Assembly (NCBI RefSeq): GCF_004369205.1
Contig: NZ_QFGA01000001.1
Coordinates: 620,001-684,000 of the forward strand
Direction of reading: 5' to 3'
DNA: 64,000 bases
Source: Pelotomaculum schinkii
Lineage (GTDB): Bacteria > Bacillota > Desulfotomaculia > Desulfotomaculales > Pelotomaculaceae
Shown in pieces: positions 1 through 64,000 of the stretch. The notes below the pieces were generated by a model that saw nothing but the letters and a program-made list of their open reading frames with translations, did no database searches and was not told where the DNA came from. The position numbers were made by a program, and so were the translations under genes. Positions within the stretch are counted from its first letter, which is position 1, and each line of letters opens with the position of its first letter.

Positions 1-174
1 CCCGCCGGAATAGCCTACCCTGAACGTGAGCGAAGTCGCCGCATCGCTGTCATGAAAGGGATCGGCGAGGGCCGTACCGGCTTGCGCGACCCATAACAGG
101 CTGAACAGCGTAAACGACATCAAACACGAAACGATCTTCCGTGCTTTGCTTTTAAAAAATTTTCTCAAATGCAT
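1..174 (-). CDS. secreted protein, N-terminal part (partial)
   Basis: Only the first 58 codons are in the window. The start is an ATG at 174 with a GAAGGGAG ribosome site just upstream. The protein begins with a basic stretch and a hydrophobic segment ending in a signal-peptidase-like AQAGTALA, so it is exported. The sequence after the signal, SLTFRVGYSGG, closely matches TLTIKVGYFGGP of the secreted protein at 1408-2646, so the two are paralogues. It lies downstream of the ExbB-like and DUF2149 genes in the same direction, as if the secreted-protein module is repeated. The 281 bases between it and the DUF2149 gene hold only an unconvincing 65-codon frame without a ribosome site. Confidence 0.75.
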   Translation of the reverse strand, partial: MHLRKFFKSKARKIVSCLMSFTLFSLLWVAQAGTALADPFHDSDAATSLTFRVGYSGG

Positions 175-455
175 TTCTTTTCTCCCTTCTGTGTGATCAG
201 AATGACACATCATAGTTGCACTGCTGCATCTGCTTCTCTTATGTATTCCAGTATGCCTTGCCCGGTCGAGCAGCCGCCTTAAAATAGCAGAGTCTGAAAA
301 AACGGAGTCTCCCGGCAGTGCCGTGCAACGTTATCCAACGATTGTGCTCCGATAATGATACGAGTGTTGACAGATACCACTGCAGCGCTTGCCCAATGGT
401 GTACAAAACGATACCCGGCGCATATCTCCAATACATGCTGCAACCGCATGCTTTA

Positions 456-776
456 TTACTGGTTGGTTAGCATAAACAGCTGCCCCGTATTGGGATCTTT
501 GTAGACTGTGCCCATCTTTTCGTAAAGCTTGCCCTGCTCCTGTGTTTCGATTAGATTGCTTCTTACTTCTTGGTCTTGTGTCACCTCCTGTCCACGATTC
601 AGGTCGACACGCTCTCCTAGTTGTTCCAGATCGACATTCCAGTGAATAACCAGAGCGAGCATCAGCCCACAGGCAAACACCAGCATGGCATCCACGATGT
701 TGATGGCGCCCTCAAGAGGACTGACTTCTTCAGGCGTCCTGAGCCGACTTCTTCTCAATCCCCCGTCCACGTGCAA
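456..776 (-). CDS. DUF2149 family single-pass membrane protein (ExbD/TolR-like position)
   Basis: A 106-residue protein with one membrane segment at about residues 24-46 (INIVDAMLVFACGLMLALVI), followed by a hydrophilic tail probably outside the membrane and ending GQLFMLTNQ. The layout (short N-terminus, one helix, soluble tail) is that of ExbD/TolR, and DUF2149 proteins are known as neighbours of MotA/TolQ/ExbB channels, mainly in methanogens. Its start overlaps the end of the channel gene by 47 bases, so the two are translationally linked. Inferred role: stator or coupling partner of the channel protein. The family has no settled function. Confidence 0.75.
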   Translation of the reverse strand: MHVDGGLRRSRLRTPEEVSPLEGAINIVDAMLVFACGLMLALVIHWNVDLEQLGERVDLNRGQEVTQDQEVRSNLIETQEQGKLYEKMGTVYKDPNTGQLFMLTNQ

Positions 777-1401
777 ACACCTCCAACAAGCTTTCCATCA
801 ATGACTCGAGTGAACTCAAATAATCCTCATACCACCTTTTACGCAGTCGTGAGACAGCAAAGGCGATGCCGGCAGCCGCCAGTCCGGTTACCGTAGCGTC
901 AAAGGCCGTGAGCAGAGAATCCGCCAGTGTCTTGGTGTCGCCCTGGCCCATGGCAATCATGCCCGGCCCCAGTGGAATCAGGGTGGCCATCAAACCCAAC
1001 ATGGGCCCCAGTCGCGCCACCAGGTCAGTCCTGGCAGTGATCCTGGCATAATGCAGCTCCTCTCCGGCAAGCAACCTGCGGGCTACGGCCTGCAGGGAGG
1101 CGGCGGGCAAACTGCTGTGTCTGATCAGCTCACCGAGAGCCGCTTTTTGACGACGCAACAACCGGCTATTAACAATCTCTTCCATGATCTCTTCGCTGTC
1201 TTTCCTCTGCAAAGAGTCAACCAATTCCGGTACATTGACCTTCCCCCTGCGTTGTTCTGTGATGGCTTCTGCCAGCAGGCCGCCCAACTCGACCACCGTC
1301 AAAGCCAGCAACAGCAGCAGGACAACAATAGTAGGCGTCAGTAAACCTGACGAAATCATATGCATGGTATCTCTCAGCGAAATAAAAATTGATTCTAGCA
1401 C
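730..1401 (-). CDS. MotA/TolQ/ExbB proton-channel family protein
   Basis: A 223-residue membrane protein. There is a hydrophobic helix at about 19-42, a long cytoplasmic region rich in charged residues (40-125), then two close helices around 130-150 and 167-185 with the GPMLGLMATLIPLGPGM and ATVTGLAAAGIAFAVS sequences typical of the TolQ/ExbB channel pair. Family members conduct protons or sodium ions and pass the energy to a partner with one membrane helix, here probably the DUF2149 protein. The gene begins 6 bases after the secreted Ig-like protein gene (1408-2646), making a three-gene operon. What the complex drives is not known; the exported partner suggests an envelope process. Confidence 0.85.
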   Translation of the reverse strand: MLESIFISLRDTMHMISSGLLTPTIVVLLLLLALTVVELGGLLAEAITEQRRGKVNVPELVDSLQRKDSEEIMEEIVNSRLLRRQKAALGELIRHSSLPAASLQAVARRLLAGEELHYARITARTDLVARLGPMLGLMATLIPLGPGMIAMGQGDTKTLADSLLTAFDATVTGLAAAGIAFAVSRLRKRWYEDYLSSLESLMESLLEVFARGRGIEKKSAQDA

Positions 1402-1407
1402 CTTTTT

Positions 1408-2646
1408 TTATATCTCCTTTGCATATTCTGCGTATCTCCTGCCGGCGCCTAAAAGGAAAAGGCACAGGAAGATCATTGCCGCATAAATGTCCAGATTATT
1501 TTGCTCCTTCTGCTTCTGCAGGGGCACGGCATCGGCCGACATCTCGTATACTCTCCAGGGCTGGCTGCCTGCCCGGCTGGAGTTGACGCCGGCGACTGAT
1601 TCTGTCTTTTCTGTAAGATATTGCTGCTGGGACAAAGCCCCCTGTGACCCGTCCTTTTCAGGCCCGGCGCTGGTGGGTACAATAGTCTGAGCACCGGCAT
1701 CCTGGTTTGGATCATTTACTATGCAGGTAGCTGTCATATTTCCGACTACAGTGCTTACAGTGATAGTGGCCGTGCCCTGGCCGACAACCGTTACCAGCCC
1801 ATTGTTATCAACCGTAGCCACACTGGTGTCGCTGGAACTCCAGGTCACGCTCTTGTCCGTGGCGTCGTCCGGACCCACGGTCGCTGTCAACTGGACTGTG
1901 CTGCCAACTTTGAGATTGACCATGCCCTGATCGAGGGTAACCCCACTGGGTGGTGTCCCGCCCAACATCACTTCGATGGCATGCACCCATTTGACAGAAC
2001 GGAAGGCAGTACGTGTATTGGTATCATCCTGGCCAAACAGCAATCTAAACCTGGTTGAAGTGTCATTAACACTAAAATCCGGAGCGGTGGCAAACCGTTG
2101 CCAGTTGTCCCGGGTGGCAATGATTGGCGCTACCCGGATTGCCCCATATACTGCTCCGGGTATAGACGAATGCGTATCACTATCCCAATGTGTCGGCAAA
2201 TTCGGATAATAGTAACGGGCTGTGTCCAACAGGTAAGATTTGGGTAAACATTGATACCATCCCACTTTAGTATCTGTCGCGTAAAAATAGAAGGCCTCTA
2301 CTGAATTGACATCGATACCGGCATCCGCCAGCAGATCGGTCAGTTTGATCCCCTTGGCCGAATCTATAACCACCGCCGGCATGTTGTCGATGAAAGTATA
2401 GGCTTGCTGTACCTGCGGCATTGCGTCCAAATCGCTGGCCGTGTAGACCTTTTTTGTGTAGTAGGGCCCTCCGAAATACCCAACCTTAATCGTCAGCGTG
2501 TCAGCCGGCACTCCTATACTACCGGAGTCGGCGCTTGCCGTACCCGGCTTAGCCATCCACAGCAGACTCAACAACAGGGTCGACATCACCACAAGGACAA
2601 CAGCTTTTTGTGACACGTATTTGAACTTCAACCCTTTCAACCGCAC
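1408..2646 (-). CDS. secreted, C-terminally anchored protein with molybdopterin-oxidoreductase-like and Big_2 Ig-like domains
   Basis: 412 residues with a GTG start at 2646 and a GGAGTGAAGAG ribosome site. Residues 1-39 form a signal peptide. Residues about 45-225 (from TLTIKVGYFGGP to HAIEVMLGG) resemble the sulfite-oxidase-like fold seen in some exported proteins, but no cofactor residues can be confirmed by eye. Residues 235-310 are a Big_2 Ig-like domain (VGSTVQLTATVGPDDATDK, VTWSSSDTSVATVD). A hydrophobic helix near the end (AAMIFLCLFLLGAG) followed by RRYAEYAKEI anchors it in the membrane. It is first in an operon with the ExbB-like and DUF2149 genes and has a paralogue at 1-174. Function unknown; a surface receptor or sensor driven by the channel is a guess. 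Confidence 0.7.
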   Translation of the reverse strand: MRLKGLKFKYVSQKAVVLVVMSTLLLSLLWMAKPGTASADSGSIGVPADTLTIKVGYFGGPYYTKKVYTASDLDAMPQVQQAYTFIDNMPAVVIDSAKGIKLTDLLADAGIDVNSVEAFYFYATDTKVGWYQCLPKSYLLDTARYYYPNLPTHWDSDTHSSIPGAVYGAIRVAPIIATRDNWQRFATAPDFSVNDTSTRFRLLFGQDDTNTRTAFRSVKWVHAIEVMLGGTPPSGVTLDQGMVNLKVGSTVQLTATVGPDDATDKSVTWSSSDTSVATVDNNGLVTVVGQGTATITVSTVVGNMTATCIVNDPNQDAGAQTIVPTSAGPEKDGSQGALSQQQYLTEKTESVAGVNSSRAGSQPWRVYEMSADAVPLQKQKEQNNLDIYAAMIFLCLFLLGAGRRYAEYAKEI

Positions 2647-3146
2647 AACTCTTCACTCCATCGTTTTCAGATAGGCGCCGGATAGCAGCAGTCGCACTGC
2701 CATTGCCTCAGCAGCAAGGGAAGCTCCATATTCCGAGGAGGTAATCTTAATGCGCAGTCCTTAACTACAGGGCCATTCCCAGCCCGACAACATAGCAGTT
2801 CGCTTTGTTCCATCAGGTTTTAGGAATGTATAATTCAGTCAATTGGTCAGCTATCGGCTTTAATAGCGCAACTTAACGCAATGAAACGAAAACAATTATA
2901 TTCATAAAAAACAAACATAAAGAAACGCCACATTAACTATCGTGACCTAAAAAACAACAGAACTGATCATAAATAAACATAACAACACATAAATAATAAT
3001 CCCAACTTAAAGATAAGTCAATAAGCTGGATGGTATTACTTTCCGCATAGGATTACATATATTAACATTATTTAATTTATTTCCTATTTGGTTTAATAAC
3101 CTATGCATTTGTATAAAACCAAACTGGAATATTCCAATTATTGTAT
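2647..3146. other. gene-free region, possible leader of the 1408-2646 operon
   Basis: About 500 bases without a convincing gene. The part nearest the operon (2650-2830) has mixed composition and, read on the minus strand, several short dyads, such as GGGCTGGGAATGGCCC at about 2770-2790. It could be a structured 5' leader, but it does not match any riboswitch core I know. The part from 2860 to 3146 is very AT-rich and unstructured. Confidence 0.35.
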
Positions 3147-3190
3147 AAAATACAACACCCTCCGGTGCTCACCGGAGGGTGTTGTATTTT
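3147..3190. terminator. perfect 20-bp hairpin, bidirectional terminator
   Basis: Bases 3147-3166 pair perfectly with 3171-3190 around a GCTC loop. The arms have a GC-rich core (ACACCCTCCGGT) and AAAA/TTTT ends, so it can stop transcription from either side. It lies 42 bases past the end of the DUF456 gene, which it probably terminates. Confidence 0.9.
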
Positions 3191-3231
3191 AATGTATTCA
3201 AAAGTGTTGCGTTGGGAAAAGCAGCCTTAGT

Positions 3232-3711
3232 TTAGATAACCGCCATAAAGAACCATATAATCATAACTGCTTCAATTGCCAGTTTTAGAACGGCGCCTCC
3301 CAGGAACCCAATCAGGGTACCAAACCCCACTTCCAAGGCTTTATCAAGAGGACTTCTCCGGTATAATTCACCCGCTACCGCGCCAATAAATGGTCCAAAG
3401 ATAAGTCCAAAGGGTCCCAGCACGAGGATTCCCAGGATCCCCCCCAAAATACTGCCCCAAACCGCTTCTCTTGAGCCGCCATAGCGCCTCACCCCCCAGA
3501 TACTTGCCAGGTAGTCAATGAAAAATATCAGTAGTACCGCCAGTCCCTGACCAATAAAAAATACCAGGGGGAGATTCTGGAATTTTACAAAGAAACCATA
3601 AATTAGCATACCCAGCCAGATCAAGGGCGCCCCGGGCAGCGCCGGGAGAATTGTTCCCAGTACCCCAATGGTAAAGAAAACTACCGCCAAAATCATGCCT
3701 GCAACAGACAC
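3232..3711 (-). CDS. DUF456 family membrane protein
   Basis: 159 residues, mostly hydrophobic, with a GTG start and GGGAGGT 8 bases upstream. It has about four to five membrane segments with the family's glycine-rich pattern: GVLGTILPALPGAPLIWLGM near the N-terminus, DYLASIWGVRRYGGSREAVWG in the middle, and GLIFGPFIGAVAGEL. DUF456 (B. subtilis YqgC type) has no known function. It is a single gene ending at the hairpin at 3147-3190. Confidence 0.85.
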   Translation of the reverse strand: MSVAGMILAVVFFTIGVLGTILPALPGAPLIWLGMLIYGFFVKFQNLPLVFFIGQGLAVLLIFFIDYLASIWGVRRYGGSREAVWGSILGGILGILVLGPFGLIFGPFIGAVAGELYRRSPLDKALEVGFGTLIGFLGGAVLKLAIEAVMIIWFFMAVI

Positions 3712-3891
3712 TGAAACAACCTCCCATTATTGTTTTTACTTATATTATACGACAATATAGTGAGACCTCATAACAGTCTTTTTAGCATATTATAATTCTT
3801 GGCGGAATAATATGTCACCTTAACGATAGTAATGTTTTGCTTGTTATCGGCCATAATATCTGCACAGATATTAAACAAAACGGAGGGTGTT

Positions 3892-4083
3892 ATGCATCGG
3901 GTAAAAAGACCTTCGCCAGAGGCAAAAAGTTTTGGTTTCAGCCAGGTACACTACCGTACCACCCATGATCTACCGGGGGATGAACCCAAGGCCAAAACCA
4001 TTAAACGGGAGCAAGCCGGAATAAACTTTCAGTTGAATGCCGCCGGCGGGCCGCTGGGAGAAGAGTTTAAAGATAAGACTTAA
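3892..4083 (+). CDS. small hydrophilic protein, unknown
   Basis: 63 residues, starting at ATG 3892 because CGGAGGGTGTT lies just before it; an earlier in-frame ATG at 3832 has no such site. The protein is charged, without membrane segments or cysteines (begins MHRVKRPSPEAKSFGF, ends GGPLGEEFKDKT). I do not recognise it. Single-gene unit. Confidence 0.55.
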   Translation: MHRVKRPSPEAKSFGFSQVHYRTTHDLPGDEPKAKTIKREQAGINFQLNAAGGPLGEEFKDKT

Positions 4084-4098
4084 TTGAATACTCATATT

Positions 4099-4141
4099 TA
4101 TTTCAAAAAATAAGACCTGCGGCTTGATGCTGCCGCGGGTC
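4099..4141 (-). terminator. terminator of the 4156-4353 gene
   Basis: Bases 4114-4123 (GACCTGCGGC) pair with 4132-4141 (GCCGCGGGTC) with one G-T pair. Read on the minus strand the hairpin is followed by TTATTTTTT, as expected for an intrinsic terminator. Confidence 0.75.
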
Positions 4142-4155
4142 CCCCGATCTTTGAA

Positions 4156-4353
4156 TCAGATTACATCGTTTGTCGGATCAATACGCATGCTGTTTCGCCT
4201 GCGAATAACGCCTTCCACTCTTCCCGCAGCCTTCTTAACATAATCTCCCGGGCAATTAACTTGCTGGCCCTGACAGTGCTTGCTAATCTTGGTCAAAGCC
4301 AGAAATGCCAGCGCGGCAGCTCCAAAACCGGCAATCGTACGGTAAGAGAACAC
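4156..4353 (-). CDS. small membrane-anchored protein, unknown
   Basis: 65 residues from a GTG start preceded by AAGGGGGCGGGG. An N-terminal hydrophobic segment (IAGFGAAALAFLAL) could be an anchor or signal. The rest is basic, with two cysteines (KHCQGQQVNCPGDYVKK) and an arginine-rich stretch (EGVIRRRNSMR). It has its own terminator. No family recognised. Confidence 0.5.
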   Translation of the reverse strand: MFSYRTIAGFGAAALAFLALTKISKHCQGQQVNCPGDYVKKAAGRVEGVIRRRNSMRIDPTNDVI

Positions 4354-4435
4354 AAACCCCGCCCCCTTTATAATAACAGTAATAGTATTGTTACCGGAGC
4401 GCCGCTGTATAATACGAAAAAAACATTTTAAATTC

Positions 4436-5377
4436 TTATTTTACCTTTACGGCAAGCAACAGCTGTCTGCCCGCCAGTTCATGCAGGACCACTTCACCGA
4501 AACCGGCCTCAGCAAGCCAGGTGGAGTATTGTTCAAAGCTCCAGACGCCGCCTTCGGGAGTGTTGGCCAGCATATTCACACCAAAGACGGCGGCTTGGGG
4601 CCCGGTCCCGCGGATAAAATCAATAATGGCCGCCTTCCCGCCTATAGGCAGTACATTTGCCGCTTTCTTAAAGAGTCCCTTGTTGCCGCTCTCTCCTACA
4701 ATATGGCAGATATTGCCCATGAAGACCAGATCATAGGGACCCTGGGGCAGGCCCAGGTTAAAATCCCCGGGCAGCATTTCAATGTTCTCGTTCTCCTTCA
4801 AGAAACTCGACATGTAATCAACTACCGGGGGCAGGTCCAGAATAGTCACCTGTGCGCCCAGCGCGGCAAAAGCCCGGGCGTAGGTAAGGGGGCCGCCGCC
4901 GATATCCAGAACCCTCGCTCCCTTTTTGTACCCTGCAAGGCAGAACCCGGCTATTTCAGCCGAACCCTGGAGGGCGCTGCGAGCCATAGAAGCCAGGAAG
5001 AAAGGCAAATCCGGAGTTTCCTTCTCCTTGGGGTATGGGATACCCGTGCGAATGATATCAGGGAGATGAATCCAGGCCTTAATAATATTGTACCTGTGCA
5101 TAAAGGCAAAGCCCGTATAATTTGGCGCATTCTCGTCATAAAACATGCTTGCGGACTGATCGTCCAACCGCAACCTGCCGTTTTCCCGTACCAGGTAGCC
5201 CAATTCCGCCAGGGCTTCAGTAACCATCCAAACGGCCCGCGCATTACAGTTTAGTTCTCGCGCCAGGTCTTCCACAGTCATCGGCTTACCGTGCAGGGCT
5301 TCAACAATACCGGTTTTCACCGCCGCTCCTAAAATCAGCAACTCCTGCGGCACGGCAAATAAAGATTCATCGGGCAT
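4436..5377 (-). CDS. SAM-dependent O-methyltransferase-like protein
   Basis: 313 residues. ATG 5377 was chosen because AAAGGAG lies 8 bases upstream; an upstream in-frame TTG at 5401 has no ribosome site. The N-terminal part (about 1-90) is a winged-helix dimerisation domain (MTVEDLARELNCNARAVWMV). It is followed by a class I methyltransferase domain with the SAM motif VLDIGGGPLTYARAFA and a later acidic strand TILDLPP. This is the architecture of small-molecule O-methyltransferases (Methyltransf_2 / hydroxyneurosporene type). The substrate cannot be told. The gene stands alone, so there is no pathway context. Confidence 0.8.
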   Translation of the reverse strand: MPDESLFAVPQELLILGAAVKTGIVEALHGKPMTVEDLARELNCNARAVWMVTEALAELGYLVRENGRLRLDDQSASMFYDENAPNYTGFAFMHRYNIIKAWIHLPDIIRTGIPYPKEKETPDLPFFLASMARSALQGSAEIAGFCLAGYKKGARVLDIGGGPLTYARAFAALGAQVTILDLPPVVDYMSSFLKENENIEMLPGDFNLGLPQGPYDLVFMGNICHIVGESGNKGLFKKAANVLPIGGKAAIIDFIRGTGPQAAVFGVNMLANTPEGGVWSFEQYSTWLAEAGFGEVVLHELAGRQLLLAVKVK

Positions 5378-5616
5378 TCGTAACGCTCCTTTTAAATGCA
5401 ATTTAAATCACATACTACCAATGAGATAAAAAATTCTGGCAATAGCAGCCAAACTCCTACATGTGGACAGAATACCCGTTATTTTTTTTGCTCTAGGGCA
5501 GCTGTACAGACGATTTGCCGCCCAAGTGGCGAGGTTGAATTTAACAGTAACATTTCATGCCATCATGTATAAATTGATAACGGAAAAAATTCTTGATCTT
5601 ACAGGAGGTTGATTCA

Positions 5617-6078
5617 ATGCTTCCAACTCCCACCAAATTTGCTCTGGTTTCAGGTACATCTGAAGGTTCTTCCAAGCTGAACGCTTTTGACCACGCTTTG
5701 CTCAATGCCGGGGTGGGAAACTGCAACCTGTTGAAAGTGAGCAGCATTTTACCACCAGGAGCAAAACTGGTTGCCGACCTGAATATTCCCGCCGGGTCGC
5801 TGGTGCCAATCGCCTATGGCTCGCTCTGCCTTGACAGTCCGGGCGAATTAATAGCAGCCGCAGTTGGTGTGGGCATTGGGGACCCGGAGAGCTACGGTGT
5901 AATCATGGAATATTCAGGACGCGCCAGTAAGGATGAAGCCGAAGTACAAATTAAAAGGATGGTGGAAGAAGCTTTTGCCAAGCGCGGGCTTGCATTGTCT
6001 CAAATATTGGTACGGGCGGTTGAGCACAAGGTAGAAAACACCGGCTGCGCTTTTGCCGCTGTTGCGCTCTGGTATTAA
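5617..6078 (+). CDS. pdaD: pyruvoyl-dependent arginine decarboxylase
   Basis: 153 residues from ATG 5617 with a perfect AGGAGG site. It matches the PvlArgDC family along its length: LNAFDHALLNAGVGNCNLLKVSSILPPG contains the Ser-Ser site where the proenzyme self-cleaves to give the pyruvoyl group, and YGSLCLDSPGELIAAAVGVGI follows. The enzyme converts arginine to agmatine, an entry to polyamines. The AdoMet decarboxylase at 23709 could supply aminopropyl groups for the same route. Its stop overlaps the convergent cwlD gene by 4 bases. Confidence 0.92.
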   Translation: MLPTPTKFALVSGTSEGSSKLNAFDHALLNAGVGNCNLLKVSSILPPGAKLVADLNIPAGSLVPIAYGSLCLDSPGELIAAAVGVGIGDPESYGVIMEYSGRASKDEAEVQIKRMVEEAFAKRGLALSQILVRAVEHKVENTGCAFAAVALWY

Positions 6079-6836
6079 CCAGCGAGCTTCGGAAGGGCCA
6101 TAGCTGTTTTAGGTTGAGATAAGTAACGGGTAATACCGGCGTAAATTGACCAGGCAACTTTGTCCTGGTAGATATGATCGGTCAGTAGTTTTTCTTCCTG
6201 GGGATTGCTGATAAATCCTATTTCTACAATTGCGCTGGGCATTTCAGCCATACGGTTGGCAAAATAATCTACCTGTTTGGCCTGCCGCCCGGGATTTACA
6301 GTGTAACGGTTCATTTCTTGCTGTATAGCTTCGGCCAGTTTCTTGCTTTCCACTTCACCAGGTTGGGAAAAGGTCTGTGCCCCTCCCTCACGGCGGTCTG
6401 GAAAGCTGTTGACATGGATGCTGATAAAAAGGTCGGCCTGCTTTTGGTTTGCCAGTTCAACCCTTCTGGTCAGGTCCTGCATTTTGGCCTTATATGAATT
6501 TTTTTGTTCCGGGTCACTCAAGTCCCGGTCGCTTTCTCTGGTGAGAAAAACCTGTGCCCCGGCCTGGCTAAGGATGCCGGCCAGTTTTTTGGAGACTTCG
6601 AGGACAATCTCTTTCTCCAAGGCGCCGCCCCCCCCGATTGCCCCCGGGTCGTCTCCCCCATGCCCAGGGTCAATAATAATTACCTTATTGGAAACCGCCC
6701 AGGTCAGGGCGGCGATATGATGCTTTTCAAAACGATCAATTGCGGCCCGGCAGCCGATGAGCATAAACACTGCCAAAGCCGCCAGGGCCAGCAAAGTTTT
6801 TCCTCGAAATATAAAAATTCGAACCGGAGAAGGCAA
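6075..6836 (-). CDS. cwlD: N-acetylmuramoyl-L-alanine amidase, CwlD-like
   Basis: 253 residues from TTG 6836 (moderate GGTGGTGGGG site). An N-terminal hydrophobic helix (LLALAALAVFMLIG) targets it to the membrane or cortex side. The Amidase_3 domain shows the zinc ligands: IIIDPGHGGDDPGAIG (His), LEKEIVLEVS (Glu), ISIHVNSF (His) and the catalytic Glu in AIVEIGFISN. Length and N-terminal anchor fit CwlD, which trims peptides from muramic acid to make muramic lactam in spore cortex. This is one of the signs that the organism forms spores. Confidence 0.87.
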   Translation of the reverse strand: MPSPVRIFIFRGKTLLALAALAVFMLIGCRAAIDRFEKHHIAALTWAVSNKVIIIDPGHGGDDPGAIGGGGALEKEIVLEVSKKLAGILSQAGAQVFLTRESDRDLSDPEQKNSYKAKMQDLTRRVELANQKQADLFISIHVNSFPDRREGGAQTFSQPGEVESKKLAEAIQQEMNRYTVNPGRQAKQVDYFANRMAEMPSAIVEIGFISNPQEEKLLTDHIYQDKVAWSIYAGITRYLSQPKTAMALPKLAG

Positions 6837-6950
6837 CCCGGCCCCACCACCCTTCTTTTTTAGAAGGGTATGCCAGGCTGTATGAGAATATGTCCGGCCT
6901 TTATTTATATTGCCGCGAATACATAAGTAAAATTCCGGTAAAATAACATC

Positions 6951-7967
6951 ATGACCTTAAAAGCAGAATGCAAACCCAGTAATACCCTGCCGGAAAGCAT
7001 TGCTGAAACCCGGCTGAAATCAATTTACCTGCCTATCAAGAGCGAGCTGTCGCAGGTTGAGGAGGAAATTGCCGGCGCCTGTTCGGCTATAGGTCCGGCA
7101 GGAAGCGGCTCCTATTTACTGCGGGCGGGGGGCAAACGCATCCGAGCGGCCCTGGTCCTCCTATCTTCCCTGTACGGAAACGATCCCGCCCCTGAAGTAA
7201 TCAGGCTTGCCGCGTCAGTTGAAATACTACACCTGGCCACCCTCGTCCATGATGATCTGATCGATTACTCCGACAGCCGGCGTGGAGCGCCAACTGTAAA
7301 CAAGATCTGGGGCCGCAATGCCGCAATCCTGGCCGGAGATTACCTGTATGCGCTTTTTTTGGAACATGCGGCCGGTCTTGGCAAGCCCATTTTTTCCTCT
7401 ATAGCTGTTTCCCTGCGAAATATGGTGAAAGCGGAGATACTTCAGCTGCAGCTTCTTTATAATTGTGACATAAGTGAAAGGGATTATGTGGCCCGTACTT
7501 ATCTCAAAGCAGGCTCTTTCCTGTCCTGTTGCAGCCGGCTGGGGGCTGAGCTTGCCGGCGCGCCTGAAAAAGTGCGGCGCGCCCTGGAAAGATACGGCTG
7601 GTTTATGGGCATAGCATTTCAAATCAAGGATGATATTCTGGATTTCCTGGGTGATGAGACCAGCCTCGGCAAGCCGGTCGCACAGGATCTGAGGCAGGGA
7701 GTGCTAACCCTCCCGGTGATTCACGCCCTCAACAACAGCCCCGAGAGGCATCAGATCCGCACCCTGATCGAAAAGAAGGAATTGTCCGCCACCACCTTGC
7801 AATTCATTATCAGGGAACTTGAGAATTGCGGTTCGCTGTCATACTCGGCAAGAATACTTAAGCGTTACGCCCGCCTGGCCGGACGCGCTCTGGCGCCTCT
7901 GCCGGAAAATCAAGCACGGAACAGCCTTGAGGCTTTATTGGATTTTGTTATAACAAGGGAACTGTGA
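6951..7967 (+). CDS. polyprenyl diphosphate synthase (heptaprenyl type)
   Basis: 338 residues, the full length of trans-isoprenyl diphosphate synthases. Both metal-binding aspartate motifs are present: LVHDDLIDYSD at about 98-107 and IKDDILDFLGD at about 227. GGKRIRAALVLL provides the IPP-binding region. It makes the long isoprenoid tail of menaquinone and overlaps the UbiA-type prenyltransferase gene by 4 bases (GTGA), so tail synthesis and tail transfer are coupled. Chain length cannot be read from sequence; heptaprenyl is usual in this group. No strong ribosome site is visible before ATG 6951. Confidence 0.88.
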   Translation: MTLKAECKPSNTLPESIAETRLKSIYLPIKSELSQVEEEIAGACSAIGPAGSGSYLLRAGGKRIRAALVLLSSLYGNDPAPEVIRLAASVEILHLATLVHDDLIDYSDSRRGAPTVNKIWGRNAAILAGDYLYALFLEHAAGLGKPIFSSIAVSLRNMVKAEILQLQLLYNCDISERDYVARTYLKAGSFLSCCSRLGAELAGAPEKVRRALERYGWFMGIAFQIKDDILDFLGDETSLGKPVAQDLRQGVLTLPVIHALNNSPERHQIRTLIEKKELSATTLQFIIRELENCGSLSYSARILKRYARLAGRALAPLPENQARNSLEALLDFVITREL

Positions 7968-8932
7968 GTCATCCTATGACTGAATTCACCAGGCGCCTAA
8001 TCAAACCAATGCTGCCAAAAGCTTTCGGTCTTTGGAAAATGTTCAGGCTGGTTCCGGTCTTGTCCTGGAGCGCCACTTCTTTTGCCCTGGGTATCGGGCC
8101 GGCCGTTAGTTTGAACACGTCCGCCCAAATCAACTGGTGTTATGTCACCCTGGTAGTATTCTCAGGTTTAGTCCTGCATGGGATCACCGCACACGCTTGC
8201 AATGACCTTGTAGACTGGCGTTCAGGTACCGACCGCGTGAGCCCGGGTATCTTATCAGGAGGCAGCGGTGTCATCAAAAATGGGCTTTTAAGTGAACGCC
8301 AGCTTATGTTTATCTGTCTGGCCGGCTTGCTGCTGCCCATTGCCGCCAGCCTGTATTTAAGCAGCCAGCGGGGCCCGCTGGTTTTTGTATTTCTCCTGGT
8401 AGGCGCCTGGTCCGGGTTGTCTTACACCCTGCCCCCGTTCAGGTTGTCCTACCGCCCGCTGCTGGGGGAATGGCTGTCTGCTTTTCCCACCATTCTTTGC
8501 TGCACAATCGGCTCCTTTTATATCCTGACCGGCCAGGTGACCATTGAGGTTGCAACAGCAGGCGTCATCCACGGTTTCTTTTCTCTGGGGTGGCTCATGC
8601 AGCACCACCTGCCGGACATGACCGCCGACCTGGGCGCGTCTCCCCCCAAGGTGACGACCCCGGCCTTTTTTAGCCGCAGGTGGGGTCCCGGCAGCGCCCG
8701 TCTGGCGCCGGCCAGTTATTGTACTCTGGCAGCCCTGACCGGCCTTTGGGCTGGCATATTTATCGACCCTGTATTTTTCATAGTTCTCCCCTTCGCCACC
8801 TTCTGCATTTACCTGTCTGCTGCTACCGATCCTCTAAACGTAGCTTCAATAACTGTACGCGAAAAAACGATGGTTTTGCTGACCTCCGGCCACGCGGCAA
8901 TACTTGCCGTTCTGCTGGGACTCGGGTGGTAA
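7964..8932 (+). CDS. UbiA-family prenyltransferase (quinone biosynthesis)
   Basis: 322 residues from a GTG that overlaps the TGA of the previous gene. About nine membrane helices. The first Asp-rich motif is present as NDLVDWRSGTDR at about 83-94; the second is less clear but a polar loop HHLPDMTADLG follows a helix at about 207-217. The family joins a polyprenyl diphosphate to an aromatic acceptor inside the membrane. With the preceding polyprenyl synthase and the mqnA and menG genes at 21-22.7 kb, the likely acceptor is a naphthoate intermediate of menaquinone (MenA/MqnP role). The substrate is inferred from context. Confidence 0.8.
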   Translation: MSHPMTEFTRRLIKPMLPKAFGLWKMFRLVPVLSWSATSFALGIGPAVSLNTSAQINWCYVTLVVFSGLVLHGITAHACNDLVDWRSGTDRVSPGILSGGSGVIKNGLLSERQLMFICLAGLLLPIAASLYLSSQRGPLVFVFLLVGAWSGLSYTLPPFRLSYRPLLGEWLSAFPTILCCTIGSFYILTGQVTIEVATAGVIHGFFSLGWLMQHHLPDMTADLGASPPKVTTPAFFSRRWGPGSARLAPASYCTLAALTGLWAGIFIDPVFFIVLPFATFCIYLSAATDPLNVASITVREKTMVLLTSGHAAILAVLLGLGW

Positions 8933-9017
8933 CCTAAACACCTTCGATGCTGCTATCCAAGATAGTGTTACATGCTGCAACGGCTACAAAAAAGGAAGAA
9001 AATATGACACATTTTGT

Positions 9018-9045
9018 TTTACATGCTCTCCAGCTAAGGTATAAT
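9018..9045 (+). promoter_or_regulatory. sigma-A-type promoter of lysA
   Basis: TTTACA at 9018-9023 and a perfect TATAAT at 9040-9045 with a 16-base spacer, about 65 bases before the lysA start and just after a gene-free stretch. Confidence 0.6.
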
Positions 9046-9109
9046 AAAAATCAATCCACAGTACTTAAGGGTTAATGTGATATGATCAAGCTATATCAGG
9101 AGGCATTAA

Positions 9110-10363
9110 ATGACTAAATCACTACCGTTTACCAGAGCTGAGATTGAGCAGGTTATCCAAAAACACCCCACCCCTTTCCATCTTTATCATGAACAGGCTA
9201 TACGGCAGAATGCCCGGGAGTTGTTAGCCGCATTTTCCTGGGCGCCAGGCTTTAAAGAATACTTTGCCGTGAAGGCTACCCCTAATCCATACATCTTAAA
9301 AATCCTTAAGGAAGAAGGGTTAGGGGCGGACTGCAGTTCGCTGGCTGAGTTAATACTGGCAGAGAAAGCCGGTATTACCGGTGAAAATATTATGTTTTCC
9401 TCAAATAATACTCCCGCTCATGAGTTCCGCAAGGCTAAAGAATTGGGCGCTATAATCAACCTCGACGATATCAGCCACATCGAATACCTGGAGCAGCATG
9501 CAGGTTTGCCTGAATTGGTTTCTTTCCGTTATAATCCGGGCCCTTTACGGGGCGGCAACGCAATCATCGGTTTGCCTCAAGAAGCCAAATACGGGTTCAC
9601 CCGCAAACAGATCCTGGAAGGTTATCAAATCGCACGGGATAAGGGGGGCAAGAGGTTCGGCCTTCATACCATGGTGGTGTCCAATGAATTGGACCCCTAT
9701 AGTTTCATAGGTACAGCAGAAATGCTCTTTGATTTAGTGGTAGAAATCTACCAAACCACCGGTATAAGAATTGAATTTGTCAATTTTGGCGGGGGTATCG
9801 GTATTCCCTACCGGCCGGAGGAAAAACGCGTTGATTTACACCTTATTTCCAGGGAAATTAAAAGGGCTTATGAAGAAAAAATCAAAGGGGCCGGTCTTGC
9901 TCCAGTCCGCGTTACTATGGAATTGGGCCGCGCTATTACCGGACCCTTTGGTTATTTAATCAGTACGGTACTTCACAAAAAGGAAATCTATAAAAATTAT
10001 GTAGGTTTGGATGCCTGTATGGCCAATTTAATGCGCCCTGGCATATACGGAGCATATCACCATATCACCGTATTAGGGAAAGAAAACTGGCCTCATGATC
10101 ATGTTTATGATGTGACCGGTTCGCTGTGTGAGAACAATGACAAGTTCGCCATCGACCGCAAGTTGCCGGAAATCACGCGAGGAGATATTATTGTCATCCA
10201 TGACACAGGCGCCCATGGACATGCTATGGGATTTAATTATAACGGAAAGCTAAGGTCAGCAGAGCTCTTGTTAAGGCCAAACGGAGAAGTGCAGCTCATT
10301 CGCAGAGCGGAGACATTAGATGATTATTTTTCAACACTCGATTTCAATGGATTAGATGTGTGA
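9110..10363 (+). CDS. lysA: diaminopimelate decarboxylase
   Basis: 417 residues with AGGAGG 6 bases upstream. It is a fold-III PLP decarboxylase: KEYFAVKATPNPYILK carries the PLP lysine (about residue 54), NFGGGIGIPY the phosphate-binding glycines, and VTGSLCENNDKFA the catalytic cysteine region. The last step of lysine synthesis (meso-DAP to lysine) is the best fit. The sequence is somewhat divergent, with EYFAVKAT rather than the more usual ...YAVKAN, so a role in another amino-acid decarboxylation cannot be fully excluded. Single gene with its own promoter and terminator. Confidence 0.82.
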   Translation: MTKSLPFTRAEIEQVIQKHPTPFHLYHEQAIRQNARELLAAFSWAPGFKEYFAVKATPNPYILKILKEEGLGADCSSLAELILAEKAGITGENIMFSSNNTPAHEFRKAKELGAIINLDDISHIEYLEQHAGLPELVSFRYNPGPLRGGNAIIGLPQEAKYGFTRKQILEGYQIARDKGGKRFGLHTMVVSNELDPYSFIGTAEMLFDLVVEIYQTTGIRIEFVNFGGGIGIPYRPEEKRVDLHLISREIKRAYEEKIKGAGLAPVRVTMELGRAITGPFGYLISTVLHKKEIYKNYVGLDACMANLMRPGIYGAYHHITVLGKENWPHDHVYDVTGSLCENNDKFAIDRKLPEITRGDIIVIHDTGAHGHAMGFNYNGKLRSAELLLRPNGEVQLIRRAETLDDYFSTLDFNGLDV

Positions 10364-10477
10364 CCGAGCCTTTTTTCCAAGATCCAGCCCATTGCAAGTG
10401 GATTGAAGAGCGGATTCCAGCGTAGTGGGTGGCTGGCCAGTTAACATCCTTATAGGAGCAAGCACCATGTTAGTTCA

Positions 10478-10515
10478 AGCCCGCTCACCTGCATGTGCAG
10501 CGGGCTTTATAATTA
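10478..10515 (+). terminator. terminator after lysA
   Basis: AAGCCCGCT (10478-10486) pairs with AGCGGGCTT (10499-10507), followed by TATAATTATTTAT. It lies about 115 bases past the lysA stop. Confidence 0.7.
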
Positions 10516-10603
10516 TTTATGCTCCTATGTGCGGATAAACAAGTCAGCCATCCGACACCGGAAACGTTAATTTCTCAATATACGTCTATAAGGACTTTCA
10601 GGT

Positions 10604-11746
10604 TTAAATGCAGCGTCTCAGCATTCCCGGGGTATGCCAGAGCAGCCAGCGGTAAAACTGCCGGTAACCGGTTTGTCCGAGCAAGATTTGGAGTGATTGT
10701 TCAAAGGGCTCCCGGCAGCTGAAGTACATGCCTAATAACGCTTTGGGAAAGTATTGAAACATCCTGGCAATAAATAAGGCGGCCTTGAGGTCCGACCCAA
10801 ACTGTTGATAGCAGTTTCGCTCATACACTCCGAGATGCAGCCTGGTCAACGGCGCCCCCCTGGAAATAAGTGAGGCCGCTGTCGCGGCAGCCAGCCGTCC
10901 TGAGGCAACAGCATAACGGATGCCCTCTCCGGTAAACGGATCGGTATAGCCGGCAGCGTCTCCTGCCAGGATCACTCTGTCACTGACGGTGGGACGGGCG
11001 ATTCCACCCAGGGGAATAAAGCCCCCCTTGCTCCTCTGTTCTTCCAAAATTCCTCTGCCTTTCAGAAAATTCGAGAAAGCTTCTTTAAGACCAGACGCGT
11101 TGGTCAACCAGGAACCCATTCCAGCAGACAGGCGACCCCTTTTGGGAAAAACCCAGCTGTAGCCCATGGGCAACTGCCCGTAATGAATTTCAATAGCCTC
11201 CCGCCAGCCGCCTTCTTCCTCACCCCTGGCCACATCGGCGCAAACACAAAAAGCCAGGTCCTTTTTGTTAAAAGGTTTTCGTACCGTTTTGGCCACCGTA
11301 CTGTTAACACCGTCCGCGCCTATTACCAGAAGCCCGCTGTAGACGCCTTTGGTAGTGCTGACTGTCACTTCTCGCTCACCTGCAGCAACAGCGGTGACGC
11401 GCTCACCCTGTTTTAACTCAGCTCCAGCTGACTGTGCCAGGCTGATCAACCACTGGTCAAATATCTCTCGTGACACCAATACCATAAAGTCCTGTTCCAG
11501 GTCGATCTCCATCACCCTGTCACCATAAAACCCCCTGAAAGAAGAACACCTCGCCTCAACTATTTCAGGAGGAAGCGCAGCGCCCAAGAGGCCCATGGCA
11601 GCTGCGGTGATGCCCCCGGCACAGGTTTTCGGGCGAGGATGGTATTCTTTTTCCAGGATCATGGTTTCCAATCCCGCCCCGGCGCAGTCCCTTGCCGCCA
11701 CAGCCCCGGCCGGTCCCGCTCCGACAACAATTACGTCATACCTCAT
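10604..11746 (-). CDS. geranylgeranyl-reductase-family FAD-dependent oxidoreductase
   Basis: About 380 residues. I place the start at ATG 11746 (MRYDVIVVGAG) because the AGGGGG site is well spaced from it; an ATG at 11755 lies too close. The N-terminus is a Rossmann FAD motif, VIVVGAGPAGAVAARDCA, then the family's CAGGI segment, and RVILAGDAAGYTDPFTGEGI is the second FAD-binding motif. The family saturates double bonds of prenyl chains or lipids, and in this context menaquinone-tail or lipid reduction is possible. A decayed relative lies at 20826-21072. Confidence 0.85.
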   Translation of the reverse strand: MRYDVIVVGAGPAGAVAARDCAGAGLETMILEKEYHPRPKTCAGGITAAAMGLLGAALPPEIVEARCSSFRGFYGDRVMEIDLEQDFMVLVSREIFDQWLISLAQSAGAELKQGERVTAVAAGEREVTVSTTKGVYSGLLVIGADGVNSTVAKTVRKPFNKKDLAFCVCADVARGEEEGGWREAIEIHYGQLPMGYSWVFPKRGRLSAGMGSWLTNASGLKEAFSNFLKGRGILEEQRSKGGFIPLGGIARPTVSDRVILAGDAAGYTDPFTGEGIRYAVASGRLAAATAASLISRGAPLTRLHLGVYERNCYQQFGSDLKAALFIARMFQYFPKALLGMYFSCREPFEQSLQILLGQTGYRQFYRWLLWHTPGMLRRCI

Positions 11747-11799
11747 GCCAGCCATACCCCCTTAGCCAATTGTCGAAGGTATTATTCCACAAAGAGGGA

Positions 11800-11836
11800 T
11801 AAAAAAACCACCGGCTCTCTTGCTGCAGAGCCGGTG
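11800..11836 (-). terminator. terminator downstream of selB
   Basis: CACCGGCTCT (11809-11818) pairs perfectly with AGAGCCGGTG (11827-11836). Read on the minus strand it is followed by GTTTTTTTAT. It probably ends the selA-selB transcript about 200 bases past selB. Confidence 0.75.
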
Positions 11837-11876
11837 AGAACAAACTCCTTTGAAAATACACACAGAACGCTAAAAA

Positions 11877-11985
11877 ATGCAGGTGCGAATTCATTCGCAC
11901 CATGTCACACTAGCCACAAAAGTTCGGCGCTGGCGCGCCGTGTGCGATTAAAATCGCGCCTGCATCGGCTGGTATTTTCATGATA
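11877..11985. repeat. dispersed palindromic repeat, copy A
   Basis: About 100 bases beginning TGCAGGTGCGAATTCATTCG and ending ATCGCGCCTGCATCGG. The ends pair with each other (TGCAGGTGCGA with TCGCGCCTGCA), and inside are two hairpins, GGTGCGAATTCATTCGCACC and CGGCGCTGGCGCGCCG. Related copies are at 19640, 50232 and 60958. It lies between the selB gene and its terminator. Confidence 0.8.
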
Positions 11986-12031
11986 CGTGGCGCGGCGATA
12001 AAAGCATGATGAGCCTTTGTCTGCAACATCA

Positions 12032-13954
12032 TTAATTTTCCAGGGCCCGTCCCGGCAAGCGCTTGTCTCCGACGCGCCGGGTTAATTTCTCACGGTCGAA
12101 ATATTCCAGGAGCGGCAAAGCAAACTTCCGGGAAGTCTGTAATAGGTCCCGTACCTCCGCTACCGTTATTTCTCCCTTGTCCCTGAGACTCTGGCTCACT
12201 TTCTGGCGGGCGCTGGCTAAAACATCCTTTAAAAAATAGAGTTCTTCGGCAATCTTAACCAGGTCCCCTGTCCTTAACATGTACTGCAGCAGTTCGGCTG
12301 CAAAAACTTCGTCCAGGCCGGCGCTGCGGCTGAGGCCATTCCATGAGGGGGGGAGGAAGGCGAACTCTTCCAGTTCATGTTTAATCCGGCTGATTAATTT
12401 TTCCTGCTGCGGGGAAGGACCTGCTGCAAAACCCTGCAGCGCTACCGCTTGCGGTGTCACACGGAGCAACCCGTCCTTTTCCATTTCCAGCAACAGCATC
12501 TGGAATACCCTGCTGTTTAAAACCTGAAATTTTCGGGAACGAAGGTCTTCCCTTGGATAGCCCTCACGGAGGGGAAAGTCGCGGTGGTATGTCTCAAGCA
12601 GCTGGGCTAGGGCAGCGGACCAGCGCTGATAAATAACTGATGAAACATAGTATGTTTTACCGTCACCACTGATCATTTTGGCCCTGCCCTCTTTGACCAG
12701 CTCGCTGGCTGCCTCGACTATCTCTTCATCCTTTAAACCCGTACCAGTTGCAATTTCGCCGGGGATATGCAACCCACTGCCGGCAGTTAGAAACTGGTCC
12801 ACCAGTTCAGCCGGGGTCCCCCGCTCACGCGTTGCCAGGGCGCTTAGCACCTCACTGCGGAAACGTTTATGCTTGCGCCTGGGGAGCGGGTCTATCACGG
12901 TCCCTCCCCCGATGGTTTCCATGGGGGAATAGGAGCGGATCACAAAACGGTCACCCTTGGCCGCGACCAACTGTTCTTCCAACTCCACTTGCGCATAAGC
13001 AAGCGTTCCCGGTTCCATTTCTTCGCGGTCCAGGAGTACCACCCTGCCGAGGGTTTCACTGGTACCCAGGTAAAAACGCACCCTCGTCCTGTTTTTCAGG
13101 GGCCGCGCCGCGCTGTCCAATAACAACAGGTGGATATCTACACGGTTGGCGGGGGTCAAGGTTTTTACCCCCGCCACTACGCTGCCCCGCTCAACCTGCT
13201 CCAACTCCAGTCCGGCCAGGTTGACGGCCACCCTTTGACCGGCTTCCGCCACTTCTACCTTCTCCCCGTGCACCTGGAGGGAACGGACCCTTGAAACGAG
13301 ACCCTGGGGCTGGATTTCAACGGAGTCGCCAACGCGGAGCACACCTGCTACCAGCGTGCCGGTTACCACCGTGCCGAAGCCGGTGATGGTAAAAACACGG
13401 TCCACCGGCAACCTGGGCGATCCGCTGCTTACCCTGGAGACAGTCTGCCCGGCCAACTGGTCGATTTTTTCCAGCAAGTCCCGGATGCCCTGCCCGGTTA
13501 CCGCCGAAACTTTCAACACGGGGGCGTCCTCTAAAACGGTGCCTTTTAAAAAGTCGCGCGCCTCCTCCTCCACCAGTTCCAGCCAATCATCTTCCACCAG
13601 GTCGGTCTTGGTCAGTACCACAATTCCTTTTTGGACCTGCAGCAGCTGAAGGATATCCAGGTGCTCACGCGTTTGGGGCATTACTCCCTCATCGGCGGCA
13701 ATCACCAGCAGGACCAGGTCGAAGCCTCCGGCTCCTGCCAGCATGTTCTTAATGAACCGTTCATGACCTGGTACATCGACAATGCCGGCCCTGCGCCCTC
13801 CCGGCAATTGCAGGGAGGCAAAGCCAAGTTCAATAGAGATGCCCCGTTCTTTTTCTTCTTTCAGGCGGTCGGTGTCGATCCCGGTTAAAGCCCTGACCAG
13901 GGCCGTCTTACCGTGGTCAACATGGCCTGCGGTACCGATAATAAGGTGTTTCAA
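12032..13954 (-). CDS. selB: selenocysteine-specific elongation factor SelB
   Basis: About 640 residues. The start is probably TTG 13954 ([17 protein letters not shown]); a GTG at 13963 is possible but sits against the ribosome site. N-terminal GTPase: GHVDHGKT (P-loop), DVPGHE (G3), TKTD (G4), then EF-Tu-like beta-barrels and a C-terminal series of winged-helix domains (from about 400) that bind the SECIS hairpin in selenoprotein mRNA. It delivers selenocysteinyl-tRNA to recoded UGA codons. It follows selA in one operon. selD and the tRNA-Sec gene are not in the window. Confidence 0.96.
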
Positions 13955-14077
13955 AATAAGCACATCCTTGCTAAATTGAAAAGACCGGGTTCATATTATC
14001 CAAACTGAGGTTTATAATTGACTCCGCAAAACTGTGAATATAATTCTGAACCATATCGTGCTATCTTTCACCTTTTT

Positions 14078-15487
14078 CTATTGAAGCGCTTTGGCAAACG
14101 CGCCGGCCAGCAGTTGAAACTCCCCGTCTGCAATGGTGCGGACATCAAGGAGAAGTTTATCTTCCTGTACCCGCCCCATCACGGCCGGCTCACCTCGCCG
14201 CAGCGCCTCCTGCAGTTCACCTGCTGAGCTTTTTCCCGGCTGTACCACCACAACAGCGGTTGGGAGGGCTGCTGTGGGCATGGCCCCGCCACCCACCGCC
14301 GACAAACCCTCCTCCAGTTCCACCCGAGCCCGGCTTCCCGCAACCTCACGCAAGAAGACTGCCAGTTGCGAAGCTTTTTGCCGCAATTGCTCCAGAGGTA
14401 CGGTCAACATCTTGAGAGTAGGGATTCCGCCAAGAGCCTGTTCTTCGTCCAGGTAAAGCCTTAAGGTAGCTTCAAGCGCCGCAACCGTCATTTTGTCGAT
14501 ACGAATCGCCCTCGTTAGAGGGTTCTTCTTCATTTTATCGATATAGACACGTTTTCCTATGATAATACCGGCTTGAGCTCCACCGAGAAGCTTGTCCCCG
14601 CTGAAGGTCACAATGTCTGTCCCGGCGCCGACCGTCGCCTGCACTGTAGGTTCCCAGGGCAAACCATAGCGACTCAAGTCAATAAGAAATCCGCTGCCCA
14701 GATCGGATACCACCGGGAGCTTAAACTCCCGGCCTAACTCAACCAGTTCACCGACCGTAGTCTCCCTGGTAAAGCCGACTATACGGTAATTGCTGGTATG
14801 TACGTGCAGCAGCAGCGCGGTGTCTTGACTGATTGCCCGGCGGTAGTCATCAGGATAGGTCTTGTTAGTGGCGCCGACCTCGATCAGGCGGGCGCCGCTT
14901 TGCGCCATTACTTCCGGTATCCGGAAAGAACCGCCTATTTCCACCAACTGGCCTCTGGACACAATAACCTCCTGCCCGCGCGCCATAGTGCTCAGCGCCA
15001 ACAGCACAGCGGCCGCGTTATTGTTAACGACCAAAGCCGCCTCGGCCCCGGTAAGGGTTGTCAGCAATTTCTCCAGAGGGGCATACCTGGAGCCTCTCCG
15101 CCCGGTCTCCAGGTCCAATTCCAGGTTTGAGTAATTGGCCACCACATCGCTGACGGCATGCCTGGCTTGCTCAGCCAGGGGCGCCCTCCCCAGGTTGGTA
15201 TGAAGGACAACACCTGTCGCGTTAATGACCCGGCGCAGGTTGGGACGAACCGAACGTGTTGCCGCGGCTATGGTTTTTAAAACAACCCGCTCCAGACAGG
15301 CGGGCTTTCCACCTTCCCCGGCAACCAATGTGTCCTCCGAGAGAATTGCCATCCTTTCTGCAGCAAGAGCTTCCCTGATAGCGTCAACTACAACGCTGCG
15401 GGGATATGAGGCCAAGGCTTCGTTCATCTGGTCACACCTCAGAACCTCGTCAACTGACGGCAAAAGTCTGAGTAATTGATTCCGCAT
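14078..15487 (-). CDS. selA: L-seryl-tRNA(Sec) selenium transferase SelA
   Basis: 469 residues with AGGAGGACCT before ATG 15487. A PLP-dependent fold-I enzyme: the PLP lysine is in [14 protein letters not shown] at about residue 300, and the N-terminal domain ([33 protein letters not shown]) is typical. It converts Ser-tRNA(Sec) to Sec-tRNA(Sec) with selenophosphate. selB follows 123 bases downstream in the same direction. Full length and intact, so the organism most likely makes selenoproteins, though none is seen here. Confidence 0.97.
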
Positions 15488-15823
15488 AGGTCCTCCTAAA
15501 ATAGTACAGTTATTTATTCAATACTATTTTTAGACTATTTTAAAATTATATGGCAGTATGGGAGCAAAAGCAAGTATTAGGGCATAAAGACTCCATAAAC
15601 CCCGTTTTTTGAGGGCATTAATAACATTTGCAAATAGGTCAACGGATTTGTATAATTATTATGGTATGAACCATGAAGCAAGTGAACCGCGTGTAACAGC
15701 GGTTTTATTTATTTTCCGCTGTGGCAGGAAAAAACAGGACCGTTGTCATATATTTGTCATATGCATGATTGAGCCGACAAACCGCACCGTGTCTGCTGCC
15801 ATATTTGATGGGAGGTTAAAACA
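15488..15823. other. gap between divergent selA and purL
   Basis: 336 bases holding the promoters of two divergent operons. I see no RNA gene here, and no xpt-type purine riboswitch core before purL. An AT-rich stretch (15500-15560) lies next to selA. GGGAGGTTAAAACA provides the purL ribosome site. Confidence 0.4.
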
Positions 15824-18658
15824 ATGATCCAAGAGGTGCGTGTCATAGCTAAACCGGGACTTCCGGACAGCAAGGGCGATGAAAGCCTGTATGAGATAAA
15901 CCGGGCTCTGGGTATCCAGAGCGTTGAGAAGGTCCGGACTGCCCGGGTATTCCGTTTTGAAGGGATTTCTGAAAAAGAAGCCGCCTACCTGGCCGGGAAA
16001 CTCCTGGCCGAGGATGTGTTTCAGACTTACCGGGTTAACGGCCCTGTCATTGAAGATGCGGCGGTCGTGCTTGAGGTTGCCTATAAACCTGGAGTTATGA
16101 ACCCGGAAGCTGCTTCTTTACTCAAGTCGGCCTCAGACCTCGGCATAACCGGACTAATTGCCGCGGATTCAAGCTGGGAATACGGCTTTTACGGCCGTGA
16201 CATATCCGGCGCGGATATTGAGCGCATCTTAAACAGCCTGCTGGTAAATGCCACCATCGAGTACGTGGTCAGGGAAAAACCTCAAACCCTGGTTATCAAA
16301 GGAGTTCCCGGCCCGACCGGGGTTATCCCCATCCGCCGGATGAGCGACGAGGAACTGCTTACCTTAAGCCGGGACAAGCTCTTTTTAAACCTCGAGGAAA
16401 TGAAGGTAGTTCAAAAATATTTTGCCGGTCTGCAAAGAGACCCCACCGACTGTGAAATAGAGATTATTGCCCAAACCTGGTCGGAGCACTGCGTGCATAA
16501 AACCTTCAGGGCCAAAATCTCAATGGACGGGCAAGAAAAACCCCCTCTGCTGAAACGATTAAAAGACGCTACAGCCCGGAGCAAACACCCATTGGTACTT
16601 TCAGCTTTTGTTGACAACTCCGGGGTCATGGAGTTTTATGAGGGTACGGCAATTTGCGGCAAGGTTGAGACTCACAACTCCCCTTCTGCCATCGAGCCTT
16701 ACGGCGGCGCTATGACCGGCAGCGGCGGCGTCTTCCGGGATATTGTCGGAACCGGTTTGGGAGCGAAAGTGCTGGCCTCCACCAACATGTTCTGTTTCGC
16801 GCCGCCGGGAACCCCCGGCGAAGATATACCGCCCGGCTGCCTTCACCCCCACTACCTGTTGCGGCGGGTTGTTACAGGAGTCAAAGACTACGGCAACCGG
16901 ATGGGTATCCCGACCAACAACGGGTCGGTCCATTTTCACCCTGATTTCCGGGCCAAACCCACCGTAATCGTGGGCGCTTACGGTATCCTTCCGGCAGGTT
17001 CCAGCCGGAAACGCCAGCCGGAAGCGGGCGACCTGGTCCTTACTCTTGGCGGGCGCACCGGGCGTGACGGCATCCACGGAGCTACTTTTTCCAGCGGCGA
17101 GATGACCGACCGGACTATTGACGTCAACGCCAGCGCTGTCCAGATTGGCCACCCGATTGAAGAAAAGCGAATGTTTGACGCCATCCTGGCCGCCAGGGAC
17201 AAAGGACTGCTCCGGGCCATCACCGACTGCGGCGCCGGCGGATTTGCTTCGGCTGTAGGAGAAATGGGCTCGGAAATCGGGGTCAACATAGCCCTGGACC
17301 GGGCGCCGTTGAAATACCCTGGTCTGGCGCCGTGGGAAATCCTGCTTTCGGAGAGCCAGGAAAGGATGGTGCTGGCAGTTGCTCCAGCGCACCTTGAGCA
17401 ACTGCTGGAAATCTGCCGGGGTTACAACGTTGAAGCCACCGTCCTGGGTGAATTCACAGGGGACAAGCGCTTTTGCGCCACTTATGAAGGCTTGACCGTA
17501 ATGGACCTGGAGATGGAGTTTCTGCACGACGGGCTGCCCCAGCGGTTTATGACGGCTGCCTGGCAGCGGCCGGAACACCCCGAACCCACACTGCGGGAAA
17601 CGCGTAACTGGTCCAGGCTGTTTGCCCGCGTCATGGGGCACTTGAATGTTTGTTCCAAAGAACCAATTATCAGGCTGTACGACCATGGTGTTCAGGGGAC
17701 CAGCGCACTTCCGCCGTTTGCCGGGGCGAATGGGGACGGACCAAATGACGCCGCCATCCTCACCCCTCTGCTGGGGAAACCTTACGGCATGGTTATCTCA
17801 CATGGATTAAACCCTGTTTTAAATATGATCGACCCTTACCACGGCAGTCTCTGGGCGGCTGCGGAAGCTGTCTCCAACGCCGTTTCGTCCGGCGCCAACC
17901 CAAGAGAAATGGTCTTGATCGATAACTTTATCTGGCCTTTCCCGGACGAGGACGCTTTAGGCGCACTTGACATGTCGGTTGATGCCTGCGTCGACTTCGT
18001 CCGCGCCACGGGCATGCCTTTCATATCGGGAAAAGACAGCCTTTCCAGCACTTACCGGGGCCAAGACGGAACAGTCATTAAAATTCCGCCGGTCCTCTGT
18101 GTTTCCGTATTTGGACGAATACCTGATGTTTCACGAACCGTGTCGGCAGATTTTAAAGGAGCAGGCAATCAAATCGTACTGGTGGGTTGCCGCAACACGT
18201 CCGAAATGGCAGGCTCCGTTTATTACGACCTGCAGGGCGCCATTGGGCAAAACCTGCCGAAGCTCGACCCTGACAACCTGATGAAGGTCTTTGAAGCCGT
18301 CTACGCGGCCATAGACTCCGGCAAACTATTGGCCTGTCATGATATCAGTGAAGGAGGTCTGGGCGCGGCTCTGGCCGAAATGTGCTTCGGTGGCGCTACA
18401 GGCGCTTCAATCACAATACCTGCGGACGAAAATCCTGAGCAATTCCTTTTCAATGAGACGGCAGGCTGCTTCCTGGCCGAGCTGCCTGCAGATGCGGACC
18501 TGGCGGATATCTTTAGCGGGGTACCTTGCAGCGTCATCGGCAAGACAACCGCGGGAGGACTGCTCACCGCAGAGCAGTATGGAAAAACGCTGTTCACCCT
18601 CAACCTGGATGAGTTAAAGGAAGCCTGGCAGCGGCCGATGAAGGAGGTATTCCATTAA
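15824..18658 (+). CDS. purL: phosphoribosylformylglycinamidine synthase, PurL with fused PurS-like N-terminus
   Basis: 944 residues, about 200 longer than small PurL. Two PurS-like repeats come first: residues 5-72 (VRVIAKPGLPDSKGDESLYE ... DVFQTYRV) and 82-150 (LEVAYKPGVMNPEAASLLK ... ATIEYVV). The PurL catalytic core follows from about 170, with WSEHCVHKTF and KVETHNSPSAIEPYGGA, and the second half has FISGKDSLSSTY. It makes FGAM from FGAR using ammonia from PurQ. Its TAA overlaps the purQ ATG (TAATG). With PurS fused in, no separate purS gene is needed, and none is present. Confidence 0.95.
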   Translation: MIQEVRVIAKPGLPDSKGDESLYEINRALGIQSVEKVRTARVFRFEGISEKEAAYLAGKLLAEDVFQTYRVNGPVIEDAAVVLEVAYKPGVMNPEAASLLKSASDLGITGLIAADSSWEYGFYGRDISGADIERILNSLLVNATIEYVVREKPQTLVIKGVPGPTGVIPIRRMSDEELLTLSRDKLFLNLEEMKVVQKYFAGLQRDPTDCEIEIIAQTWSEHCVHKTFRAKISMDGQEKPPLLKRLKDATARSKHPLVLSAFVDNSGVMEFYEGTAICGKVETHNSPSAIEPYGGAMTGSGGVFRDIVGTGLGAKVLASTNMFCFAPPGTPGEDIPPGCLHPHYLLRRVVTGVKDYGNRMGIPTNNGSVHFHPDFRAKPTVIVGAYGILPAGSSRKRQPEAGDLVLTLGGRTGRDGIHGATFSSGEMTDRTIDVNASAVQIGHPIEEKRMFDAILAARDKGLLRAITDCGAGGFASAVGEMGSEIGVNIALDRAPLKYPGLAPWEILLSESQERMVLAVAPAHLEQLLEICRGYNVEATVLGEFTGDKRFCATYEGLTVMDLEMEFLHDGLPQRFMTAAWQRPEHPEPTLRETRNWSRLFARVMGHLNVCSKEPIIRLYDHGVQGTSALPPFAGANGDGPNDAAILTPLLGKPYGMVISHGLNPVLNMIDPYHGSLWAAAEAVSNAVSSGANPREMVLIDNFIWPFPDEDALGALDMSVDACVDFVRATGMPFISGKDSLSSTYRGQDGTVIKIPPVLCVSVFGRIPDVSRTVSADFKGAGNQIVLVGCRNTSEMAGSVYYDLQGAIGQNLPKLDPDNLMKVFEAVYAAIDSGKLLACHDISEGGLGAALAEMCFGGATGASITIPADENPEQFLFNETAGCFLAELPADADLADIFSGVPCSVIGKTTAGGLLTAEQYGKTLFTLNLDELKEAWQRPMKEVFH

Positions 18659-19440
18659 TGCTGAAACCCCGTGTTTGCATACTGAGGACCGACGGGATCA
18701 ACTGCGACGAAGAAACTTTTTACGCCTTTAACAAGGCAGGAGCCGAATGCCGCATGGTCCATGTCAATCAGATCAGAAGCGGTGAAGAAAAGCTGGCTTC
18801 CTATCAGATTCTCGCATTGCCCGGTGGTTTTTCCTATGGTGACGACGTCCACTCAGGTAAAATCCTGGCGGTGGAACTGGCCTCCTTCTTGAAAGAACAA
18901 TTGGAGGAGTTTGTAGCGGCCGGCAAGCTGGTCCTTGGGATTTGCAATGGTTTCCAGGTACTGGTGCGCACCGGGCTCCTGCCGGAGCGTCATCTTGGCG
19001 AAATAAACGCTACCCTGATGGCCAATGAAAATAGTCATTTTGAATGCCGCTGGGTTAACCTGCTGGTAGAGCGCAGTCATTGTGTCTTCACCCGCAGCCT
19101 GGAAGGTTCCATCATCAGCGTACAGGTCGCCCACGGCGAAGGTAAATTTTATACAGCCCCGGCCACACTCCAGGGTATAGAAAACCGGGGCCAGGTTGTC
19201 TTCCGCTACGCCGGTCCCGACGGAAGACCCACGGTGCTGTACCCGCATAACCCCAACGGCTCTCTGAACGCAATTGCCGGTGTCTGTGATACCACAGGGA
19301 GGATTATGGGGATGATGCCTCACCCGGAAAGGTTTGTGGAAAAAACCCAGCACCCCAACTGGCGCAGGATGCTGTCGGACACCATCCCGCACGGCCTGGC
19401 TATTTTTAAAAACGCGGTCGATTATTCTAAACAGATGTAG
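18658..19440 (+). CDS. purQ: phosphoribosylformylglycinamidine synthase glutaminase subunit
   Basis: 260 residues. Class I glutamine amidotransferase: the nucleophile cysteine is in VLGICNGFQVL at about residue 98, and the His and Glu of the triad are in MPHPERF near the C-terminus. It supplies ammonia to PurL. Start and stop of the two genes overlap by one base. The operon ends at the terminator 20 bases downstream. No other purine genes are nearby. Confidence 0.96.
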   Translation: MLKPRVCILRTDGINCDEETFYAFNKAGAECRMVHVNQIRSGEEKLASYQILALPGGFSYGDDVHSGKILAVELASFLKEQLEEFVAAGKLVLGICNGFQVLVRTGLLPERHLGEINATLMANENSHFECRWVNLLVERSHCVFTRSLEGSIISVQVAHGEGKFYTAPATLQGIENRGQVVFRYAGPDGRPTVLYPHNPNGSLNAIAGVCDTTGRIMGMMPHPERFVEKTQHPNWRRMLSDTIPHGLAIFKNAVDYSKQM

Positions 19441-19461
19441 TCAATACCAAGCGCATGCCAC

Positions 19462-19515
19462 CGGGATCTATAAGACTCGCTGCAAAGCGGCGAGTCTTAT
19501 AGATCCCGTTTTTTT
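19462..19515 (+). terminator. purLQ terminator
   Basis: CGGGATCTATAAGACTCGC (from 19462) pairs with GCGAGTCTTATAGATCCCG (ending 19508), followed by seven T. A very strong hairpin. The rest of the gap to 19855 holds repeat copy B and no gene. Confidence 0.93.
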
Positions 19516-19639
19516 AAACCTGTATGATGATGAATACTGCCAACCAAAGCCCGTTTTTGTAACTGACTGACTAACATCTTAAAAGTGCCGACAACTGCAC
19601 TTTTTTTTTCCACCCTGAAAATACAAACAGGCGTATCCC

Positions 19640-19750
19640 CTATAGGTGCGAATCATTCGCCCAAAAATTGCATTAGACGCCCAAGTGCGGCGCTGAAGCG
19701 CCGTTGTGCGATTGAAATGGCGCCTACATATTTTCATGATACGCGGCGGC
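19640..19750. repeat. dispersed palindromic repeat, copy B
   Basis: Diverged copy: TAGGTGCGAATCATTCGCC, then GCGGCGCTGAAGCGCCGTTG, then GTGCGATTGAAATGGCGCCTA. It shares the downstream TATTTTCATGATACG with copy A, so homology extends past the palindrome. Confidence 0.75.
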
Positions 19751-19855
19751 GTGTGGAACTACCCTGCATTAAATACCGGCGGCCGTAAAACAATATAAAA
19801 AAACATGTCACCCGGCACACGACCGGGAAGCTTATCTTGGGAGGTTTGAAGCAGC

Positions 19856-20794
19856 TTGAATTATTCTCGCCTGGGAGCCGCAACGTTTGCATTTGTTTTT
19901 TTCTGTTTTGCGCTGACCTCAACGTCTGAGGCCTTGCAGAACTTGGCCTGCCCGCTCAATCCCGAGCAAGGTCGCGTACTTTTTTTAAAAGAGCCCAATA
20001 TTTCAGGACGTGATGTGGCCGAACTTCAGGAAAGGCTTAAAGCGCTTGGCTACTACAAAGGTGCTATTAACAGTGTCTATAACGACGAAACGTCACGGGC
20101 TGTGGCCTCAGCCCAGGAGAACCTCGATCTGCACCCCAATGGTACGGTTGACCATGTTACCCTCCAGGCACTGGTTGCCGCTACCGATCAGAAGCTTTTT
20201 AAGTCAAAAATGCCTGCTGTTCCCGAGAAAGTCAGCGTTATCATTGATATGGACAGGCTCATCCTGACCATTTTTGACGGGACGGAGCCGGTCCGGCAGT
20301 ATCCGGTTGCCATGGGCAAATATGAAACCCCTACCCCGGTTGGCAACTGGGAAATCGTCTCAAAGTCCATGAATCCGCCTGACGCTATGGGTACACGGTG
20401 GCTTGGGCTTAATATCCCTTACGGAAACTACGGTATCCACGGCACCAACGTGCCCGGCAGCATCGGGAGCTTTGCCAGCCACGGCTGTATCCGTATGCAT
20501 AATGCACATGTGGAGGAAATATTCCCCAGTGTAACCGTAGGTACAGCAGTAACCATCGTCGGGACACCTTTCGGAGCGCCCGGCGCCCCGCCCTCCGTCC
20601 TCGGGCTTGGCAGTAGAGGGCCGGATGTCCTGGAGGTCCAGCGCTCTTTAAAAAGGCTGGGTTACCTGAAATGGAACCCCGACGGCTTTTGGGGAGAAGG
20701 CACTGAAAAGGCAGTGAAAAAATTAAGGCAGGACAACGGCCTGAAAGGGATGAACGTAGTGGATGACGAAGTTTATAATTTGCTGGGGCTTTAA
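19856..20794 (+). CDS. L,D-transpeptidase with two peptidoglycan-binding domains
   Basis: 312 residues from TTG 19856 with GGGAGG 11 bases upstream. Residues 1-26 are a signal peptide. Residues 42-102 are a PG_binding_1 repeat (ISGRDVAELQERLKALGYYK). Residues about 120-240 are a YkuD domain with the catalytic cysteine in SHGCIRMHN and an upstream HGTN. Residues 250-310 are a second PG-binding repeat (GPDVLEVQRSLKRLGYLKW). It cross-links or anchors to peptidoglycan outside the cell. Having a binding domain on both sides of the catalytic domain is a little unusual. Single gene. Confidence 0.9.
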   Translation: MNYSRLGAATFAFVFFCFALTSTSEALQNLACPLNPEQGRVLFLKEPNISGRDVAELQERLKALGYYKGAINSVYNDETSRAVASAQENLDLHPNGTVDHVTLQALVAATDQKLFKSKMPAVPEKVSVIIDMDRLILTIFDGTEPVRQYPVAMGKYETPTPVGNWEIVSKSMNPPDAMGTRWLGLNIPYGNYGIHGTNVPGSIGSFASHGCIRMHNAHVEEIFPSVTVGTAVTIVGTPFGAPGAPPSVLGLGSRGPDVLEVQRSLKRLGYLKWNPDGFWGEGTEKAVKKLRQDNGLKGMNVVDDEVYNLLGL

Positions 20795-20825
20795 TAACCA
20801 GCGCCTTGCTGCATGCTCTTAGGGG

Positions 20826-21072
20826 GTGCTAGGGATCAAATACGATATAATTATCGCCGGCGCCGGCCCGGCCGGTTCAACCCTGGCTTACCTCGTGGAT
20901 CATAAGACCAATCTTAATAAAACACCGGATCTGTTACAGCCTGATGGAAAAACACCCCGCTATCGCTGAACTGATGTGCCGAACCCTTACCGGTGAAACA
21001 AGCTACGCCGACCTTAAAGATAGCGCGCTGCGCCTGGCACGCAAGGTTGCGACAATAGCCCGGCAGGCTTGA
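20826..21072 (+). pseudogene. remnant of a geranylgeranyl-reductase-family flavoprotein
   Basis: A GTG start with AGGGGG gives IKYDIIIAGAGPAGSTLAYLV, the FAD-binding N-terminus of the family found intact at 10604-11746. After about 22 residues the match stops, the frame runs into a TGA, and another frame gives a plausible family C-terminus (MEKHPAIAELMCRTLTGETS, ending ATIARQA). Most of the gene has been deleted internally. It lies next to mqnA. Confidence 0.75.
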
Positions 21073-21084
21073 CCGGGTGATCAT

Positions 21085-21933
21085 TTATTCAACGGATTCT
21101 CCCCATACGTGCAGCTTGGCCCTTTCATCAATCAAACCGCTCTTGTAAGCGTAATCGTAATAAACAAGCAGTGCCCGGCGGCAGCTTTCGTCAAAATCGT
21201 AGCTGATTGTTGCAAAATAATCCTCAATAACGGGCAGCGGCAGGCCGGTTTGTTTTCTGGCTTGGGCAATTATAGCAGGCATCCGATTGAGTCCCATGAT
21301 CTTTGATTCCAGAAGAATATTGCTGATCTTAGCTATTTTGTCAGAACGGTCATTGGAGTCTGAGCTCCGGACCACCCATAAAGCGTATACCATTTTTTCC
21401 CCGGTGAATTCCTGCCAAACCTCGCCAAGATCGGTCACATGATAGGGCAGGTGTTCTTCTTTCACCCGCTGGTAGGCCAGCATAGCGTCATCCCCGGTCA
21501 GCAGCGCCCCGTCCGACCATGCCATCATATGGTCAAGTTCAGGGGACAATGTCTCAAACTGTACGTCCACATGGTAGTAGTGGTCGAACAATACTTTTAA
21601 CAGAACTACTGAGGCGGCGGATGTTTCAGCGAGGCTGACATTCCGGCCTTCAAGTTCCGTAACCGGAAGTTTACTAAAAAAAAGGGTGTTGGATACCCGG
21701 CCCTTGGCGCTGATAGACAGGCCTGGCAGAATAAGGCAGTAGTCCATGTTGCGAGCGTATTCTATTGAGGATATCGGGGTCACATCCAGATCCCCCTGCA
21801 AAAAAAGCTTGTTTAAACAGGTCGGCGCTCCTTTGACCAATTCGGCATCCAGGGACAGGAGACCCTCTTCCAGGGCATGGTAGACCGGCAGACAGTTCAG
21901 GTAATCCACCTGCCCTATGCGAAGTCTGGACAC
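21085..21933 (-). CDS. mqnA: chorismate dehydratase MqnA (futalosine pathway)
   Basis: 282 residues from GTG 21933 with GAGGGGGG upstream. It matches the MqnA/DUF178 periplasmic-binding-like fold from the start: RIGQVDYLNCLPVYHALEEG, then DVTPISSIEYARN and LLTGDDAMLAY. MqnA dehydrates chorismate to 3-[(1-carboxyvinyl)oxy]benzoate, the first committed step of futalosine-type menaquinone synthesis. It follows menG and a polyprenyl-synthase-like gene in the same direction. The other mqn genes are outside the window. Confidence 0.92.
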   Translation of the reverse strand: MSRLRIGQVDYLNCLPVYHALEEGLLSLDAELVKGAPTCLNKLFLQGDLDVTPISSIEYARNMDYCLILPGLSISAKGRVSNTLFFSKLPVTELEGRNVSLAETSAASVVLLKVLFDHYYHVDVQFETLSPELDHMMAWSDGALLTGDDAMLAYQRVKEEHLPYHVTDLGEVWQEFTGEKMVYALWVVRSSDSNDRSDKIAKISNILLESKIMGLNRMPAIIAQARKQTGLPLPVIEDYFATISYDFDESCRRALLVYYDYAYKSGLIDERAKLHVWGESVE

Positions 21934-22005
21934 TATAAACCCCCCTCAACAACATTATTAATGGCGTCCCGATCAAGGATGTCTTTATGTAATATAGTTA
22001 TGCAT

Positions 22006-22725
22006 TTATCGTTTAATACCAATATGTACAGCAACAATTCCACCGGTAAGTTCGTGATAGTAAACGTCAGCCAGGCCGGCTTTTTGGAAAAGCTCGCAGA
22101 CTTCCGACTGGTGGGGGAAATTTTTCAGTGAGGTGGGAAGCCAGCTATACGGACCATTCTGGCCTACCCCCATCCTTCCCAGCAGGGGCACCAGGTGATT
22201 GAAATATAAATAATATAGCTGTTTGAAAACGGGCGCGCCTGGTTTAGCCAGTTCCAGGGAGAGGACTTTCCCGCCTGGTTTGACCACCCTGCGCATCTCC
22301 TTAATCGTTTTAAGGATATCCGGCACATTGCGCAGGGCAAAGCCAATAGTGGCACAGTCAAAAGTATTGTCCTCAAACGGCAGCTGCATGGCGTTCCCTT
22401 TCACCAACTCAATCACCCCCTGGTAAGGGGTGCGCTTGATGTTGTCAACTGCCTTCTGCAGCATATTCTCACAGAAGTCAAGGCCCACCACTCGCCCGTT
22501 CATGCCTACCACCCTGGCCTGTTCGAGCGCCAGCATACCGGTGCCGCAACAGACATCCAGCCCCGCGCTGCCTGGCTGGAGCCCGGAATGACGGACCGTG
22601 AACTTTCTCCAATATTTATCACGGTTGAAAGACAAGGTTGTATTGAGCAGGTCATACCTGTGGGCAATAGACGAGAAAACCTCGTGGACGTATCTTTCTT
22701 TATCGCGGTCATGCGCAAACTGCAT
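22006..22725 (-). CDS. menG: demethylmenaquinone methyltransferase (MenG/UbiE)
   Basis: 239 residues from ATG 22725 with GAAGGGTG upstream. Family signatures: YDLLNTTLSFNRDKYWR near the N-terminus, SAM motif GLDVCCGTGMLALEQA, and IGFALRNVPDILKTIKEMRR followed by GGKVLSLE. It puts the last methyl group on demethylmenaquinone. Its neighbours are mqnA (72 bases downstream) and the polyprenyl-synthase homologue (24 bases upstream), so this is a menaquinone operon. Confidence 0.95.
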   Translation of the reverse strand: MQFAHDRDKERYVHEVFSSIAHRYDLLNTTLSFNRDKYWRKFTVRHSGLQPGSAGLDVCCGTGMLALEQARVVGMNGRVVGLDFCENMLQKAVDNIKRTPYQGVIELVKGNAMQLPFEDNTFDCATIGFALRNVPDILKTIKEMRRVVKPGGKVLSLELAKPGAPVFKQLYYLYFNHLVPLLGRMGVGQNGPYSWLPTSLKNFPHQSEVCELFQKAGLADVYYHELTGGIVAVHIGIKR

Positions 22726-22749
22726 TTAACACCCTTCTTCACCAGTTAC

Positions 22750-23526
22750 CTAGATTACCATCCGGCAGGCAGCCAACCCCTGGCCGGATAAATTGCATAC
22801 CAGTTTTTCAAGCCATAACCTTTCCGGCTTGCAAGGAATAAGGTGCAGCGCCTCTTTGGCCTCAAGAAGATAAGGCGCTGCATGTTCCGCTTTCATACCC
22901 TCCTCCAGGAGGCCATAAGCCATACCAAGGCTTTTCCCAAAACGCCTCATAGTTTTCTGGTCGACTACAGGCGCGCCGGCCAGTTGTGCGCTCAGAGAAC
23001 AGCACCCGCCAAACAGCTCGGCTGATTCCTTTTGAATTGCGTCACGTAAAGCCCTGGTGGGGGAAGTCTGCGACTTGAGCTTCTGCTTCATGATCCCGCC
23101 TTCGTGCATATTGCAGATAATTTCCGCTATCGGGCTTAATAAAGTCAGCATACCCGCTTCAGACAAAAGGCTAAAGAATTTTCCGTACAGGTAATCACCT
23201 ACCAGTACCGGGAACTGCGAGCCGATACTCGGGTCTTCGGGTATTCCAAAGGTTTCCGTGTCGGACTCGGAAACACCGCGTTGGACATTCGCAGCCATAT
23301 ATATAAACTGAAAGACACTGGCGAGAACCACCGTCTTCTCAGTAACATTTCCATAAATCCGTGAAGACAGTATAACCAGTGCCGGTCTTATATTCTGATT
23401 AACAGGAGACAGCTCCAGGTTGGCGAAGGATCCCAGGTATCCCGCTTTTATCTTCAGATGATCTTCAATCAGACTTTTTACCCAGGTCAGCTCCCTCTCT
23501 ATCTGCTCGATAATGTGGCTTAACAT
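22750..23526 (-). CDS. polyprenyl-synthase-family protein without the aspartate-rich motifs
   Basis: 258 residues aligning to trans-prenyl synthases: NIRPALVILSSRIYG matches the usual KRIRPALVLL region, and VLVGDYLYGKFFSLL matches GDYLYALF of the real synthase at 6951. Where the first DDxxD should be it has AANVQRGVSESD, and the second motif is also missing (SLGMAYGLLEEGMKAE). The protein therefore cannot bind the allylic diphosphate through Mg in the normal way. Two-part heptaprenyl synthases have a non-catalytic partner, so a regulatory or small-subunit role is possible. It is first in the operon with menG and mqnA. Confidence 0.75.
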   Translation of the reverse strand: MLSHIIEQIERELTWVKSLIEDHLKIKAGYLGSFANLELSPVNQNIRPALVILSSRIYGNVTEKTVVLASVFQFIYMAANVQRGVSESDTETFGIPEDPSIGSQFPVLVGDYLYGKFFSLLSEAGMLTLLSPIAEIICNMHEGGIMKQKLKSQTSPTRALRDAIQKESAELFGGCCSLSAQLAGAPVVDQKTMRRFGKSLGMAYGLLEEGMKAEHAAPYLLEAKEALHLIPCKPERLWLEKLVCNLSGQGLAACRMVI

Positions 23527-23639
23527 TTGGCATGGCTCCCCCTTTTCTACCTATGTATATATTCGTTATTGTCTCACAATTTCCTCCTGAACTGTAATTT
23601 TTACTGTTTACCGGGGTATATTGTTTAAAAAAATTAACG

Positions 23640-23668
23640 AGCCCTGCATCTTTTTTAGCTGCAAGGCC
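23640..23668 (-). terminator. speD terminator
   Basis: GCCCTGCA (23641-23648) pairs with TGCAAGGC (23660-23667). On the minus strand it is followed by TCGTTAATTTTTTT. It lies about 40 bases past the speD stop. Confidence 0.75.
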
Positions 23669-23708
23669 CGCTAACCCAATTTTCTGTTGGTACTAATAAA
23701 TATCCCTC

Positions 23709-24089
23709 CTATAGATTTACGGCTTCCCCAAGGTAAACTTCCGGCATCATGCCCCGCTTCATTTCTTTGGCGGTAGTTTGTTTGGCATTAAAGTGGTCGG
23801 TAAGGTAGTTGCATGCGTCCCAGGGATTTACTTTTTCACCGCAGGTGAATACGTCTACTGCCGCATAGCCCAGTTCCGGCCAGGTATGGATAGCCAGGTG
23901 CGATTCTGAAATTACTACCACACCGCTAACCCCTTGAGGACTGAATTTGTGAAATACACATTCTCTGACTTCGGCGCCTGCTTCCAGCGCAGCGTTAACC
24001 ATGATTTCTTCAACCCTGTTGATGTCGTTAAGGATGTCGAAGTCGCATCCACAAATCTCAGCCAATACATGGCGGCCCAAATGTTTCAT
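23709..24089 (-). CDS. speD: S-adenosylmethionine decarboxylase proenzyme
   Basis: 126 residues, the size of the prokaryotic class 1b enzyme, with GGGGAGG upstream. [16 protein letters not shown] contains the serine (about residue 62) at which the proenzyme cleaves itself to form the pyruvoyl group, and VDVFTCG carries the catalytic cysteine. It makes decarboxylated SAM, the aminopropyl donor for spermidine. speE is not in the window. Together with pyruvoyl arginine decarboxylase at 5617 it fits the agmatine-first spermidine route. Confidence 0.95.
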
Positions 24090-24308
24090 TTATCTGCCTC
24101 CCCTTTTGGACAATATTTTTGGAATTAACAAACCCCCCGTTTAAACTCAAAGGATTGGTCAATTCCAATCAAATTCAATTTTAGCATATTATCTTATCTT
24201 GTCAATAAAATTTTAGTATCTGTAACCACAACACAATTTGTGTAAAAACAAGCCGGTAATGCTCATAAAAACTCTAAATTTGCGTTTTTGCCGTATTCCT
24301 TTAGACAC

Positions 24309-24518
24309 CTATACGGCGAAGACTTCACCACCTTCCGTAGTACCCGTCAAAATCACAATACCATAAGAGTTATCATGAAACAGCGACGTCAGCGGGGTAC
24401 AGTTATAAACAATATACGGATCCAGAGTTAGAAAGGTGTCAAAGGATATCATATTGATAAAGGCCCCTGAATTCCACCCGGCCTTCAAGGGCCTTATAGC
24501 GTACCACCGTTCAACCGT
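24309..24518 (-). pseudogene. open frame without a start, possible gene remnant
   Basis: A frame of about 70 codons opens after a stop at 24519-24521 and ends at 24309. It reads like real protein (ERWYAIRPLKAGWN, LDPYIVYNCTPLTSLFHDNS, GTTEGGEVFAV). It has no good start codon or ribosome site. I do not recognise the family. It may be the C-terminal end of a lost gene. The rest of the 24090-24577 gap is AT-rich with nothing visible. Confidence 0.3.
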
Positions 24519-24577
24519 TTACCGGCAGGGCTATTATACTGTACCCGGTGCAGCGCTAAACTCATCTATTTCCAACG

Positions 24578-24766
24578 TCAATCTCCTGAAATAGCACTGG
24601 TCGGGCAGCTATCAATGGCCTCTTGCGCTACTTCTTCAAATTCAGCCGGCACCTCGTCCACAGTGCTGTGAGCTTTTTCATTTTCATTCCAGCCAAAGAC
24701 ATCAGGACAAAGATCAACGCAAACTCCACAGCTTATGCACAATTCCTGGTCTACCTCAACTTGCAT
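24578..24766 (-). CDS. small [4Fe-4S] ferredoxin
   Basis: 62 residues from ATG 24766 with a perfect AGGAGG. The cluster is bound by CISCGVCVDLCPDVF (three of its cysteines) and the distant cysteine of SCPTSAI. The remaining cysteine in the first group may form the disulfide typical of single-cluster ferredoxins. Acidic overall. A soluble electron carrier; its partner is unknown, as the gene is alone. Confidence 0.92.
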   Translation of the reverse strand: MQVEVDQELCISCGVCVDLCPDVFGWNENEKAHSTVDEVPAEFEEVAQEAIDSCPTSAISGD

Positions 24767-24858
24767 TGTTAACACCTCCTGTAAAATTTAGAGCAGATAT
24801 AGTTTGGCACAAAAGGTATAAATTATGTAAAGGATTATTTATATTTGTCCCCAATAAG

Positions 24859-24901
24859 TAAAAACCCATGCGTCCCGTAAAACAAGGACTCATGGGTTTT
24901 T
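24859..24901. terminator. terminator after tRNA-Pro
   Basis: AAAAACCCATG and CATGGGTTTTT (ending near 24901) form the base of a longer hairpin. It lies just past the 3' end of the tRNA gene and has U-runs on both strands. Confidence 0.7.
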
Positions 24902-24907
24902 ATAAAA

Positions 24908-24985
24908 TGGTCGGAGCGACACGACTTGAACGTGCGGCCTCTACCACCCCAAGGTAGCGCTCTAGCCAAACTGAGCTACGCCCCG
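24908..24985 (-). tRNA. tRNA-Pro (GGG)
   Basis: Cloverleaf of 78 bases with an encoded CCA end. The acceptor stem CGGGGCG pairs with CGCTCCG (one G-T). The anticodon arm CTACC-TTGGGGT-GGTAG gives anticodon GGG. The T-arm contains GTTCAAGTC. Confidence 0.95.
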
Positions 24986-25229
24986 ATGTCTTATTCGCAT
25001 TAACAATTGTACCTGTTTGTTTGCTGAAAGTCAAGAAAACAGCCGTGCTAAATTTTTTCTCTTACCACAAATGCATATCCGGCATGAATGGATTGACGGT
25101 ATAAGTGTAAACTTTAATGTCGTGGTTTTTATAAACAAAATTCGACAAGTATTGCATGAATGCATTTCCGTGCTAAAATATGAAATATGAATATTGTATA
25201 CATTATACTGATCTAATGGAGGTTTAATC

Positions 25230-26660
<1,431 letters not shown>

Positions 26661-26696
26661 CATAATGTAACTTAAAAAGTGTTACGGGTGACGAGC

Positions 26697-27209
26697 ATGA
26701 AACAACGCTTCTTTTACTGCCCCAAATGCGGGGGCCGGCTAAACTATAAGGAGCAAGGTGAGCGACAGAGGCTCACCTGCTCCGTGTGCTCATATATCTT
26801 GTATGAAAACCCGGTGGTAGGTGTCGCCGCAGTGGTTGCCAACGACCGCGGGCAAATCCTGCTGGGCCGGCGCAATGGAAGCTACCGGGGACTCTGGTGC
26901 ATTCCCTGCGGTTATGTAGAGTACGACGAAGACGTCTGCGAAGCGATCGTACGGGAGTATAAAGAAGAGACCAATCTTGACATCAGGCTCAAGGGGGTAT
27001 TCTCTGTCCAGTCAAACTTTCACAACCCGGAAACCCACACGGTCGGGATCTGGTTTAAGGCTGAAGTTACTGGAGGCGAATTGATGGCGCAAGCTGACCT
27101 GGATCAGGTAGGCTATTTTGCTTTGGACGATTTGCCGCCGCTGGCCTTTCCTACCGATGCTAAAGTTATCGAAGAGCTAAAGGATGTCTGTAGTAAAAAT
27201 AAAAAATAA
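26697..27209 (+). CDS. NUDIX hydrolase with N-terminal zinc ribbon
   Basis: 170 residues from ATG 26697. Residues 7-33 form a zinc ribbon (YCPKCGGRL, LTCSVCSY). The NUDIX domain follows with the box GYVEYDEDVCEAIVREYKEE (GX5EX7REUXEE, with small changes). The combination resembles NudC-type NAD pyrophosphatases and ADP-ribose hydrolases, but the short length points to a generic NUDIX enzyme. The 3' part is duplicated at 28850-28996. Confidence 0.87.
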   Translation: MKQRFFYCPKCGGRLNYKEQGERQRLTCSVCSYILYENPVVGVAAVVANDRGQILLGRRNGSYRGLWCIPCGYVEYDEDVCEAIVREYKEETNLDIRLKGVFSVQSNFHNPETHTVGIWFKAEVTGGELMAQADLDQVGYFALDDLPPLAFPTDAKVIEELKDVCSKNKK

Positions 27210-27248
27210 CCATTCATTCGCACATGACCCCAAAGAAATGCTATACGC

Positions 27249-27287
27249 AAATAAGTTAGGTACCGGTACCTAACTTATTTCTTTTTT
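27249..27287 (+). terminator. terminator after NUDIX gene (perfect palindrome)
   Basis: Bases 27249-27264 (AAATAAGTTAGGTACC) are a perfect inverse of 27265-27280, followed by CTTTTTTATC. The rest of the gap to 27635 is AT-rich without a gene, apart from a short match to the dispersed repeat (TTCATTCGCACATGAC at about 27213). Confidence 0.85.
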
Positions 27288-27635
27288 ATCCTTATTAGTA
27301 CGACCAGGAATACAATACTTTCTATTATAAAACGGCTCCTGCCCCATATGTTAACAATTCCTCTGTTTGATGCATTGAAATAATTCCAGATGGCTTGTTT
27401 AACCGGAATTTAATAAACAACTTGATCCGATTTAACATCTCAAAGATATACTCAAAATAAAGACAATATTTTAGGAAATATTATAAATCAGGTACGAGCT
27501 TTTTTCAGAAATAACCTTTCTGCTGCCGGCAGTTTAAAGGTTATTTGAAACCGCCGGCGCCGGCGCCATACTGACGCCGTATCAGCGATATGTATGTCCA
27601 GCAAAAAAGAACACAACAGGTGGAGGAAAATATCA

Positions 27636-28349
27636 ATGTTCTTGGAAGGCGACCTGCATTTACACACTATTGCCAGTGGACACGGCTTCAGCACTGTTAA
27701 AGAGATAGCTGGAGTGGCGGCCAAGCGTGGGATAAAAATTATAGGAATTACTGATCACGGTCTCAATATGCCTGGCGGTCCACATGTGTATTACTTCAGA
27801 CAACTGCTTGGTTTACCCAGGGTTATTGAAGGAGTCGAGGTCCTGCGCGGAGTCGAGGCCAACATTATTGACACTGCTGGCAACCTGGACATGCCGGAAG
27901 GTTTGTTAGCCAAACTCGATCTGGTGCTGGCGGGATTTCATGAGGAGTGCGGTTATTCAGGAAGTTCTGTTGAAGAGAACACAGCTGCTATGATCGCAGC
28001 CATTCATAATCCTTTTGTTCATATTATAACCCATCCGGGCAATCCAGTTTTCCCGGTGGACATTGAAAAGGTTGTTATTGCAGCCTGCCATGCGAAGAAG
28101 GCCCTGGAGATTAATAACAATTCATTTTGCCTGAGTCGCAGTGGCAGTGCGCCAAATTGCACTATTTTTGCCAAAGAGATTAAAAAGCACAATGCCTTAC
28201 TATCAATAAACAGCGATTCACATTTTTGTGATACGGTCGGACAATGCCAGTATGCAATGGAGTTAATTAACATGACAGGTATAAATGATGAATCTATTCT
28301 AAATACCTCAGCGTTAAGAATCAAAAAATATATAGGAAAAAAAGCATAA
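27636..28349 (+). CDS. PHP-domain phosphoesterase (YcdX-like)
   Basis: 237 residues from ATG 27636, chosen for GGTGGAGG 8 bases upstream over an earlier ATG at 27594. Metal-ligand motifs: GDLHLHTIASGHG, GITDHGLNM, GVEANI, THPGNP and SINSDSHF. A PHP hydrolase, probably acting on a phosphorylated small molecule. Its last 135 bases plus the following sequence occur again at 40527-40680. Confidence 0.87.
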   Translation: MFLEGDLHLHTIASGHGFSTVKEIAGVAAKRGIKIIGITDHGLNMPGGPHVYYFRQLLGLPRVIEGVEVLRGVEANIIDTAGNLDMPEGLLAKLDLVLAGFHEECGYSGSSVEENTAAMIAAIHNPFVHIITHPGNPVFPVDIEKVVIAACHAKKALEINNNSFCLSRSGSAPNCTIFAKEIKKHNALLSINSDSHFCDTVGQCQYAMELINMTGINDESILNTSALRIKKYIGKKA

Positions 28350-28404
28350 AAAAAGCAAGGATTAATCCTGGCAGATATTTGATTTGCAGTTCTGATTTGC
28401 AAAA

Positions 28405-28560
28405 ACAGGGTTTTGGGAAAGGCCCAAAACCCTGTAATCCTTATGCCTTTGACAATATACATGGCTTTATCAGCTTTTTTCAATAGGACCTCGATATTGT
28501 CTCCATCCCGGGGAAATACGCTAAAGACGATGCTGGCTCGAATCTGTAAGGATGCTTCGC
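28405..28560 (-). pseudogene. remnant of a GGDEF (diguanylate cyclase) domain, with terminator
   Basis: On the minus strand, about 28440-28560 encodes SLQIRASIVFSVFPRDGDN followed by LLKKADKAMYIVKG, the C-terminal end of a GGDEF domain (fP.dg ... LLkkADkAMY). No GGDEF core or upstream part exists. A hairpin at 28405-28435 (ACAGGGTTTTGGG with CCCAAAACCCTGT) followed by TTTTTG on the minus strand is probably its old terminator. The frame now runs through into the antisense of the PHP gene. Confidence 0.65.
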
Positions 28561-28718
28561 GGAGATCAAAGCTTTTTCCAAAAATATCCAATATATTAGT
28601 CCCAATGATCTCCAACGCGAGACAATACAATTGCAAACTCATCTCCCCCAATTCACTACTCCATTTATATAAATCAAGAGATTTGTATAACCCGGCTTGT
28701 TGCGGGTTTTGGATGGTT

Positions 28719-28846
28719 GTAAGCTTGATAAATCTGGAACAAGAAAGTTTCATTGATACCCTTTATGACAACTGTTCGCTATGGTGATATGGCGCCTCAA
28801 GGCGCCTTCAATGGTATGTAACTCAATGTTTCCTTCCTACATAATC
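28719..28846 (+). repeat. inverted copy of the 43486-43625 segment
   Basis: About 128 bases matching the reverse complement of 43486-43625: GTAAGCTTGATAAATCTGGA, AAAGTTTCATTGA, CTATGGTGATATGGCGCCT and GGTATGTAACTCAATGTTTC. It encodes the fragment VSLINLEQESFIDTL of the small membrane protein at 43510-43686, then loses the frame. A short internal segment is missing here. Confidence 0.8.
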
Positions 28847-28849
28847 TAG

Positions 28850-28996
28850 TTTAAGGCTAAAGTGACTGGAGGCGAATTGATGGTGCAAGCTGACCTGGAT
28901 CAGGTGAGTTATTTTGCTTGGGACGATTTGCCGCCGCGAGCCTTTCCTACTGATGCCAGGGTTATCGAGGAGCTCAGGAGCAGGTCGCAGACTTAA
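28850..28996 (+). pseudogene. duplicated 3' end of the NUDIX gene
   Basis: Encodes FKAKVTGGELMVQADLDQ, then VIEELRSRSQT and a stop, closely matching residues from about 119 to the end of the intact NUDIX protein (27050-27209). It has no start or ribosome site. The boundary with the preceding repeat is within a few bases of 28850. With the PHP fragment at 40527 it brackets the accessory island. From 28997 to 29181 I see no gene. Confidence 0.85.
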
Positions 28997-29181
28997 CTCT
29001 CTCCGTAATAGCCCATTGACAGAATCATTAAGCCGCTGAAAACCAAATCCCTATATGAAAGGGATGTTCAAGTTTATTCAAACCATCCTATTTCCTTTGT
29101 AGACCCTCAAACTTTTTTTGATGGTTACAATAAAACACGCCGTTGCATGATTTTTCAGCAGGCACGTTGTAATTGCTATGA

Positions 29182-30366
29182 CTATTTCAAAATCCCAGCC
29201 TTTTGGTGCAATTTTTTCATTCTGGCGATATCTTTCCCGGACACTGCATAAACGTTATAGATTGTATGAAACATGTGCCTGCGTTTGAACAGCAGGCATT
29301 TAACACCCCGCAGCACCCAGCAGGCCGGCAGGAGAAACGGTCGCGCGGTAAGAAAAGGATATGGATTTTTCAGTATTTCCACCGGAGGGAAAAACAGTTT
29401 CATCCAATAGGCATGTTTGGACGGCAGTATCTTTTTGTCCGCCCGGATACCCGGGGAGGATATAATTGAATGCTTCCGGGTGCCGTAAGCCCCGCTTGAA
29501 AATATGTACTCTGTCATTTCTTCGTATAACGCATTACTCTGTCTGCTGCCGAACCATACCTCGCCGAGTCCGCAGATGTTTTCCGCAAACTCCCGAAGGC
29601 TGACCTTGTCCAGTTCGGCTTCTATATAGTCCCAATCCATTTCATCCTTATAACGGCGACGGTAAACCCATATGTCCATGAAGGAACGGATGCCGGTCCC
29701 ACCGCCTGCATAGTGTTTGGTAAGGTGGATCAGAAGATAGATGTAAAAGTCCTCACAGGAAAGCTGATACGTATATTTGCAGCCGGGTTTCAAGACAGCC
29801 CTGTCCCAGGTTTTATCCAGGTAGCCGCTATAGGGTGAATTCTCTGAAATAAGCCTGCGGTGCATTTCTATATTCATATAAGGCTCTCTGTAATGCACGT
29901 CATGGTTTCCGCCCTGGTGCTTCACAGTATAGCCCTGTCCCTGCATGGTTTGCTTTACTTTTTCTGCCTGCTCCGTTTTAAAAAAAATATCTATATCGGC
30001 CATCAGCCGCATATCGGGCTTCGGATATAAGTATTTGATTAGGCAGCCCTTCAGTGGCATACAGGCAATGCCGTTTTCCTCAAAGCTTCTTAAAAGCTGA
30101 TCCACCGCAATGTGCTGGGTAGCCTCTTTAGCCATGGCCCTTTTGTATTCCTTCCGGAATTTCTCCATCACGTCCTGGGGAGGCTGCCCATCGGCATCCA
30201 GGCGGTTGAGTCCATAAAAGACCATGTTCGCTACACCGTGCCGGACCGATTGCCTGTGCAACTTTTCCCAATCCAGGTGTGACCGAGGGCTTTGTGGCTG
30301 CGCGTCATGGAGCACTGAGGAAAGCAGATGGATTAAATATTTTTGTTCAGGCCGTATGATACCCAA
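29182..30366 (-). CDS. nucleotidyltransferase-fold family protein (NTP_transf_5 type)
   Basis: About 394 residues. The start is probably TTG 30366 (MGIIRPEQKYL), well spaced from GAGGAG; a GTG at 30375 is too close. The nucleotidyltransferase core is ACMPLKGCLIKYLYPKPDMR followed by LMADIDIFFK, the last containing the metal-binding DxD. A His-containing loop GGNHDVHYREPYMNIEMHR follows. Members of this family occur in lasso-peptide and related clusters, where they are thought to modify the peptide. It overlaps the ABC transporter gene and is last in the operon. Confidence 0.8.
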   Translation of the reverse strand: MGIIRPEQKYLIHLLSSVLHDAQPQSPRSHLDWEKLHRQSVRHGVANMVFYGLNRLDADGQPPQDVMEKFRKEYKRAMAKEATQHIAVDQLLRSFEENGIACMPLKGCLIKYLYPKPDMRLMADIDIFFKTEQAEKVKQTMQGQGYTVKHQGGNHDVHYREPYMNIEMHRRLISENSPYSGYLDKTWDRAVLKPGCKYTYQLSCEDFYIYLLIHLTKHYAGGGTGIRSFMDIWVYRRRYKDEMDWDYIEAELDKVSLREFAENICGLGEVWFGSRQSNALYEEMTEYIFSSGAYGTRKHSIISSPGIRADKKILPSKHAYWMKLFFPPVEILKNPYPFLTARPFLLPACWVLRGVKCLLFKRRHMFHTIYNVYAVSGKDIARMKKLHQKAGILK

Positions 30367-32059
30367 GGCGCTCACTCCTCTCTACTGTTTTAAGCCTTCC
30401 GTTTTCGATGCGGATTTCTTTGCTGCACAGATCAAACGCGGCCTTTTTGTGGCTGATGATGATGCAGGTCGTGTCGGTCATTTGCTTGATATTATCTAAA
30501 AGCCTTTTCTCCGTGGCTTCATCCAGAGCGGAGGTGGCTTCATCCAGGAGCAATATGGGTGCTCCGCACAGAACCGCCCTGGAGATAGCCAGCCGCTGTA
30601 CCTGTCCCTGGGACAGCCCCAATCCCTTTTCTCCGATCACGGTATCCAGTCCACAGGGCAGGGTGCGTATAAACTCCGCGGCACAGCTCACCTCTGCGGC
30701 CGCCATAATTTCCGCATCGGTTGCGTTTGCATGAATAAATGCAATATTCTCCCGGATGGTCCCTGAGAGTAATAAATTATTTTGAGGGACATAGGCAAAG
30801 AGCTTTCTTGTACGCTTATCCACCGGCATCGTTTCACCGTTATTAAGCTCTATACCGATGGTCCCCCCTGTGGGTGCAAATATTCCGAGCAGTAGCATGA
30901 TTAAAGTGCTTTTGCCAATGCCGGACCGCCCGGATATCACGGCAAAGCCGCCTTTTTCTATGGTTAAGCCGGCATGTTTTAATACAGGCTCCCTGTCGTA
31001 CCGGAAGGAAACATCATCCAGCTTTATGCCTTGCATTGCAGAATAAACGGCGGATGCATTGATATCCTCTTTGTTCATATCTGCTTCGTCAGGCAGGTTT
31101 TCAAGCTCGATCAGCCTTTCCGCCGAGGCAATAACGCCATACGTTTTCGGGAGCAGCCCCGACAATCCGGTGAAGGGCGCCTGCACCTGTCCTACAAGCT
31201 GCAAGATGGCGGTGAGGGTGCCGAAGCTGATGGTTTGCGCCATCAGTCCGAAGGCACTCCAGACCAGCGCGTACAGGTATCCTATGGAAAAGATGAAGGA
31301 GAAGCCTGAGTTTGCCAGGATGCCGACGATATTCTTTCTGATCTTTGCCTGATAATGCTCCTGCCCGCGCTCTACCGCCTTTGTTTCCATGTTTTTCTCC
31401 GCGCCGAAAATTTTTATAACAATCAAACTCTCTAATAACTCCTGCATCAAGGAGCGCAGCATACCGTCTTTTTCCTGGACATTTTTATGGAGGTATTTGA
31501 GCTTCTTCCGAAAATATTTTGTCGTAAGGAACAGCACCAGGCCGCCAACCGCAAAGACAAGCGTAAAGGTGGGGTCAAAGACGCACAGTACCGCAAGTGC
31601 GCTGAGCAGCTTTGTCAATAAGCCTGCAAACTCCGGCACGATACCCGTGACTCCCTCGCTAACTACGGTAATATCGCCGGTGAGCCTGTTCATCAGCTCC
31701 CCGCTGTGGTATCCGGAAGTATGGGTATAATCCTTTTGCAGAATTTTCCCCAGGAGCTTGTGTTTATAGCCCATTTCCAGCCGTCCCTGTATCCTTACCT
31801 CCAGGTTCCGGCAGAAAATACGAAGGACAAGCTGCAGTACTATCACTGCAAACAGCCATAAACCCTGTGCGATCAGAGTATTTCTTTCTCCTGCCACAGC
31901 GCCGTCTACAACGCCTTTGGCCGCAAGGGCAAACAGTACGCCGCAGCCTGCAAACAGCGCATTTGCCAGTATCAAAGCGAGAAGAGAGAGGAGCTGCGTT
32001 TTTGAGTTTTGATAGATCCATGCAATGGTCTTTCTATCCTTCATCATCTTTATCTTCAT
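30347..32059 (-). CDS. ABC exporter, fused membrane and ATPase domains
   Basis: About 570 residues; the start is uncertain (ATG 32059 chosen, GTG 32083 possible). Six membrane helices in residues 1-300, then an ATPase: Walker A SGRSGIGKST, signature LSQGQVQRLAI, Walker B PILLLDEATSALD. It is a half-transporter of the lipid/peptide exporter class. There is no N-terminal C39 peptidase domain, so any leader would have to be removed elsewhere, possibly by the S24/S26-like protein encoded upstream. It probably exports the product of this cluster. Confidence 0.88.
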   Translation of the reverse strand: MKIKMMKDRKTIAWIYQNSKTQLLSLLALILANALFAGCGVLFALAAKGVVDGAVAGERNTLIAQGLWLFAVIVLQLVLRIFCRNLEVRIQGRLEMGYKHKLLGKILQKDYTHTSGYHSGELMNRLTGDITVVSEGVTGIVPEFAGLLTKLLSALAVLCVFDPTFTLVFAVGGLVLFLTTKYFRKKLKYLHKNVQEKDGMLRSLMQELLESLIVIKIFGAEKNMETKAVERGQEHYQAKIRKNIVGILANSGFSFIFSIGYLYALVWSAFGLMAQTISFGTLTAILQLVGQVQAPFTGLSGLLPKTYGVIASAERLIELENLPDEADMNKEDINASAVYSAMQGIKLDDVSFRYDREPVLKHAGLTIEKGGFAVISGRSGIGKSTLIMLLLGIFAPTGGTIGIELNNGETMPVDKRTRKLFAYVPQNNLLLSGTIRENIAFIHANATDAEIMAAAEVSCAAEFIRTLPCGLDTVIGEKGLGLSQGQVQRLAISRAVLCGAPILLLDEATSALDEATEKRLLDNIKQMTDTTCIIISHKKAAFDLCSKEIRIENGRLKTVERSERLGYHTA

Positions 32060-32528
32060 TACGGTGTATAAAAAGCCGGACACCTCTGGTTAAGAGTTGT
32101 TTTCCTTTACAATAAAGCCGCCGGAGAGGATACAGGGAAACCCAAAGCCTGCAATAGACCTGATACCATAAATCATCGCAAGAGGTATATTTCCCGTTCC
32201 GCCAGAAGCCCTTGACCACACCCCTGACCTGGGAGGGCAGGACCGGATATTCCTTCACGCACTGGTTATCCCCGATGACCACATAGCCCTCCTGCCTTAC
32301 CGCCACAATCCGGTGCAGGATATATTTCCCGTCCGGCCGGATAAAAAGGGGAATGTCATATTTTTTCAAGTGCTTTTCCTCCAGTTTGATGAGGCACACC
32401 TTATCCCTGCGGTGGCGCAGCATGGGAAGCATGCTGACTCCCGTGACGGTGAGGATGACTTCTCCGTCGTTTTGTAGTACCTCGGTCATCAGTGGGGAAA
32501 GCTCCGACAGTGGGACCCGTTTATTCAA
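32034..32528 (-). CDS. S24/S26 (signal-peptidase-like) family protein
   Basis: 164 residues from TTG 32528, overlapping the pqqD-like gene by 8 bases. VTGVSMLPMLRHRRDKVCL carries the serine of the S24/S26 fold and ILHRIVAV a histidine in the place of the second catalytic residue, as in Ser-His (Sec11-type) signal peptidases. There is no N-terminal membrane anchor, and a more hydrophobic stretch occurs around 120-150. In this operon it could cleave the peptide or serve as a scaffold. Activity not proven. Confidence 0.75.
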   Translation of the reverse strand: MNKRVPLSELSPLMTEVLQNDGEVILTVTGVSMLPMLRHRRDKVCLIKLEEKHLKKYDIPLFIRPDGKYILHRIVAVRQEGYVVIGDNQCVKEYPVLPSQVRGVVKGFWRNGKYTSCDDLWYQVYCRLWVSLYPLRRLYCKGKQLLTRGVRLFIHRNEDKDDEG

Positions 32529-32784
32529 AAAGAGCAGCCGCCTTCAGTTTTGCAAGAAATTCGGAAAGATCCGCTTTTGCGGCAGCTTCGTCGATTTCAT
32601 ATTCCTCCAGCAGGCCGGAAAGCAGCTCCTGTTCGGTTTTGTCCGTTTCCAGCAGCTTCCACAAAAATGTCCCTGCACCGTTTAAAGTGATTACGCCGGA
32701 AAAATCAAGGGCCGCCTTGCCGGTAGGCACCACCACATGATTTCCTGCCACCTCCCGCAGGAGGTATCCGTCTTTTATTTTCAT
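32521..32784 (-). CDS. PqqD family peptide-binding (RRE) protein
   Basis: 87 residues, the standard size. The pattern matches PqqD: GYLLREVAGNHVVVPTG, then LNGAGTFLWKLLETDKTEQE, then LSEFLAKLKAAALFE. PqqD and lasso-peptide B1 proteins bind precursor leaders and present them to modifying enzymes. Its ATG overlaps the stop of the kinase gene (ATGA). Its presence implies a peptide or tail substrate; the nearest candidates are the 31-residue peptide at 34717 and the SLH protein tail. Confidence 0.88.
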   Translation of the reverse strand: MKIKDGYLLREVAGNHVVVPTGKAALDFSGVITLNGAGTFLWKLLETDKTEQELLSGLLEEYEIDEAAAKADLSEFLAKLKAAALFE

Positions 32785-33515
32785 CTTTGTTCTGTCCTTT
32801 CATGGTTTATCGTGTCAAAGGCCAGCTTTACCGCCTCAAGGCTGATGTTGCAGTCCATTTGATATACGGTTGTCTTTTGCAGCAGCGCATCGATCAAAGT
32901 TAAAAGCTTATTCATTTTATCCAGGTCGTTGTTGGGGTGCAAGCTCTGATAGACCAGCATCCGTATGGCTTCTTTGCTGTCCAGACGCCGGATATGATTT
33001 TCTTTTGCCTGCTGCAGAAAGACGATAGCGCCAAGGGGCACCCGGATATTAGCATTTAGAGTGCTTTTTCCGCTCCATGGGGTGCCATAGGCGTAAAAAA
33101 TACCCTTCACCAGGCGCAGTACCGGCTTGTCGTCATTGACGATAACCGCTTTATCCTTGCCGAAATACTGCTGCCACAGTCCTGCATGAGTGGATTTGCC
33201 CGTGCCGCAGGAACCGGAAAAGAGCACCGCACGATTTTCCAGCGCCACCGCCGAGGAATGCAGACCAAAGCCGTCATAATCCAATATGTCCCGATAAAAT
33301 GCAAAGCCGGTCTGGACATATTCCCATTCGTTCAAGGTCAGATGCGGATATTTTTCTTTTCTGCTTTTCAGATTTTCACTGTTGATATCTATGTTGATGT
33401 CCGGAAGATCCCCTGGCGAAAGCGGTTCGGTCCGATAAGGCTTTGCCTGCTTTGTCAGGGTTTCTCCCGAACATTCCATTTGTACTGTTACATCTCCAAT
33501 TCTATATGTATCCAT
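32781..33515 (-). CDS. HPr-kinase-like kinase
   Basis: 244 residues from ATG 33515, chosen for CGGGGGGAAGT just upstream; longer frames overlap the SLH gene. Walker A is FSGSCGTGKSTHAGLW at about 125, followed by VIVNDDKPVLRL and GTPWSGKS, as in the C-terminal domain of HPr kinase. HPr kinase homologues in lasso-peptide clusters (paeninodin type) phosphorylate a serine of the peptide. Here the possible target serines are TTSGGE of the small peptide and GSSAP of the SLH protein. The role is inferred. Confidence 0.8.
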   Translation of the reverse strand: MDTYRIGDVTVQMECSGETLTKQAKPYRTEPLSPGDLPDINIDINSENLKSRKEKYPHLTLNEWEYVQTGFAFYRDILDYDGFGLHSSAVALENRAVLFSGSCGTGKSTHAGLWQQYFGKDKAVIVNDDKPVLRLVKGIFYAYGTPWSGKSTLNANIRVPLGAIVFLQQAKENHIRRLDSKEAIRMLVYQSLHPNNDLDKMNKLLTLIDALLQKTTVYQMDCNISLEAVKLAFDTINHERTEQR

Positions 33516-33540
33516 ACTTCCCCCCGTGAAGCGTACGGCT

Positions 33541-34611
33541 TTAATAGTCGATAATCTCTCCGCCATCAAGGTTTGGAGCGCTGCTGCCGGGATCATCCGG
33601 TTCATCGGGATCCTCCGGATCGCCTGCACCGCCTGACCCTCCGGAACCACCTGAGCCACCCCAACCTCCAGTATTATCCGGTGGAGCAGGAGCTGGCTGG
33701 GGCTGATCTTCCGTCTGCTTGTCTAAGTCAATCCCCTCCTTTTCCACCACCGGCATTCCTAAATCGCAGTTCACAATTTTGATTTTACCGGCTCCGCCGC
33801 CGCGGACAAAGGTATTGCCGGTGACGGTGATATTTTCAAGGCTGACGGCACCTTCACCGATCCCTTCGGCAAGATAGAGATTGCCGGTAATTTTCATATT
33901 TTGCAGGTTTGCATCGGGGGTATTGACCACCACATTGCCGCCGATATTGCCGGTATAGCTTCCGGGCCGATACACATAGAGCTTTACGATATTGTCCAGC
34001 ATCTGCACCGCTTCAGCCCGGGTCAGGCTGCCTTCCGGATGATACAATCCATTTCCTACGCCGTGGACATACCCCGCCGCCTCCATACCATCGATGGCCT
34101 CTTTTGCCCAATCAGGAAGGGTATCCTTAAAATTTGAACTGCTCCCTGTATTGCCGGCTACGGAAAATATTCTCGCATACAGCACAGCAGCTTCGGCACG
34201 GGTCAGCGGGTCATTGGGACGGGCTGTGCGGTTTCCGTTTCCGTCAAAATTGCCCTGTAAAATCCCTTTGGCATAGGCTTTGATCAGGGCATCATAGTAC
34301 CAATCACCCTTTTTGATATCCGCAAAGGGGTTATCCGTCGTTCCGCCATAGCCAAAAATCCTTCCCAATATGGACATCATTTCGGCACGGGTGATTCTGG
34401 CATTGGGATTGAAGTTTTGACCGCTTCCCTTTACAATGCCCCGGCTGCTCCAATTGTCGATGGCCGGCTTTGCCCAAAAACTGTCATTTACATCTGCGAA
34501 TGCGACAGGCTCTTGCGCGGCCGTTTCCGCAGCGTACACCGATCCGCCTGCGGCCGCCGCTAAAAACAATACGGCCAGGAATACTATGCAACAAGATAAT
34601 TTTTTTCTCAT
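33541..34611 (-). CDS. S-layer (SLH) protein with C-terminal GGEIIDY tail
   Basis: About 356 residues. Signal peptide 1-28. Three SLH repeats at about 38-90, 95-150 and 155-205 ([57 protein letters not shown]) bind cell-wall polymer. A beta-rich region 215-290 ([19 protein letters not shown]) comes next, then a Pro/Gly/Asp-rich linker and the last residues [11 protein letters not shown]. The tail GGEIID is identical to that of the 31-residue peptide encoded upstream. A TTG 2 codons earlier is an alternative start. Confidence 0.85.
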
Positions 34612-34679
34612 ATTCAAACTTTTCCTTTCAGGGATGTTTCCTGCCGGAGTTATCCTTTGATTTTGTATACTGTGTAAAC

Positions 34680-34707
34680 AGGCAGGCAGATGATTTCCGC
34701 CTGCCTA
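34680..34707 (-). terminator. hairpin between the small peptide and SLH genes
   Basis: AGGCAGGC (34680-34687) pairs with GCCTGCCT (34700-34707), with the inner bases partly paired. On the minus strand only GTTTAC follows, so it is a weak terminator or RNA-stabilising hairpin. It could allow much more peptide than downstream product. Confidence 0.6.
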
Positions 34708-34716
34708 TTTGGGGCT

Positions 34717-34812
34717 TTAGCCGTCAATAATTTCTCCGCCGCTGGTGGTAATTGTATCCTCAATTTCAAACTCGGTGATTTCAATTTCCGGTTTTTCATA
34801 GGGCTTTTTCAC
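34717..34812 (-). CDS. 31-residue candidate precursor peptide, GGEIID tail
   Basis: GTG 34812 with GGAGG 8 bases upstream; the stop is at 34717. The peptide starts MKKPYEKPEIEITEFEIE and ends DTITTSGGEIIDG. It is acidic, without cysteine. The KKPYEKPEI start resembles leader sequences of RiPP precursors (K-x-Y-x-K-P). It ends in GGEIID plus one residue, as does the SLH protein encoded next. It lies between the large secreted protein and the SLH gene, upstream of the PqqD-like and kinase genes. A precursor role is inferred from position and motifs. Confidence 0.7.
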   Translation of the reverse strand: MKKPYEKPEIEITEFEIEDTITTSGGEIIDG

Positions 34813-34813
34813 A

Positions 34814-37800
34814 TTACTCACCTCCCATGGTTCGATTTACAGTGTTATCACTATATACCGTAACCATATTGTTGTTGCTGTCCCTGTAAATCAGGTAGGC
34901 TCTCGCATACCATGTATCACCCTGTGTAATGTTGATTTTGCGGACATAGAACTGGTCGTTGGCAAAATTATTTAGCTTTAGGCGGATTGCATCCGGTGTA
35001 TCCACCGTTAACGCACTGGTTAAAGGCACGTTTGATTTTAGCAGCATTGCACCGCCCTCCACCAATGTATAGCCGGACGGAACATTTTTAATGATTGTAA
35101 ACATCATTGTCCTGTTTGCTGTATCTGCCATTACATGATCCGATAAGGTAATAAACGGTACGTTATTCAAAGAAATGCCCTCATCGACAAACACCGCTTT
35201 CAGCGTTGTGTCACGCATCGGAGCAAAGAAAGAGAACGTGTTCTTTGTGCTTACCTTTTTGTTGTCCAGCGTCCAGTGGCTGAACTGTTGTCCATCCGGT
35301 GCGGCTCCGGCCACAACCGTTACCGGCATGTCAAACTGGTATTCACCCTGTGTGCCGCCTGTAGATAATGTGCCGCCTTCTACAGTAACGGTATAAGTAT
35401 CCGGCAGCCTCTCATAGATTGCCGTGATGATCATATCCGAGGTTATATTGTTGAAGGCCGGTCTCCATTCCTTAAAGCTGTATCCGACCAAAGCAGGCTG
35501 ATTTGGAGGAGTCGCCGCCGTACCTTTAGGAACGCCTGTAGATTGTAAAATCCGGCCGCTTTTATCTTTAAATGTGACTGTAAACCTGGTATCCTCTTCT
35601 GTCGGAACCTTGCTGAGCACAGCCAATAGCTTGATATCTGTTCCCATAATGCGCTCATAAACCGGATCGGTGGAAATAATGCTAAATGTTCCATGGTCCG
35701 CCCAATAGGCAAAGGTATATCCTGTGGCTGGAGTCGCTGTTAATTTAATGACAGTACCCATTGCATATTGAAAGGCATATACCGATGAAATGGGTGTCGA
35801 ACCATCATTTAGCCAGACAGTTCCACCTGCTAAGGTATTGACCCTCAAATAACTTTTCGACATTTCCACAAACATTGGAATCAGGAACATATCCCTCGTT
35901 ACCGTGAAGGTATAGTTGGGCAGGGAGGATAATTTTGTAGTGCCTTCATACCAGCCATCAAAGTTGTATCCAGCAGCAGGGGAAGCACTGAGGGTTACGG
36001 TTGTGTCCGGGCTGTATGTTCCCCCGCCAGTCGCCGTTCCAAGTGCCGAATCAGCAATTGTTACAATATAGGTATCAGGCGAAGACATATCTTCCCAAAT
36101 GGCGTACAGGTTCAATGGGTTTGCCGGCATGGTCACCGTATCTCCCGGCGCATAGCTGGTGCCGTCGTCGTCCGGCGAAGTGTTCCAATGCTTAAATTGC
36201 ATACCGCTGGGAGGGTCAAAACTATTGTCTGCCGCCTGGAAGGTTGCTTCTGCCGGCTTATCCGTTTCTTCCGGCGCCGTGCCGGTACCGCCGTTGGCGT
36301 GGTAGGTCACAGTGTAGGTAACGGCCGGAGCAGCGCGGTTTACGATAACCGTATAGGTTTTTGCGGTTCCGTTTTCGGCTGTTACGACAATGCTGACCGT
36401 ATTGTTGCCTGTGCTTAAAGCAACGGATAGGGCGCTTCCGCCGGTCACGGGAGTTCCGTTGACTGTTACTGTTGCATGGCTGTCCGCTGAGACAGGCGTT
36501 ACCCCGACGCTGCCTACGCCGCTGGCAACATCCGCGGTGTAGCCGGTTACATCCGGGTCAAATACCGGAACCAGTGTCCCTGTGCTTAAGGTCAATCCGC
36601 TTAAGTTTGCGTTGCCGGAAGGGATATGGTTGCTTACTACATCGACCGTCAGCGTCAGCACGCTGCCCTCATTAAACGTAATAGCAAATTCTACTGCTGT
36701 TCCCGCCGTCAGGCTCAGGCCGGAAAGGTAGTCTTGTTTGATGATCAGGGTATCCTCATTTGGATCGATGGTATAATGAATATCCAAAATCAATGTTTCG
36801 CTTCCATAGACATCTCCCGTTACACTTCTATAGACCACTTCCGTTACACTTGTCGCAGCGCTGCCCCAGGTAATAAAGACAGATATGTCGGCGGGAGCCG
36901 CCAGGTCAAAGCTCACTGCCGCAGGATTGATAGCGGGATTGGCAGGCTCGGCCTGCACTGTAACGGTTACGGTATAGGTGGTTTCCTTGCCGCCGTAGGT
37001 GACGGTCAACACCTGACCCTCCACCGGCACGCTGCTGTCAAAGCCGGTGATATGCGCTGCGGTGATGGGCAATACGGCGGTGTTATTGCCTGCGTATGTG
37101 CCTGTAACCACCAGACCGGTAATGTCCAGCGGTTCGCCCGCGGTATAGCCTGTCCTGTTTGCCAGCGTAGTGATGGCAATGCTGTCAAGAGCGATTGGAT
37201 CCGTCATGTCATTGCCAATCAAACCGCCTGTGCTCGCGCCCGCACCGCCCGTGACAAGGCCGGCGCTGCTGCTGTCTTTTATATCCACCCCGGCCGACAT
37301 CGAACCCAAGCGGGCGCCCACCAGACCGCCCGCGTCTGCGTTCGCGCCGACGCTGACGTTTCCAGTGCTGTGGCTTCCGCCGACGCTGACGAACCCGACC
37401 GTATCCGGCGACATAATATAGCCGACCAGGCCGCCCGCGTGGGAGTTATCCCCTCCGCTTACGGGGCCGCTGCTTGTGCTGCCCGTAACGCTTCCTGTAA
37501 TGCTGCCCGCCAAGCCGCCGATAAACGCGCCGTTACCGCCGTTTACGCCGGCGCTGCTGCTGCTGTCCGTGATGGTTCCCCTATTGCAGCCCACCAGACC
37601 ACCAACGTATGCGCCGCCTCCGCTTCCGCTCAAGCTTCCGGTGCTGCTGCACTGACTGACGCTTCCGTAATTAAAGCCGACCAGTGCGCCTACATAGGCG
37701 GAGTCTGCGGAAGAAGAAACGCTTACGTTTTCCAGCGTGATATCTTGCAGTGTCCCGCTGCTGTCCACATATCCGAACAAACCCGCAAGCCCCAGCGTGT

Positions 37801-38140
37801 CGCTGTCAATGGTCAGATTGCATATGGTATAGCCGCCGCCGTCGTACGTGCCGGTGAACAAGGTGACGTACTCCCCGATGGGCGTCCAGTTGAGGCCCGA
37901 CAGGTCGATGTCCGCCGTCTGCTCGAAGTATGCGCCCCAATAATCCTTATACACCACGTCGCTGACCGCTATAAGATCCTCAGCCGAAGCAATTATGTAC
38001 GGATCGCCGTCGATACCCGCGCCGCTCCACGGCGCTTCAACCGCATAGGCCGCTATGGTTCCCACTGTCATCAGCATGCTGACCAGCATACAGACGACCA
38101 TGAACCATGTGGTTATTTTGTTACAACCTTTTTTCCACAT
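34814..38140 (-). CDS. large secreted repeat protein (GLUG, Ig-like, cadherin-like, InlB repeats)
   Basis: 1108 residues. Signal peptide 1-33. Residues about 60-310 are GLUG-type repeats (VGGLVGCNRGTITDSSSSAG and similar). About 315-395 is an Ig-like domain (LDITGLVVTGTYAGN). About 405-500 resembles an X2 / carbohydrate-module domain. About 505-600 is a cadherin-like sandwich (NLSGLTLSTGTLVPVFDP). About 605-980 holds several InlB B / Flg_new repeats (YHANGGTGTAPEETDKP, ALVGYSFKEWRP). It is a cell-surface adhesin-like protein without an SLH domain or LPXTG, so how it is held is unclear; the operon's SLH protein could help. Its last codons overlap the ribosome site of the small peptide. Confidence 0.85.
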   Translation of the reverse strand: MWKKGCNKITTWFMVVCMLVSMLMTVGTIAAYAVEAPWSGAGIDGDPYIIASAEDLIAVSDVVYKDYWGAYFEQTADIDLSGLNWTPIGEYVTLFTGTYDGGGYTICNLTIDSDTLGLAGLFGYVDSSGTLQDITLENVSVSSSADSAYVGALVGFNYGSVSQCSSTGSLSGSGGGAYVGGLVGCNRGTITDSSSSAGVNGGNGAFIGGLAGSITGSVTGSTSSGPVSGGDNSHAGGLVGYIMSPDTVGFVSVGGSHSTGNVSVGANADAGGLVGARLGSMSAGVDIKDSSSAGLVTGGAGASTGGLIGNDMTDPIALDSIAITTLANRTGYTAGEPLDITGLVVTGTYAGNNTAVLPITAAHITGFDSSVPVEGQVLTVTYGGKETTYTVTVTVQAEPANPAINPAAVSFDLAAPADISVFITWGSAATSVTEVVYRSVTGDVYGSETLILDIHYTIDPNEDTLIIKQDYLSGLSLTAGTAVEFAITFNEGSVLTLTVDVVSNHIPSGNANLSGLTLSTGTLVPVFDPDVTGYTADVASGVGSVGVTPVSADSHATVTVNGTPVTGGSALSVALSTGNNTVSIVVTAENGTAKTYTVIVNRAAPAVTYTVTYHANGGTGTAPEETDKPAEATFQAADNSFDPPSGMQFKHWNTSPDDDGTSYAPGDTVTMPANPLNLYAIWEDMSSPDTYIVTIADSALGTATGGGTYSPDTTVTLSASPAAGYNFDGWYEGTTKLSSLPNYTFTVTRDMFLIPMFVEMSKSYLRVNTLAGGTVWLNDGSTPISSVYAFQYAMGTVIKLTATPATGYTFAYWADHGTFSIISTDPVYERIMGTDIKLLAVLSKVPTEEDTRFTVTFKDKSGRILQSTGVPKGTAATPPNQPALVGYSFKEWRPAFNNITSDMIITAIYERLPDTYTVTVEGGTLSTGGTQGEYQFDMPVTVVAGAAPDGQQFSHWTLDNKKVSTKNTFSFFAPMRDTTLKAVFVDEGISLNNVPFITLSDHVMADTANRTMMFTIIKNVPSGYTLVEGGAMLLKSNVPLTSALTVDTPDAIRLKLNNFANDQFYVRKINITQGDTWYARAYLIYRDSNNNMVTVYSDNTVNRTMGGE

Positions 38141-38223
38141 TATTTCCTCCCCCCTTTATTCACTAAAATTGCAGCTTGATAGTTCATATCGCATCCATTT
38201 TATTTCCTAATTTTAGGTTGCGC

Positions 38224-38243
38224 ATTGACATTTTTGCGGTTTG
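38224..38243. promoter_or_regulatory. 20-bp site upstream of the large secreted protein gene
   Basis: ATTGACATTTTTGCGGTTTG, identical to 39221-39240. It lies 83 bases before the 38140 gene start and close to the end of the AraC pseudogene. A likely operator for the AraC regulator, which would then control both its own gene and the surface-protein operon. Confidence 0.6.
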
Positions 38244-38271
38244 GAAAAAAATACAGAAAATTTTTTTGCTT

Positions 38272-39164
38272 TTATATGGCAGCGGACAGAGGGATTTCCT
38301 CGTATCGCATCCGGGAGGCCAGGGTTTCCTCATCCATTTTGTACTTTTTGCGAAATTCCGAGGGCGTGTAACGATAATACATCTTAAAGTATTTGACAAG
38401 ATATTTGGGGTCGGAAAAACCGCATTCGGCCGAGATGTCGCGGATCATTTTACCGGTGCTTAAAAGCAGCCTTGCCGCAACCATACATCGGCCACAGGCT
38501 AAAAGCTCCACGAAGGAAAGCCCGAATTTGTCCTTGATGTCGTGAGACATGTGCTGCGTAGAGATCCCGGCTATCTCCGCCAGATCCGTCAGCCTGTGCT
38601 GCCCGGCCGGTGTTTTCAGCACATATTCATAGATATCTCTGTACCTTTTCACATGTTTATCCACGAAGGCATGGATCCCCGAACCGTAGCGAAGGTAATC
38701 AAAACTGTCAATCATACAGGCCAAGGTTTCTTCCAGACGTCCCTTACCTTTGCATTATGGTTTTTGCCCGCTTCCTTGTTTATCAACAGCCGAACCAAGT
38801 GTAAAACATGCCCTTTCACGGTTTTGTACTTTTCCGGCGCCTCCGCCTCGTGATACGAAGAACAGCAGTGGATGAAAACGTATTGAAAATAGGGATAAGT
38901 CCTTTTGCAAAAGTCCGAATCAATCTGAACGATTAACAGCTTGTTATCTTTGCCCTTGATGCAGTGAAGCTCATCCCTGTTGACGACCACAATGTTATTC
39001 TCCGTCAGCAGGTGGGTTTCGCCGCTGACGCCAATCGTTGCCTGGCCTTTCAATACCATGATGATTTCCAGGGCTTTGTGCCAGTGGTAGGGATATTCGG
39101 TAATGTTCCGGATGCAAGCCCTGACCGGCATATCCTCTGAAAATGCTATCGTTTCCGGGCGCAT
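38272..39164 (-). pseudogene. AraC-family regulator split by a frameshift
   Basis: From ATG 39164 (site GAGGAGG) the N-terminal cupin part reads MRPETIAFSEDMPVRACIRN and on to NAKVRDVWKKPWPV and a stop at about 38712. The other frame continues at about 38735 with EETLACMIDSFDYLRYGSG and a normal AraC DNA-binding domain (DISAECGFSDPKYLVKYFK). It aligns end to end with the intact regulator at 39359-40276. Loss of one base near 38727 explains the break. Programmed frameshifting or a sequencing error are alternatives. Confidence 0.75.
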
Positions 39165-39220
39165 TTTTCAGCACCTCCTCTTGGGCTGCTTTTATTCTCT
39201 TTTCTTTTTCCGGACCTTTC

Positions 39221-39240
39221 ATTGACATTTTTGCGGTTTG
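39221..39240. promoter_or_regulatory. 20-bp site upstream of the AraC pseudogene
   Basis: Second copy of ATTGACATTTTTGCGGTTTG, 57 bases before the start of the frameshifted AraC gene. It points to autoregulation and shared control with the operon starting at 38140. On the plus strand the site also contains a TTGACA-like hexamer, so chance similarity through promoter sequence should be considered; the identity of all 20 bases argues against that. Confidence 0.6.
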
Positions 39241-39358
39241 ACATCTTTTTTGAAATTTTTAAATTAAAGAAACCCGCATTTGAAAAAACGCGGGTTGACG
39301 ATGGGAAAGTGTATTTGTCCGTATATTTTATGAGCCGCCATTCAGCTCCAAACATTAT

Positions 39359-40276
39359 TCAACTGTTTGAGTGATGTAATAATTCTTTATAATGGGAAAG
39401 GAGCAGGTCACGGTACTGCGCCTGCGATGCCAGTGTTTTGTCATCCGCCCGGTACATCGTGCGAAATTCCGAAGGGGAATGCTTAAAAAAATGCTTAAAG
39501 TGTTTATTGAGGTATTTGGGATCAGAAAATCCGCATTCCATAGCAATGTCAAGAATCTGTCTGCCGGTGCTTAAAAGCAGCTTTGCGGCATATTCACATT
39601 GACTGTAATGCAGCAGTTTCATGAAGGTTTGCCCGAATTTTTCCTTAATGTCGTGCGACAGATGATAAAAGCTGATATCAAGCTCTGCCGCCAGAGCCTT
39701 CAGTTCCGGATTCACCTCATGATCGCCGCTGGCACGCCCGGCCATTTGCAGGAGCCGTTCTACAAGCTTTTCGTTGAATTCCTTCGTGCCATAGCCCCAG
39801 CGTAAAAAATCAAAATTGTATGTTATGTAACCCAGCATGGATGTCAGGATGTTTTCAATATTTTTTCTATGCTCTCCGCGGGCGTTTTCATGGAACGCCC
39901 ATACCAGCCGGGCAATGTATTCCTTCAGTCCTTTGTATTTTTCGGGTGACTCCGCTTCATGATAAACCGAACAGCAGTAGATAAACAAATATCTCCCGTC
40001 TGTCAGGAGGCTCCGGTAAAAGTCGGCATCAATCTGAATAAACAGGATTTCGTTATCCTGGCTTTGGGTGATACGATGCAGTTCATTCATGTTGACTACG
40101 GCGATGTCATTTTCGCGCAGCAGGAGGTTGTCGTCGCCGAGGGTTATATTGACGGACCCTTTCAGCACCTGTACAATTTCCAGGGTGTTATGCCAGTGGT
40201 AGGGATATTGTTCCAAGCACCTGGCAAATATCTTGACCGGCAGTCCGTCGGAGAATGCAATTGTTTCAGGGCGCAT
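39359..40276 (-). CDS. AraC-family transcription regulator
   Basis: 305 residues from ATG 40276 with GGTGG upstream (a GTG at 40285 is possible). Residues 1-130 form a cupin sensing domain (YPYHWHNTLEIVQVLKG). Residues about 205-295 hold two helix-turn-helix units (LDISFYHLSHDIKEKFG and ILDIAMECGFSDPKYLNKHF). About 50% similar by eye to the broken regulator downstream. Probably the working activator of the surface-protein/peptide operon. I see no copy of the 20-bp site in front of this gene. Confidence 0.87.
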   Translation of the reverse strand: MRPETIAFSDGLPVKIFARCLEQYPYHWHNTLEIVQVLKGSVNITLGDDNLLLRENDIAVVNMNELHRITQSQDNEILFIQIDADFYRSLLTDGRYLFIYCCSVYHEAESPEKYKGLKEYIARLVWAFHENARGEHRKNIENILTSMLGYITYNFDFLRWGYGTKEFNEKLVERLLQMAGRASGDHEVNPELKALAAELDISFYHLSHDIKEKFGQTFMKLLHYSQCEYAAKLLLSTGRQILDIAMECGFSDPKYLNKHFKHFFKHSPSEFRTMYRADDKTLASQAQYRDLLLSHYKELLHHSNS

Positions 40277-40526
40277 CTTTACCACCTGCCTTTTTACAAT
40301 TTTAACGGGCTACACCGCTAAAATCAGCACCCTTAAACATCGCCCGCGATTCCGATGGCTTTATTTTCCTGCGGCTTCTTCCGTCAGGAGATTTTGGGGC
40401 GTTCTTTGGAACCAGCCACACAGGTTGCCCTTTTTCAGTATACCTTTGATCCTGCCTGCAACGCAATATTCGGCAAACCCGTTTTTAGGCTCTCCACATC
40501 CGGAACTTTAGCGACGGCTTCCCCCT

Positions 40527-40680
40527 CACATTTTGTGATACGGTCGGACAATGCCAGTATGCAATGGAGTTAATTAACATGACAGGTATAAATGATGAGT
40601 CTATTCTAAATACCTCAGCGTTAAGAATCAAAGAATATATAGAAAAGAAATCATAAAAAAACCAGGGTTAATCCTGGCAT
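40527..40680 (+). repeat. duplicated 3' end of the PHP gene
   Basis: About 154 bases nearly identical to 28217-28371: the last 45 codons of the PHP gene (DTVGQCQYAMELINMTGIND and on to the stop) plus the following TTAATCCTGGCA. There is no start. Direct orientation relative to the original. It marks the right edge of the accessory island. The stretch 40286-40526 between the AraC gene and this copy holds no gene I can support. Confidence 0.88.
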
Positions 40681-40741
40681 GAATGCTTAAGATAGTAGCT
40701 GCCGCACCATTTCTGATACGACAGCTTTCGACAAAATACTA

Positions 40742-40817
<76 letters not shown>

Positions 40818-41111
40818 ATGATAGATACACATGTTATTTTACTATCTAACCCCTCAGGTGGTCAAGCCCTAAATTGGACTTTCACAACCTGATTGGCGCT
40901 CCTTTAGCGACGTTATTTAGTTTACCACTTTTCTCGCTTCAGATCAACTATATTGCGCGGTTAAATTACGCGGTTAAATTATTTGACACTCCGCACGGCT
41001 AAAGCCATGGGATTCTTGGGTGATTAAACCAAAGTGCATTTCTGCTATCGGAGTATGACCCCAAGTTCAGGCTGTGCCATCAGCCCGTCCTAGTCCAGTG
41101 CATATAGCAGA

Positions 41112-42209
41112 CTAGGCTGACAGACTGTTACCGTCTGCCACAGTTGCAGAAATGATATTAATCGCTCCTAACCTGTCGCGATGTGTTTTATATCCGCAAC
41201 CACATTCGTATTTTCTATCGATAGCTTTATTGAGTTCTCCACTTACAGGGCATTTCTGGCTTGTATGTTGTGGGTTAACGTACTCAACCTTAATTCCAGC
41301 CAAAACTGCTTTGTACTCTACATATTGAGCTAATCGATAAAAGCTCCAGGTATGCAAATTCTTTTCGTTTTTACGGCTTGTTCTTGCCGTCTGGCGTATG
41401 CCGGAAAGTTGTTCCAAGCGGATTGTCGTTACATTGTTTTCTTGAGCAAAACGAACTACCTGCCGGCTAATTTTATGGTCTTGGTCTGTCATCCAGCGCT
41501 GCTCTTTATCATGCAGTTTCTTGATCGCCTTGAGTTTCTTCAATTTACCAAGTTTACGGCGTACTGACCGGTGTTTGCGTTTGATAAACTTGTTTTGTCT
41601 GCCATTGCCAAAGAATTTCGTTTTGCCGTTCTCCAGAACAGCGACAGCGGGAACTTTTAAACCTAAGTCCACCCCCATAATTTGACTTCCGGCGGCCGTA
41701 TTTTCTGCCACCTGTACGGCAATTTGCGCTATGTACTTGCCGGACTTTTGAATGATGCGCAGGCTGCCTGGTTTGTTATTCAATAGATTTTTCTGGTAGC
41801 CGGTTAAGATAGCTTTCATCTCCACGCGTTTTGATTTTCCTTCGACAAACACAGGAAACGAGAGCACATCTTCTTTTACCGAATAGTTTTGATTGTTCCA
41901 AATAGCCACAGGCTTTTTGAGAACAGGAAGCTTGACTTCTCTTTGCTCATCGGGTTTTAATCTGGCGTTAGCCCGGACTTTCTTCTTATATTTCACGAAA
42001 ACACTCTTGGCGTCTCGAATGGCTTGATTTTTAACAGCGCTAGGAAGGTCTGCGATCACGTCTTTACTTGAGTATTTAAGGTTTCTGTCCGCCACAGCAT
42101 AGTCTGATACGATTTGATTAACCAAATAGATATAGTTTTTGGTTGTTGCTATTAGCAATTTGGACTGTTCTTTTGTTGGCTGCAGCTTGACTTTTACAGT
42201 TATTTGCAA
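41112..42209 (-). CDS. tnpB: TnpB RNA-guided nuclease of the IS605-type element
   Basis: About 365 residues from TTG 42209 (LQITVKVKLQPTKEQ) with GGGGGTGAC upstream. RuvC residues are present: IMGVDLGLKVPAVAV (Asp), TTIRLEQLSGIRQ (Glu) and THRDRLGAINI (Asp). The zinc finger is partly changed: SQKCPVSGELNKA has one of the usual two cysteines, followed by YECGCGY. TnpB cuts DNA guided by an RNA made from the element's end, helping the element to persist. It overlaps nothing and sits 4 bases after tnpA. Confidence 0.9.
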   Translation of the reverse strand: MQITVKVKLQPTKEQSKLLIATTKNYIYLVNQIVSDYAVADRNLKYSSKDVIADLPSAVKNQAIRDAKSVFVKYKKKVRANARLKPDEQREVKLPVLKKPVAIWNNQNYSVKEDVLSFPVFVEGKSKRVEMKAILTGYQKNLLNNKPGSLRIIQKSGKYIAQIAVQVAENTAAGSQIMGVDLGLKVPAVAVLENGKTKFFGNGRQNKFIKRKHRSVRRKLGKLKKLKAIKKLHDKEQRWMTDQDHKISRQVVRFAQENNVTTIRLEQLSGIRQTARTSRKNEKNLHTWSFYRLAQYVEYKAVLAGIKVEYVNPQHTSQKCPVSGELNKAIDRKYECGCGYKTHRDRLGAINIISATVADGNSLSA

Positions 42210-42213
42210 TTTG

Positions 42214-42612
42214 TCACCCCCTTGTCTTTTGCTCTGCAATATACCGTTGGATCGTATCGCTGGATACATTTCCTGCCGTAGAACAGAAAAATGAGCGTGT
42301 CCATAGACTAGGCAAATGCTGCAAGTGTTTAAATTCTTGCCGCAATCTTCTTGAAGTCACTCCTTTCACTTTTGCCATAATCTCTGAGGGGCTAATAGAC
42401 GGCAAGGCGTTTACGAATAGGTGCACATGGTCCGGCATTACTTCAAGCGCCACAATGATGAGTTCGTGTTCCCGGCATATCTCTTGAAGAAGCTTCCGAA
42501 ACCTCTGTTCAACCTCTTTGACTAACACCTTTCGCCTATACCGTGAACAGAAAAAAAAATGATAGTTGATTAGAGATACTGTGGTTTGTGTTCTTCTATA
42601 CTCTTGTCCCAT
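42214..42612 (-). CDS. tnpA: IS200/IS605 Y1 transposase TnpA
   Basis: 132 residues. HUH motif in VMPDHVHLFVNA (His-hydrophobic-His) and the catalytic tyrosine in TIQRYIAEQ near the end. It moves the element as single-stranded DNA. All key residues are present, so the transposase may be active. Confidence 0.93.
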   Translation of the reverse strand: MGQEYRRTQTTVSLINYHFFFCSRYRRKVLVKEVEQRFRKLLQEICREHELIIVALEVMPDHVHLFVNALPSISPSEIMAKVKGVTSRRLRQEFKHLQHLPSLWTRSFFCSTAGNVSSDTIQRYIAEQKTRG

Positions 42613-42723
42613 GATTATATTGTATCACTTAATTAATAGCACTGCAACAGAACGAGGGGGCAAATCGGGAGCCGCCTTCATCCCACGATTAAAACCGTGG
42701 GCTTTCGGCTACGTTTCTGTAAT

Positions 42724-43452
42724 TTAGTTTTTTCTATAGATAAAGGTTCCGAAGCCAAAGTGGCTGCGGTATCTTTTCATCAAACCCTGATACTCTTGAA
42801 GCGGCCGTGACAGATTCGCAGCAATCATTAATTCCGGTGAAAAGAGCGAATTGCCGCCATAAAAGATTTCTTTCAAGTTGTCCAGCGGCCCCGGGAAATT
42901 CTTGCAGCTTGCCGCGATTTGGCTGAAACCAGCCTTCTCGAAAGCCTGCCGCCATTCCTTGAACGATGGTATTTGTGGTAGACCGCAGACAGCTTTTACC
43001 TGTTCCCTGGCTTCAGGCGGGAGGGAATCTTTAGCCAGCAGTTCAACGTCGACCAGGATCCCCTTTCTCTTTAAAACCCGGAAGCACTCCTTAACAGCTT
43101 TAAGCACAGGCAAAAATACCAATACCGATTCAATCATAACCAGGTCGGCAGCTTGATCACGAAAGGGCATATCCAGCACGTCGCCAAGGACAAAATGCAC
43201 ATCAGCCTTTTCCCGCCCGGCTCTTGACCTGGCTTTAGACAGCATTTTCTCTGAGTTGTCCAGGGCAAAAACATGGGCTCCATAGGTTTTTGCCAGGTGG
43301 CAGGCGGTTCGCCCTGTCCCGCATCCTACGTCAATAACAATATCGTTACGTGAAATGCTAAAATCCCGCAGAACTTTAAGGGTATGGTGAAATCCCCCCG
43401 GGTGCAGACTGCCGCTGTCCATGGAGGCAATGGCATCAAGGTATGAACTCAT
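42724..43452 (-). CDS. class I SAM-dependent methyltransferase
   Basis: 242 residues from ATG 43452 with AAAGGAG upstream. SAM motif I is VIDVGCGTGRTACHLA, followed by VFALDNSEKML and a later DLVMIESVLVFL. Methyltransf_11-like; small-molecule substrate unknown. It lies between the IS element and a small membrane protein gene. Confidence 0.88.
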   Translation of the reverse strand: MSSYLDAIASMDSGSLHPGGFHHTLKVLRDFSISRNDIVIDVGCGTGRTACHLAKTYGAHVFALDNSEKMLSKARSRAGREKADVHFVLGDVLDMPFRDQAADLVMIESVLVFLPVLKAVKECFRVLKRKGILVDVELLAKDSLPPEAREQVKAVCGLPQIPSFKEWRQAFEKAGFSQIAASCKNFPGPLDNLKEIFYGGNSLFSPELMIAANLSRPLQEYQGLMKRYRSHFGFGTFIYRKN

Positions 43453-43509
43453 CCGAAATCTCCTTTTGTTTTATTGACCCTACATATTATGTGGGAAGGA
43501 AACATTGAG

Positions 43510-43686
43510 TTACATACCATTGAAGACGCCTTGCAGGCGCCATATCACCATAGCCAACATGACCATGAGTAACCAAAGGGTGTCAATGAAACTTTCCTGT
43601 TCCAGATTTATCAAGCTTACAATGCCAACACTAATTAACGCCACCAAAGCAAGCGCGGCATAAAGAACAGGTCGCAATGATATCAA
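43510..43686 (-). CDS. 58-residue two-helix membrane protein, unknown
   Basis: TTG 43686 with AAAGAGG 8 bases upstream; the stop is at 43510. Two membrane helices: VLYAALALVALISVGIVSLI and TLWLLMVMLAMVIW, joined by NLEQESFID. The same frame stays open further upstream, so a longer or frameshifted parent is possible. A degraded inverted copy lies at 28719-28846, where the middle of the protein is still readable. No family recognised. Confidence 0.5.
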   Translation of the reverse strand: MISLRPVLYAALALVALISVGIVSLINLEQESFIDTLWLLMVMLAMVIWRLQGVFNGM

Positions 43687-43750
43687 AACAAGCGCCTCTT
43701 TTGCGATTAAAAAAGCACCTGAAAAGAGGTCCTTACAATGGCGGCTGCAC

Positions 43751-44839
43751 TCAACTAATCCATCTTCCAGCTACAAACATGGCGCAGACGACCGAGAACA
43801 CGACTGTTGTTATAATTACATAAGACTGGTAGATTTGGTTTTTACGGAGCAATAGCGCCAGGGTGATATAACCGGGGAAGAGGATAATGATGTACCTGGG
43901 CATACCAAGCGGCACGTTGTCAACTACTGAAGAAAACGGGATTAGAAAACCCAGGACCAGAAAAATCAGCAGCGAACGGTCTTTAATATACTGAAAGCTC
44001 CTGATTACCAGGAAGAGGAACAAAAGGGCCATGCCTGATTCAAAGAGAGCGTAATATTGGTTTTCATACAAAAACAGAGTCAGGTTGAGAAGCTGCCCGG
44101 CGCCCGGATAGGCGAAATGACGGTAGCCCCAGTACTCGGTATTCAGCGAGTGGGCAAAAGCCAGCGGGTCACCCGTGGACTGCCACAATACCATCATAAA
44201 AATGAGCAAAGCCCCGGGAATAAGGGCAAGCGGCAAAGCTTTTTTGATATTGAGCCTGTACCCTTCCTGCTCATACTGCATATACAGGAAAGCAAAGAAC
44301 AGGACCACCCCAATATTACGGGTCAAGGCCGCGCAGGCGCCGAGAAGCGCAGCCGGCACCCATTTCCCCCGCCTGCCATAATGAAAGGCGGCAAGAGCGA
44401 AGGCTAAAAACGGCGCCTCGGAATAAATCGAGGAGAAAAAAATTGCCGTCGGGAAAAACAGCATGATAAAGACGGTGGACGCGGCAACTTCGGCGCTGTA
44501 GTCTTCTTTCACCAGGGTATACAGATAATAACAGGCAATAAAGAGAGCGGTGTTGGAAATTAGAAAACCAGCTGCCGCCCCGTCCTGGGTTAAAAAAGTA
44601 AGCAAGCGGATCATTAGCGGGAACAACGGGAAAAATGGCGCAGAGTCAAAGTCGTACCCCTGCCCTGCTATTCTCAGAAACCAACCTGCGTCCCAGTGAA
44701 TTAAGGAATCAAGAATGACATGCTGGTGGATTCTATCCACAGACGCAGGCAGTAACGGACCCAGGACCTCCCTGGTAAGCCAAATTAAAAAAACGATGTA
44801 AAGTTTGTTCAGTATGTATATGTAGCCGACATGTTTCAA
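43751..44839 (-). CDS. PIG-V-like mannosyltransferase (GT76-type) membrane protein
   Basis: 362 residues, about ten membrane helices. The family hallmark is near the N-terminus: SLIHWDAGWFLRIAGQGYDF (hWD...IA..GY) at about 45-64, then SAPFFPLFPL. Such enzymes use a polyprenyl-phosphate sugar and transfer it outside the membrane. The neighbouring GtrA-like and GT2 genes could make and flip that donor, forming an envelope glycosylation set. Confidence 0.82.
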   Translation of the reverse strand: MKHVGYIYILNKLYIVFLIWLTREVLGPLLPASVDRIHQHVILDSLIHWDAGWFLRIAGQGYDFDSAPFFPLFPLMIRLLTFLTQDGAAAGFLISNTALFIACYYLYTLVKEDYSAEVAASTVFIMLFFPTAIFFSSIYSEAPFLAFALAAFHYGRRGKWVPAALLGACAALTRNIGVVLFFAFLYMQYEQEGYRLNIKKALPLALIPGALLIFMMVLWQSTGDPLAFAHSLNTEYWGYRHFAYPGAGQLLNLTLFLYENQYYALFESGMALLFLFLVIRSFQYIKDRSLLIFLVLGFLIPFSSVVDNVPLGMPRYIIILFPGYITLALLLRKNQIYQSYVIITTVVFSVVCAMFVAGRWIS

Positions 44840-44857
44840 GTTCTCTTTAATAGAATG

Positions 44858-45316
44858 TTACCCCCTGGAGACCTTGGCCACCATCTTGCCTTTCCGGAAG
44901 ACCCACAGCTTGCTGAGGGTAAAGTTGAAAGTAAAAGCAATAGCCGTCGCTAAAAACAGGGCTGTCATCTGGGCCAGATTTAAATTAAGGAAAATATAGA
45001 TCGACGCGCTGTTGATACCCAGACCTACGGCGTTTACCAGCACGAACCTAATAAACCTGCCACCCTCATGGTGGTCGTGGATTGTCTTAAAAGTCCAGCA
45101 CCGGTTTAGAAAGTAGCTGTTGAGTATGCCGCAAAAGTAACTCAAGCCTTTAGCCGCTGTGTAAAAGTAGATACTCTCAACAGGATATAATTTTACAATG
45201 GCAAAATAGACAGCCCAGTCGATAAAAGTATTTAAGCATCCTACCAGAGCAAATTTGCATAATTGAAAAATATTTTCCGTAAACTCACACTCTCCTTGTA
45301 CAAACAGAACCATCAA
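44858..45316 (-). CDS. GtrA-family membrane protein
   Basis: About 152 residues with four membrane helices: FALVGCLNTFIDWAVYFAIV, FYTAAKGLSYFCGILNSYFL, FVLVNAVGLGINSASIYIFL and ALFLATAIAFTFNFTLSK. FLNRCWTFK and LWVFRKGK are the family's conserved basic motifs. GtrA proteins are thought to flip polyprenyl-phosphate-linked sugars. The start is unclear: no ribosome site stands before ATG 45316, while AAGGAG occurs inside the frame. Confidence 0.85.
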   Translation of the reverse strand: MMVLFVQGECEFTENIFQLCKFALVGCLNTFIDWAVYFAIVKLYPVESIYFYTAAKGLSYFCGILNSYFLNRCWTFKTIHDHHEGGRFIRFVLVNAVGLGINSASIYIFLNLNLAQMTALFLATAIAFTFNFTLSKLWVFRKGKMVAKVSRG

Positions 45317-45333
45317 TTTGTATGCAGGACGTA

Positions 45334-46038
45334 TTATTCAGACCGTGGAGAAAAACTGCTTTTCAAGGCAAACAATTCTTTAAACGCCCTCAAAATCACA
45401 GATAACTTGGCCCCGGTCTGCTCTCCTGCCACGCGGGGGAAATGGCTTACCCCCACCTCGGTTATAGTATAGCCTTTGGCTCTGGCTTTGGCTAGTATCT
45501 CGGTATCGATTAAGGCGCCCTGTGAAGTAAGGGTAATCTCATCAAATATTTTGCGCCTGTATAGTTTAAAGGCTGAATCAACATCCTTCACGTTGATTTT
45601 AAAGAGAGCATTAACGAGAGCCCCCCACAAAAAGGCATTGACCTTGCGCATAAAAGAATCCTGCCGGCAGGTCCTGCGGCCTGAGACGATATCTGCTTCT
45701 TCAATAAGAGGCAGAAGTCTGGTAATCTCCTCTATTTTGAACTGGCCATCCCCGTCTGTATAGAAAACCAGCTCCTTGGAGGCATTCTTGAACCCCGTTT
45801 GCAGGGCTGCGCCGTAACCCTTGTTGCCGTCGTGGTGAATTACTCTCACCGCGGGGTTTTCTTTGGCCAGGCGTTCTGCAATTTCACCGGTACGATCCCG
45901 GCTGCCGTCGTTTACAATAATAATTTCGTAATCATCGGATATCCTGCGTGCAACCTCAATCGCTTCCAACGTTATCCTGGTCACATTTTGTTCTTCGTTA
46001 TAACAAGGGAAAAATATGGTAATAGGGTACTTCTTCAT
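45334..46038 (-). CDS. family 2 glycosyltransferase (dolichol-phosphate-mannose-synthase type)
   Basis: About 234 residues from ATG 46038 (MKKYPITIFFPCYNEEQN) with GGGGAGG just upstream; a TTG 16 codons earlier lacks one. Motifs: IIIVNDGSRDRTGE, VFYTDGDGQFKIEE (DxD) and SGRRTCRQDSFMRK. It should load a sugar from a nucleotide onto polyprenyl phosphate. GtrA and PIG-V-like genes follow within 20-30 bases, so it starts a three-gene glycosylation operon. Confidence 0.9.
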   Translation of the reverse strand: MKKYPITIFFPCYNEEQNVTRITLEAIEVARRISDDYEIIIVNDGSRDRTGEIAERLAKENPAVRVIHHDGNKGYGAALQTGFKNASKELVFYTDGDGQFKIEEITRLLPLIEEADIVSGRRTCRQDSFMRKVNAFLWGALVNALFKINVKDVDSAFKLYRRKIFDEITLTSQGALIDTEILAKARAKGYTITEVGVSHFPRVAGEQTGAKLSVILRAFKELFALKSSFSPRSE

Positions 46039-46284
46039 AATCCTCCCCAATCCTTTGTGTCGTTCACCATATATTACCTTCGACAAAACTATCCGGCATC
46101 CTTCTTCCTGAGTTTCCTTAAAAACACTTTTGCTTTAAGTTTGATTTTTTTGAACAATTTTATACGGGATAAACTTAATCTGTTGAAATTATAAACTAAT
46201 TTACCAGCCATCTTTATTTTAGAAAAGAATAACTTTTTTAATATTTAACATAATAAGGGTATTAAAATTCAGGAGGTGTCAGGT

Positions 46285-46512
46285 ATGGAATGGTTAAACC
46301 GCTTGGCTTTGGCTCTGGTCATTATCGGCGCCTTGAACTGGCTGCTGGTGGGAGTCTTTGAATGGGATCTGGTAGCCGCTATTTTTGGGGGCAATACGCT
46401 CAGGCAATCTTCTGACTTTAGCCGGTTTATTTATTCGATTGTTGGACTGGCGGGTCTCTACGCAATCTCATTCTTCTTCAAGGAAAACGCGCTGGTGAGA
46501 AACAAGCAGTAA
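46285..46512 (+). CDS. DUF378 small membrane protein
   Basis: 75 residues, ATG 46285 with AGGAGG. Matches DUF378: LALALVIIGALNWLLVGVFEWDLV and IVGLAGLYAISFFFKE, two membrane helices. Function unknown. Followed by a terminator. Confidence 0.9.
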   Translation: MEWLNRLALALVIIGALNWLLVGVFEWDLVAAIFGGNTLRQSSDFSRFIYSIVGLAGLYAISFFFKENALVRNKQ

Positions 46513-46543
46513 TTTTCTGCGGATGCGTAATGAAACGCTACAA

Positions 46544-46574
46544 AAAGAGTACGGCCCCTTACTCCGTACTCTTT
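46544..46574 (+). terminator. terminator after DUF378 gene
   Basis: AAAGAGTACGG (46544-46554) pairs with CCGTACTCTTT (46564-46574). Thirty bases past the stop. Confidence 0.75.
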
Positions 46575-46655
46575 ATGTTTATTAAAACTCAATGTATAGG
46601 ACAATTCCGGCCTGGTCATAATTAATACTGGAAACAACAAAAGGAGGATTGAAGA

Positions 46656-46802
46656 ATGACTCCACGTAAAAAAGATAGGGTCCTGGTTCCGGATACTGTA
46701 ACCGCCCCGGCGGAAGATGAGAATGATCTTTGCTCCGATGCATCTGAAAGTTCTTGCGGATCCTGCCCAAAATCCAGTGACGACAAAAATGCTACCTGCT
46801 AG
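46656..46802 (+). CDS. 48-residue cysteine-containing peptide, unknown
   Basis: ATG 46656 with AAGGAGG 8 bases upstream. Starts MTPRKKDRVLVPDTVTAPA; the second half is acidic with four cysteines (DLCSDASESSCGSCPKSSDD, ending NATC). A terminator begins in its stop codon. It could bind metal or be a small exported peptide; nothing decides this. Confidence 0.6.
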   Translation: MTPRKKDRVLVPDTVTAPAEDENDLCSDASESSCGSCPKSSDDKNATC

Positions 46803-46829
46803 AGACCTTATCTTAAGGTCTCTTTTTTG
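46801..46829 (+). terminator. terminator overlapping the stop of the 48-residue peptide gene
   Basis: AGAGACCTTA-TCT-TAAGGTCTCT then TTTTT. A classic intrinsic terminator. Confidence 0.9.
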
Positions 46830-46918
46830 TCCCCTGGCTTCCTTAACGGGGGTTGTCACCGCAGGAAACTAATGCTATAGTTGGATTAATAAAAATTATT
46901 AACTGGGGTGATGTCGTT

Positions 46919-47182
46919 TTGAACCTCCAAAACAAGGGTTACCTCAACGATTACCGGGTAAACTTCCTAAACAACAGTACAATCATCAGTATCGAAATTA
47001 CCTGCTGCGGCAAACACATAGGAGAAATGCGGTTTCAAGACGGCGAAAGGAAAAAGTGTCCTCAATGCGGCACGGTCCATACGGTGACTATCCAGCACAA
47101 CCACTTCCATATACGCCCGGTAAAATCCAATTCCAAAGAACAGACGTACGATGGGGAAATCCTTGAGGAAAAAGCGCTATAA
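46919..47182 (+). CDS. small zinc-ribbon-like protein, unknown
   Basis: 87 residues from TTG 46919 with GGGGTG upstream. Four cysteines in two pairs, ITCCGKHIGEMRF and KKCPQCGTVH, suggest one metal site, and a His-rich QHNHFHIRP follows. Converges with the S24 regulator, overlapping it by 6 bases. Confidence 0.6.
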   Translation: MNLQNKGYLNDYRVNFLNNSTIISIEITCCGKHIGEMRFQDGERKKCPQCGTVHTVTIQHNHFHIRPVKSNSKEQTYDGEILEEKAL

Positions 47183-47854
47183 TTTTTGGCCGGGCCTTGA
47201 AGGCGGAAATTTATAAACACCCGCGTATACCCCTTGAATAACCAGGTTGCTGGAACTTTCCAGCAGCAGATCGGGATAAGACGGGTTGGCGGCTACCAGA
47301 CGGATATTACCGTCACTGGCCTTGTGAAATACTTTCAGGGTGGTTTCTTCTCCGTTAACCAGAGCGCAAACAATCTGCCCGTCGAAATCCACGTGTGACT
47401 GACGGTGGATTAAAACCAGATCGCCTTCATCTATCCCTGCGCCTGCCATTGAATCTCCTTTGACCTGAAGGGCAAAATACTCCTTAACCGCTTTTTGTTG
47501 CGGCATTGGGAGCATGCCGATGATATTTTGTTCCGAAAAAACCGGCTGGCCGGCCCGCACGGTACCCAAAACGGCAATACCGGTAAGATCATTAAATATT
47601 TCTACATGCTTGTTAAGTGTATTTTTACTTGGAGTATCCTTCTTTGGTTCGTCTACGCCAGGTAGAAAGTATAACACCGGCTTGGCTAAAGCCTCCGACA
47701 GCCTCAGCAAGTCGTCGATACCAATTTTGCGTTTTCCCTTCTCATAATAATTAATGGCTGTGGCCGTAAGCCCCAGCTTGGCCCCCAGTCCGGCCTGGGA
47801 AAGGAATTTTTCTTCCCTGGCTTTTTTAATTTTGGCCCCGATTTCAACAAACAT
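47177..47854 (-). CDS. XRE/S24 repressor (LexA/CI-like, self-cleaving type)
   Basis: 225 residues. N-terminal XRE helix-turn-helix (FLSQAGLGAKLGLTATAINYYEKGKRKIG) at 15-45. C-terminal S24 domain with cleavage region VLGTVRAGQP (Ala-Gly-like), serine in VKGDSMAGAGI at about 142 and lysine in ETTLKVFHK at about 180. Such proteins lose activity by RecA-stimulated self-cleavage, so it is likely a DNA-damage-responsive repressor of phage/ICE type. No phage genes are nearby; its targets are unknown. Confidence 0.88.
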   Translation of the reverse strand: MFVEIGAKIKKAREEKFLSQAGLGAKLGLTATAINYYEKGKRKIGIDDLLRLSEALAKPVLYFLPGVDEPKKDTPSKNTLNKHVEIFNDLTGIAVLGTVRAGQPVFSEQNIIGMLPMPQQKAVKEYFALQVKGDSMAGAGIDEGDLVLIHRQSHVDFDGQIVCALVNGEETTLKVFHKASDGNIRLVAANPSYPDLLLESSSNLVIQGVYAGVYKFPPSRPGQKL

Positions 47855-47881
47855 CTAAAACCGCCCCATCTATACGCAATC

Positions 47882-48568
47882 TTAATCAATAGTAGGCATG
47901 GCTGATACCTGCCGCAGGTACTTTTGAGGGAAGCCAAAGAACTGCCCGCCGGCAACCATCTTTTGAAGATACTGCCGGGATGGAAACAGCATACTGTGCC
48001 ACTTGAACACAGATGACTCCACACACATCGTACCGACCGCTCCTTCCACCGGTATCCTGATTTTCACCTCTCCCGCTGCGAGAGCCTTTTGCCTTGATTC
48101 CATATGGTACACTGCTCCCCACACCTCGCCATCAGAGGATCTGCTTAAATTTGCCACACCCCCGCCGGCGCTCCCGGTTTTGCTGTCATCAAAGGTCAGG
48201 TGGTAGCCCTTAAGGCATCCCCTCATCAAAAAATGCACGCCTGGCGATGAACGATATAGTTCAGGTTCGAGCTCCGGTCCATAGGCAAAATAAAGGCAGT
48301 CCTCTCCCGCCAGCAGCGGCAGTTGACCGGCAATGAGGTCGTCAATTTCCTGCCTGTTCTGGTGGACGCTAAAAAACCTGCGTTCTGCAAGCGGCTTCAC
48401 CTCGTCACCGGCAAAAGAGCGGATTTTTCCGCCCAGAGCCAGTACGCCCATTGCCTCCTCCAGTTCTTTAACCTGCAGCTTCGAACGGTTTAATATAGTT
48501 TGGAAAGTCAGGGCATTATCCGCTTCCCTGATAACGCAGAGGACCAACAAATTCCTGTCCAGCGCCAA
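47882..48568 (-). CDS. winged-helix-like domain fused to gamma-glutamylcyclotransferase-like domain
   Basis: 228 residues. Residues 1-60 look like a winged-helix domain (ALTFQTILNRSKLQVKELEE, LALGGKIRSF). From about 90 the protein matches the GGCT/AIG2 fold: LYFAYGPELEPELY (usually YFAYGSNL), LKGYHLTFD, GGGVANLSRSSDGEVWGAVY. The catalytic Glu region is uncertain. It might be a DNA-binding protein that senses a gamma-glutamyl compound, or an unusual hydrolase. It lies 27 bases before the S24 repressor in the same direction, possibly one operon. Confidence 0.65.
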   Translation of the reverse strand: MALDRNLLVLCVIREADNALTFQTILNRSKLQVKELEEAMGVLALGGKIRSFAGDEVKPLAERRFFSVHQNRQEIDDLIAGQLPLLAGEDCLYFAYGPELEPELYRSSPGVHFLMRGCLKGYHLTFDDSKTGSAGGGVANLSRSSDGEVWGAVYHMESRQKALAAGEVKIRIPVEGAVGTMCVESSVFKWHSMLFPSRQYLQKMVAGGQFFGFPQKYLRQVSAMPTID

Positions 48569-48664
48569 ACGAATTCCCCTCCCACTTCAAGTAGAACTTC
48601 CCCAATCAAATATTAATAACTTCTACCTCGCCGGGGTTAAATCCTTTTCTAAAACACATACCTA

Positions 48665-48693
48665 TTGACATAAGCTGGTTCAATTGATAGACT
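48665..48693 (+). promoter_or_regulatory. sigma-A promoter before the SAM riboswitch
   Basis: TTGACA (48665-48670), 17 bases, TAGACT (48688-48693). Transcription would start about 15-20 bases before the riboswitch. Confidence 0.7.
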
Positions 48694-48717
48694 AATACAC
48701 AGTAACTTAATACCTTT

Positions 48718-48830
48718 GCTCTTATCCGGAGTGGTGGAGGGACTGGCCCAATGAAGCCCGGCAACCTTGGGATTACCCCAAAAAGGTGCTAATTCCTGCA
48801 GAAGATCTTTTTCTTCTGACAGATAAGGGG
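48718..48830 (+). promoter_or_regulatory. SAM-I (S-box) riboswitch
   Basis: The core is clear: CTTATC (P1) then CGGAGTGGTGGAGGGACTGG, CCCAATGAAGCCCGGCAACC, GGTGCTAATTCCTGCAG, GACAGATAAG (P1 partner at 48822-48827). It binds S-adenosylmethionine and lowers expression of the homocysteine operon that follows when SAM is plentiful. Confidence 0.95.
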
Positions 48831-48855
48831 GAAAGCGTTGACTTAGACTTTCTAG

Positions 48856-48876
48856 CCCCTTCTGTCTTAGAAGGGG
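48856..48876 (+). terminator. riboswitch-controlled terminator
   Basis: CCCCTTCT-GTCTT-AGAAGGGG followed by TATTCTTATT. The 5' arm can instead pair with AAGGGGG of the riboswitch 3' side, the usual S-box antiterminator arrangement. Confidence 0.8.
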
Positions 48877-48930
48877 TATTCTTATTAAGGACGGCAAGAG
48901 CAATGTTTAAACCGGGAGGGACGTGGAACA

Positions 48931-50136
48931 ATGGCAATCGAAAAGACTTACGCCGAAATTAATGAAAAGATTAAGTCCGGTAAAGCGGTTGTACTAACTG
49001 CCGAAGAAGTAATCGGCCTGGTTGAAGAAAAAGGACTTACCGAAGCAACCCGGCAGGTAGATGTGGTCACCACCGGAACATTTGCCCCCATGTGTTCTTC
49101 CGGTGTATTTCTTAATTTCGGTCATTCCAAGCCCAAGATGAAGATGCAAAAAGTTTGGCTTAACGGTGTCCCGGCCTACTCCGGAATAGCTGCTGTCGAC
49201 GCCTATCTTGGCGCAACGGAACTTCCCGAGGACGACCCCTGCAACAACAATTATCCTGGTGAATTCCGGTACGGGGGCGGGCATGTAATCCAGGACCTGC
49301 TAATGGGTAAAAAGGTCAAACTGGAAGCCACCTCCTACGGTACCGACTGCTACCCACGCCGTGAGCTCGAGACTTATATAAACCTGGACGATATTAACGA
49401 AGCGACCCTTTTTAATCCACGCAACTCCTACCAGAACTACAATTGCGGGGTTAACTTGAGCAACCGGGTTATTTATACCTATATGGGAGTATTGAAACCG
49501 AATCTGGGCAACGCACATTACTGCAGCGCCGGGCAGCTCAGCCCGCTTTTAAATGACCCCTACTTTTTAACCATAGGCATGGGGACCAAGATCTTCCTGG
49601 GGGGCGGGATCGGGTATGTGGCCTGGAACGGCACCCAGCATTTCCCCGAAATTCAAAAAGACGCTGCAGGAAACAGCTACGGACCGTCCGGCGGAACTCT
49701 CTCGGTTGTAGGCGATTTAAAACAAATGGAAGCCAACTGGTTGCTTGGGACCAGCTTCCTTGGTTACGGCGCTACCCTTTCCGTAAGCATAGGCATACCC
49801 ATTCCCATCTTGAACGAAGAAGTGATGCGCTGCGTATCGGTCAGTGACCGCGACCTCTATGCCCCCATTGTCGATTACGGTGAAGCTTACGGCCAGCGGT
49901 TGCCCAGCGACTTGGGCTTCGCCAGCTATGCCGAGCTGAAGTCGGGAACCATCACCGTCAACGGCAAAAAAATTCCTACGGCTCCCCTGTCCAGCTATCC
50001 CAAAGCCAGGGAAATCGCCGCTATCCTCAAGGAATGGATCTGCAAAGGTGACTTTCTCCTGACCGAACCGGTAAAGCTGCTCCCTTCCTACCGGGACGGC
50101 ATCCAATCCAAGAAGCTGGAAATCAGGGGGCTGTAG
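48931..50136 (+). CDS. homocysteine biosynthesis protein (DUF39 / HcyBio)
   Basis: 401 residues with GGGAGGGACG upstream. Matches DUF39 over its length: VDVVTTGTFAPMCSSGVFLN carries the conserved cysteine, then YGGGHVIQDLLMGKKVKLEA and IFLGGGIGYVAWNGTQH. The Methanosarcina homologue (MA1821) is needed to make homocysteine from aspartate semialdehyde with a sulfur donor, with the ferredoxin-like partner encoded next. Control by a SAM riboswitch fits methionine supply. Confidence 0.9.
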   Translation: MAIEKTYAEINEKIKSGKAVVLTAEEVIGLVEEKGLTEATRQVDVVTTGTFAPMCSSGVFLNFGHSKPKMKMQKVWLNGVPAYSGIAAVDAYLGATELPEDDPCNNNYPGEFRYGGGHVIQDLLMGKKVKLEATSYGTDCYPRRELETYINLDDINEATLFNPRNSYQNYNCGVNLSNRVIYTYMGVLKPNLGNAHYCSAGQLSPLLNDPYFLTIGMGTKIFLGGGIGYVAWNGTQHFPEIQKDAAGNSYGPSGGTLSVVGDLKQMEANWLLGTSFLGYGATLSVSIGIPIPILNEEVMRCVSVSDRDLYAPIVDYGEAYGQRLPSDLGFASYAELKSGTITVNGKKIPTAPLSSYPKAREIAAILKEWICKGDFLLTEPVKLLPSYRDGIQSKKLEIRGL

Positions 50137-50231
50137 CAAACAATGCTGCACTGAAAAGGAAGCAAGGGGACGGTTCTTTTGCTTCCTACCCTGAAAACAA
50201 ATGTACAACTTTTCAGCCCATAGAGAGAATC

Positions 50232-50320
50232 TAAAAAATGCAGGATCGAATTCATGCGCACAAATGCAACATTGTCCGGCGCCGGCGCGCCGTGTGCGAT
50301 TGAAACCGCGCCTGCATCGA
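50232..50320. repeat. dispersed palindromic repeat, copy C
   Basis: ATGCAGGATCGAATTCATGC, CGGCGCCGGCGCGCCG, GTGTGCGATTGAAACCGCGC and CTGCAT. It lies inside the homocysteine operon, between the DUF39 gene and its ferredoxin-like partner, so it is probably transcribed. Confidence 0.8.
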
Positions 50321-50371
50321 AAGCACCGCTACAGCCCCTGGAGGTATGATATCTGCAAAGGAGTGAACGGC

Positions 50372-50773
50372 ATGGCGCCGAATAAAATAATCCTGCGGTT
50401 TGGTGAGAACACATCTGATCAGCCGATTATTTACCGTCTGGTCAAGGACTACGACCTGGTCATCAATATCCTCAAGGCCAACGTCAACCCCAATAAAGAA
50501 GGGACGATGGTTTTGGAACTTACCGGGGAAAAATACGAAGAGGGGCTGGGCTACCTGCGAGACCAGGGAATCAGAGTGCAGCCGCTTGCTGAAGAAGTCT
50601 TCCGCAACGAGGACAGATGCATTAGTTGCGGAGCGTGTACGGGTATCTGCCCCACCGGCGCCCTGAGCCTGGAAAGGCCTTCCATGGAAGTAAAGTTCGA
50701 CAGCGATAACTGCATCGTCTGTCAGCTGTGTGTCAAAGTCTGTCCGCTAAAAGCAATGGAGGTCAGGTTTTAG
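50372..50773 (+). CDS. NIL-domain ferredoxin-like protein for homocysteine synthesis
   Basis: 133 residues from ATG 50372 with AAAGGAG upstream. Residues 1-75 are a NIL domain (KIILRFGENTSDQPIIYRLV). Residues 80-133 bind two [4Fe-4S] clusters (CISCGACTGICPTGAL, CIVCQLCVKVCPLKAM). Matches MA1822 of Methanosarcina, the partner of the DUF39 protein, and likely provides electrons or sulfur handling for thiol formation. Confidence 0.9.
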   Translation: MAPNKIILRFGENTSDQPIIYRLVKDYDLVINILKANVNPNKEGTMVLELTGEKYEEGLGYLRDQGIRVQPLAEEVFRNEDRCISCGACTGICPTGALSLERPSMEVKFDSDNCIVCQLCVKVCPLKAMEVRF

Positions 50774-50775
50774 AT

Positions 50776-51531
50776 TTGGAGTACCTGAAGCGTACTTACC
50801 GGACTTTATTCCGCCAGGACGACCTGGTCCATTTCCAGGTAGTGGTGCGCCAGACCGACCTGGATATTGGGGTGCGCCGGGAGAGGTTTTCCCCTGAATT
50901 AGCGAACTGGGTGGAAAAGCTGCTCAGGGAACTCCGGGAGCCTTTTGAAGTATATACTAAGAAACACCCGGCTTTTCTTCATTCACTAGTACCGTGTGCA
51001 CCTCTGTCCGGCGCCCCGCCCATCGCCGTCGACATGGCGCAAGCGGCTCGCCTGGCCGGGGTAGGCCCGATGGCCGCCGTGGCCGGAGCTTTTGCCCAGT
51101 ACATCGGTAGGGCACTGGCCAGACGGTCAAAGGACTTCATTGTTGAAAACGGCGGGGACATCTACCTGCGCAGCACCCGCCGGCGCAAGATAGGTATTTT
51201 TGCCGGGGCCTCCCCCCTGTCAAACCGTATTGCCCTTGAAATCAAACCGGAGGATACTCCAATAGGTATCTGCACTTCTTCAGGCACTGTGGGCCCTTCC
51301 CTCAGTAAGGGCTGCGCGGACGCCGCCGTGATCCTCTCACCTTCCGCCATCCTGGCCGACGCCGTGGCCACGGCAGCCGGCAACATGGTCCAAGATAGCG
51401 GTGATGTTCAGACGGCAGCCGAATTCGCCACAGCAATCGAAGGGGTCACCGGGGCGGTTATCATAAAGGACGACCGCCTGGCCGCCTGCGGCAAGTTAAA
51501 GCTTGTTCCCCTTGTATCTAATAGCCAATAA
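50776..51531 (+). CDS. UPF0280 family protein (homocysteine cluster)
   Basis: About 251 residues from TTG 50776; GGAGGT lies about 13 bases upstream. ApbE-like UPF0280 / COG2122 features: RRERFSPELANWVEKLLREL, GPMAAVAGAFAQYIGRAL, FIVENGGDIYLRS and GICTSSGTVGPSLSKG. Members are encoded with DUF39 and NIL-ferredoxin genes in methanogens and anaerobic bacteria and have been linked to homocysteine formation. Exact role unknown. Confidence 0.85.
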   Translation: MEYLKRTYRTLFRQDDLVHFQVVVRQTDLDIGVRRERFSPELANWVEKLLRELREPFEVYTKKHPAFLHSLVPCAPLSGAPPIAVDMAQAARLAGVGPMAAVAGAFAQYIGRALARRSKDFIVENGGDIYLRSTRRRKIGIFAGASPLSNRIALEIKPEDTPIGICTSSGTVGPSLSKGCADAAVILSPSAILADAVATAAGNMVQDSGDVQTAAEFATAIEGVTGAVIIKDDRLAACGKLKLVPLVSNSQ

Positions 51532-51541
51532 TAAGTTTAAT

Positions 51542-51736
51542 CTAACAATTCAAGAAACAAGCCAAGAATAGTCCACGCAATTGTGCCATATAATAGCATT
51601 CTTCTTTTTGTTTTTTGATCAATACTTTTTTCGGTGGAAATATTTTTTGTAGATAAAGTATAGCTGAGACAACTAAAAACCCTGTTATTAATTCTAATAG
51701 TATATATCCAATTAGCATTAACACAGTCGTAGTCAT
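51542..51736 (-). CDS. possible small membrane protein, unknown
   Basis: 64 residues from ATG 51736, with AAGGAGGGG 11 bases upstream. One hydrophobic segment (VLMLIGYILLELITGFLVVSAI) followed by a basic part (PPKKVLIKKQKEE). A second overlapping frame begins at TTG 51745, closer to the site. No family recognised. It lies at the border of the mobile debris. Confidence 0.4.
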   Translation of the reverse strand: MTTTVLMLIGYILLELITGFLVVSAILYLQKIFPPKKVLIKKQKEECYYMAQLRGLFLACFLNC

Positions 51737-51904
51737 AATAATTCAATCCCCTCCTTATATTTTATAAAGAGAGTGTAAATACTAATCTGTTCGCCGTTCG
51801 GACTGTGTATACCTGCCAGTTGGTTTAGTGCGTCGTAATCAAACAGTGTAACATGTTATTGCTTCTGTAAGCTTCCAGGGTCATCCGTCAAAACAGGTGT
51901 TACC

Positions 51905-52037
51905 AATCATGACCACCCGCTCAGCGGGTGGTTTGCTCTAGCCCTATAAGGGCTTGGGGCTAGGCTGAGCCTCAAGGCTCGCTGAAAGTTCCGCCAGCCG
52001 CACACCATTTCAAACTACCCCTAAAGGGGTTATTTTT
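51905..52037. ncRNA. hairpin-rich block, possible transposon-associated RNA
   Basis: Four tight hairpins in a row: ACCACCCGCT-CAGCGGGTGGT (about 51911-51932), AGCCCT-ATAAGGGCT, GAGCCTCAAGGCTC and CCCCTAAAGGGG followed by TTATTTTTTC. The block begins ATGACCACCC. It lies beside broken mobile genes. HEARO/omega-type RNAs (IscB elements) insert next to ATGA and are hairpin-rich, but no iscB gene is near, so the identity is open. Confidence 0.35.
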
Positions 52038-52426
52038 TCTTGTTTTTGTCTACTGGCTCACCCGTAAACGGGTCTATATATTCTTTTAGACTCAGCTGGT
52101 ATGCTACAATGTCTTCTTGTAGTTGCTTTCTTATATATTGTTCTATCGCCTTTTTATTGCGTCCTACTGTGTCTACATATGTAACCGGGCGTCGCGTTCC
52201 ATTCTTTCCAGCAGGTCGGCGGTATCCTCATATGCGGGTAACAGAGGGCTTGTCGAATCTCCATCTGACTAACCTTAAAATCAAGGTGTCGCCTGTCTTG
52301 CCGCCTTTGGGAGCGAATTTGCCGGTCGGACTGTTCCAGCAGTTCTTTGACCGCAGTTGAAACCTCAACGCTAATCTGGCTCCCATTGGCGAGTTTATAT
52401 GAAATTGTAACTAATGGCTTGTCCAT
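52030..52426 (-). pseudogene. remnants of mobile-element genes (sigma-like protein and a short conserved protein)
   Basis: From ATG 52426 the protein begins MDKPLVTISYKLANGSQIS and continues through RQIRSQRRQDRRHLDF, the N-terminus of a sigma-70-like protein common in Firmicute integrative elements. It then jumps by deletion at about 52270. The end reads, in two frames, AYEDTADLLERMERDA and VTYVDTVGRNKKAIEQYIRK ... YIDPFTGEPVDKNKKK, a short element protein with one base lost. Both genes are broken. Confidence 0.6.
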
Positions 52427-52533
52427 TATTTTTTCCTCCCGTTCATCATGTTTGCGGATTGCTCCACAGACTATGGCTGATGAACGGAGAGGGCGGGGAA
52501 CGGCAGCCGGGGCAGTAAACAGGCCCGGCCCGG

Positions 52534-52887
52534 ACTTCGGGCCAAGTTGGCCCGAAGTTACAAGATACTTTGCTGTCGGCTGGCTAAATTAAGCCCTTAT
52601 GTTTCCATAGCGGCTTGATGTGCTGTTTTGAAATACAGTAATAACAAAACACGGCAACGTCCTCCTTTCACGCCGCCGTGTCCCGAAAAAGGGCGCAGTT
52701 TATCAAGCCCTCCGATATACAGAGAACGGCGGTTTTGATTTTCAAAACCGCCGTTCCTCAATGGTATATCTTTTTATGGCATAACGAACCCCCGCCGAAC
52801 AACGGTTTTTTTCTTTTTCCGCTTGCGCGGCGGGTTTTTTTGCCGTATTTTATTGTGGTACAACTTCGGGCCAACTTGGCCCGAAGT
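52534..52887. repeat. pair of 25-bp palindromes bracketing 300 bp
   Basis: 52534-52558 and 52863-52887 are exact inverse copies, each itself nearly palindromic (ACTTCGGGCCAA around one central base). Between them are two more hairpins: AACGGCGGTTTTGA with TCAAAACCGCCGTT (about 52727-52757), and CCCGCCG...CGGCGGG followed by TTTTTTTG. There is no gene. It may be a small non-autonomous element or a terminator cluster left by the neighbouring mobile debris. Confidence 0.55.
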
Positions 52888-52977
52888 TAAATCGTCTTTG
52901 GAAACGATTGCGAATCACTTGAACCCAATCACGCAGATGTTTTTTTGGCTTTCTATCAAGTCAATATCGGTTTTGAA

Positions 52978-55569
52978 TCAAGTCATGTCATCCCGAAGCG
53001 CGTCAATAATATTTTCTCTTTTTATCTTGCTAATGGCATACAGCATTGTAATGAACACCACAAAGAGCACGCTGAACACGCTGATTCCGATACTGCCCCA
53101 CGGGAACACAAAATCGATATTGTCCGCCCCGCCGACGACCATCCCTTTGTAAATCAGCCAAGAAGAGATTGCCGCTATGGGAAGCCCGAAGAGCAACGTC
53201 CTCATGCCATAAAAGACACACTCGAAATTCATCATCTTTTGGAAATCGCGTTCAGACATCCCCACAGAGCGGAGCATGGCAAGCTCCCGCCGGCGCAGCT
53301 TGATATTCGTGGAAATCGTGTTGAACACATTGGCAACCGCAATCAGCGAAATCATAATGATAAAAGTATAAGCGAACACGTTGACAATGAATATGATATT
53401 GCGGTTCTCATCAAGAAATTTATTGAGATTGTACAGGTTGTACTCGGCTGTTGTAATTCCCGCACCCTGAATCATCGCTTCCATTTTAGCCACCGATTGC
53501 GAGGGATTCTTTGACCGAAAGGTCAAGCCCTTAATAACCACATGGGTATCGGGGGTTTCAAACTTCTCTTTGAGCGAATAGGGGACCATCACCCTAAAAA
53601 AGATCGGATTCTTTGACCCGGAGTTTTCTAGGATCGGGAGTGTATCAGGCGGCACGGTCTCGACAAACGTAATGCTTACGTTTTGCCCCTGTTCCATCTT
53701 CGGCTTGCCATTTGTTTCGGGAGCGATGGTAAAATTCATGGAAGAACTCTTGAACATATCAATAAACTCGTCAACCTCATGCTCCCGATTGGCTTTCATG
53801 TGGCTTGTCAGTTTGGCAACGGCGATCATTTTCACATTTTGCCCGGTATATTCCTCTGCGGGCAAGCCCAAGCCTTTGATAATATTCAGATAGGCGCTGT
53901 CCTCAAGAAACTGGATTTCCATTGGCAGATTAACCGTTTCGTCCGGCGAATGTGAACCCGCGTATTCCCAGTAATAGTCTGAAAGATCGCTTGCTTTGGC
54001 AGCGCATGAATACTTCATAAGCGCTTGATACGAGCTTTCGTAAACACCGTCGGCGGTTTTTAGTTTGTCGTAAAGCGGCAACATTTCGCTATCGTCCATG
54101 TCCTGCGTGGCAAAACCGATGTCATAGGTAGTACACACTGCTGCCCGCTCCGAAAACTGTTGCAAATACGTTACAAAAGCACTAGCCGATATAAACAGCA
54201 CGACGCTTAAAACAAGTGATAGCACAATGCTGCGATAGCGTCTCTTGTTTCTCTTAAAGTTCTTTAACGCAAGAGTACCTTCCAAGCCGTAAATGCGCTC
54301 CGCGAGCTTTGAAGTTTTCACGGCTTTGGATTCGATTTTGACCTCGTTCGTCTGGCGAATACTCTCCATCACGGGAGTGCTTGCGGCCTTCCTGGCCGGG
54401 ATATAGGCCGAAATCAGAATTGTAACCATGCTGACCGCCGCCGCAACGACAATCGCGGGGGCGGACACCGTCAAGGTTAAAGGTACGGCGCTGTAGGCAA
54501 TGCTCCCGAAATTCCTGGCGACAACTGAAATCACAATCCCGATGCTGCCTATGCCAACGATAACGCCAATCGGTATACCGACCGCACCGATACAAAGCCC
54601 CTCAAACAGCACCGAATTTCGCAGCTGCCTCGCTGTGGCTCCCACCGACGAGAGAATCCCGAACTGGCGTGTGCGTTCGTTCAGCGAGATGGTGAATGCG
54701 TTATAAATCAGAAAAATCGAGCCTATCATGATGATGGCGACCACAATGCCGCCAACCGCGTACAGAAGCGCGTTGAACACGTTATTGTCGGAAAGGCCCA
54801 TGAAGCGCAACACATTATCGTTAAAGACGTAAGCTTGGGTTCCGGCTGTGCTGCTTGCGTAAGCGTGAACCCCACGCGGGTTTTTAAGCGTAACAAATAT
54901 GCTGAAGTTGTCCGCTTTGTCTTGTGTATCTGCTTTCGTTATCAAGGTATATCCCGGCGCGGAAGATTCCTCAAAGCTGGGGCTTTGGCAGATACCGACA
55001 ATCGTGTAGGTTCTCTTGGCTTTTGGCACAAGAGTTTCTTTCCCGGAAATGTAAGGGTCGTGTTGACCGAGATTTTTATTTCCGTCCATGCGGCTTCCGA
55101 CAGCAAGTGTAAGCTTGTCGCCCACCGCGAATTTAACGCCGCCGTTTGTAGCGACGCGCCCCGAAACAACAATCTCCCCACTGTTTTTCGGCAATCTGCC
55201 TGCAGCCAGGGCTATGGGCAAGGTATCAAAGGCTTTCTCGCTGTATCCGGCTATAAAAAGATACGGTTTGTCCGGGTTTTTCCCGCCGTCAAGTTTTGCG
55301 TAGCCGATATTTTCAAATGTTGCGGTGTTTGCAACTCCATCGTCGTGGGTTCGTTCCTGTACGAAAGAAGAAGGGACGTCCAAAAACTCAACGTGCCAAC
55401 CGCCGTATTTCTGGGCCGCCCCGTTTGCCATATAGTTCAGCAAGGAAACGCCAAAGGTGGCTACAGCCGTGATCATGGCGGCGGACAGAATAACTCCGAT
55501 CACCGTTACAATCGTTCGTGTGCGGCTCTTTTTCATGCTTTGCAGGGTAACTTTGTTGAAAATGTTCAT
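52978..55569 (-). CDS. FtsX-like ABC transporter permease
   Basis: 863 residues. Ten or so membrane helices: one at 17-40, groups near 265-390 and 445-470, and three near the C-terminus (from about 735). Two FtsX domains around large extracellular loops. The N-terminal SRTRTIVTVIGVILSAAMIT is typical of MacB/BceB-related permeases. Works with the ATPase encoded just upstream (4-base overlap). Probably expels or senses a peptide or lipid-targeting antibiotic, as the two-component genes are in the same operon. Confidence 0.9.
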   Translation of the reverse strand: MNIFNKVTLQSMKKSRTRTIVTVIGVILSAAMITAVATFGVSLLNYMANGAAQKYGGWHVEFLDVPSSFVQERTHDDGVANTATFENIGYAKLDGGKNPDKPYLFIAGYSEKAFDTLPIALAAGRLPKNSGEIVVSGRVATNGGVKFAVGDKLTLAVGSRMDGNKNLGQHDPYISGKETLVPKAKRTYTIVGICQSPSFEESSAPGYTLITKADTQDKADNFSIFVTLKNPRGVHAYASSTAGTQAYVFNDNVLRFMGLSDNNVFNALLYAVGGIVVAIIMIGSIFLIYNAFTISLNERTRQFGILSSVGATARQLRNSVLFEGLCIGAVGIPIGVIVGIGSIGIVISVVARNFGSIAYSAVPLTLTVSAPAIVVAAAVSMVTILISAYIPARKAASTPVMESIRQTNEVKIESKAVKTSKLAERIYGLEGTLALKNFKRNKRRYRSIVLSLVLSVVLFISASAFVTYLQQFSERAAVCTTYDIGFATQDMDDSEMLPLYDKLKTADGVYESSYQALMKYSCAAKASDLSDYYWEYAGSHSPDETVNLPMEIQFLEDSAYLNIIKGLGLPAEEYTGQNVKMIAVAKLTSHMKANREHEVDEFIDMFKSSSMNFTIAPETNGKPKMEQGQNVSITFVETVPPDTLPILENSGSKNPIFFRVMVPYSLKEKFETPDTHVVIKGLTFRSKNPSQSVAKMEAMIQGAGITTAEYNLYNLNKFLDENRNIIFIVNVFAYTFIIMISLIAVANVFNTISTNIKLRRRELAMLRSVGMSERDFQKMMNFECVFYGMRTLLFGLPIAAISSWLIYKGMVVGGADNIDFVFPWGSIGISVFSVLFVVFITMLYAISKIKRENIIDALRDDMT

Positions 55570-56249
55570 GGCCGCACCCTCTCGTCTCGCACTACTTTGC
55601 CATCTGATATGCCGATAATGCGGTCTGCTTGCAGGGCGATATTTTCGTCATGGGTGACGAGGAGCAGGGTCTGCCCATATTTTTTATTGCTTTCTTTCAG
55701 CAGTTTGATGATTTCATGTCCATTCCGGCTGTCCAAACTGCCCGTGGGTTCGTCGGCCAGCATGACCGCCGGGGCGTTCATCAAAGCGCGTCCTATGGAA
55801 ACGCGCTGTTGCTGGCCGCCCGAAAGCTGATTGGGTAAATGCGTTTTGCGGTCTTTTAGCCCAAGCAGTTCCAACAAGTCATTCAGCCGTTCCTCGTTGA
55901 CCTTGCGCTTGTCCATCAGGATAGGCAAGGTGATGTTTTCCACCACATTCAGGGTGGGAATGAGGTTGTGAAACTGGTAAATCAGTCCGACCTGCCGCCT
56001 GCGGAAAATGGCGAGTTTTTCATTGCCTTGGGCATATACATCCTGCCCCTCCAAATACACTTTTCCGCTTGTCGGCACGTCCACGCCGCCGATGATGTGA
56101 AGCAATGTGGATTTGCCCGAGCCGGAGGAACCGATGATTGCGGTAAACTCCCCTTTTTCGATTGTAAGCGAAACATGGTCAAGCGCGGCAACTTGGTTTT
56201 CGCCCTTGCCATAGGCCTTGCATAGATTTTCAATTCTTAATAGCTCCAT
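55566..56249 (-). CDS. ABC transporter ATPase (LolD/MacB/BceA type)
   Basis: 227 residues from ATG 56249 with AAAGGAG upstream. Walker A IIGSSGSGKSTLLH, Q-loop, signature QLSGGQQQRVSIGRAL, Walker B AVMLADEPTGSLD. Partner of the 863-residue permease. Confidence 0.95.
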   Translation of the reverse strand: MELLRIENLCKAYGKGENQVAALDHVSLTIEKGEFTAIIGSSGSGKSTLLHIIGGVDVPTSGKVYLEGQDVYAQGNEKLAIFRRRQVGLIYQFHNLIPTLNVVENITLPILMDKRKVNEERLNDLLELLGLKDRKTHLPNQLSGGQQQRVSIGRALMNAPAVMLADEPTGSLDSRNGHEIIKLLKESNKKYGQTLLLVTHDENIALQADRIIGISDGKVVRDERVRP

Positions 56250-56331
56250 TATGTGAGTCTCCTTTCTCATGTTTTACCCATATAATAGAACCTTCAACTT
56301 ACATCTCTGTGACTTTCAGGTGAGAGATTAG

Positions 56332-57321
56332 TCACTTTGGGAAACGAATGGCAAAGTTCGCGCCGCCCTGCGGGTGATTTTTGGCGGTAATCGTCCCTCC
56401 CTGCCGTGTTATAATCATCTTGCAGAGAGCCAATCCAATCCCGTATCCTGTTGCGTTTGCGCTTTTCCCGCGATAAAACCTGTCAAACAGGCGGGGTAAA
56501 TCTTCTTTTTCAAAGCCCGCGCCGCTGTCGTGGATGGCAATCTCGGTAAACAGTGGGTTGTCCTCACAAACAATCTCAATCTTCCCGTTCTCGCCTGCGC
56601 TTTCCATGCAATTTTTGAGGATGTTTTGAATTGCTTCCGAAAGCCAACCAGAATCGCCCTGAATGATTATCCCTTTCGGCACGTCTATTTGCAAAGCAAT
56701 ATCGTGCAGTTCCATTGGGATCAAAAACGGGTGAAGCGCAGCGCTTATCAAAGTGTTCACATCTATCTGCTCGCCTTGGAAAACCACAATGCCCGCGTCC
56801 AGGCGGGATAATTTCAACAGGGAAGTAAGCAGCCAATCCATCTGTACAAACAATTCCTTTGTTTCCCGTATCAATGCTTTCCGTTCATTTTCGTCAGGGT
56901 TATTCTCTAACAATGACAGAATAAGGTTCACGGATGTGAGAGGGGTGCGGAGTTGGTGGGCTATGTCAGCCAGCGAATCGGCAAGATGTTCTTTTTCTTT
57001 TTTCAGTGCGTCGTTTTGCTCCCGAATACGCAGCGTCATTTTTGTTATCTCGCTTTGCAGAATGGAAAGTTCGCCCTCGTCCGATTCACCAATATACAGA
57101 TGGTCAGCGTTATGAAGCACAAGATCGATTTGATCTGAAATCTGCGCAATGCTTTTATATCGGGCTTTGGTAAACGCAAAAAACGCTGTTCCAAAGGCGG
57201 CGGCAGAAGCAATGGCAAGGATTCCAGCCGCCGTATTGATTGCAAATCCCAGCGTCACAGCGGCGGCAGCTATTAAGGAGAACAAAATGGCAAGCTGCCG
57301 AAACTCTCTATTCCGAAGCAT
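56332..57321 (-). CDS. sensor histidine kinase
   Basis: 329 residues. Two membrane helices at about 10-50 with almost no extracellular loop, so it probably senses through the membrane or through the ABC permease (BceS-like). H-box DIAHQLRTPLTSVNL, N-box IQNILKNCMESAGENG, G-boxes IHDSGAGFEKED and GYGIGLALCK. Overlaps the response regulator gene by 14 bases. Confidence 0.93.
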   Translation of the reverse strand: MLRNREFRQLAILFSLIAAAAVTLGFAINTAAGILAIASAAAFGTAFFAFTKARYKSIAQISDQIDLVLHNADHLYIGESDEGELSILQSEITKMTLRIREQNDALKKEKEHLADSLADIAHQLRTPLTSVNLILSLLENNPDENERKALIRETKELFVQMDWLLTSLLKLSRLDAGIVVFQGEQIDVNTLISAALHPFLIPMELHDIALQIDVPKGIIIQGDSGWLSEAIQNILKNCMESAGENGKIEIVCEDNPLFTEIAIHDSGAGFEKEDLPRLFDRFYRGKSANATGYGIGLALCKMIITRQGGTITAKNHPQGGANFAIRFPK

Positions 57322-57994
57322 ACCCGTCCCCCAATCTATATCCCGTCCCGCGAACGGTCAGAATGATTTGCGGGCTTGCGGGGTTGTTCTCTATCTTCTC
57401 CCGCAGGCGTTTGATGTACACGGTCAATGTATTGTCATTGACAAACTCGCCCGCTGCGTCCCACAATTCGTCAAGCAGCCTGCTCCTTGTGATAATACTT
57501 TTTGGATTGTTAATAAACACCAACAACAAGCGGTATTCTAAGGCTGAAAGAAAAACCTCGCTGCCGTCCTTTTTCACGACGCCGCTTGCCATATCGACAT
57601 GAAGCCCGCAGATTTCAAAAGCCGATGGAGAACGTCCGCTTTTTCGCAGGGCGGTTCTGATTCGCGCGATCAGTTCACGCAGACGAAAAGGCTTGGTGAT
57701 ATAGTCGTCCGCGCCCATGTTCAGCCCGGTAACAACACTCGCCTCATCGCCGGAAGCCGTCAGAAAGATAACGGGGACATCTTGCGTTTCTTTGATTTCC
57801 GTGCAAACCGTAAAGCCATTTCCGTCAGGCAAAGAAATATCAATCAACGCCAAGTCAAATTTATTCCCGGCAAGTGCGGCAAGGGCTTCACTCCGCGTAG
57901 GGGCGTGAGTGACTGTAAATCCCTCCGAGCGGAGCAAAAGCACAAGGTTTTTAGTGATTGCCTTATCGTCCTCAACCAAAAATATCCGTGGCAT
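57308..57994 (-). CDS. OmpR-family response regulator
   Basis: 228 residues. Receiver domain: VEDDKAI, phospho-acceptor Asp in LALIDISLPDGNGF, lysine in YITKPFRLREL. C-terminal winged helix (FLSALEYRLLLVFINNPKSI). Pairs with the kinase that follows and likely controls the ABC genes. Its ATG overlaps the stop of the BlaI remnant (TAATG), showing they were once co-expressed. Confidence 0.95.
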   Translation of the reverse strand: MPRIFLVEDDKAITKNLVLLLRSEGFTVTHAPTRSEALAALAGNKFDLALIDISLPDGNGFTVCTEIKETQDVPVIFLTASGDEASVVTGLNMGADDYITKPFRLRELIARIRTALRKSGRSPSAFEICGLHVDMASGVVKKDGSEVFLSALEYRLLLVFINNPKSIITRSRLLDELWDAAGEFVNDNTLTVYIKRLREKIENNPASPQIILTVRGTGYRLGDGYASE

Positions 57995-58285
57995 TAGTCA
58001 GACCTCCGTTTCCTTATCCATTCTTGCAAGTCGTCTAAATCTTCGTCAGTCAATTCCTTGTCTTGATGAAGCGTCGATAGCAGACTGATAAATGAATTTT
58101 CATGGTATTGCTTAACAAAATTCCCAGTTTCAAATTGGAGATAATCTTCCTTTGAAACGAGTGGATAATACAGTCTTTCCTTGCCTTTTTTTTTCTGAGC
58201 GTAAGAACCCCTTTTCTACCAACCTGCTAAGTAATGTGACAACCGACTGTATAGGCCAGCTTTTTTCTCCCGACAAATGCCCCAT
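57994..58285 (-). pseudogene. broken BlaI/MecI-family repressor gene
   Basis: Reading from about 58285: MGHLSGEKSWPIQSVVTLLS, RLVEKGFLRSEKK, then a run of nine A breaks the frame, and the other frame gives GKERLYYPLVSKEDYLQFET and ends EDLDDLQEWIRKRRSD. This matches BlaI/CopY family proteins, but the first 25-40 residues are missing and the frame is shifted. It lies at the head of the two-component/ABC operon, which may thus have lost a repressor. Confidence 0.8.
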
Positions 58286-58741
58286 TACCTAGATGAGGTT
58301 ACTGGCCCCTTGGTCCTTGGCAACACGGGTGCGAGGCTCCATGTCAAGGGCGGCCACGGCTCTTTTTTCGAAATCCTATGAAAACAGGAGAAAACCCGCC
58401 ATTTCCCGTGTCTATTTTAACGGGACAAGCTCATTTGGTGTAAACACTATGTGGTATTTACAATTCCATTGTGTGTGTGCTAAACTTTCTGTATCCATTT
58501 GGATATCTACCTCCTTTGTTAGTGCGGCTGGCTAAACCTGCACTATTTTACCAAAGAGAGGTAGATTTTTCTACTCATAGCTAAAGCTTTTTGGAACCAC
58601 CTGCATAGCAGGTGGTTTTCGTTATACAAAAACCCAGTGCTGCTGAAAGTATCAGCAGCACTATTTTCATGATTTTTTGTGGTTTTAAACCCTTCTCAGC
58701 TTTAAGCCTGCGGTAAGTTTATTTATTGCAACAAAAACCTG
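58286..58741. other. gene-free region with possible insertion remnant
   Basis: No supported gene. 58290-58450 looks like unrelated DNA joined to the truncated BlaI gene, possibly an old IS end. A hairpin at 58595-58617 (AACCACCTGC with GCAGGTGGTT) has no good U-run. The following hairpin is listed separately. Confidence 0.4.
58632..58662 (-). terminator. terminator of the 58742-59056 gene
   Basis: AGTGCTGCTGA (58636-58646) pairs with TCAGCAGCACT (58652-58662). On the minus strand GGGTTTTTG follows. Confidence 0.75.
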
Positions 58742-59056
58742 CTACCCTCTCGGGTGAAACTGCCAACAGGCCTGACGGTGCGGGCCGGCCGTGGACAAAA
58801 CACGCTCCAGTCCCTCCCTGCCTACTAGTTCCAATACTTCCACGGCATCCAGTTCTCCGGGGACCCTCCTGCTCAGGCCGGCATACCGTGGAATCTGCGC
58901 CGCGCACCCGTTCCTGGTCTCGTTCCCGCCTGTTACCAGTACAAAAAATTTGCAGTGGGCACAAGTTTGAGCCACCTTGTCCCGTAGTTCGGGCAGCATC
59001 ATCTTGTGGCCCTCGTATAGAAAATTTTTACGGTAGTAGTCGTGGATATTAGCCAT
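58742..59056 (-). CDS. small four-cysteine protein, unknown
   Basis: 104 residues from ATG 59056 (MANIHDYYRKNFLYEGHK) with AGGGACGGGG upstream. Cysteines in QTCAHCKFFVLV, RNGCAAQIPRYAG and RQACWQFHPRG could bind one metal or Fe-S cluster. No family recognised. It lies directly downstream of the structured RNA and dinB in the same direction, so it may share SOS-type control. Confidence 0.65.
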   Translation of the reverse strand: MANIHDYYRKNFLYEGHKMMLPELRDKVAQTCAHCKFFVLVTGGNETRNGCAAQIPRYAGLSRRVPGELDAVEVLELVGREGLERVLSTAGPHRQACWQFHPRG

Positions 59057-59124
59057 CCCCGTCCCTGGTTTCTGAAAGCTAAACAAATCTGATTTATACA
59101 GGATAATCCAGCTTTATTAACTTT

Positions 59125-59349
59125 CTCTCCCGCCGACTAACGGGAGGCAGTGTCACAGGATTCAACTGCTGAGCTATGGACTCTCGCCCATATTCCGGTG
59201 GTTCACCTTGCGGTTCACCGCCTGGCCATTAGAAAGACCAGTCCTGCCCGGAAGGGGGTGTTACCCACCGCCTAGTTGTTCTAACCTCCGCGCCCGACTT
59301 TCACAGCGTGTCTTTGCGACGCATCATCGGAAGTGACTGCTAAGAAACC
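59125..59349 (-). ncRNA. structured RNA resembling the raiA motif
   Basis: About 225 bases without a gene but with many conserved-looking RNA segments, read on the minus strand: CACTTCCGATGATGCGTCGC, GCTGTGAAAGTCGGGC, ACTAGGCGGTGGGTAACAC, GGCGGTGAACCGCAAGGTGA, CCATAGCTCAGCAGTTGAAT, and a closing hairpin CTCCCG-CGGGAG at 59126-59147. These resemble the raiA motif, a structured RNA of Firmicutes, as I remember it. It is not RNase P, tmRNA, SRP or 6S RNA. The name needs a covariance search. Confidence 0.55.
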
Positions 59350-59417
59350 TTTTTCCTTTCACTTATATTGACTCAGTATTCATACACCGTTACCACCTCC
59401 TGTTACTATACTACCAT

Positions 59418-59431
59418 AGAACAGATGTTCG
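59418..59431 (-). promoter_or_regulatory. LexA (SOS) box in front of the structured RNA
   Basis: Minus strand CGAACATCTGTTCT, nine of ten matches to the Bacillus consensus CGAAC-N4-GTTCG. It lies between possible -35 TTGATG (59437-59432) and -10 TAGTAT, so LexA would block this promoter. The only genes downstream are the RNA and the four-cysteine protein. Confidence 0.7.
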
Positions 59432-59452
59432 CATCAACGGTTTTTATTATTC

Positions 59453-60685
59453 TTATCTCAATTTATTCAGGTATTCTGTAGCTGTTTCAACCCTCCCGTC
59501 CCGTTCCCGGAGCACACCGCCGGGCGCCAGAGAAATAGCCCTGAAGATGCTCTTCTCACCAAACCGGTCCCGGATCCTGTCGCAGGCCGCATTCAACCGG
59601 CGGGCTCGCTCTACCTCCCCGAACAGGTCTAACTGCTCGGCGATGTTCTTAACCAAGCCGGCCAGAGCAACCCCCACCATCCTGACCGGCTTCCAGTCAG
59701 GCCAGTGCCGGTGCAACAGTTCGACCGCCGCCCGGTGGACATCAGCAGCATTGGCGGTGAGATGCGCTACGGTAAGGGCGCGGGATATCCACAAAAACTC
59801 CGTATCTTTTAAGCTTAAATTAACCGTCCTGCCGACATATCCCCCCAGGCACACCCGCCGGCAGACAATGTCGCACAGCTCCAGGATTACTTCTTCAATC
59901 TCATGGTATCCCCGGTAGTCCCTGGAAAGTGTGACTTGACGCCCAATGGACTTCACCTTCTCCAGAGAGTGGGGATCCACCGGGCTGTAGTCGATGCCGT
60001 TGGCGGACAGGTGCAGGACATGACCCATCAGACCGAACTTTTTTTGCAGCACCGGCAGCGGGTAGCCGGCAAGTTCACCGATAGTGTGAATATTAAGGTC
60101 CCGCAGCCTTTTTTCCAGGCGGCGGCCCACGCCAAAAAGCTCCCGTACCGGCAGGGGCCATATTTTATCCCGTACGCCGGTTAGATCCAGAACCGTAAGA
60201 CCATCCGGCTTCTGCATGCCCGCCGCCATTTTGGCCAGGAGTTTATTGGGGCCCACCCCAACACTGCACAGGACACCTACCTCCTCTTTAATCCTACCTT
60301 TAAGCTTACGGGCAATTGCCGAAGAGGTACCGAAGAGATGGCCGCACCCGGAAACATCCATAAAGGCCTCATCGATGGAGAAAGGCTCCACCAAAGGCGT
60401 GAAATCATGCATAATCCGTACAATCCGGGTAGAAAAATTGACGTAGTGATTGTACCGGGGTTTGATAAAAACACCTTCCCGGCAAAGGTTCCGGGCTTCC
60501 CCCACGGTTATGCCCGTCTGTATGCCGCAGGCCTTCGCTTCGTAGGAGGCTGCTAAAACGATGCCATGGCGCTTGGCCGGATCCCCGGCCACAATAACCG
60601 GCCTGCCCTGTAGCGCAGGGTCCAAAGCCTGGTGCACACTGGCGAAAAAAGAATTCATATCAGCAAGGAGGATTGGACAGTGCAT
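59453..60685 (-). CDS. dinB: DNA polymerase IV (Y family)
   Basis: 410 residues with GGGGAGGGG upstream. Catalytic residues: LLADMNSFFASVHQ (Asp with steric-gate Phe) and PFSIDEAFMDVSG (SIDE motif). Helix-hairpin-helix region GVGPNKLLAKMAAGMQ and little-finger domain follow. An error-prone polymerase for damaged DNA. A LexA box lies 40 bases upstream. Confidence 0.95.
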   Translation of the reverse strand: MHCPILLADMNSFFASVHQALDPALQGRPVIVAGDPAKRHGIVLAASYEAKACGIQTGITVGEARNLCREGVFIKPRYNHYVNFSTRIVRIMHDFTPLVEPFSIDEAFMDVSGCGHLFGTSSAIARKLKGRIKEEVGVLCSVGVGPNKLLAKMAAGMQKPDGLTVLDLTGVRDKIWPLPVRELFGVGRRLEKRLRDLNIHTIGELAGYPLPVLQKKFGLMGHVLHLSANGIDYSPVDPHSLEKVKSIGRQVTLSRDYRGYHEIEEVILELCDIVCRRVCLGGYVGRTVNLSLKDTEFLWISRALTVAHLTANAADVHRAAVELLHRHWPDWKPVRMVGVALAGLVKNIAEQLDLFGEVERARRLNAACDRIRDRFGEKSIFRAISLAPGGVLRERDGRVETATEYLNKLR

Positions 60686-60724
60686 GTAGCCCCTCCCCGA
60701 ACACTTGTTTCCCTTATTATATAT

Positions 60725-60738
60725 CGAACTAGTGTTCT
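60725..60738 (-). promoter_or_regulatory. LexA (SOS) box of dinB
   Basis: CGAACTAGTGTTCT, nine of ten consensus matches, 40 bases before the dinB start. Same form as the box at 59418. Confidence 0.75.
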
Positions 60739-60832
60739 AGGCAAAGTGGTATATAAAGGTATCGCTTACCGCAATGAGGTGCGAATTCCGGGAAAACGGC
60801 AGTCTCCAGGCAATCGCATGCCGGGACAGGGT

Positions 60833-60873
60833 AAAACAAAAAGCTGTTGTTTTAATCAACAGCTTTTTGTTTT
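60833..60873. terminator. perfect 17-bp hairpin, terminator of sdpRI
   Basis: AAAACAAAAAGCTGTTG (60833-60849) pairs perfectly with CAACAGCTTTTTGTTTT (60857-60873). U-rich on both sides, so bidirectional. It lies past repeat copy D, downstream of sdpI. Confidence 0.85.
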
Positions 60874-60957
60874 AACATAGCTTATGTGGTTGTTTCATTC
60901 TGTCCTCAAAATAACATTGCGAGCGACTATTCTAAGAAGCCACTCTTGAACCCAGCT

Positions 60958-61022
60958 AAATGTAGGTGCGAATTCATTCGCACAAAAGTCACATTGGCTG
61001 CCACAAGTTCGGCGCTGGACGA
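60958..61022. repeat. dispersed palindromic repeat, copy D (truncated)
   Basis: AATGTAGGTGCGAATTCATT, CGCACAAAAGTCACATTGGC and CACAAGTTCGGCGCTGG match copy A, then the sequence diverges before the second half of the palindrome, 17 bases short of the sdpI stop. Confidence 0.75.
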
Positions 61023-61038
61023 CATGGTGGTCTGGGCT

Positions 61039-61725
61039 TTATTTTGAAAGCCTGCGGAACTCAAGGTACGAGTAAACGAAAGGGACGATTACCGCCAGGG
61101 CGAGGGCTACTGCCAGAGCCAGTCCACCAGCCGGGCCGCCCATCAGGGCTCCGACCAACCCCAGAATACCTGCCGCAACCCAGAGCCGGCCGCCCAATCG
61201 GTGTGTTTTCCGCCAGACCACTTCGTTGGCCAGTGTCCAGGGTGTTCTAATGCCCACAAAATAGTTGTGCCGGAACTGCCCCATGTAGTTTCCGATGACC
61301 AGGAGCAGCAGGGACACTCCTGTCATTACAATCCTGTCAACCGGAGCCTGGAAACCTAAAGCGTTTAAAACAACTACCAGGTGAAGACCTGTCATGAAGA
61401 TCACCAGTACCGCTTTGATGACCCGGTAAGCCCCGGCAAATTTTTCGTAGTTCTGACGGCTTGGATCGATTAAAGGGAGGAGCAGCATACCCAGATAAAT
61501 ACCCGCAGTTAGCAGGGGGATGCCAAAGGCTCCCCAGCAGCGGGAGGAATAGCCGTCCACCTCACCCCTGTAGTTCCAGTGGCTGGCCACCCGCTCCGGC
61601 AGCTGCGGGTATACCACCGCCCCAAGGACTAGAGCCGCTACAATCAACAGCCATAACGGCCATTCCGACAAAAATATTTTAAAGGTATCCGGTAAACGTT
61701 TATTATTTCTATTCACTGGCTCCAC
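61039..61725 (-). CDS. sdpI: SdpI-family membrane protein (DUF1648)
   Basis: About 228 residues. DUF1648 region near the N-terminus (LPERVASHWNYRGEVDGYSS) and the SdpI part near 145-200 (NYMGQFRHNYFVGIRTPWTL, VWRKTHRLGG). Six membrane helices. In B. subtilis SdpI protects against the SDP toxin and binds the repressor SdpR. Start GTG 61725 or GTG 61716. Co-transcribed with the ArsR-type repressor, with overlapping ends. Confidence 0.88.
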   Translation of the reverse strand: MEPVNRNNKRLPDTFKIFLSEWPLWLLIVAALVLGAVVYPQLPERVASHWNYRGEVDGYSSRCWGAFGIPLLTAGIYLGMLLLPLIDPSRQNYEKFAGAYRVIKAVLVIFMTGLHLVVVLNALGFQAPVDRIVMTGVSLLLLVIGNYMGQFRHNYFVGIRTPWTLANEVVWRKTHRLGGRLWVAAGILGLVGALMGGPAGGLALAVALALAVIVPFVYSYLEFRRLSK

Positions 61726-61990
61726 CTACCTTTCTATTTAACAGATCTGAAAACCAGCCCATTACCTCCTGGAAGACTGTCATATTCAGGGAATAGTAAA
61801 TAAACTGGCCGTGTCGCTCATCCAGTACCAGTCCAGACTGCTTTAACAGGTTAAGGTGGTGCGATATGCTTGGTTTGGATATGTCGAACTCATCGGCTAT
61901 TTCGCCGGCGGTCAAATCACGTTCCCTTAAAAGCTTCAATATCTTACGGCGCGTTGGGTCGGCCAAGGCTTTAAAAGTAAGGCCAACCAT
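61709..61990 (-). CDS. sdpR: ArsR-family repressor, SdpR-like
   Basis: 93 residues with GGGAGGG upstream. Winged helix: ALADPTRRKILKLLRERDLT, DEFDISKPSISHHLNLLKQS, QFIYYSLNMTVFQEV. It has no metal-binding cysteines, as in SdpR. Probably represses its own operon and is sequestered by SdpI. No sdpABC toxin genes are in the window. Confidence 0.9.
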   Translation of the reverse strand: MVGLTFKALADPTRRKILKLLRERDLTAGEIADEFDISKPSISHHLNLLKQSGLVLDERHGQFIYYSLNMTVFQEVMGWFSDLLNRKVGGASE

Positions 61991-62255
61991 AAGATATCCC
62001 TCCCAGCTAATTTGATATTTAGGTAATTATCTAAATATATTATAATTCACCTGCCACCATGAGTCAATATTCCTCTGGCCCTTTCGAAAACAATAAAGGT
62101 CTAATCCGTTATCCTGATACCTGCATGAAACGAGCAACGTGAAAGTGGTATTTGTTTTTTCCCGAACTCTAAAATAGCATTAGAATAGTAGGTAAGATAG
62201 CGTTGTATATCGAATTCATATTCATAACGGTCTTTTATGTTTGGAGGCATTATTA

Positions 62256-63833
62256 TTGGAGACAAAAAAAAGCCATATTGCTTTGATTCAATGGAAAAGC
62301 TTTCGTTTAAAAATATTTTTTGAGGGAATTTTGGTCGGTTTATTCGCTGGTATACTGGTCGTGGCGTTTAGGTACCTCTTGGAAAAAGCCGAATTATTGC
62401 GCGAACATATCTATACTGTTTTAGAGGTAAACGGCTCTGGGGTCACTTTTTTATGGTTTATTGCGCTAATAATGGTGTCTGTCTGCCTGGGTTTTATTTC
62501 CCATATAGTCCCTATGGCCAGCGGAAGCGGCATACCACAGGTAAAAGGTATTATCCTGGGTCACTTCAAGATGGGCTGGCTAAAAATAATCATAGGGAAA
62601 TTTCTTGGCGGAGTTCTTGCTATTGGTTCAGGCATGTCGCTGGGACGTGAGGGTCCCTCCATCCAATTGGGAGCTATGGCGGGTCAAGGCGTCAGCCGCC
62701 TTTTAGGCAGGTTAAGAATAGAGGAAAAGTATTTAATTACAAGCGGCGCCAGCGCTGGTTTAGCAGCAGCTTTTAATGCGCCGCTCGCTGGAGTAATCTT
62801 TGCGCTTGAAGAATTGCACAAAAACTTTTCCCCGGCTGTCTTGATGTCGGCTATGGCAGCATCGCTAACAGCCGATTTAATAACCCAACAAGTCTTCGGC
62901 CAAAAACCTGTCTTTAACTTCCATGATCTCGTTGTGTTACCGCATAATTACTACATTTATGTTGTTGGTCTTGGTGTCATCTGCGGGTTTTTGGGCTTTC
63001 TCTTTAACCGGACGCTGACAAAGACAATGGATAGTTACAATAAGATCACCTGGCTGCCAAAAACGTTTATGTCGGCGCCAGCCTTAATACTCGGTGGAAT
63101 ATTGGGCTTTTTCCTGCCTGAAGTTCTGGGGGGAGGAAACAAACTCATCGACTCTGTTGGACAGGCCAGCTATGGGATCGCTATTTTATTAATATTTTTT
63201 ACTGTTAAATTTATATATACCATGATCAGCTACGGTTCCGGCGTACCGGGAGGAATATTCATGCCGATGCTGGTTATCGGAGCGCTGGCCGGAGCTATAT
63301 ATGGCAATATGCTCATAGTCTATTTTCATATTGATCAACATTTCTTTAATAATTTTGTTGTTTTGGCCATGGCTGCTTATTTCACCGCCATTGTCAAGGC
63401 GCCGGTGACCGGCAGTATTCTAATTACTGAAATGACAGGTTCTTTTGACCATTTATTAGCGCTAATCATCGTTTCGGTAACTGCCTATATGGTTAGTGAT
63501 ATCTTAAAAACCGCGCCAATATATGAAACATTATTGGCGCGGTCGCTGGTTAAAAAGAATCACAATATTTACTCCGGTTGGGACAATAAGACCCTGATTG
63601 AAGTTGCCGTATGTCTTGGTTCAAAGCTGGAAGGCAAAAGAATAATGGATATCGCCTGGCCGCCTCACTGCCTGCTGATAAGTATTAAGCGGGGCGAAGC
63701 CGAAATTATCCCCAGGGGAAATACAAAAATCATAGTCGGTGATTATCTATTCGCGCTTGCCAATGAAAATGAATCGGCAGATATAAAAGAAGCATTGTCT
63801 CTCATGGCAGGGACCGCTCAAACCATGGAATAG
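62256..63833 (+). CDS. CLC chloride channel / H+-Cl- antiporter with C-terminal TrkA-C domain
   Basis: 525 residues from TTG 62256, with TTTGGAGG 8 bases upstream; an earlier TTG overlaps this site. Ion-path motifs are present: ASGSGIPQVKG, LGREGPSIQLGA (gating Glu) and SGVPGGIFMPMLV. About twelve membrane segments to residue 425, then a RCK/TrkA-C-like regulatory domain (KLEGKRIMDIAWPPHCLLIS, DYLFALANENES). Moves chloride across the membrane. Single gene. Confidence 0.93.
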   Translation: METKKSHIALIQWKSFRLKIFFEGILVGLFAGILVVAFRYLLEKAELLREHIYTVLEVNGSGVTFLWFIALIMVSVCLGFISHIVPMASGSGIPQVKGIILGHFKMGWLKIIIGKFLGGVLAIGSGMSLGREGPSIQLGAMAGQGVSRLLGRLRIEEKYLITSGASAGLAAAFNAPLAGVIFALEELHKNFSPAVLMSAMAASLTADLITQQVFGQKPVFNFHDLVVLPHNYYIYVVGLGVICGFLGFLFNRTLTKTMDSYNKITWLPKTFMSAPALILGGILGFFLPEVLGGGNKLIDSVGQASYGIAILLIFFTVKFIYTMISYGSGVPGGIFMPMLVIGALAGAIYGNMLIVYFHIDQHFFNNFVVLAMAAYFTAIVKAPVTGSILITEMTGSFDHLLALIIVSVTAYMVSDILKTAPIYETLLARSLVKKNHNIYSGWDNKTLIEVAVCLGSKLEGKRIMDIAWPPHCLLISIKRGEAEIIPRGNTKIIVGDYLFALANENESADIKEALSLMAGTAQTME

Positions 63834-63865
63834 ATAACAATACCGTGCCAGGCGGGTGTAATCAT

Positions 63866-64000
63866 TTATTCTCCTTCGGGCAGGCAACGGTAGTCCAGCA
63901 ACCTGTTTTCCCACGTACGCATCCTTACCTTACCGTCTCCTTGGTTCAGTATATAAGGAGGCATAACAGGAGTTTTTCCGTAACCGTTGGGGGCATTGAT
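63866..64000 (-). CDS. C-terminal end of an unidentified protein (partial)
   Basis: 44 codons and a stop: INAPNGYGKTPVMPPYIL, then MRTWENRLLDYRCLPEGE. The frame is open to the window edge. I do not recognise the family. Confidence 0.6.
   Translation of the reverse strand: MNAPNGYGKTPVMPPYILNQGDGKVRMRTWENRLLDYRCLPEGE

Follow-up and report, generated by a model that had tools for sequence, protein, structure and literature searches.

The operon on the minus strand at positions 29182-38140 of the window (the whole 64-kb stretch of DNA analysed) is best read as a set of lasso-type tailoring enzymes that, with an S26-type protease, has been redeployed to make a short core, the tail or ligand of the C-terminal domains of surface proteins. 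On balance, we favour leader-guided, RRE-dependent maturation of a peptide, yielding a product other than a lasso peptide that serves proteins of the cell surface. At the level of sequence the gene order, the conserved leader with its variable core, the core common to several proteins, the pairing of genes and two natural fusions are established. The occurrence of the core on the peptide, on the tails of anchor proteins and on some adhesins suggests a common cell-surface tag made with the enzymes of peptide natural products. The known roles of RiPP-type enzymes lie mainly in making antibiotics, signals and cofactors. A cassette serving surface proteins would extend such machinery to surface assembly or self-recognition, in an order where the kinase is found in 80 of 295 genomes, and would offer a testable function for the HprK-like kinase, PqqD and NTP_transf_5 outside lasso clusters. 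It also predicts short common tails that should be findable in proteomes.

The genes were confirmed in the order surface protein, 31-residue peptide, SLH anchor protein, HPr-kinase-like protein, PqqD, S26-type protease, ABC exporter and NTP_transf_5 (Table 1), with the starts of the kinase and the SLH protein corrected to ATG codons at 33515 and 34611. The peptide starts from a GTG at 34812, preceded by GGGAGGTGA. As listed, the open reading frames of kinase and PqqD, PqqD and S26, S26 and ABC, and ABC and NTP overlap. Because the same order is found again in other genomes it is more than chance, and the single operon proposed by the sequence-only reading stands. A blastn comparison of two flank stretches with the nearest relative gave no match.

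Table 1. Features of the cassette, in order of transcription (positions in the window).
Feature	Position	Strand	Basis and remarks
Large surface protein, 1108 aa (InlB-type repeats, cadherin-like, Ig-like, CBM_X2; C-terminal Ig/Fn3-like domain)	34814..38140	-	Pfam; C-terminal domain common to relatives; structure model; proposed core partner
Leader of 31-aa precursor peptide, GTG start, YEKPEI motif	34741..34812	-	Reading of sequence, peptide alignment
Predicted core GGEIIDG; stop codon 34717-34719	34720..34740	-	Boundary inferred from displayed copies, may be one residue earlier
SLH-domain protein, signal-peptide-like start, Gly/Pro-rich linker, tail GGEIIDY (tail codons 33544-33564)	33541..34611	-	Pfam SLH 6.4e-28
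HPr-kinase-like protein, His86/Lys107/Asp128/Asp129	32781..33515	-	NCBIfam ScmC below cut-off, predicted structure, alignment
PqqD-family protein, presumed leader-binding RRE	32521..32784	-	PF05402 6.8e-17
S26-type (Ser/His) peptidase, presumed leader protease	32034..32528	-	NCBIfam below cut-off, sequence motifs
ABC exporter, membrane and ATPase domains in one protein, start uncertain	30347..32083	-	ABC_membrane 5.4e-27, ABC_tran 1.3e-24
NTP_transf_5 nucleotidyltransferase	29182..30375	-	PF14907 1.2e-66

Pfam gives no HprK match for the kinase, and its best NCBIfam match is to ScmC (1.2e-8, 34.6 bits against a cut-off of 125). For its predicted structure (mean pLDDT 93.5), HprK/P and PEPCK are among the nearest solved folds. 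Searching for solved relatives by sequence gave none for the kinase and one chance match for the protease. The kinase has a putative counterpart of the His-Lys-Asp-Asp pattern of lasso kinases; the His, Lys and second Asp are kept in all 16 kinases compared and the first Asp in 13. The PqqD protein falls below the cut-off of the lasso-specific NCBIfam models (30.7 of 70 and 29 of 80 bits). The protease had been called S24/S26: the S24 assignment is weak in Pfam (E 0.11), whereas an S26-type signal peptidase is indicated both by the NCBIfam models TIGR02228 (1.7e-6) and SipW (0.0073), each below cut-off, and by the motifs GVSMLP, HRIV and GDN. An HPr-kinase-like protein also adjoins a PqqD-like protein in the SynChlorMet (ScmC/ScmD) and HPr-rel-A (HprK_rel_A/PqqD_rel_X) systems, but the cassette scores far below all of their cut-offs (kinase against HprK_rel_A, 18 bits with a cut-off of 200; PqqD protein against PqqD_rel_X, 15.4 with a cut-off of 35) and no radical SAM protein was found among the scanned operon proteins.

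The peptide belongs to a family with a constant leader and a variable acidic core, found at 45 of 130 kinase loci, some of which are the same or nearly the same genome from two collections (e.g. L052 and L189, judged by like gene order). No peptide was detected at the other 85. Conservation of the peptide at homologous loci, on which the sequence-only reading had staked its proposal, was observed. In all but three of the 45 the peptide lies 7-2222 nt upstream of the kinase on the same strand. Among genomes, which are not phylogenetically independent, the kinase is present in 51 of the 59 that are peptide-positive, as against 80 of all 295 genomes of the order (Fisher p 7e-28), and eight of the 59 lack a kinase match. 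Over 38 aligned peptides the leader has Tyr/Phe at position 5 (37), Pro at 8 (36) and Ile/Leu/Met/Val/Phe at 10 (38), a motif of the YxxPxL type. A leader that is conserved and a core that varies, with an RRE protein, a protease and an exporter alongside, make up the layout of an RRE-dependent RiPP. By analogy with lasso B1 proteins, PqqD would bind the YxxPx[IL] leader. The HPr-kinase-like enzyme and NTP_transf_5 may modify the peptide, the Ser/Thr-rich junction of leader and core being the likeliest site; the S26-type protease would cleave next to the conserved Ser to release the leader, and the short acidic core would leave the cell through the ABC transporter.

Outside the cell the core could act as a tail or ligand of the Ig/Fn3-like C-terminal domain found in the large surface protein whose gene immediately precedes that of the peptide, a role suggested by the gene pairing, the natural fusions and the common tails. 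Two surface proteins in front had been noted previously and are present, though the large one as partner of the peptide was not part of that proposal. Of 26 peptides in 12 genomes, 23 come immediately after a large ORF. That count includes L236, whose ORF continues upstream into a nominal overlap with the surface gene, and leaves out L216, L222 (at a contig end) and L237. For a further set of 25 peptides, one of them a repeat from the 26, the longest nearby ORF was taken. The C-terminal domain is common to relatives and was modelled with a pLDDT of 91.9; a fold search with it gave weak Ig/Fn3-like matches alone (best E 0.016). The core GDExGWG accompanies the B-type surface domain in 4/4 loci and the A-type in 0/10, and a tree test of whether the core of the B-type loci follows the surface domain rather than the enzymes was not significant (AU p 0.17 and 0.105).

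RiPP clusters typically include an RRE, a protease and an ABC exporter; in the present family the leader is constant while cores differ between lineages, and the leader motif is lasso-like according to PMC10368454. All of this would also suit a diffusible RiPP, with the exported core acting as signal or toxin and the large surface protein as its receptor or as a co-regulated protein, and with the anchored copy a decoy or immunity factor. We consider this unlikely, though the strongest of the alternatives. It leaves unexplained why in one genome (G607) five peptides behind five different surface proteins have one core, and why two surface proteins in two genomes end in the core themselves, in cis, with no peptide gene behind them in the DNA examined. 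Returning to a product that serves surface proteins, we infer from sequence comparison that the anchor and the adhesin of many loci carry or bind one lineage-specific tag. More tentatively, a single core encoded in trans might be attached to or docked onto the C-terminal domains of many adhesins, with the anchor and some adhesins encoding the tag in cis, so that it would link the cell's surface proteins to one another or mark them as its own.

At many loci an anchor protein of the SLH, lipoprotein or membrane kind appears to have the same core as part of its C-terminus. In the window the predicted core GGEIIDG faces the SLH tail GGEIIDY, and the link between the peptide end and the S-layer protein tail has been met again at other loci. 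Across 15 loci the anchored protein encoded between peptide and kinase frequently has its own locus's core at its end, with pairs such as EGDNGTGWG/EGDNGTGWG, DNDIADPWG/DNDIADPWG, GGDIGDY/GADIGDY and PYETPED/PYETPED. The comparison of tails required a peptide no more than 2.3 kb upstream and, between it and the kinase, an ORF of 70 aa or longer (15 of 16 loci used); a limit on N-terminal hydrophobicity removed L037 and one ORF of L155, and L193, whose matching anchor precedes the peptides, fell outside. The observed value was 477 against a permuted mean of 313, with none of 200,000 permutations as high, in a test devised after the tails were seen, as it replaced an untargeted scan of whole proteins. 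In that scan of 31 cores against 892 locus proteins the own locus was sole top for one core (L084; L080 tied).

The likeness of tail and core means that one enzyme could take both. The kinase and NTP_transf_5 might therefore modify the SLH tail directly before secretion, with the peptide an accessory or activator; we regard this as improbable, since the leader, with its PqqD-type motif, is missing from the displayed copies and several loci with peptide and kinase (L019, L077, L081, L083 and others) have no anchored copy. That the likeness is chance or common composition, and the cassette an ordinary unassigned RiPP cluster, seems more improbable still. Gly and Asp are abundant in both linkers and cores, and seven of the 15 loci gave no significant match as against eight with a clear one. 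Chance would nevertheless have to account for the permutation result, for runs of nine identical residues in each of L153 and L155 and seven in L195, and for a DN...DPW pattern seen at 13 places in two genomes and at none when reversed. Of the 64 identical residues in all, 27 have different codons. Displayed copies are not general: 19 peptides away from a cassette had none above background (the cassette locus being covered for 12), and in four genomes the GDExGWG core occurs just in the five peptides. Conversely, no peptide matched the GW[ST]GIY anchor end of G551 and G607, a pattern limited to two anchored proteins per genome.

A threaded ring would need a longer core than GGEIIDG. The paeninodin and pseudomycoidin lasso clusters (A, B1, B2, C, D, K, N) do resemble the cassette in their precursor with a YxxPx[IL] leader, PqqD-type B1, HPr-kinase-like K (His-Lys-Asp-Asp), N and ABC exporter D, and PMC8498205 and PMC9266682 place kinase, PqqD, NTP_transf_5 and exporter together in lasso clusters. 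The cassette differs in having neither cyclase nor B2, with an S26-type Ser/His peptidase instead, in cores common to surface proteins, and in that none of the 38 aligned peptides has a C-terminal Ser, the residue modified by known lasso kinases. The tailoring set without cyclase and B2 described by the sequence-only reading is upheld: PF13471, the B2 protease, has no match in the window's genome (completeness estimate 100), no lasso cyclase was recognised there, and none was seen within the cassettes, where a core enzyme beside the conserved cluster would have spoken against that reading. Three Asn_synthase matches were found in the genome, two partial and one full length, the last an asparagine synthase (510 bits against a cut-off of 267; 239 against the lasso cyclase cut-off of 525). 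A lasso pathway with its cyclase and B2 protease elsewhere in the genome is hence very improbable, and not supported for the window's genome; PF13471 is absent from six of the seven cassette genomes searched, this one included, and the three PF13471 genes of the seventh (G047), which could favour it, lie away from its cassettes.

In the open-access literature accessible to us, with subscription papers mostly outside its scope, we found no description of the cassette or of cores common to surface tails. Sorting of the sortase or PEP-CTERM type likewise involves a short C-terminal sequence that several of a cell's surface proteins have in common. Scanning the operon proteins revealed no recognisable sortase and, in contrast to those systems, the sequence in the cassette is for the most part encoded in trans, as part of a peptide with a leader.

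The operon in the window opens with a 1108-aa surface protein, a 31-aa peptide and a 356-aa SLH protein, followed by the cassette proper: an HPr-kinase-like protein, PqqD, an S26-type protease, an ABC exporter and NTP_transf_5. These five final ORFs overlap with their neighbours as listed; the kinase start was corrected afterwards. The sequence GGGAGGTGA lies five bases ahead of the GTG start of the peptide. The protease motifs GxSMxP, HR[IVL] and G[DE][NH] were found in 80, 76 and 71, respectively, of 80 ORFs in the loci, a set that we take to be of the Ser/His, SipW-like type. The window kinase has no HprK match in Pfam, and the solved folds nearest to its AlphaFold model (mean pLDDT 93.5) include HprK/P and PEPCK. 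Among 16 aligned relatives His86, Lys107 and Asp129 are invariant and Asp128 is present in 13, a pattern that fits the His, Lys, Asp and Asp reported for the kinases of lasso peptides (PMC9266682).

Positions of features in and around the operon block, and of a second PqqD match in the same genome
Feature	Position	Strand	Remark
Operon block	38140-29182	minus	
31-aa peptide, start codon	34812	minus	GTG
PHP-domain-like gene, 3' end, two copies	28224-28360 / 40531-40667		95% identity, 12.3 kb between
Nudix-like gene, duplicated part	27048-27178 / 28844-28974		89% identity
AraC-type regulator, two overlapping ORFs	38272-39164		N-terminal binding part, C-terminal part
AraC-type regulator, intact paralogue	39359-40285		
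tRNA-Ala	40742-40817		near operon block
PqqD match L076	G000:C2:618865		outside the cassette

In paeninodin- and pseudomycoidin-type lasso clusters a kinase, a PqqD-type B1 protein, a nucleotidyltransferase and an exporter occur together, the kinase phosphorylates the C-terminal Ser and hexose addition requires the nucleotidyltransferase (sections of PMC8498205 and PMC9266682); a survey excerpt reports rumen lasso clusters with HPr kinase, PqqD and nucleotidyltransferase genes (PMC7533575). Like lasso precursors, the peptide has a leader, the constant part before the variable C-terminal core, with a YxxPxL motif (PMC10368454, in part). Nonetheless, the window cassette is not a lasso cluster. 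The sequence-only reading had noted that both the B2 protease and the lasso cyclase are absent; in the whole genome (completeness estimate 100) there is no PF13471 protease, and the sole full Asn_synthase protein scores as asparagine synthase. Moreover, unlike in lasso clusters with C-terminal Ser phosphorylation, none of 38 cassette peptides ends in Ser. One of seven cassette genomes has PF13471, in three genes away from its cassettes. RRE-Finder reports several unassigned clusters with leader-binding elements (PMC7470986), and in the main text available to a word search the words HPr, kinase, S24, S26 and nucleotidyltransferase are absent. Searches of the open-access literature yielded the lasso clusters and no account of the present cassette.

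The peptide gene is real. It is conserved at homologous loci: the family is present in 45 of 130 kinase loci (E<0.01) and undetected in 85, and in 42 of the 45 it lies 7–2222 nt upstream of the kinase on the same strand (exceptions L038, L049 and L204). Among 38 aligned peptides Phe15 is conserved in 38, Tyr/Phe5 in 37, Pro8 in 36, Asp19 in 33 and Ser24 in 26, and the stretch after Ser24 is variable and mostly acidic. Against the nearest relative, L018, codons 1–24 of the window peptide show nine synonymous and three residue changes, one of the latter merely a GTG/TTG start codon, and the seven-residue core shows six residue changes. Across 295 genomes of the order that includes G474, the kinase (E<=1e-35) occurs in 80, the peptide (E<=1e-4) in 59 and both in 51 (Fisher p 7e-28), leaving eight peptide-positive genomes with no kinase match. 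At E<=1e-30 the kinase occurs in 8 of the 113 genomes from the order to which the window belongs and in 10 of 398 from its phylum; among named relatives clostridial MAGs predominate, many of them labelled Oscillospiraceae. One genome, G741 (81% complete), has ten peptide matches and zero kinase matches, which may reflect a contig absent from the assembly or a different route of maturation. L204 (genome G780) has two family peptides with Cys-bearing cores downstream of the kinase. Related kinases at three Nitrospirae MAG loci (L069, L070 and L071) are immediately preceded by a different peptide, rich in Lys and Cys (KKEYEKPEVKKVQLKPEEV...), and these loci are perhaps a sister system.

At 15 loci the protein encoded between peptide and kinase has a hydrophobic N-terminus; several of these proteins carry SLH domains and others, by sequence, a lipoprotein or membrane anchor. 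In them a low-complexity linker leads to a tail that often repeats the core of its own locus. Core and tail read GGEIIDG and GGEIIDY in the window, GGDIGDY and GADIGDY at L084, and GIEDGEE and GIEDGGE at L022; EGDNGTGWG (L153), DNDIADPWG (L155) and PYETPED (L195) are the same in both. Matched to their own cores, the 15 loci scored 477, compared with a mean of 313 (sd 24) under permutation, and none of 200,000 permutations scored as high; p was 5.5e-4 minus L153, L155 and L195, and 0.019 minus the window and L084 as well. With shuffled cores as control, eight loci fell individually below 0.05 and seven above. The paired copies agree at 64 residues, and at 27 of these the codons differ, so the copies are not fresh duplications. 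A scan of cores against locus proteins, tails and beyond gave a weak result. No displayed copy rose above background for 19 peptides away from a cassette (cassette locus covered for 12), nor was one found for the GDExGWG core in four genomes.

The pattern DN...DPW was found at 13 places in genomes G607 and G551, against none for the reversed control: seven in peptides, four in anchored proteins and two at the extreme C-termini of surface proteins (...DNDYSDPWN and ...DNDAPDPWN). These two surface proteins share their C-terminal domain with the peptide-paired surface proteins and have no peptide gene behind them in the covered DNA. Such natural fusions suggest that the core functionally belongs at the C-terminus of surface proteins with this type of domain. 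The anchored proteins at L150 and L155, in the same genomes, also have a second common C-terminal motif, GW[ST]GIY, confined to two anchored proteins per genome.

Peptide genes also tend to follow a large ORF. Of 26 peptides from 12 genomes, 23 come immediately after an ORF of 240 aa or more, measured within the DNA covered, and 21 of these lie within 35 nt of it; in a further set of 25 peptides, 16 are no more than 50 nt from an ORF of this kind. Six upstream proteins that were scanned contain fn3, InlB-type, Ig-like, CAP, RCC1 or lectin-like domains. In G607 five peptides behind five different surface proteins have FGDND[ILV][AIS]DPWA in common, and the SLH anchor adjoining the cassette carries GDNDVADPWG and GDNDASDPWG. 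The predicted fold of the surface C-terminal domain is a beta sandwich (mean pLDDT 91.9), and its matches to Ig/Fn3-like folds are weak. Over 14 loci the domain falls into two types, A (ten loci) and B (four), and the core GDE[FVL]GWG[DE]I is found in all four type-B loci and none of the type-A loci. The type-B domain forms one clade (100/99); in trees of the joined maturation enzymes the four loci group together in 0 of 200 bootstraps, yet a single clade is not rejected for these enzymes by the AU test (p 0.17 joined, 0.105 kinase alone). This hints that the core may follow the surface domain rather than the enzymes.

We propose that the cassette, guided by its leader-binding element, would trim the short acidic core, probably modify it and export it, and that the exported core would serve as tail or ligand of surface-protein C-terminal domains, with anchors and some adhesins encoding the same sequence in cis. 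The core may be attached covalently or non-covalently, and its role may be one of anchoring, self-recognition or signalling. Leader cleavage would fall beside the conserved Ser, because displayed copies start at or just after it (at L155, MTQS then DNDIADPWG) and the preceding residues fit a small-x-small protease site; a Thr(-2) rule, by analogy with lasso peptides, would place it one residue earlier. Ser or Thr occurs within residues 19–29 in all 38 peptides, and the predicted window core contains neither.

A second copy of the 3' end of a PHP-domain-like gene and one of part of a Nudix-like gene, so labelled from the look of the sequence, flank the operon block, as if it had been inserted into a duplicated Nudix-PHP unit. 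The AraC-type regulator in two ORFs looks frameshifted, and its intact paralogue adjoins it. The only other PqqD match in the window genome (locus L076) falls in the N-terminal portion of a protein that resembles radical SAM/SPASM peptide maturases, possibly a separate RiPP locus.
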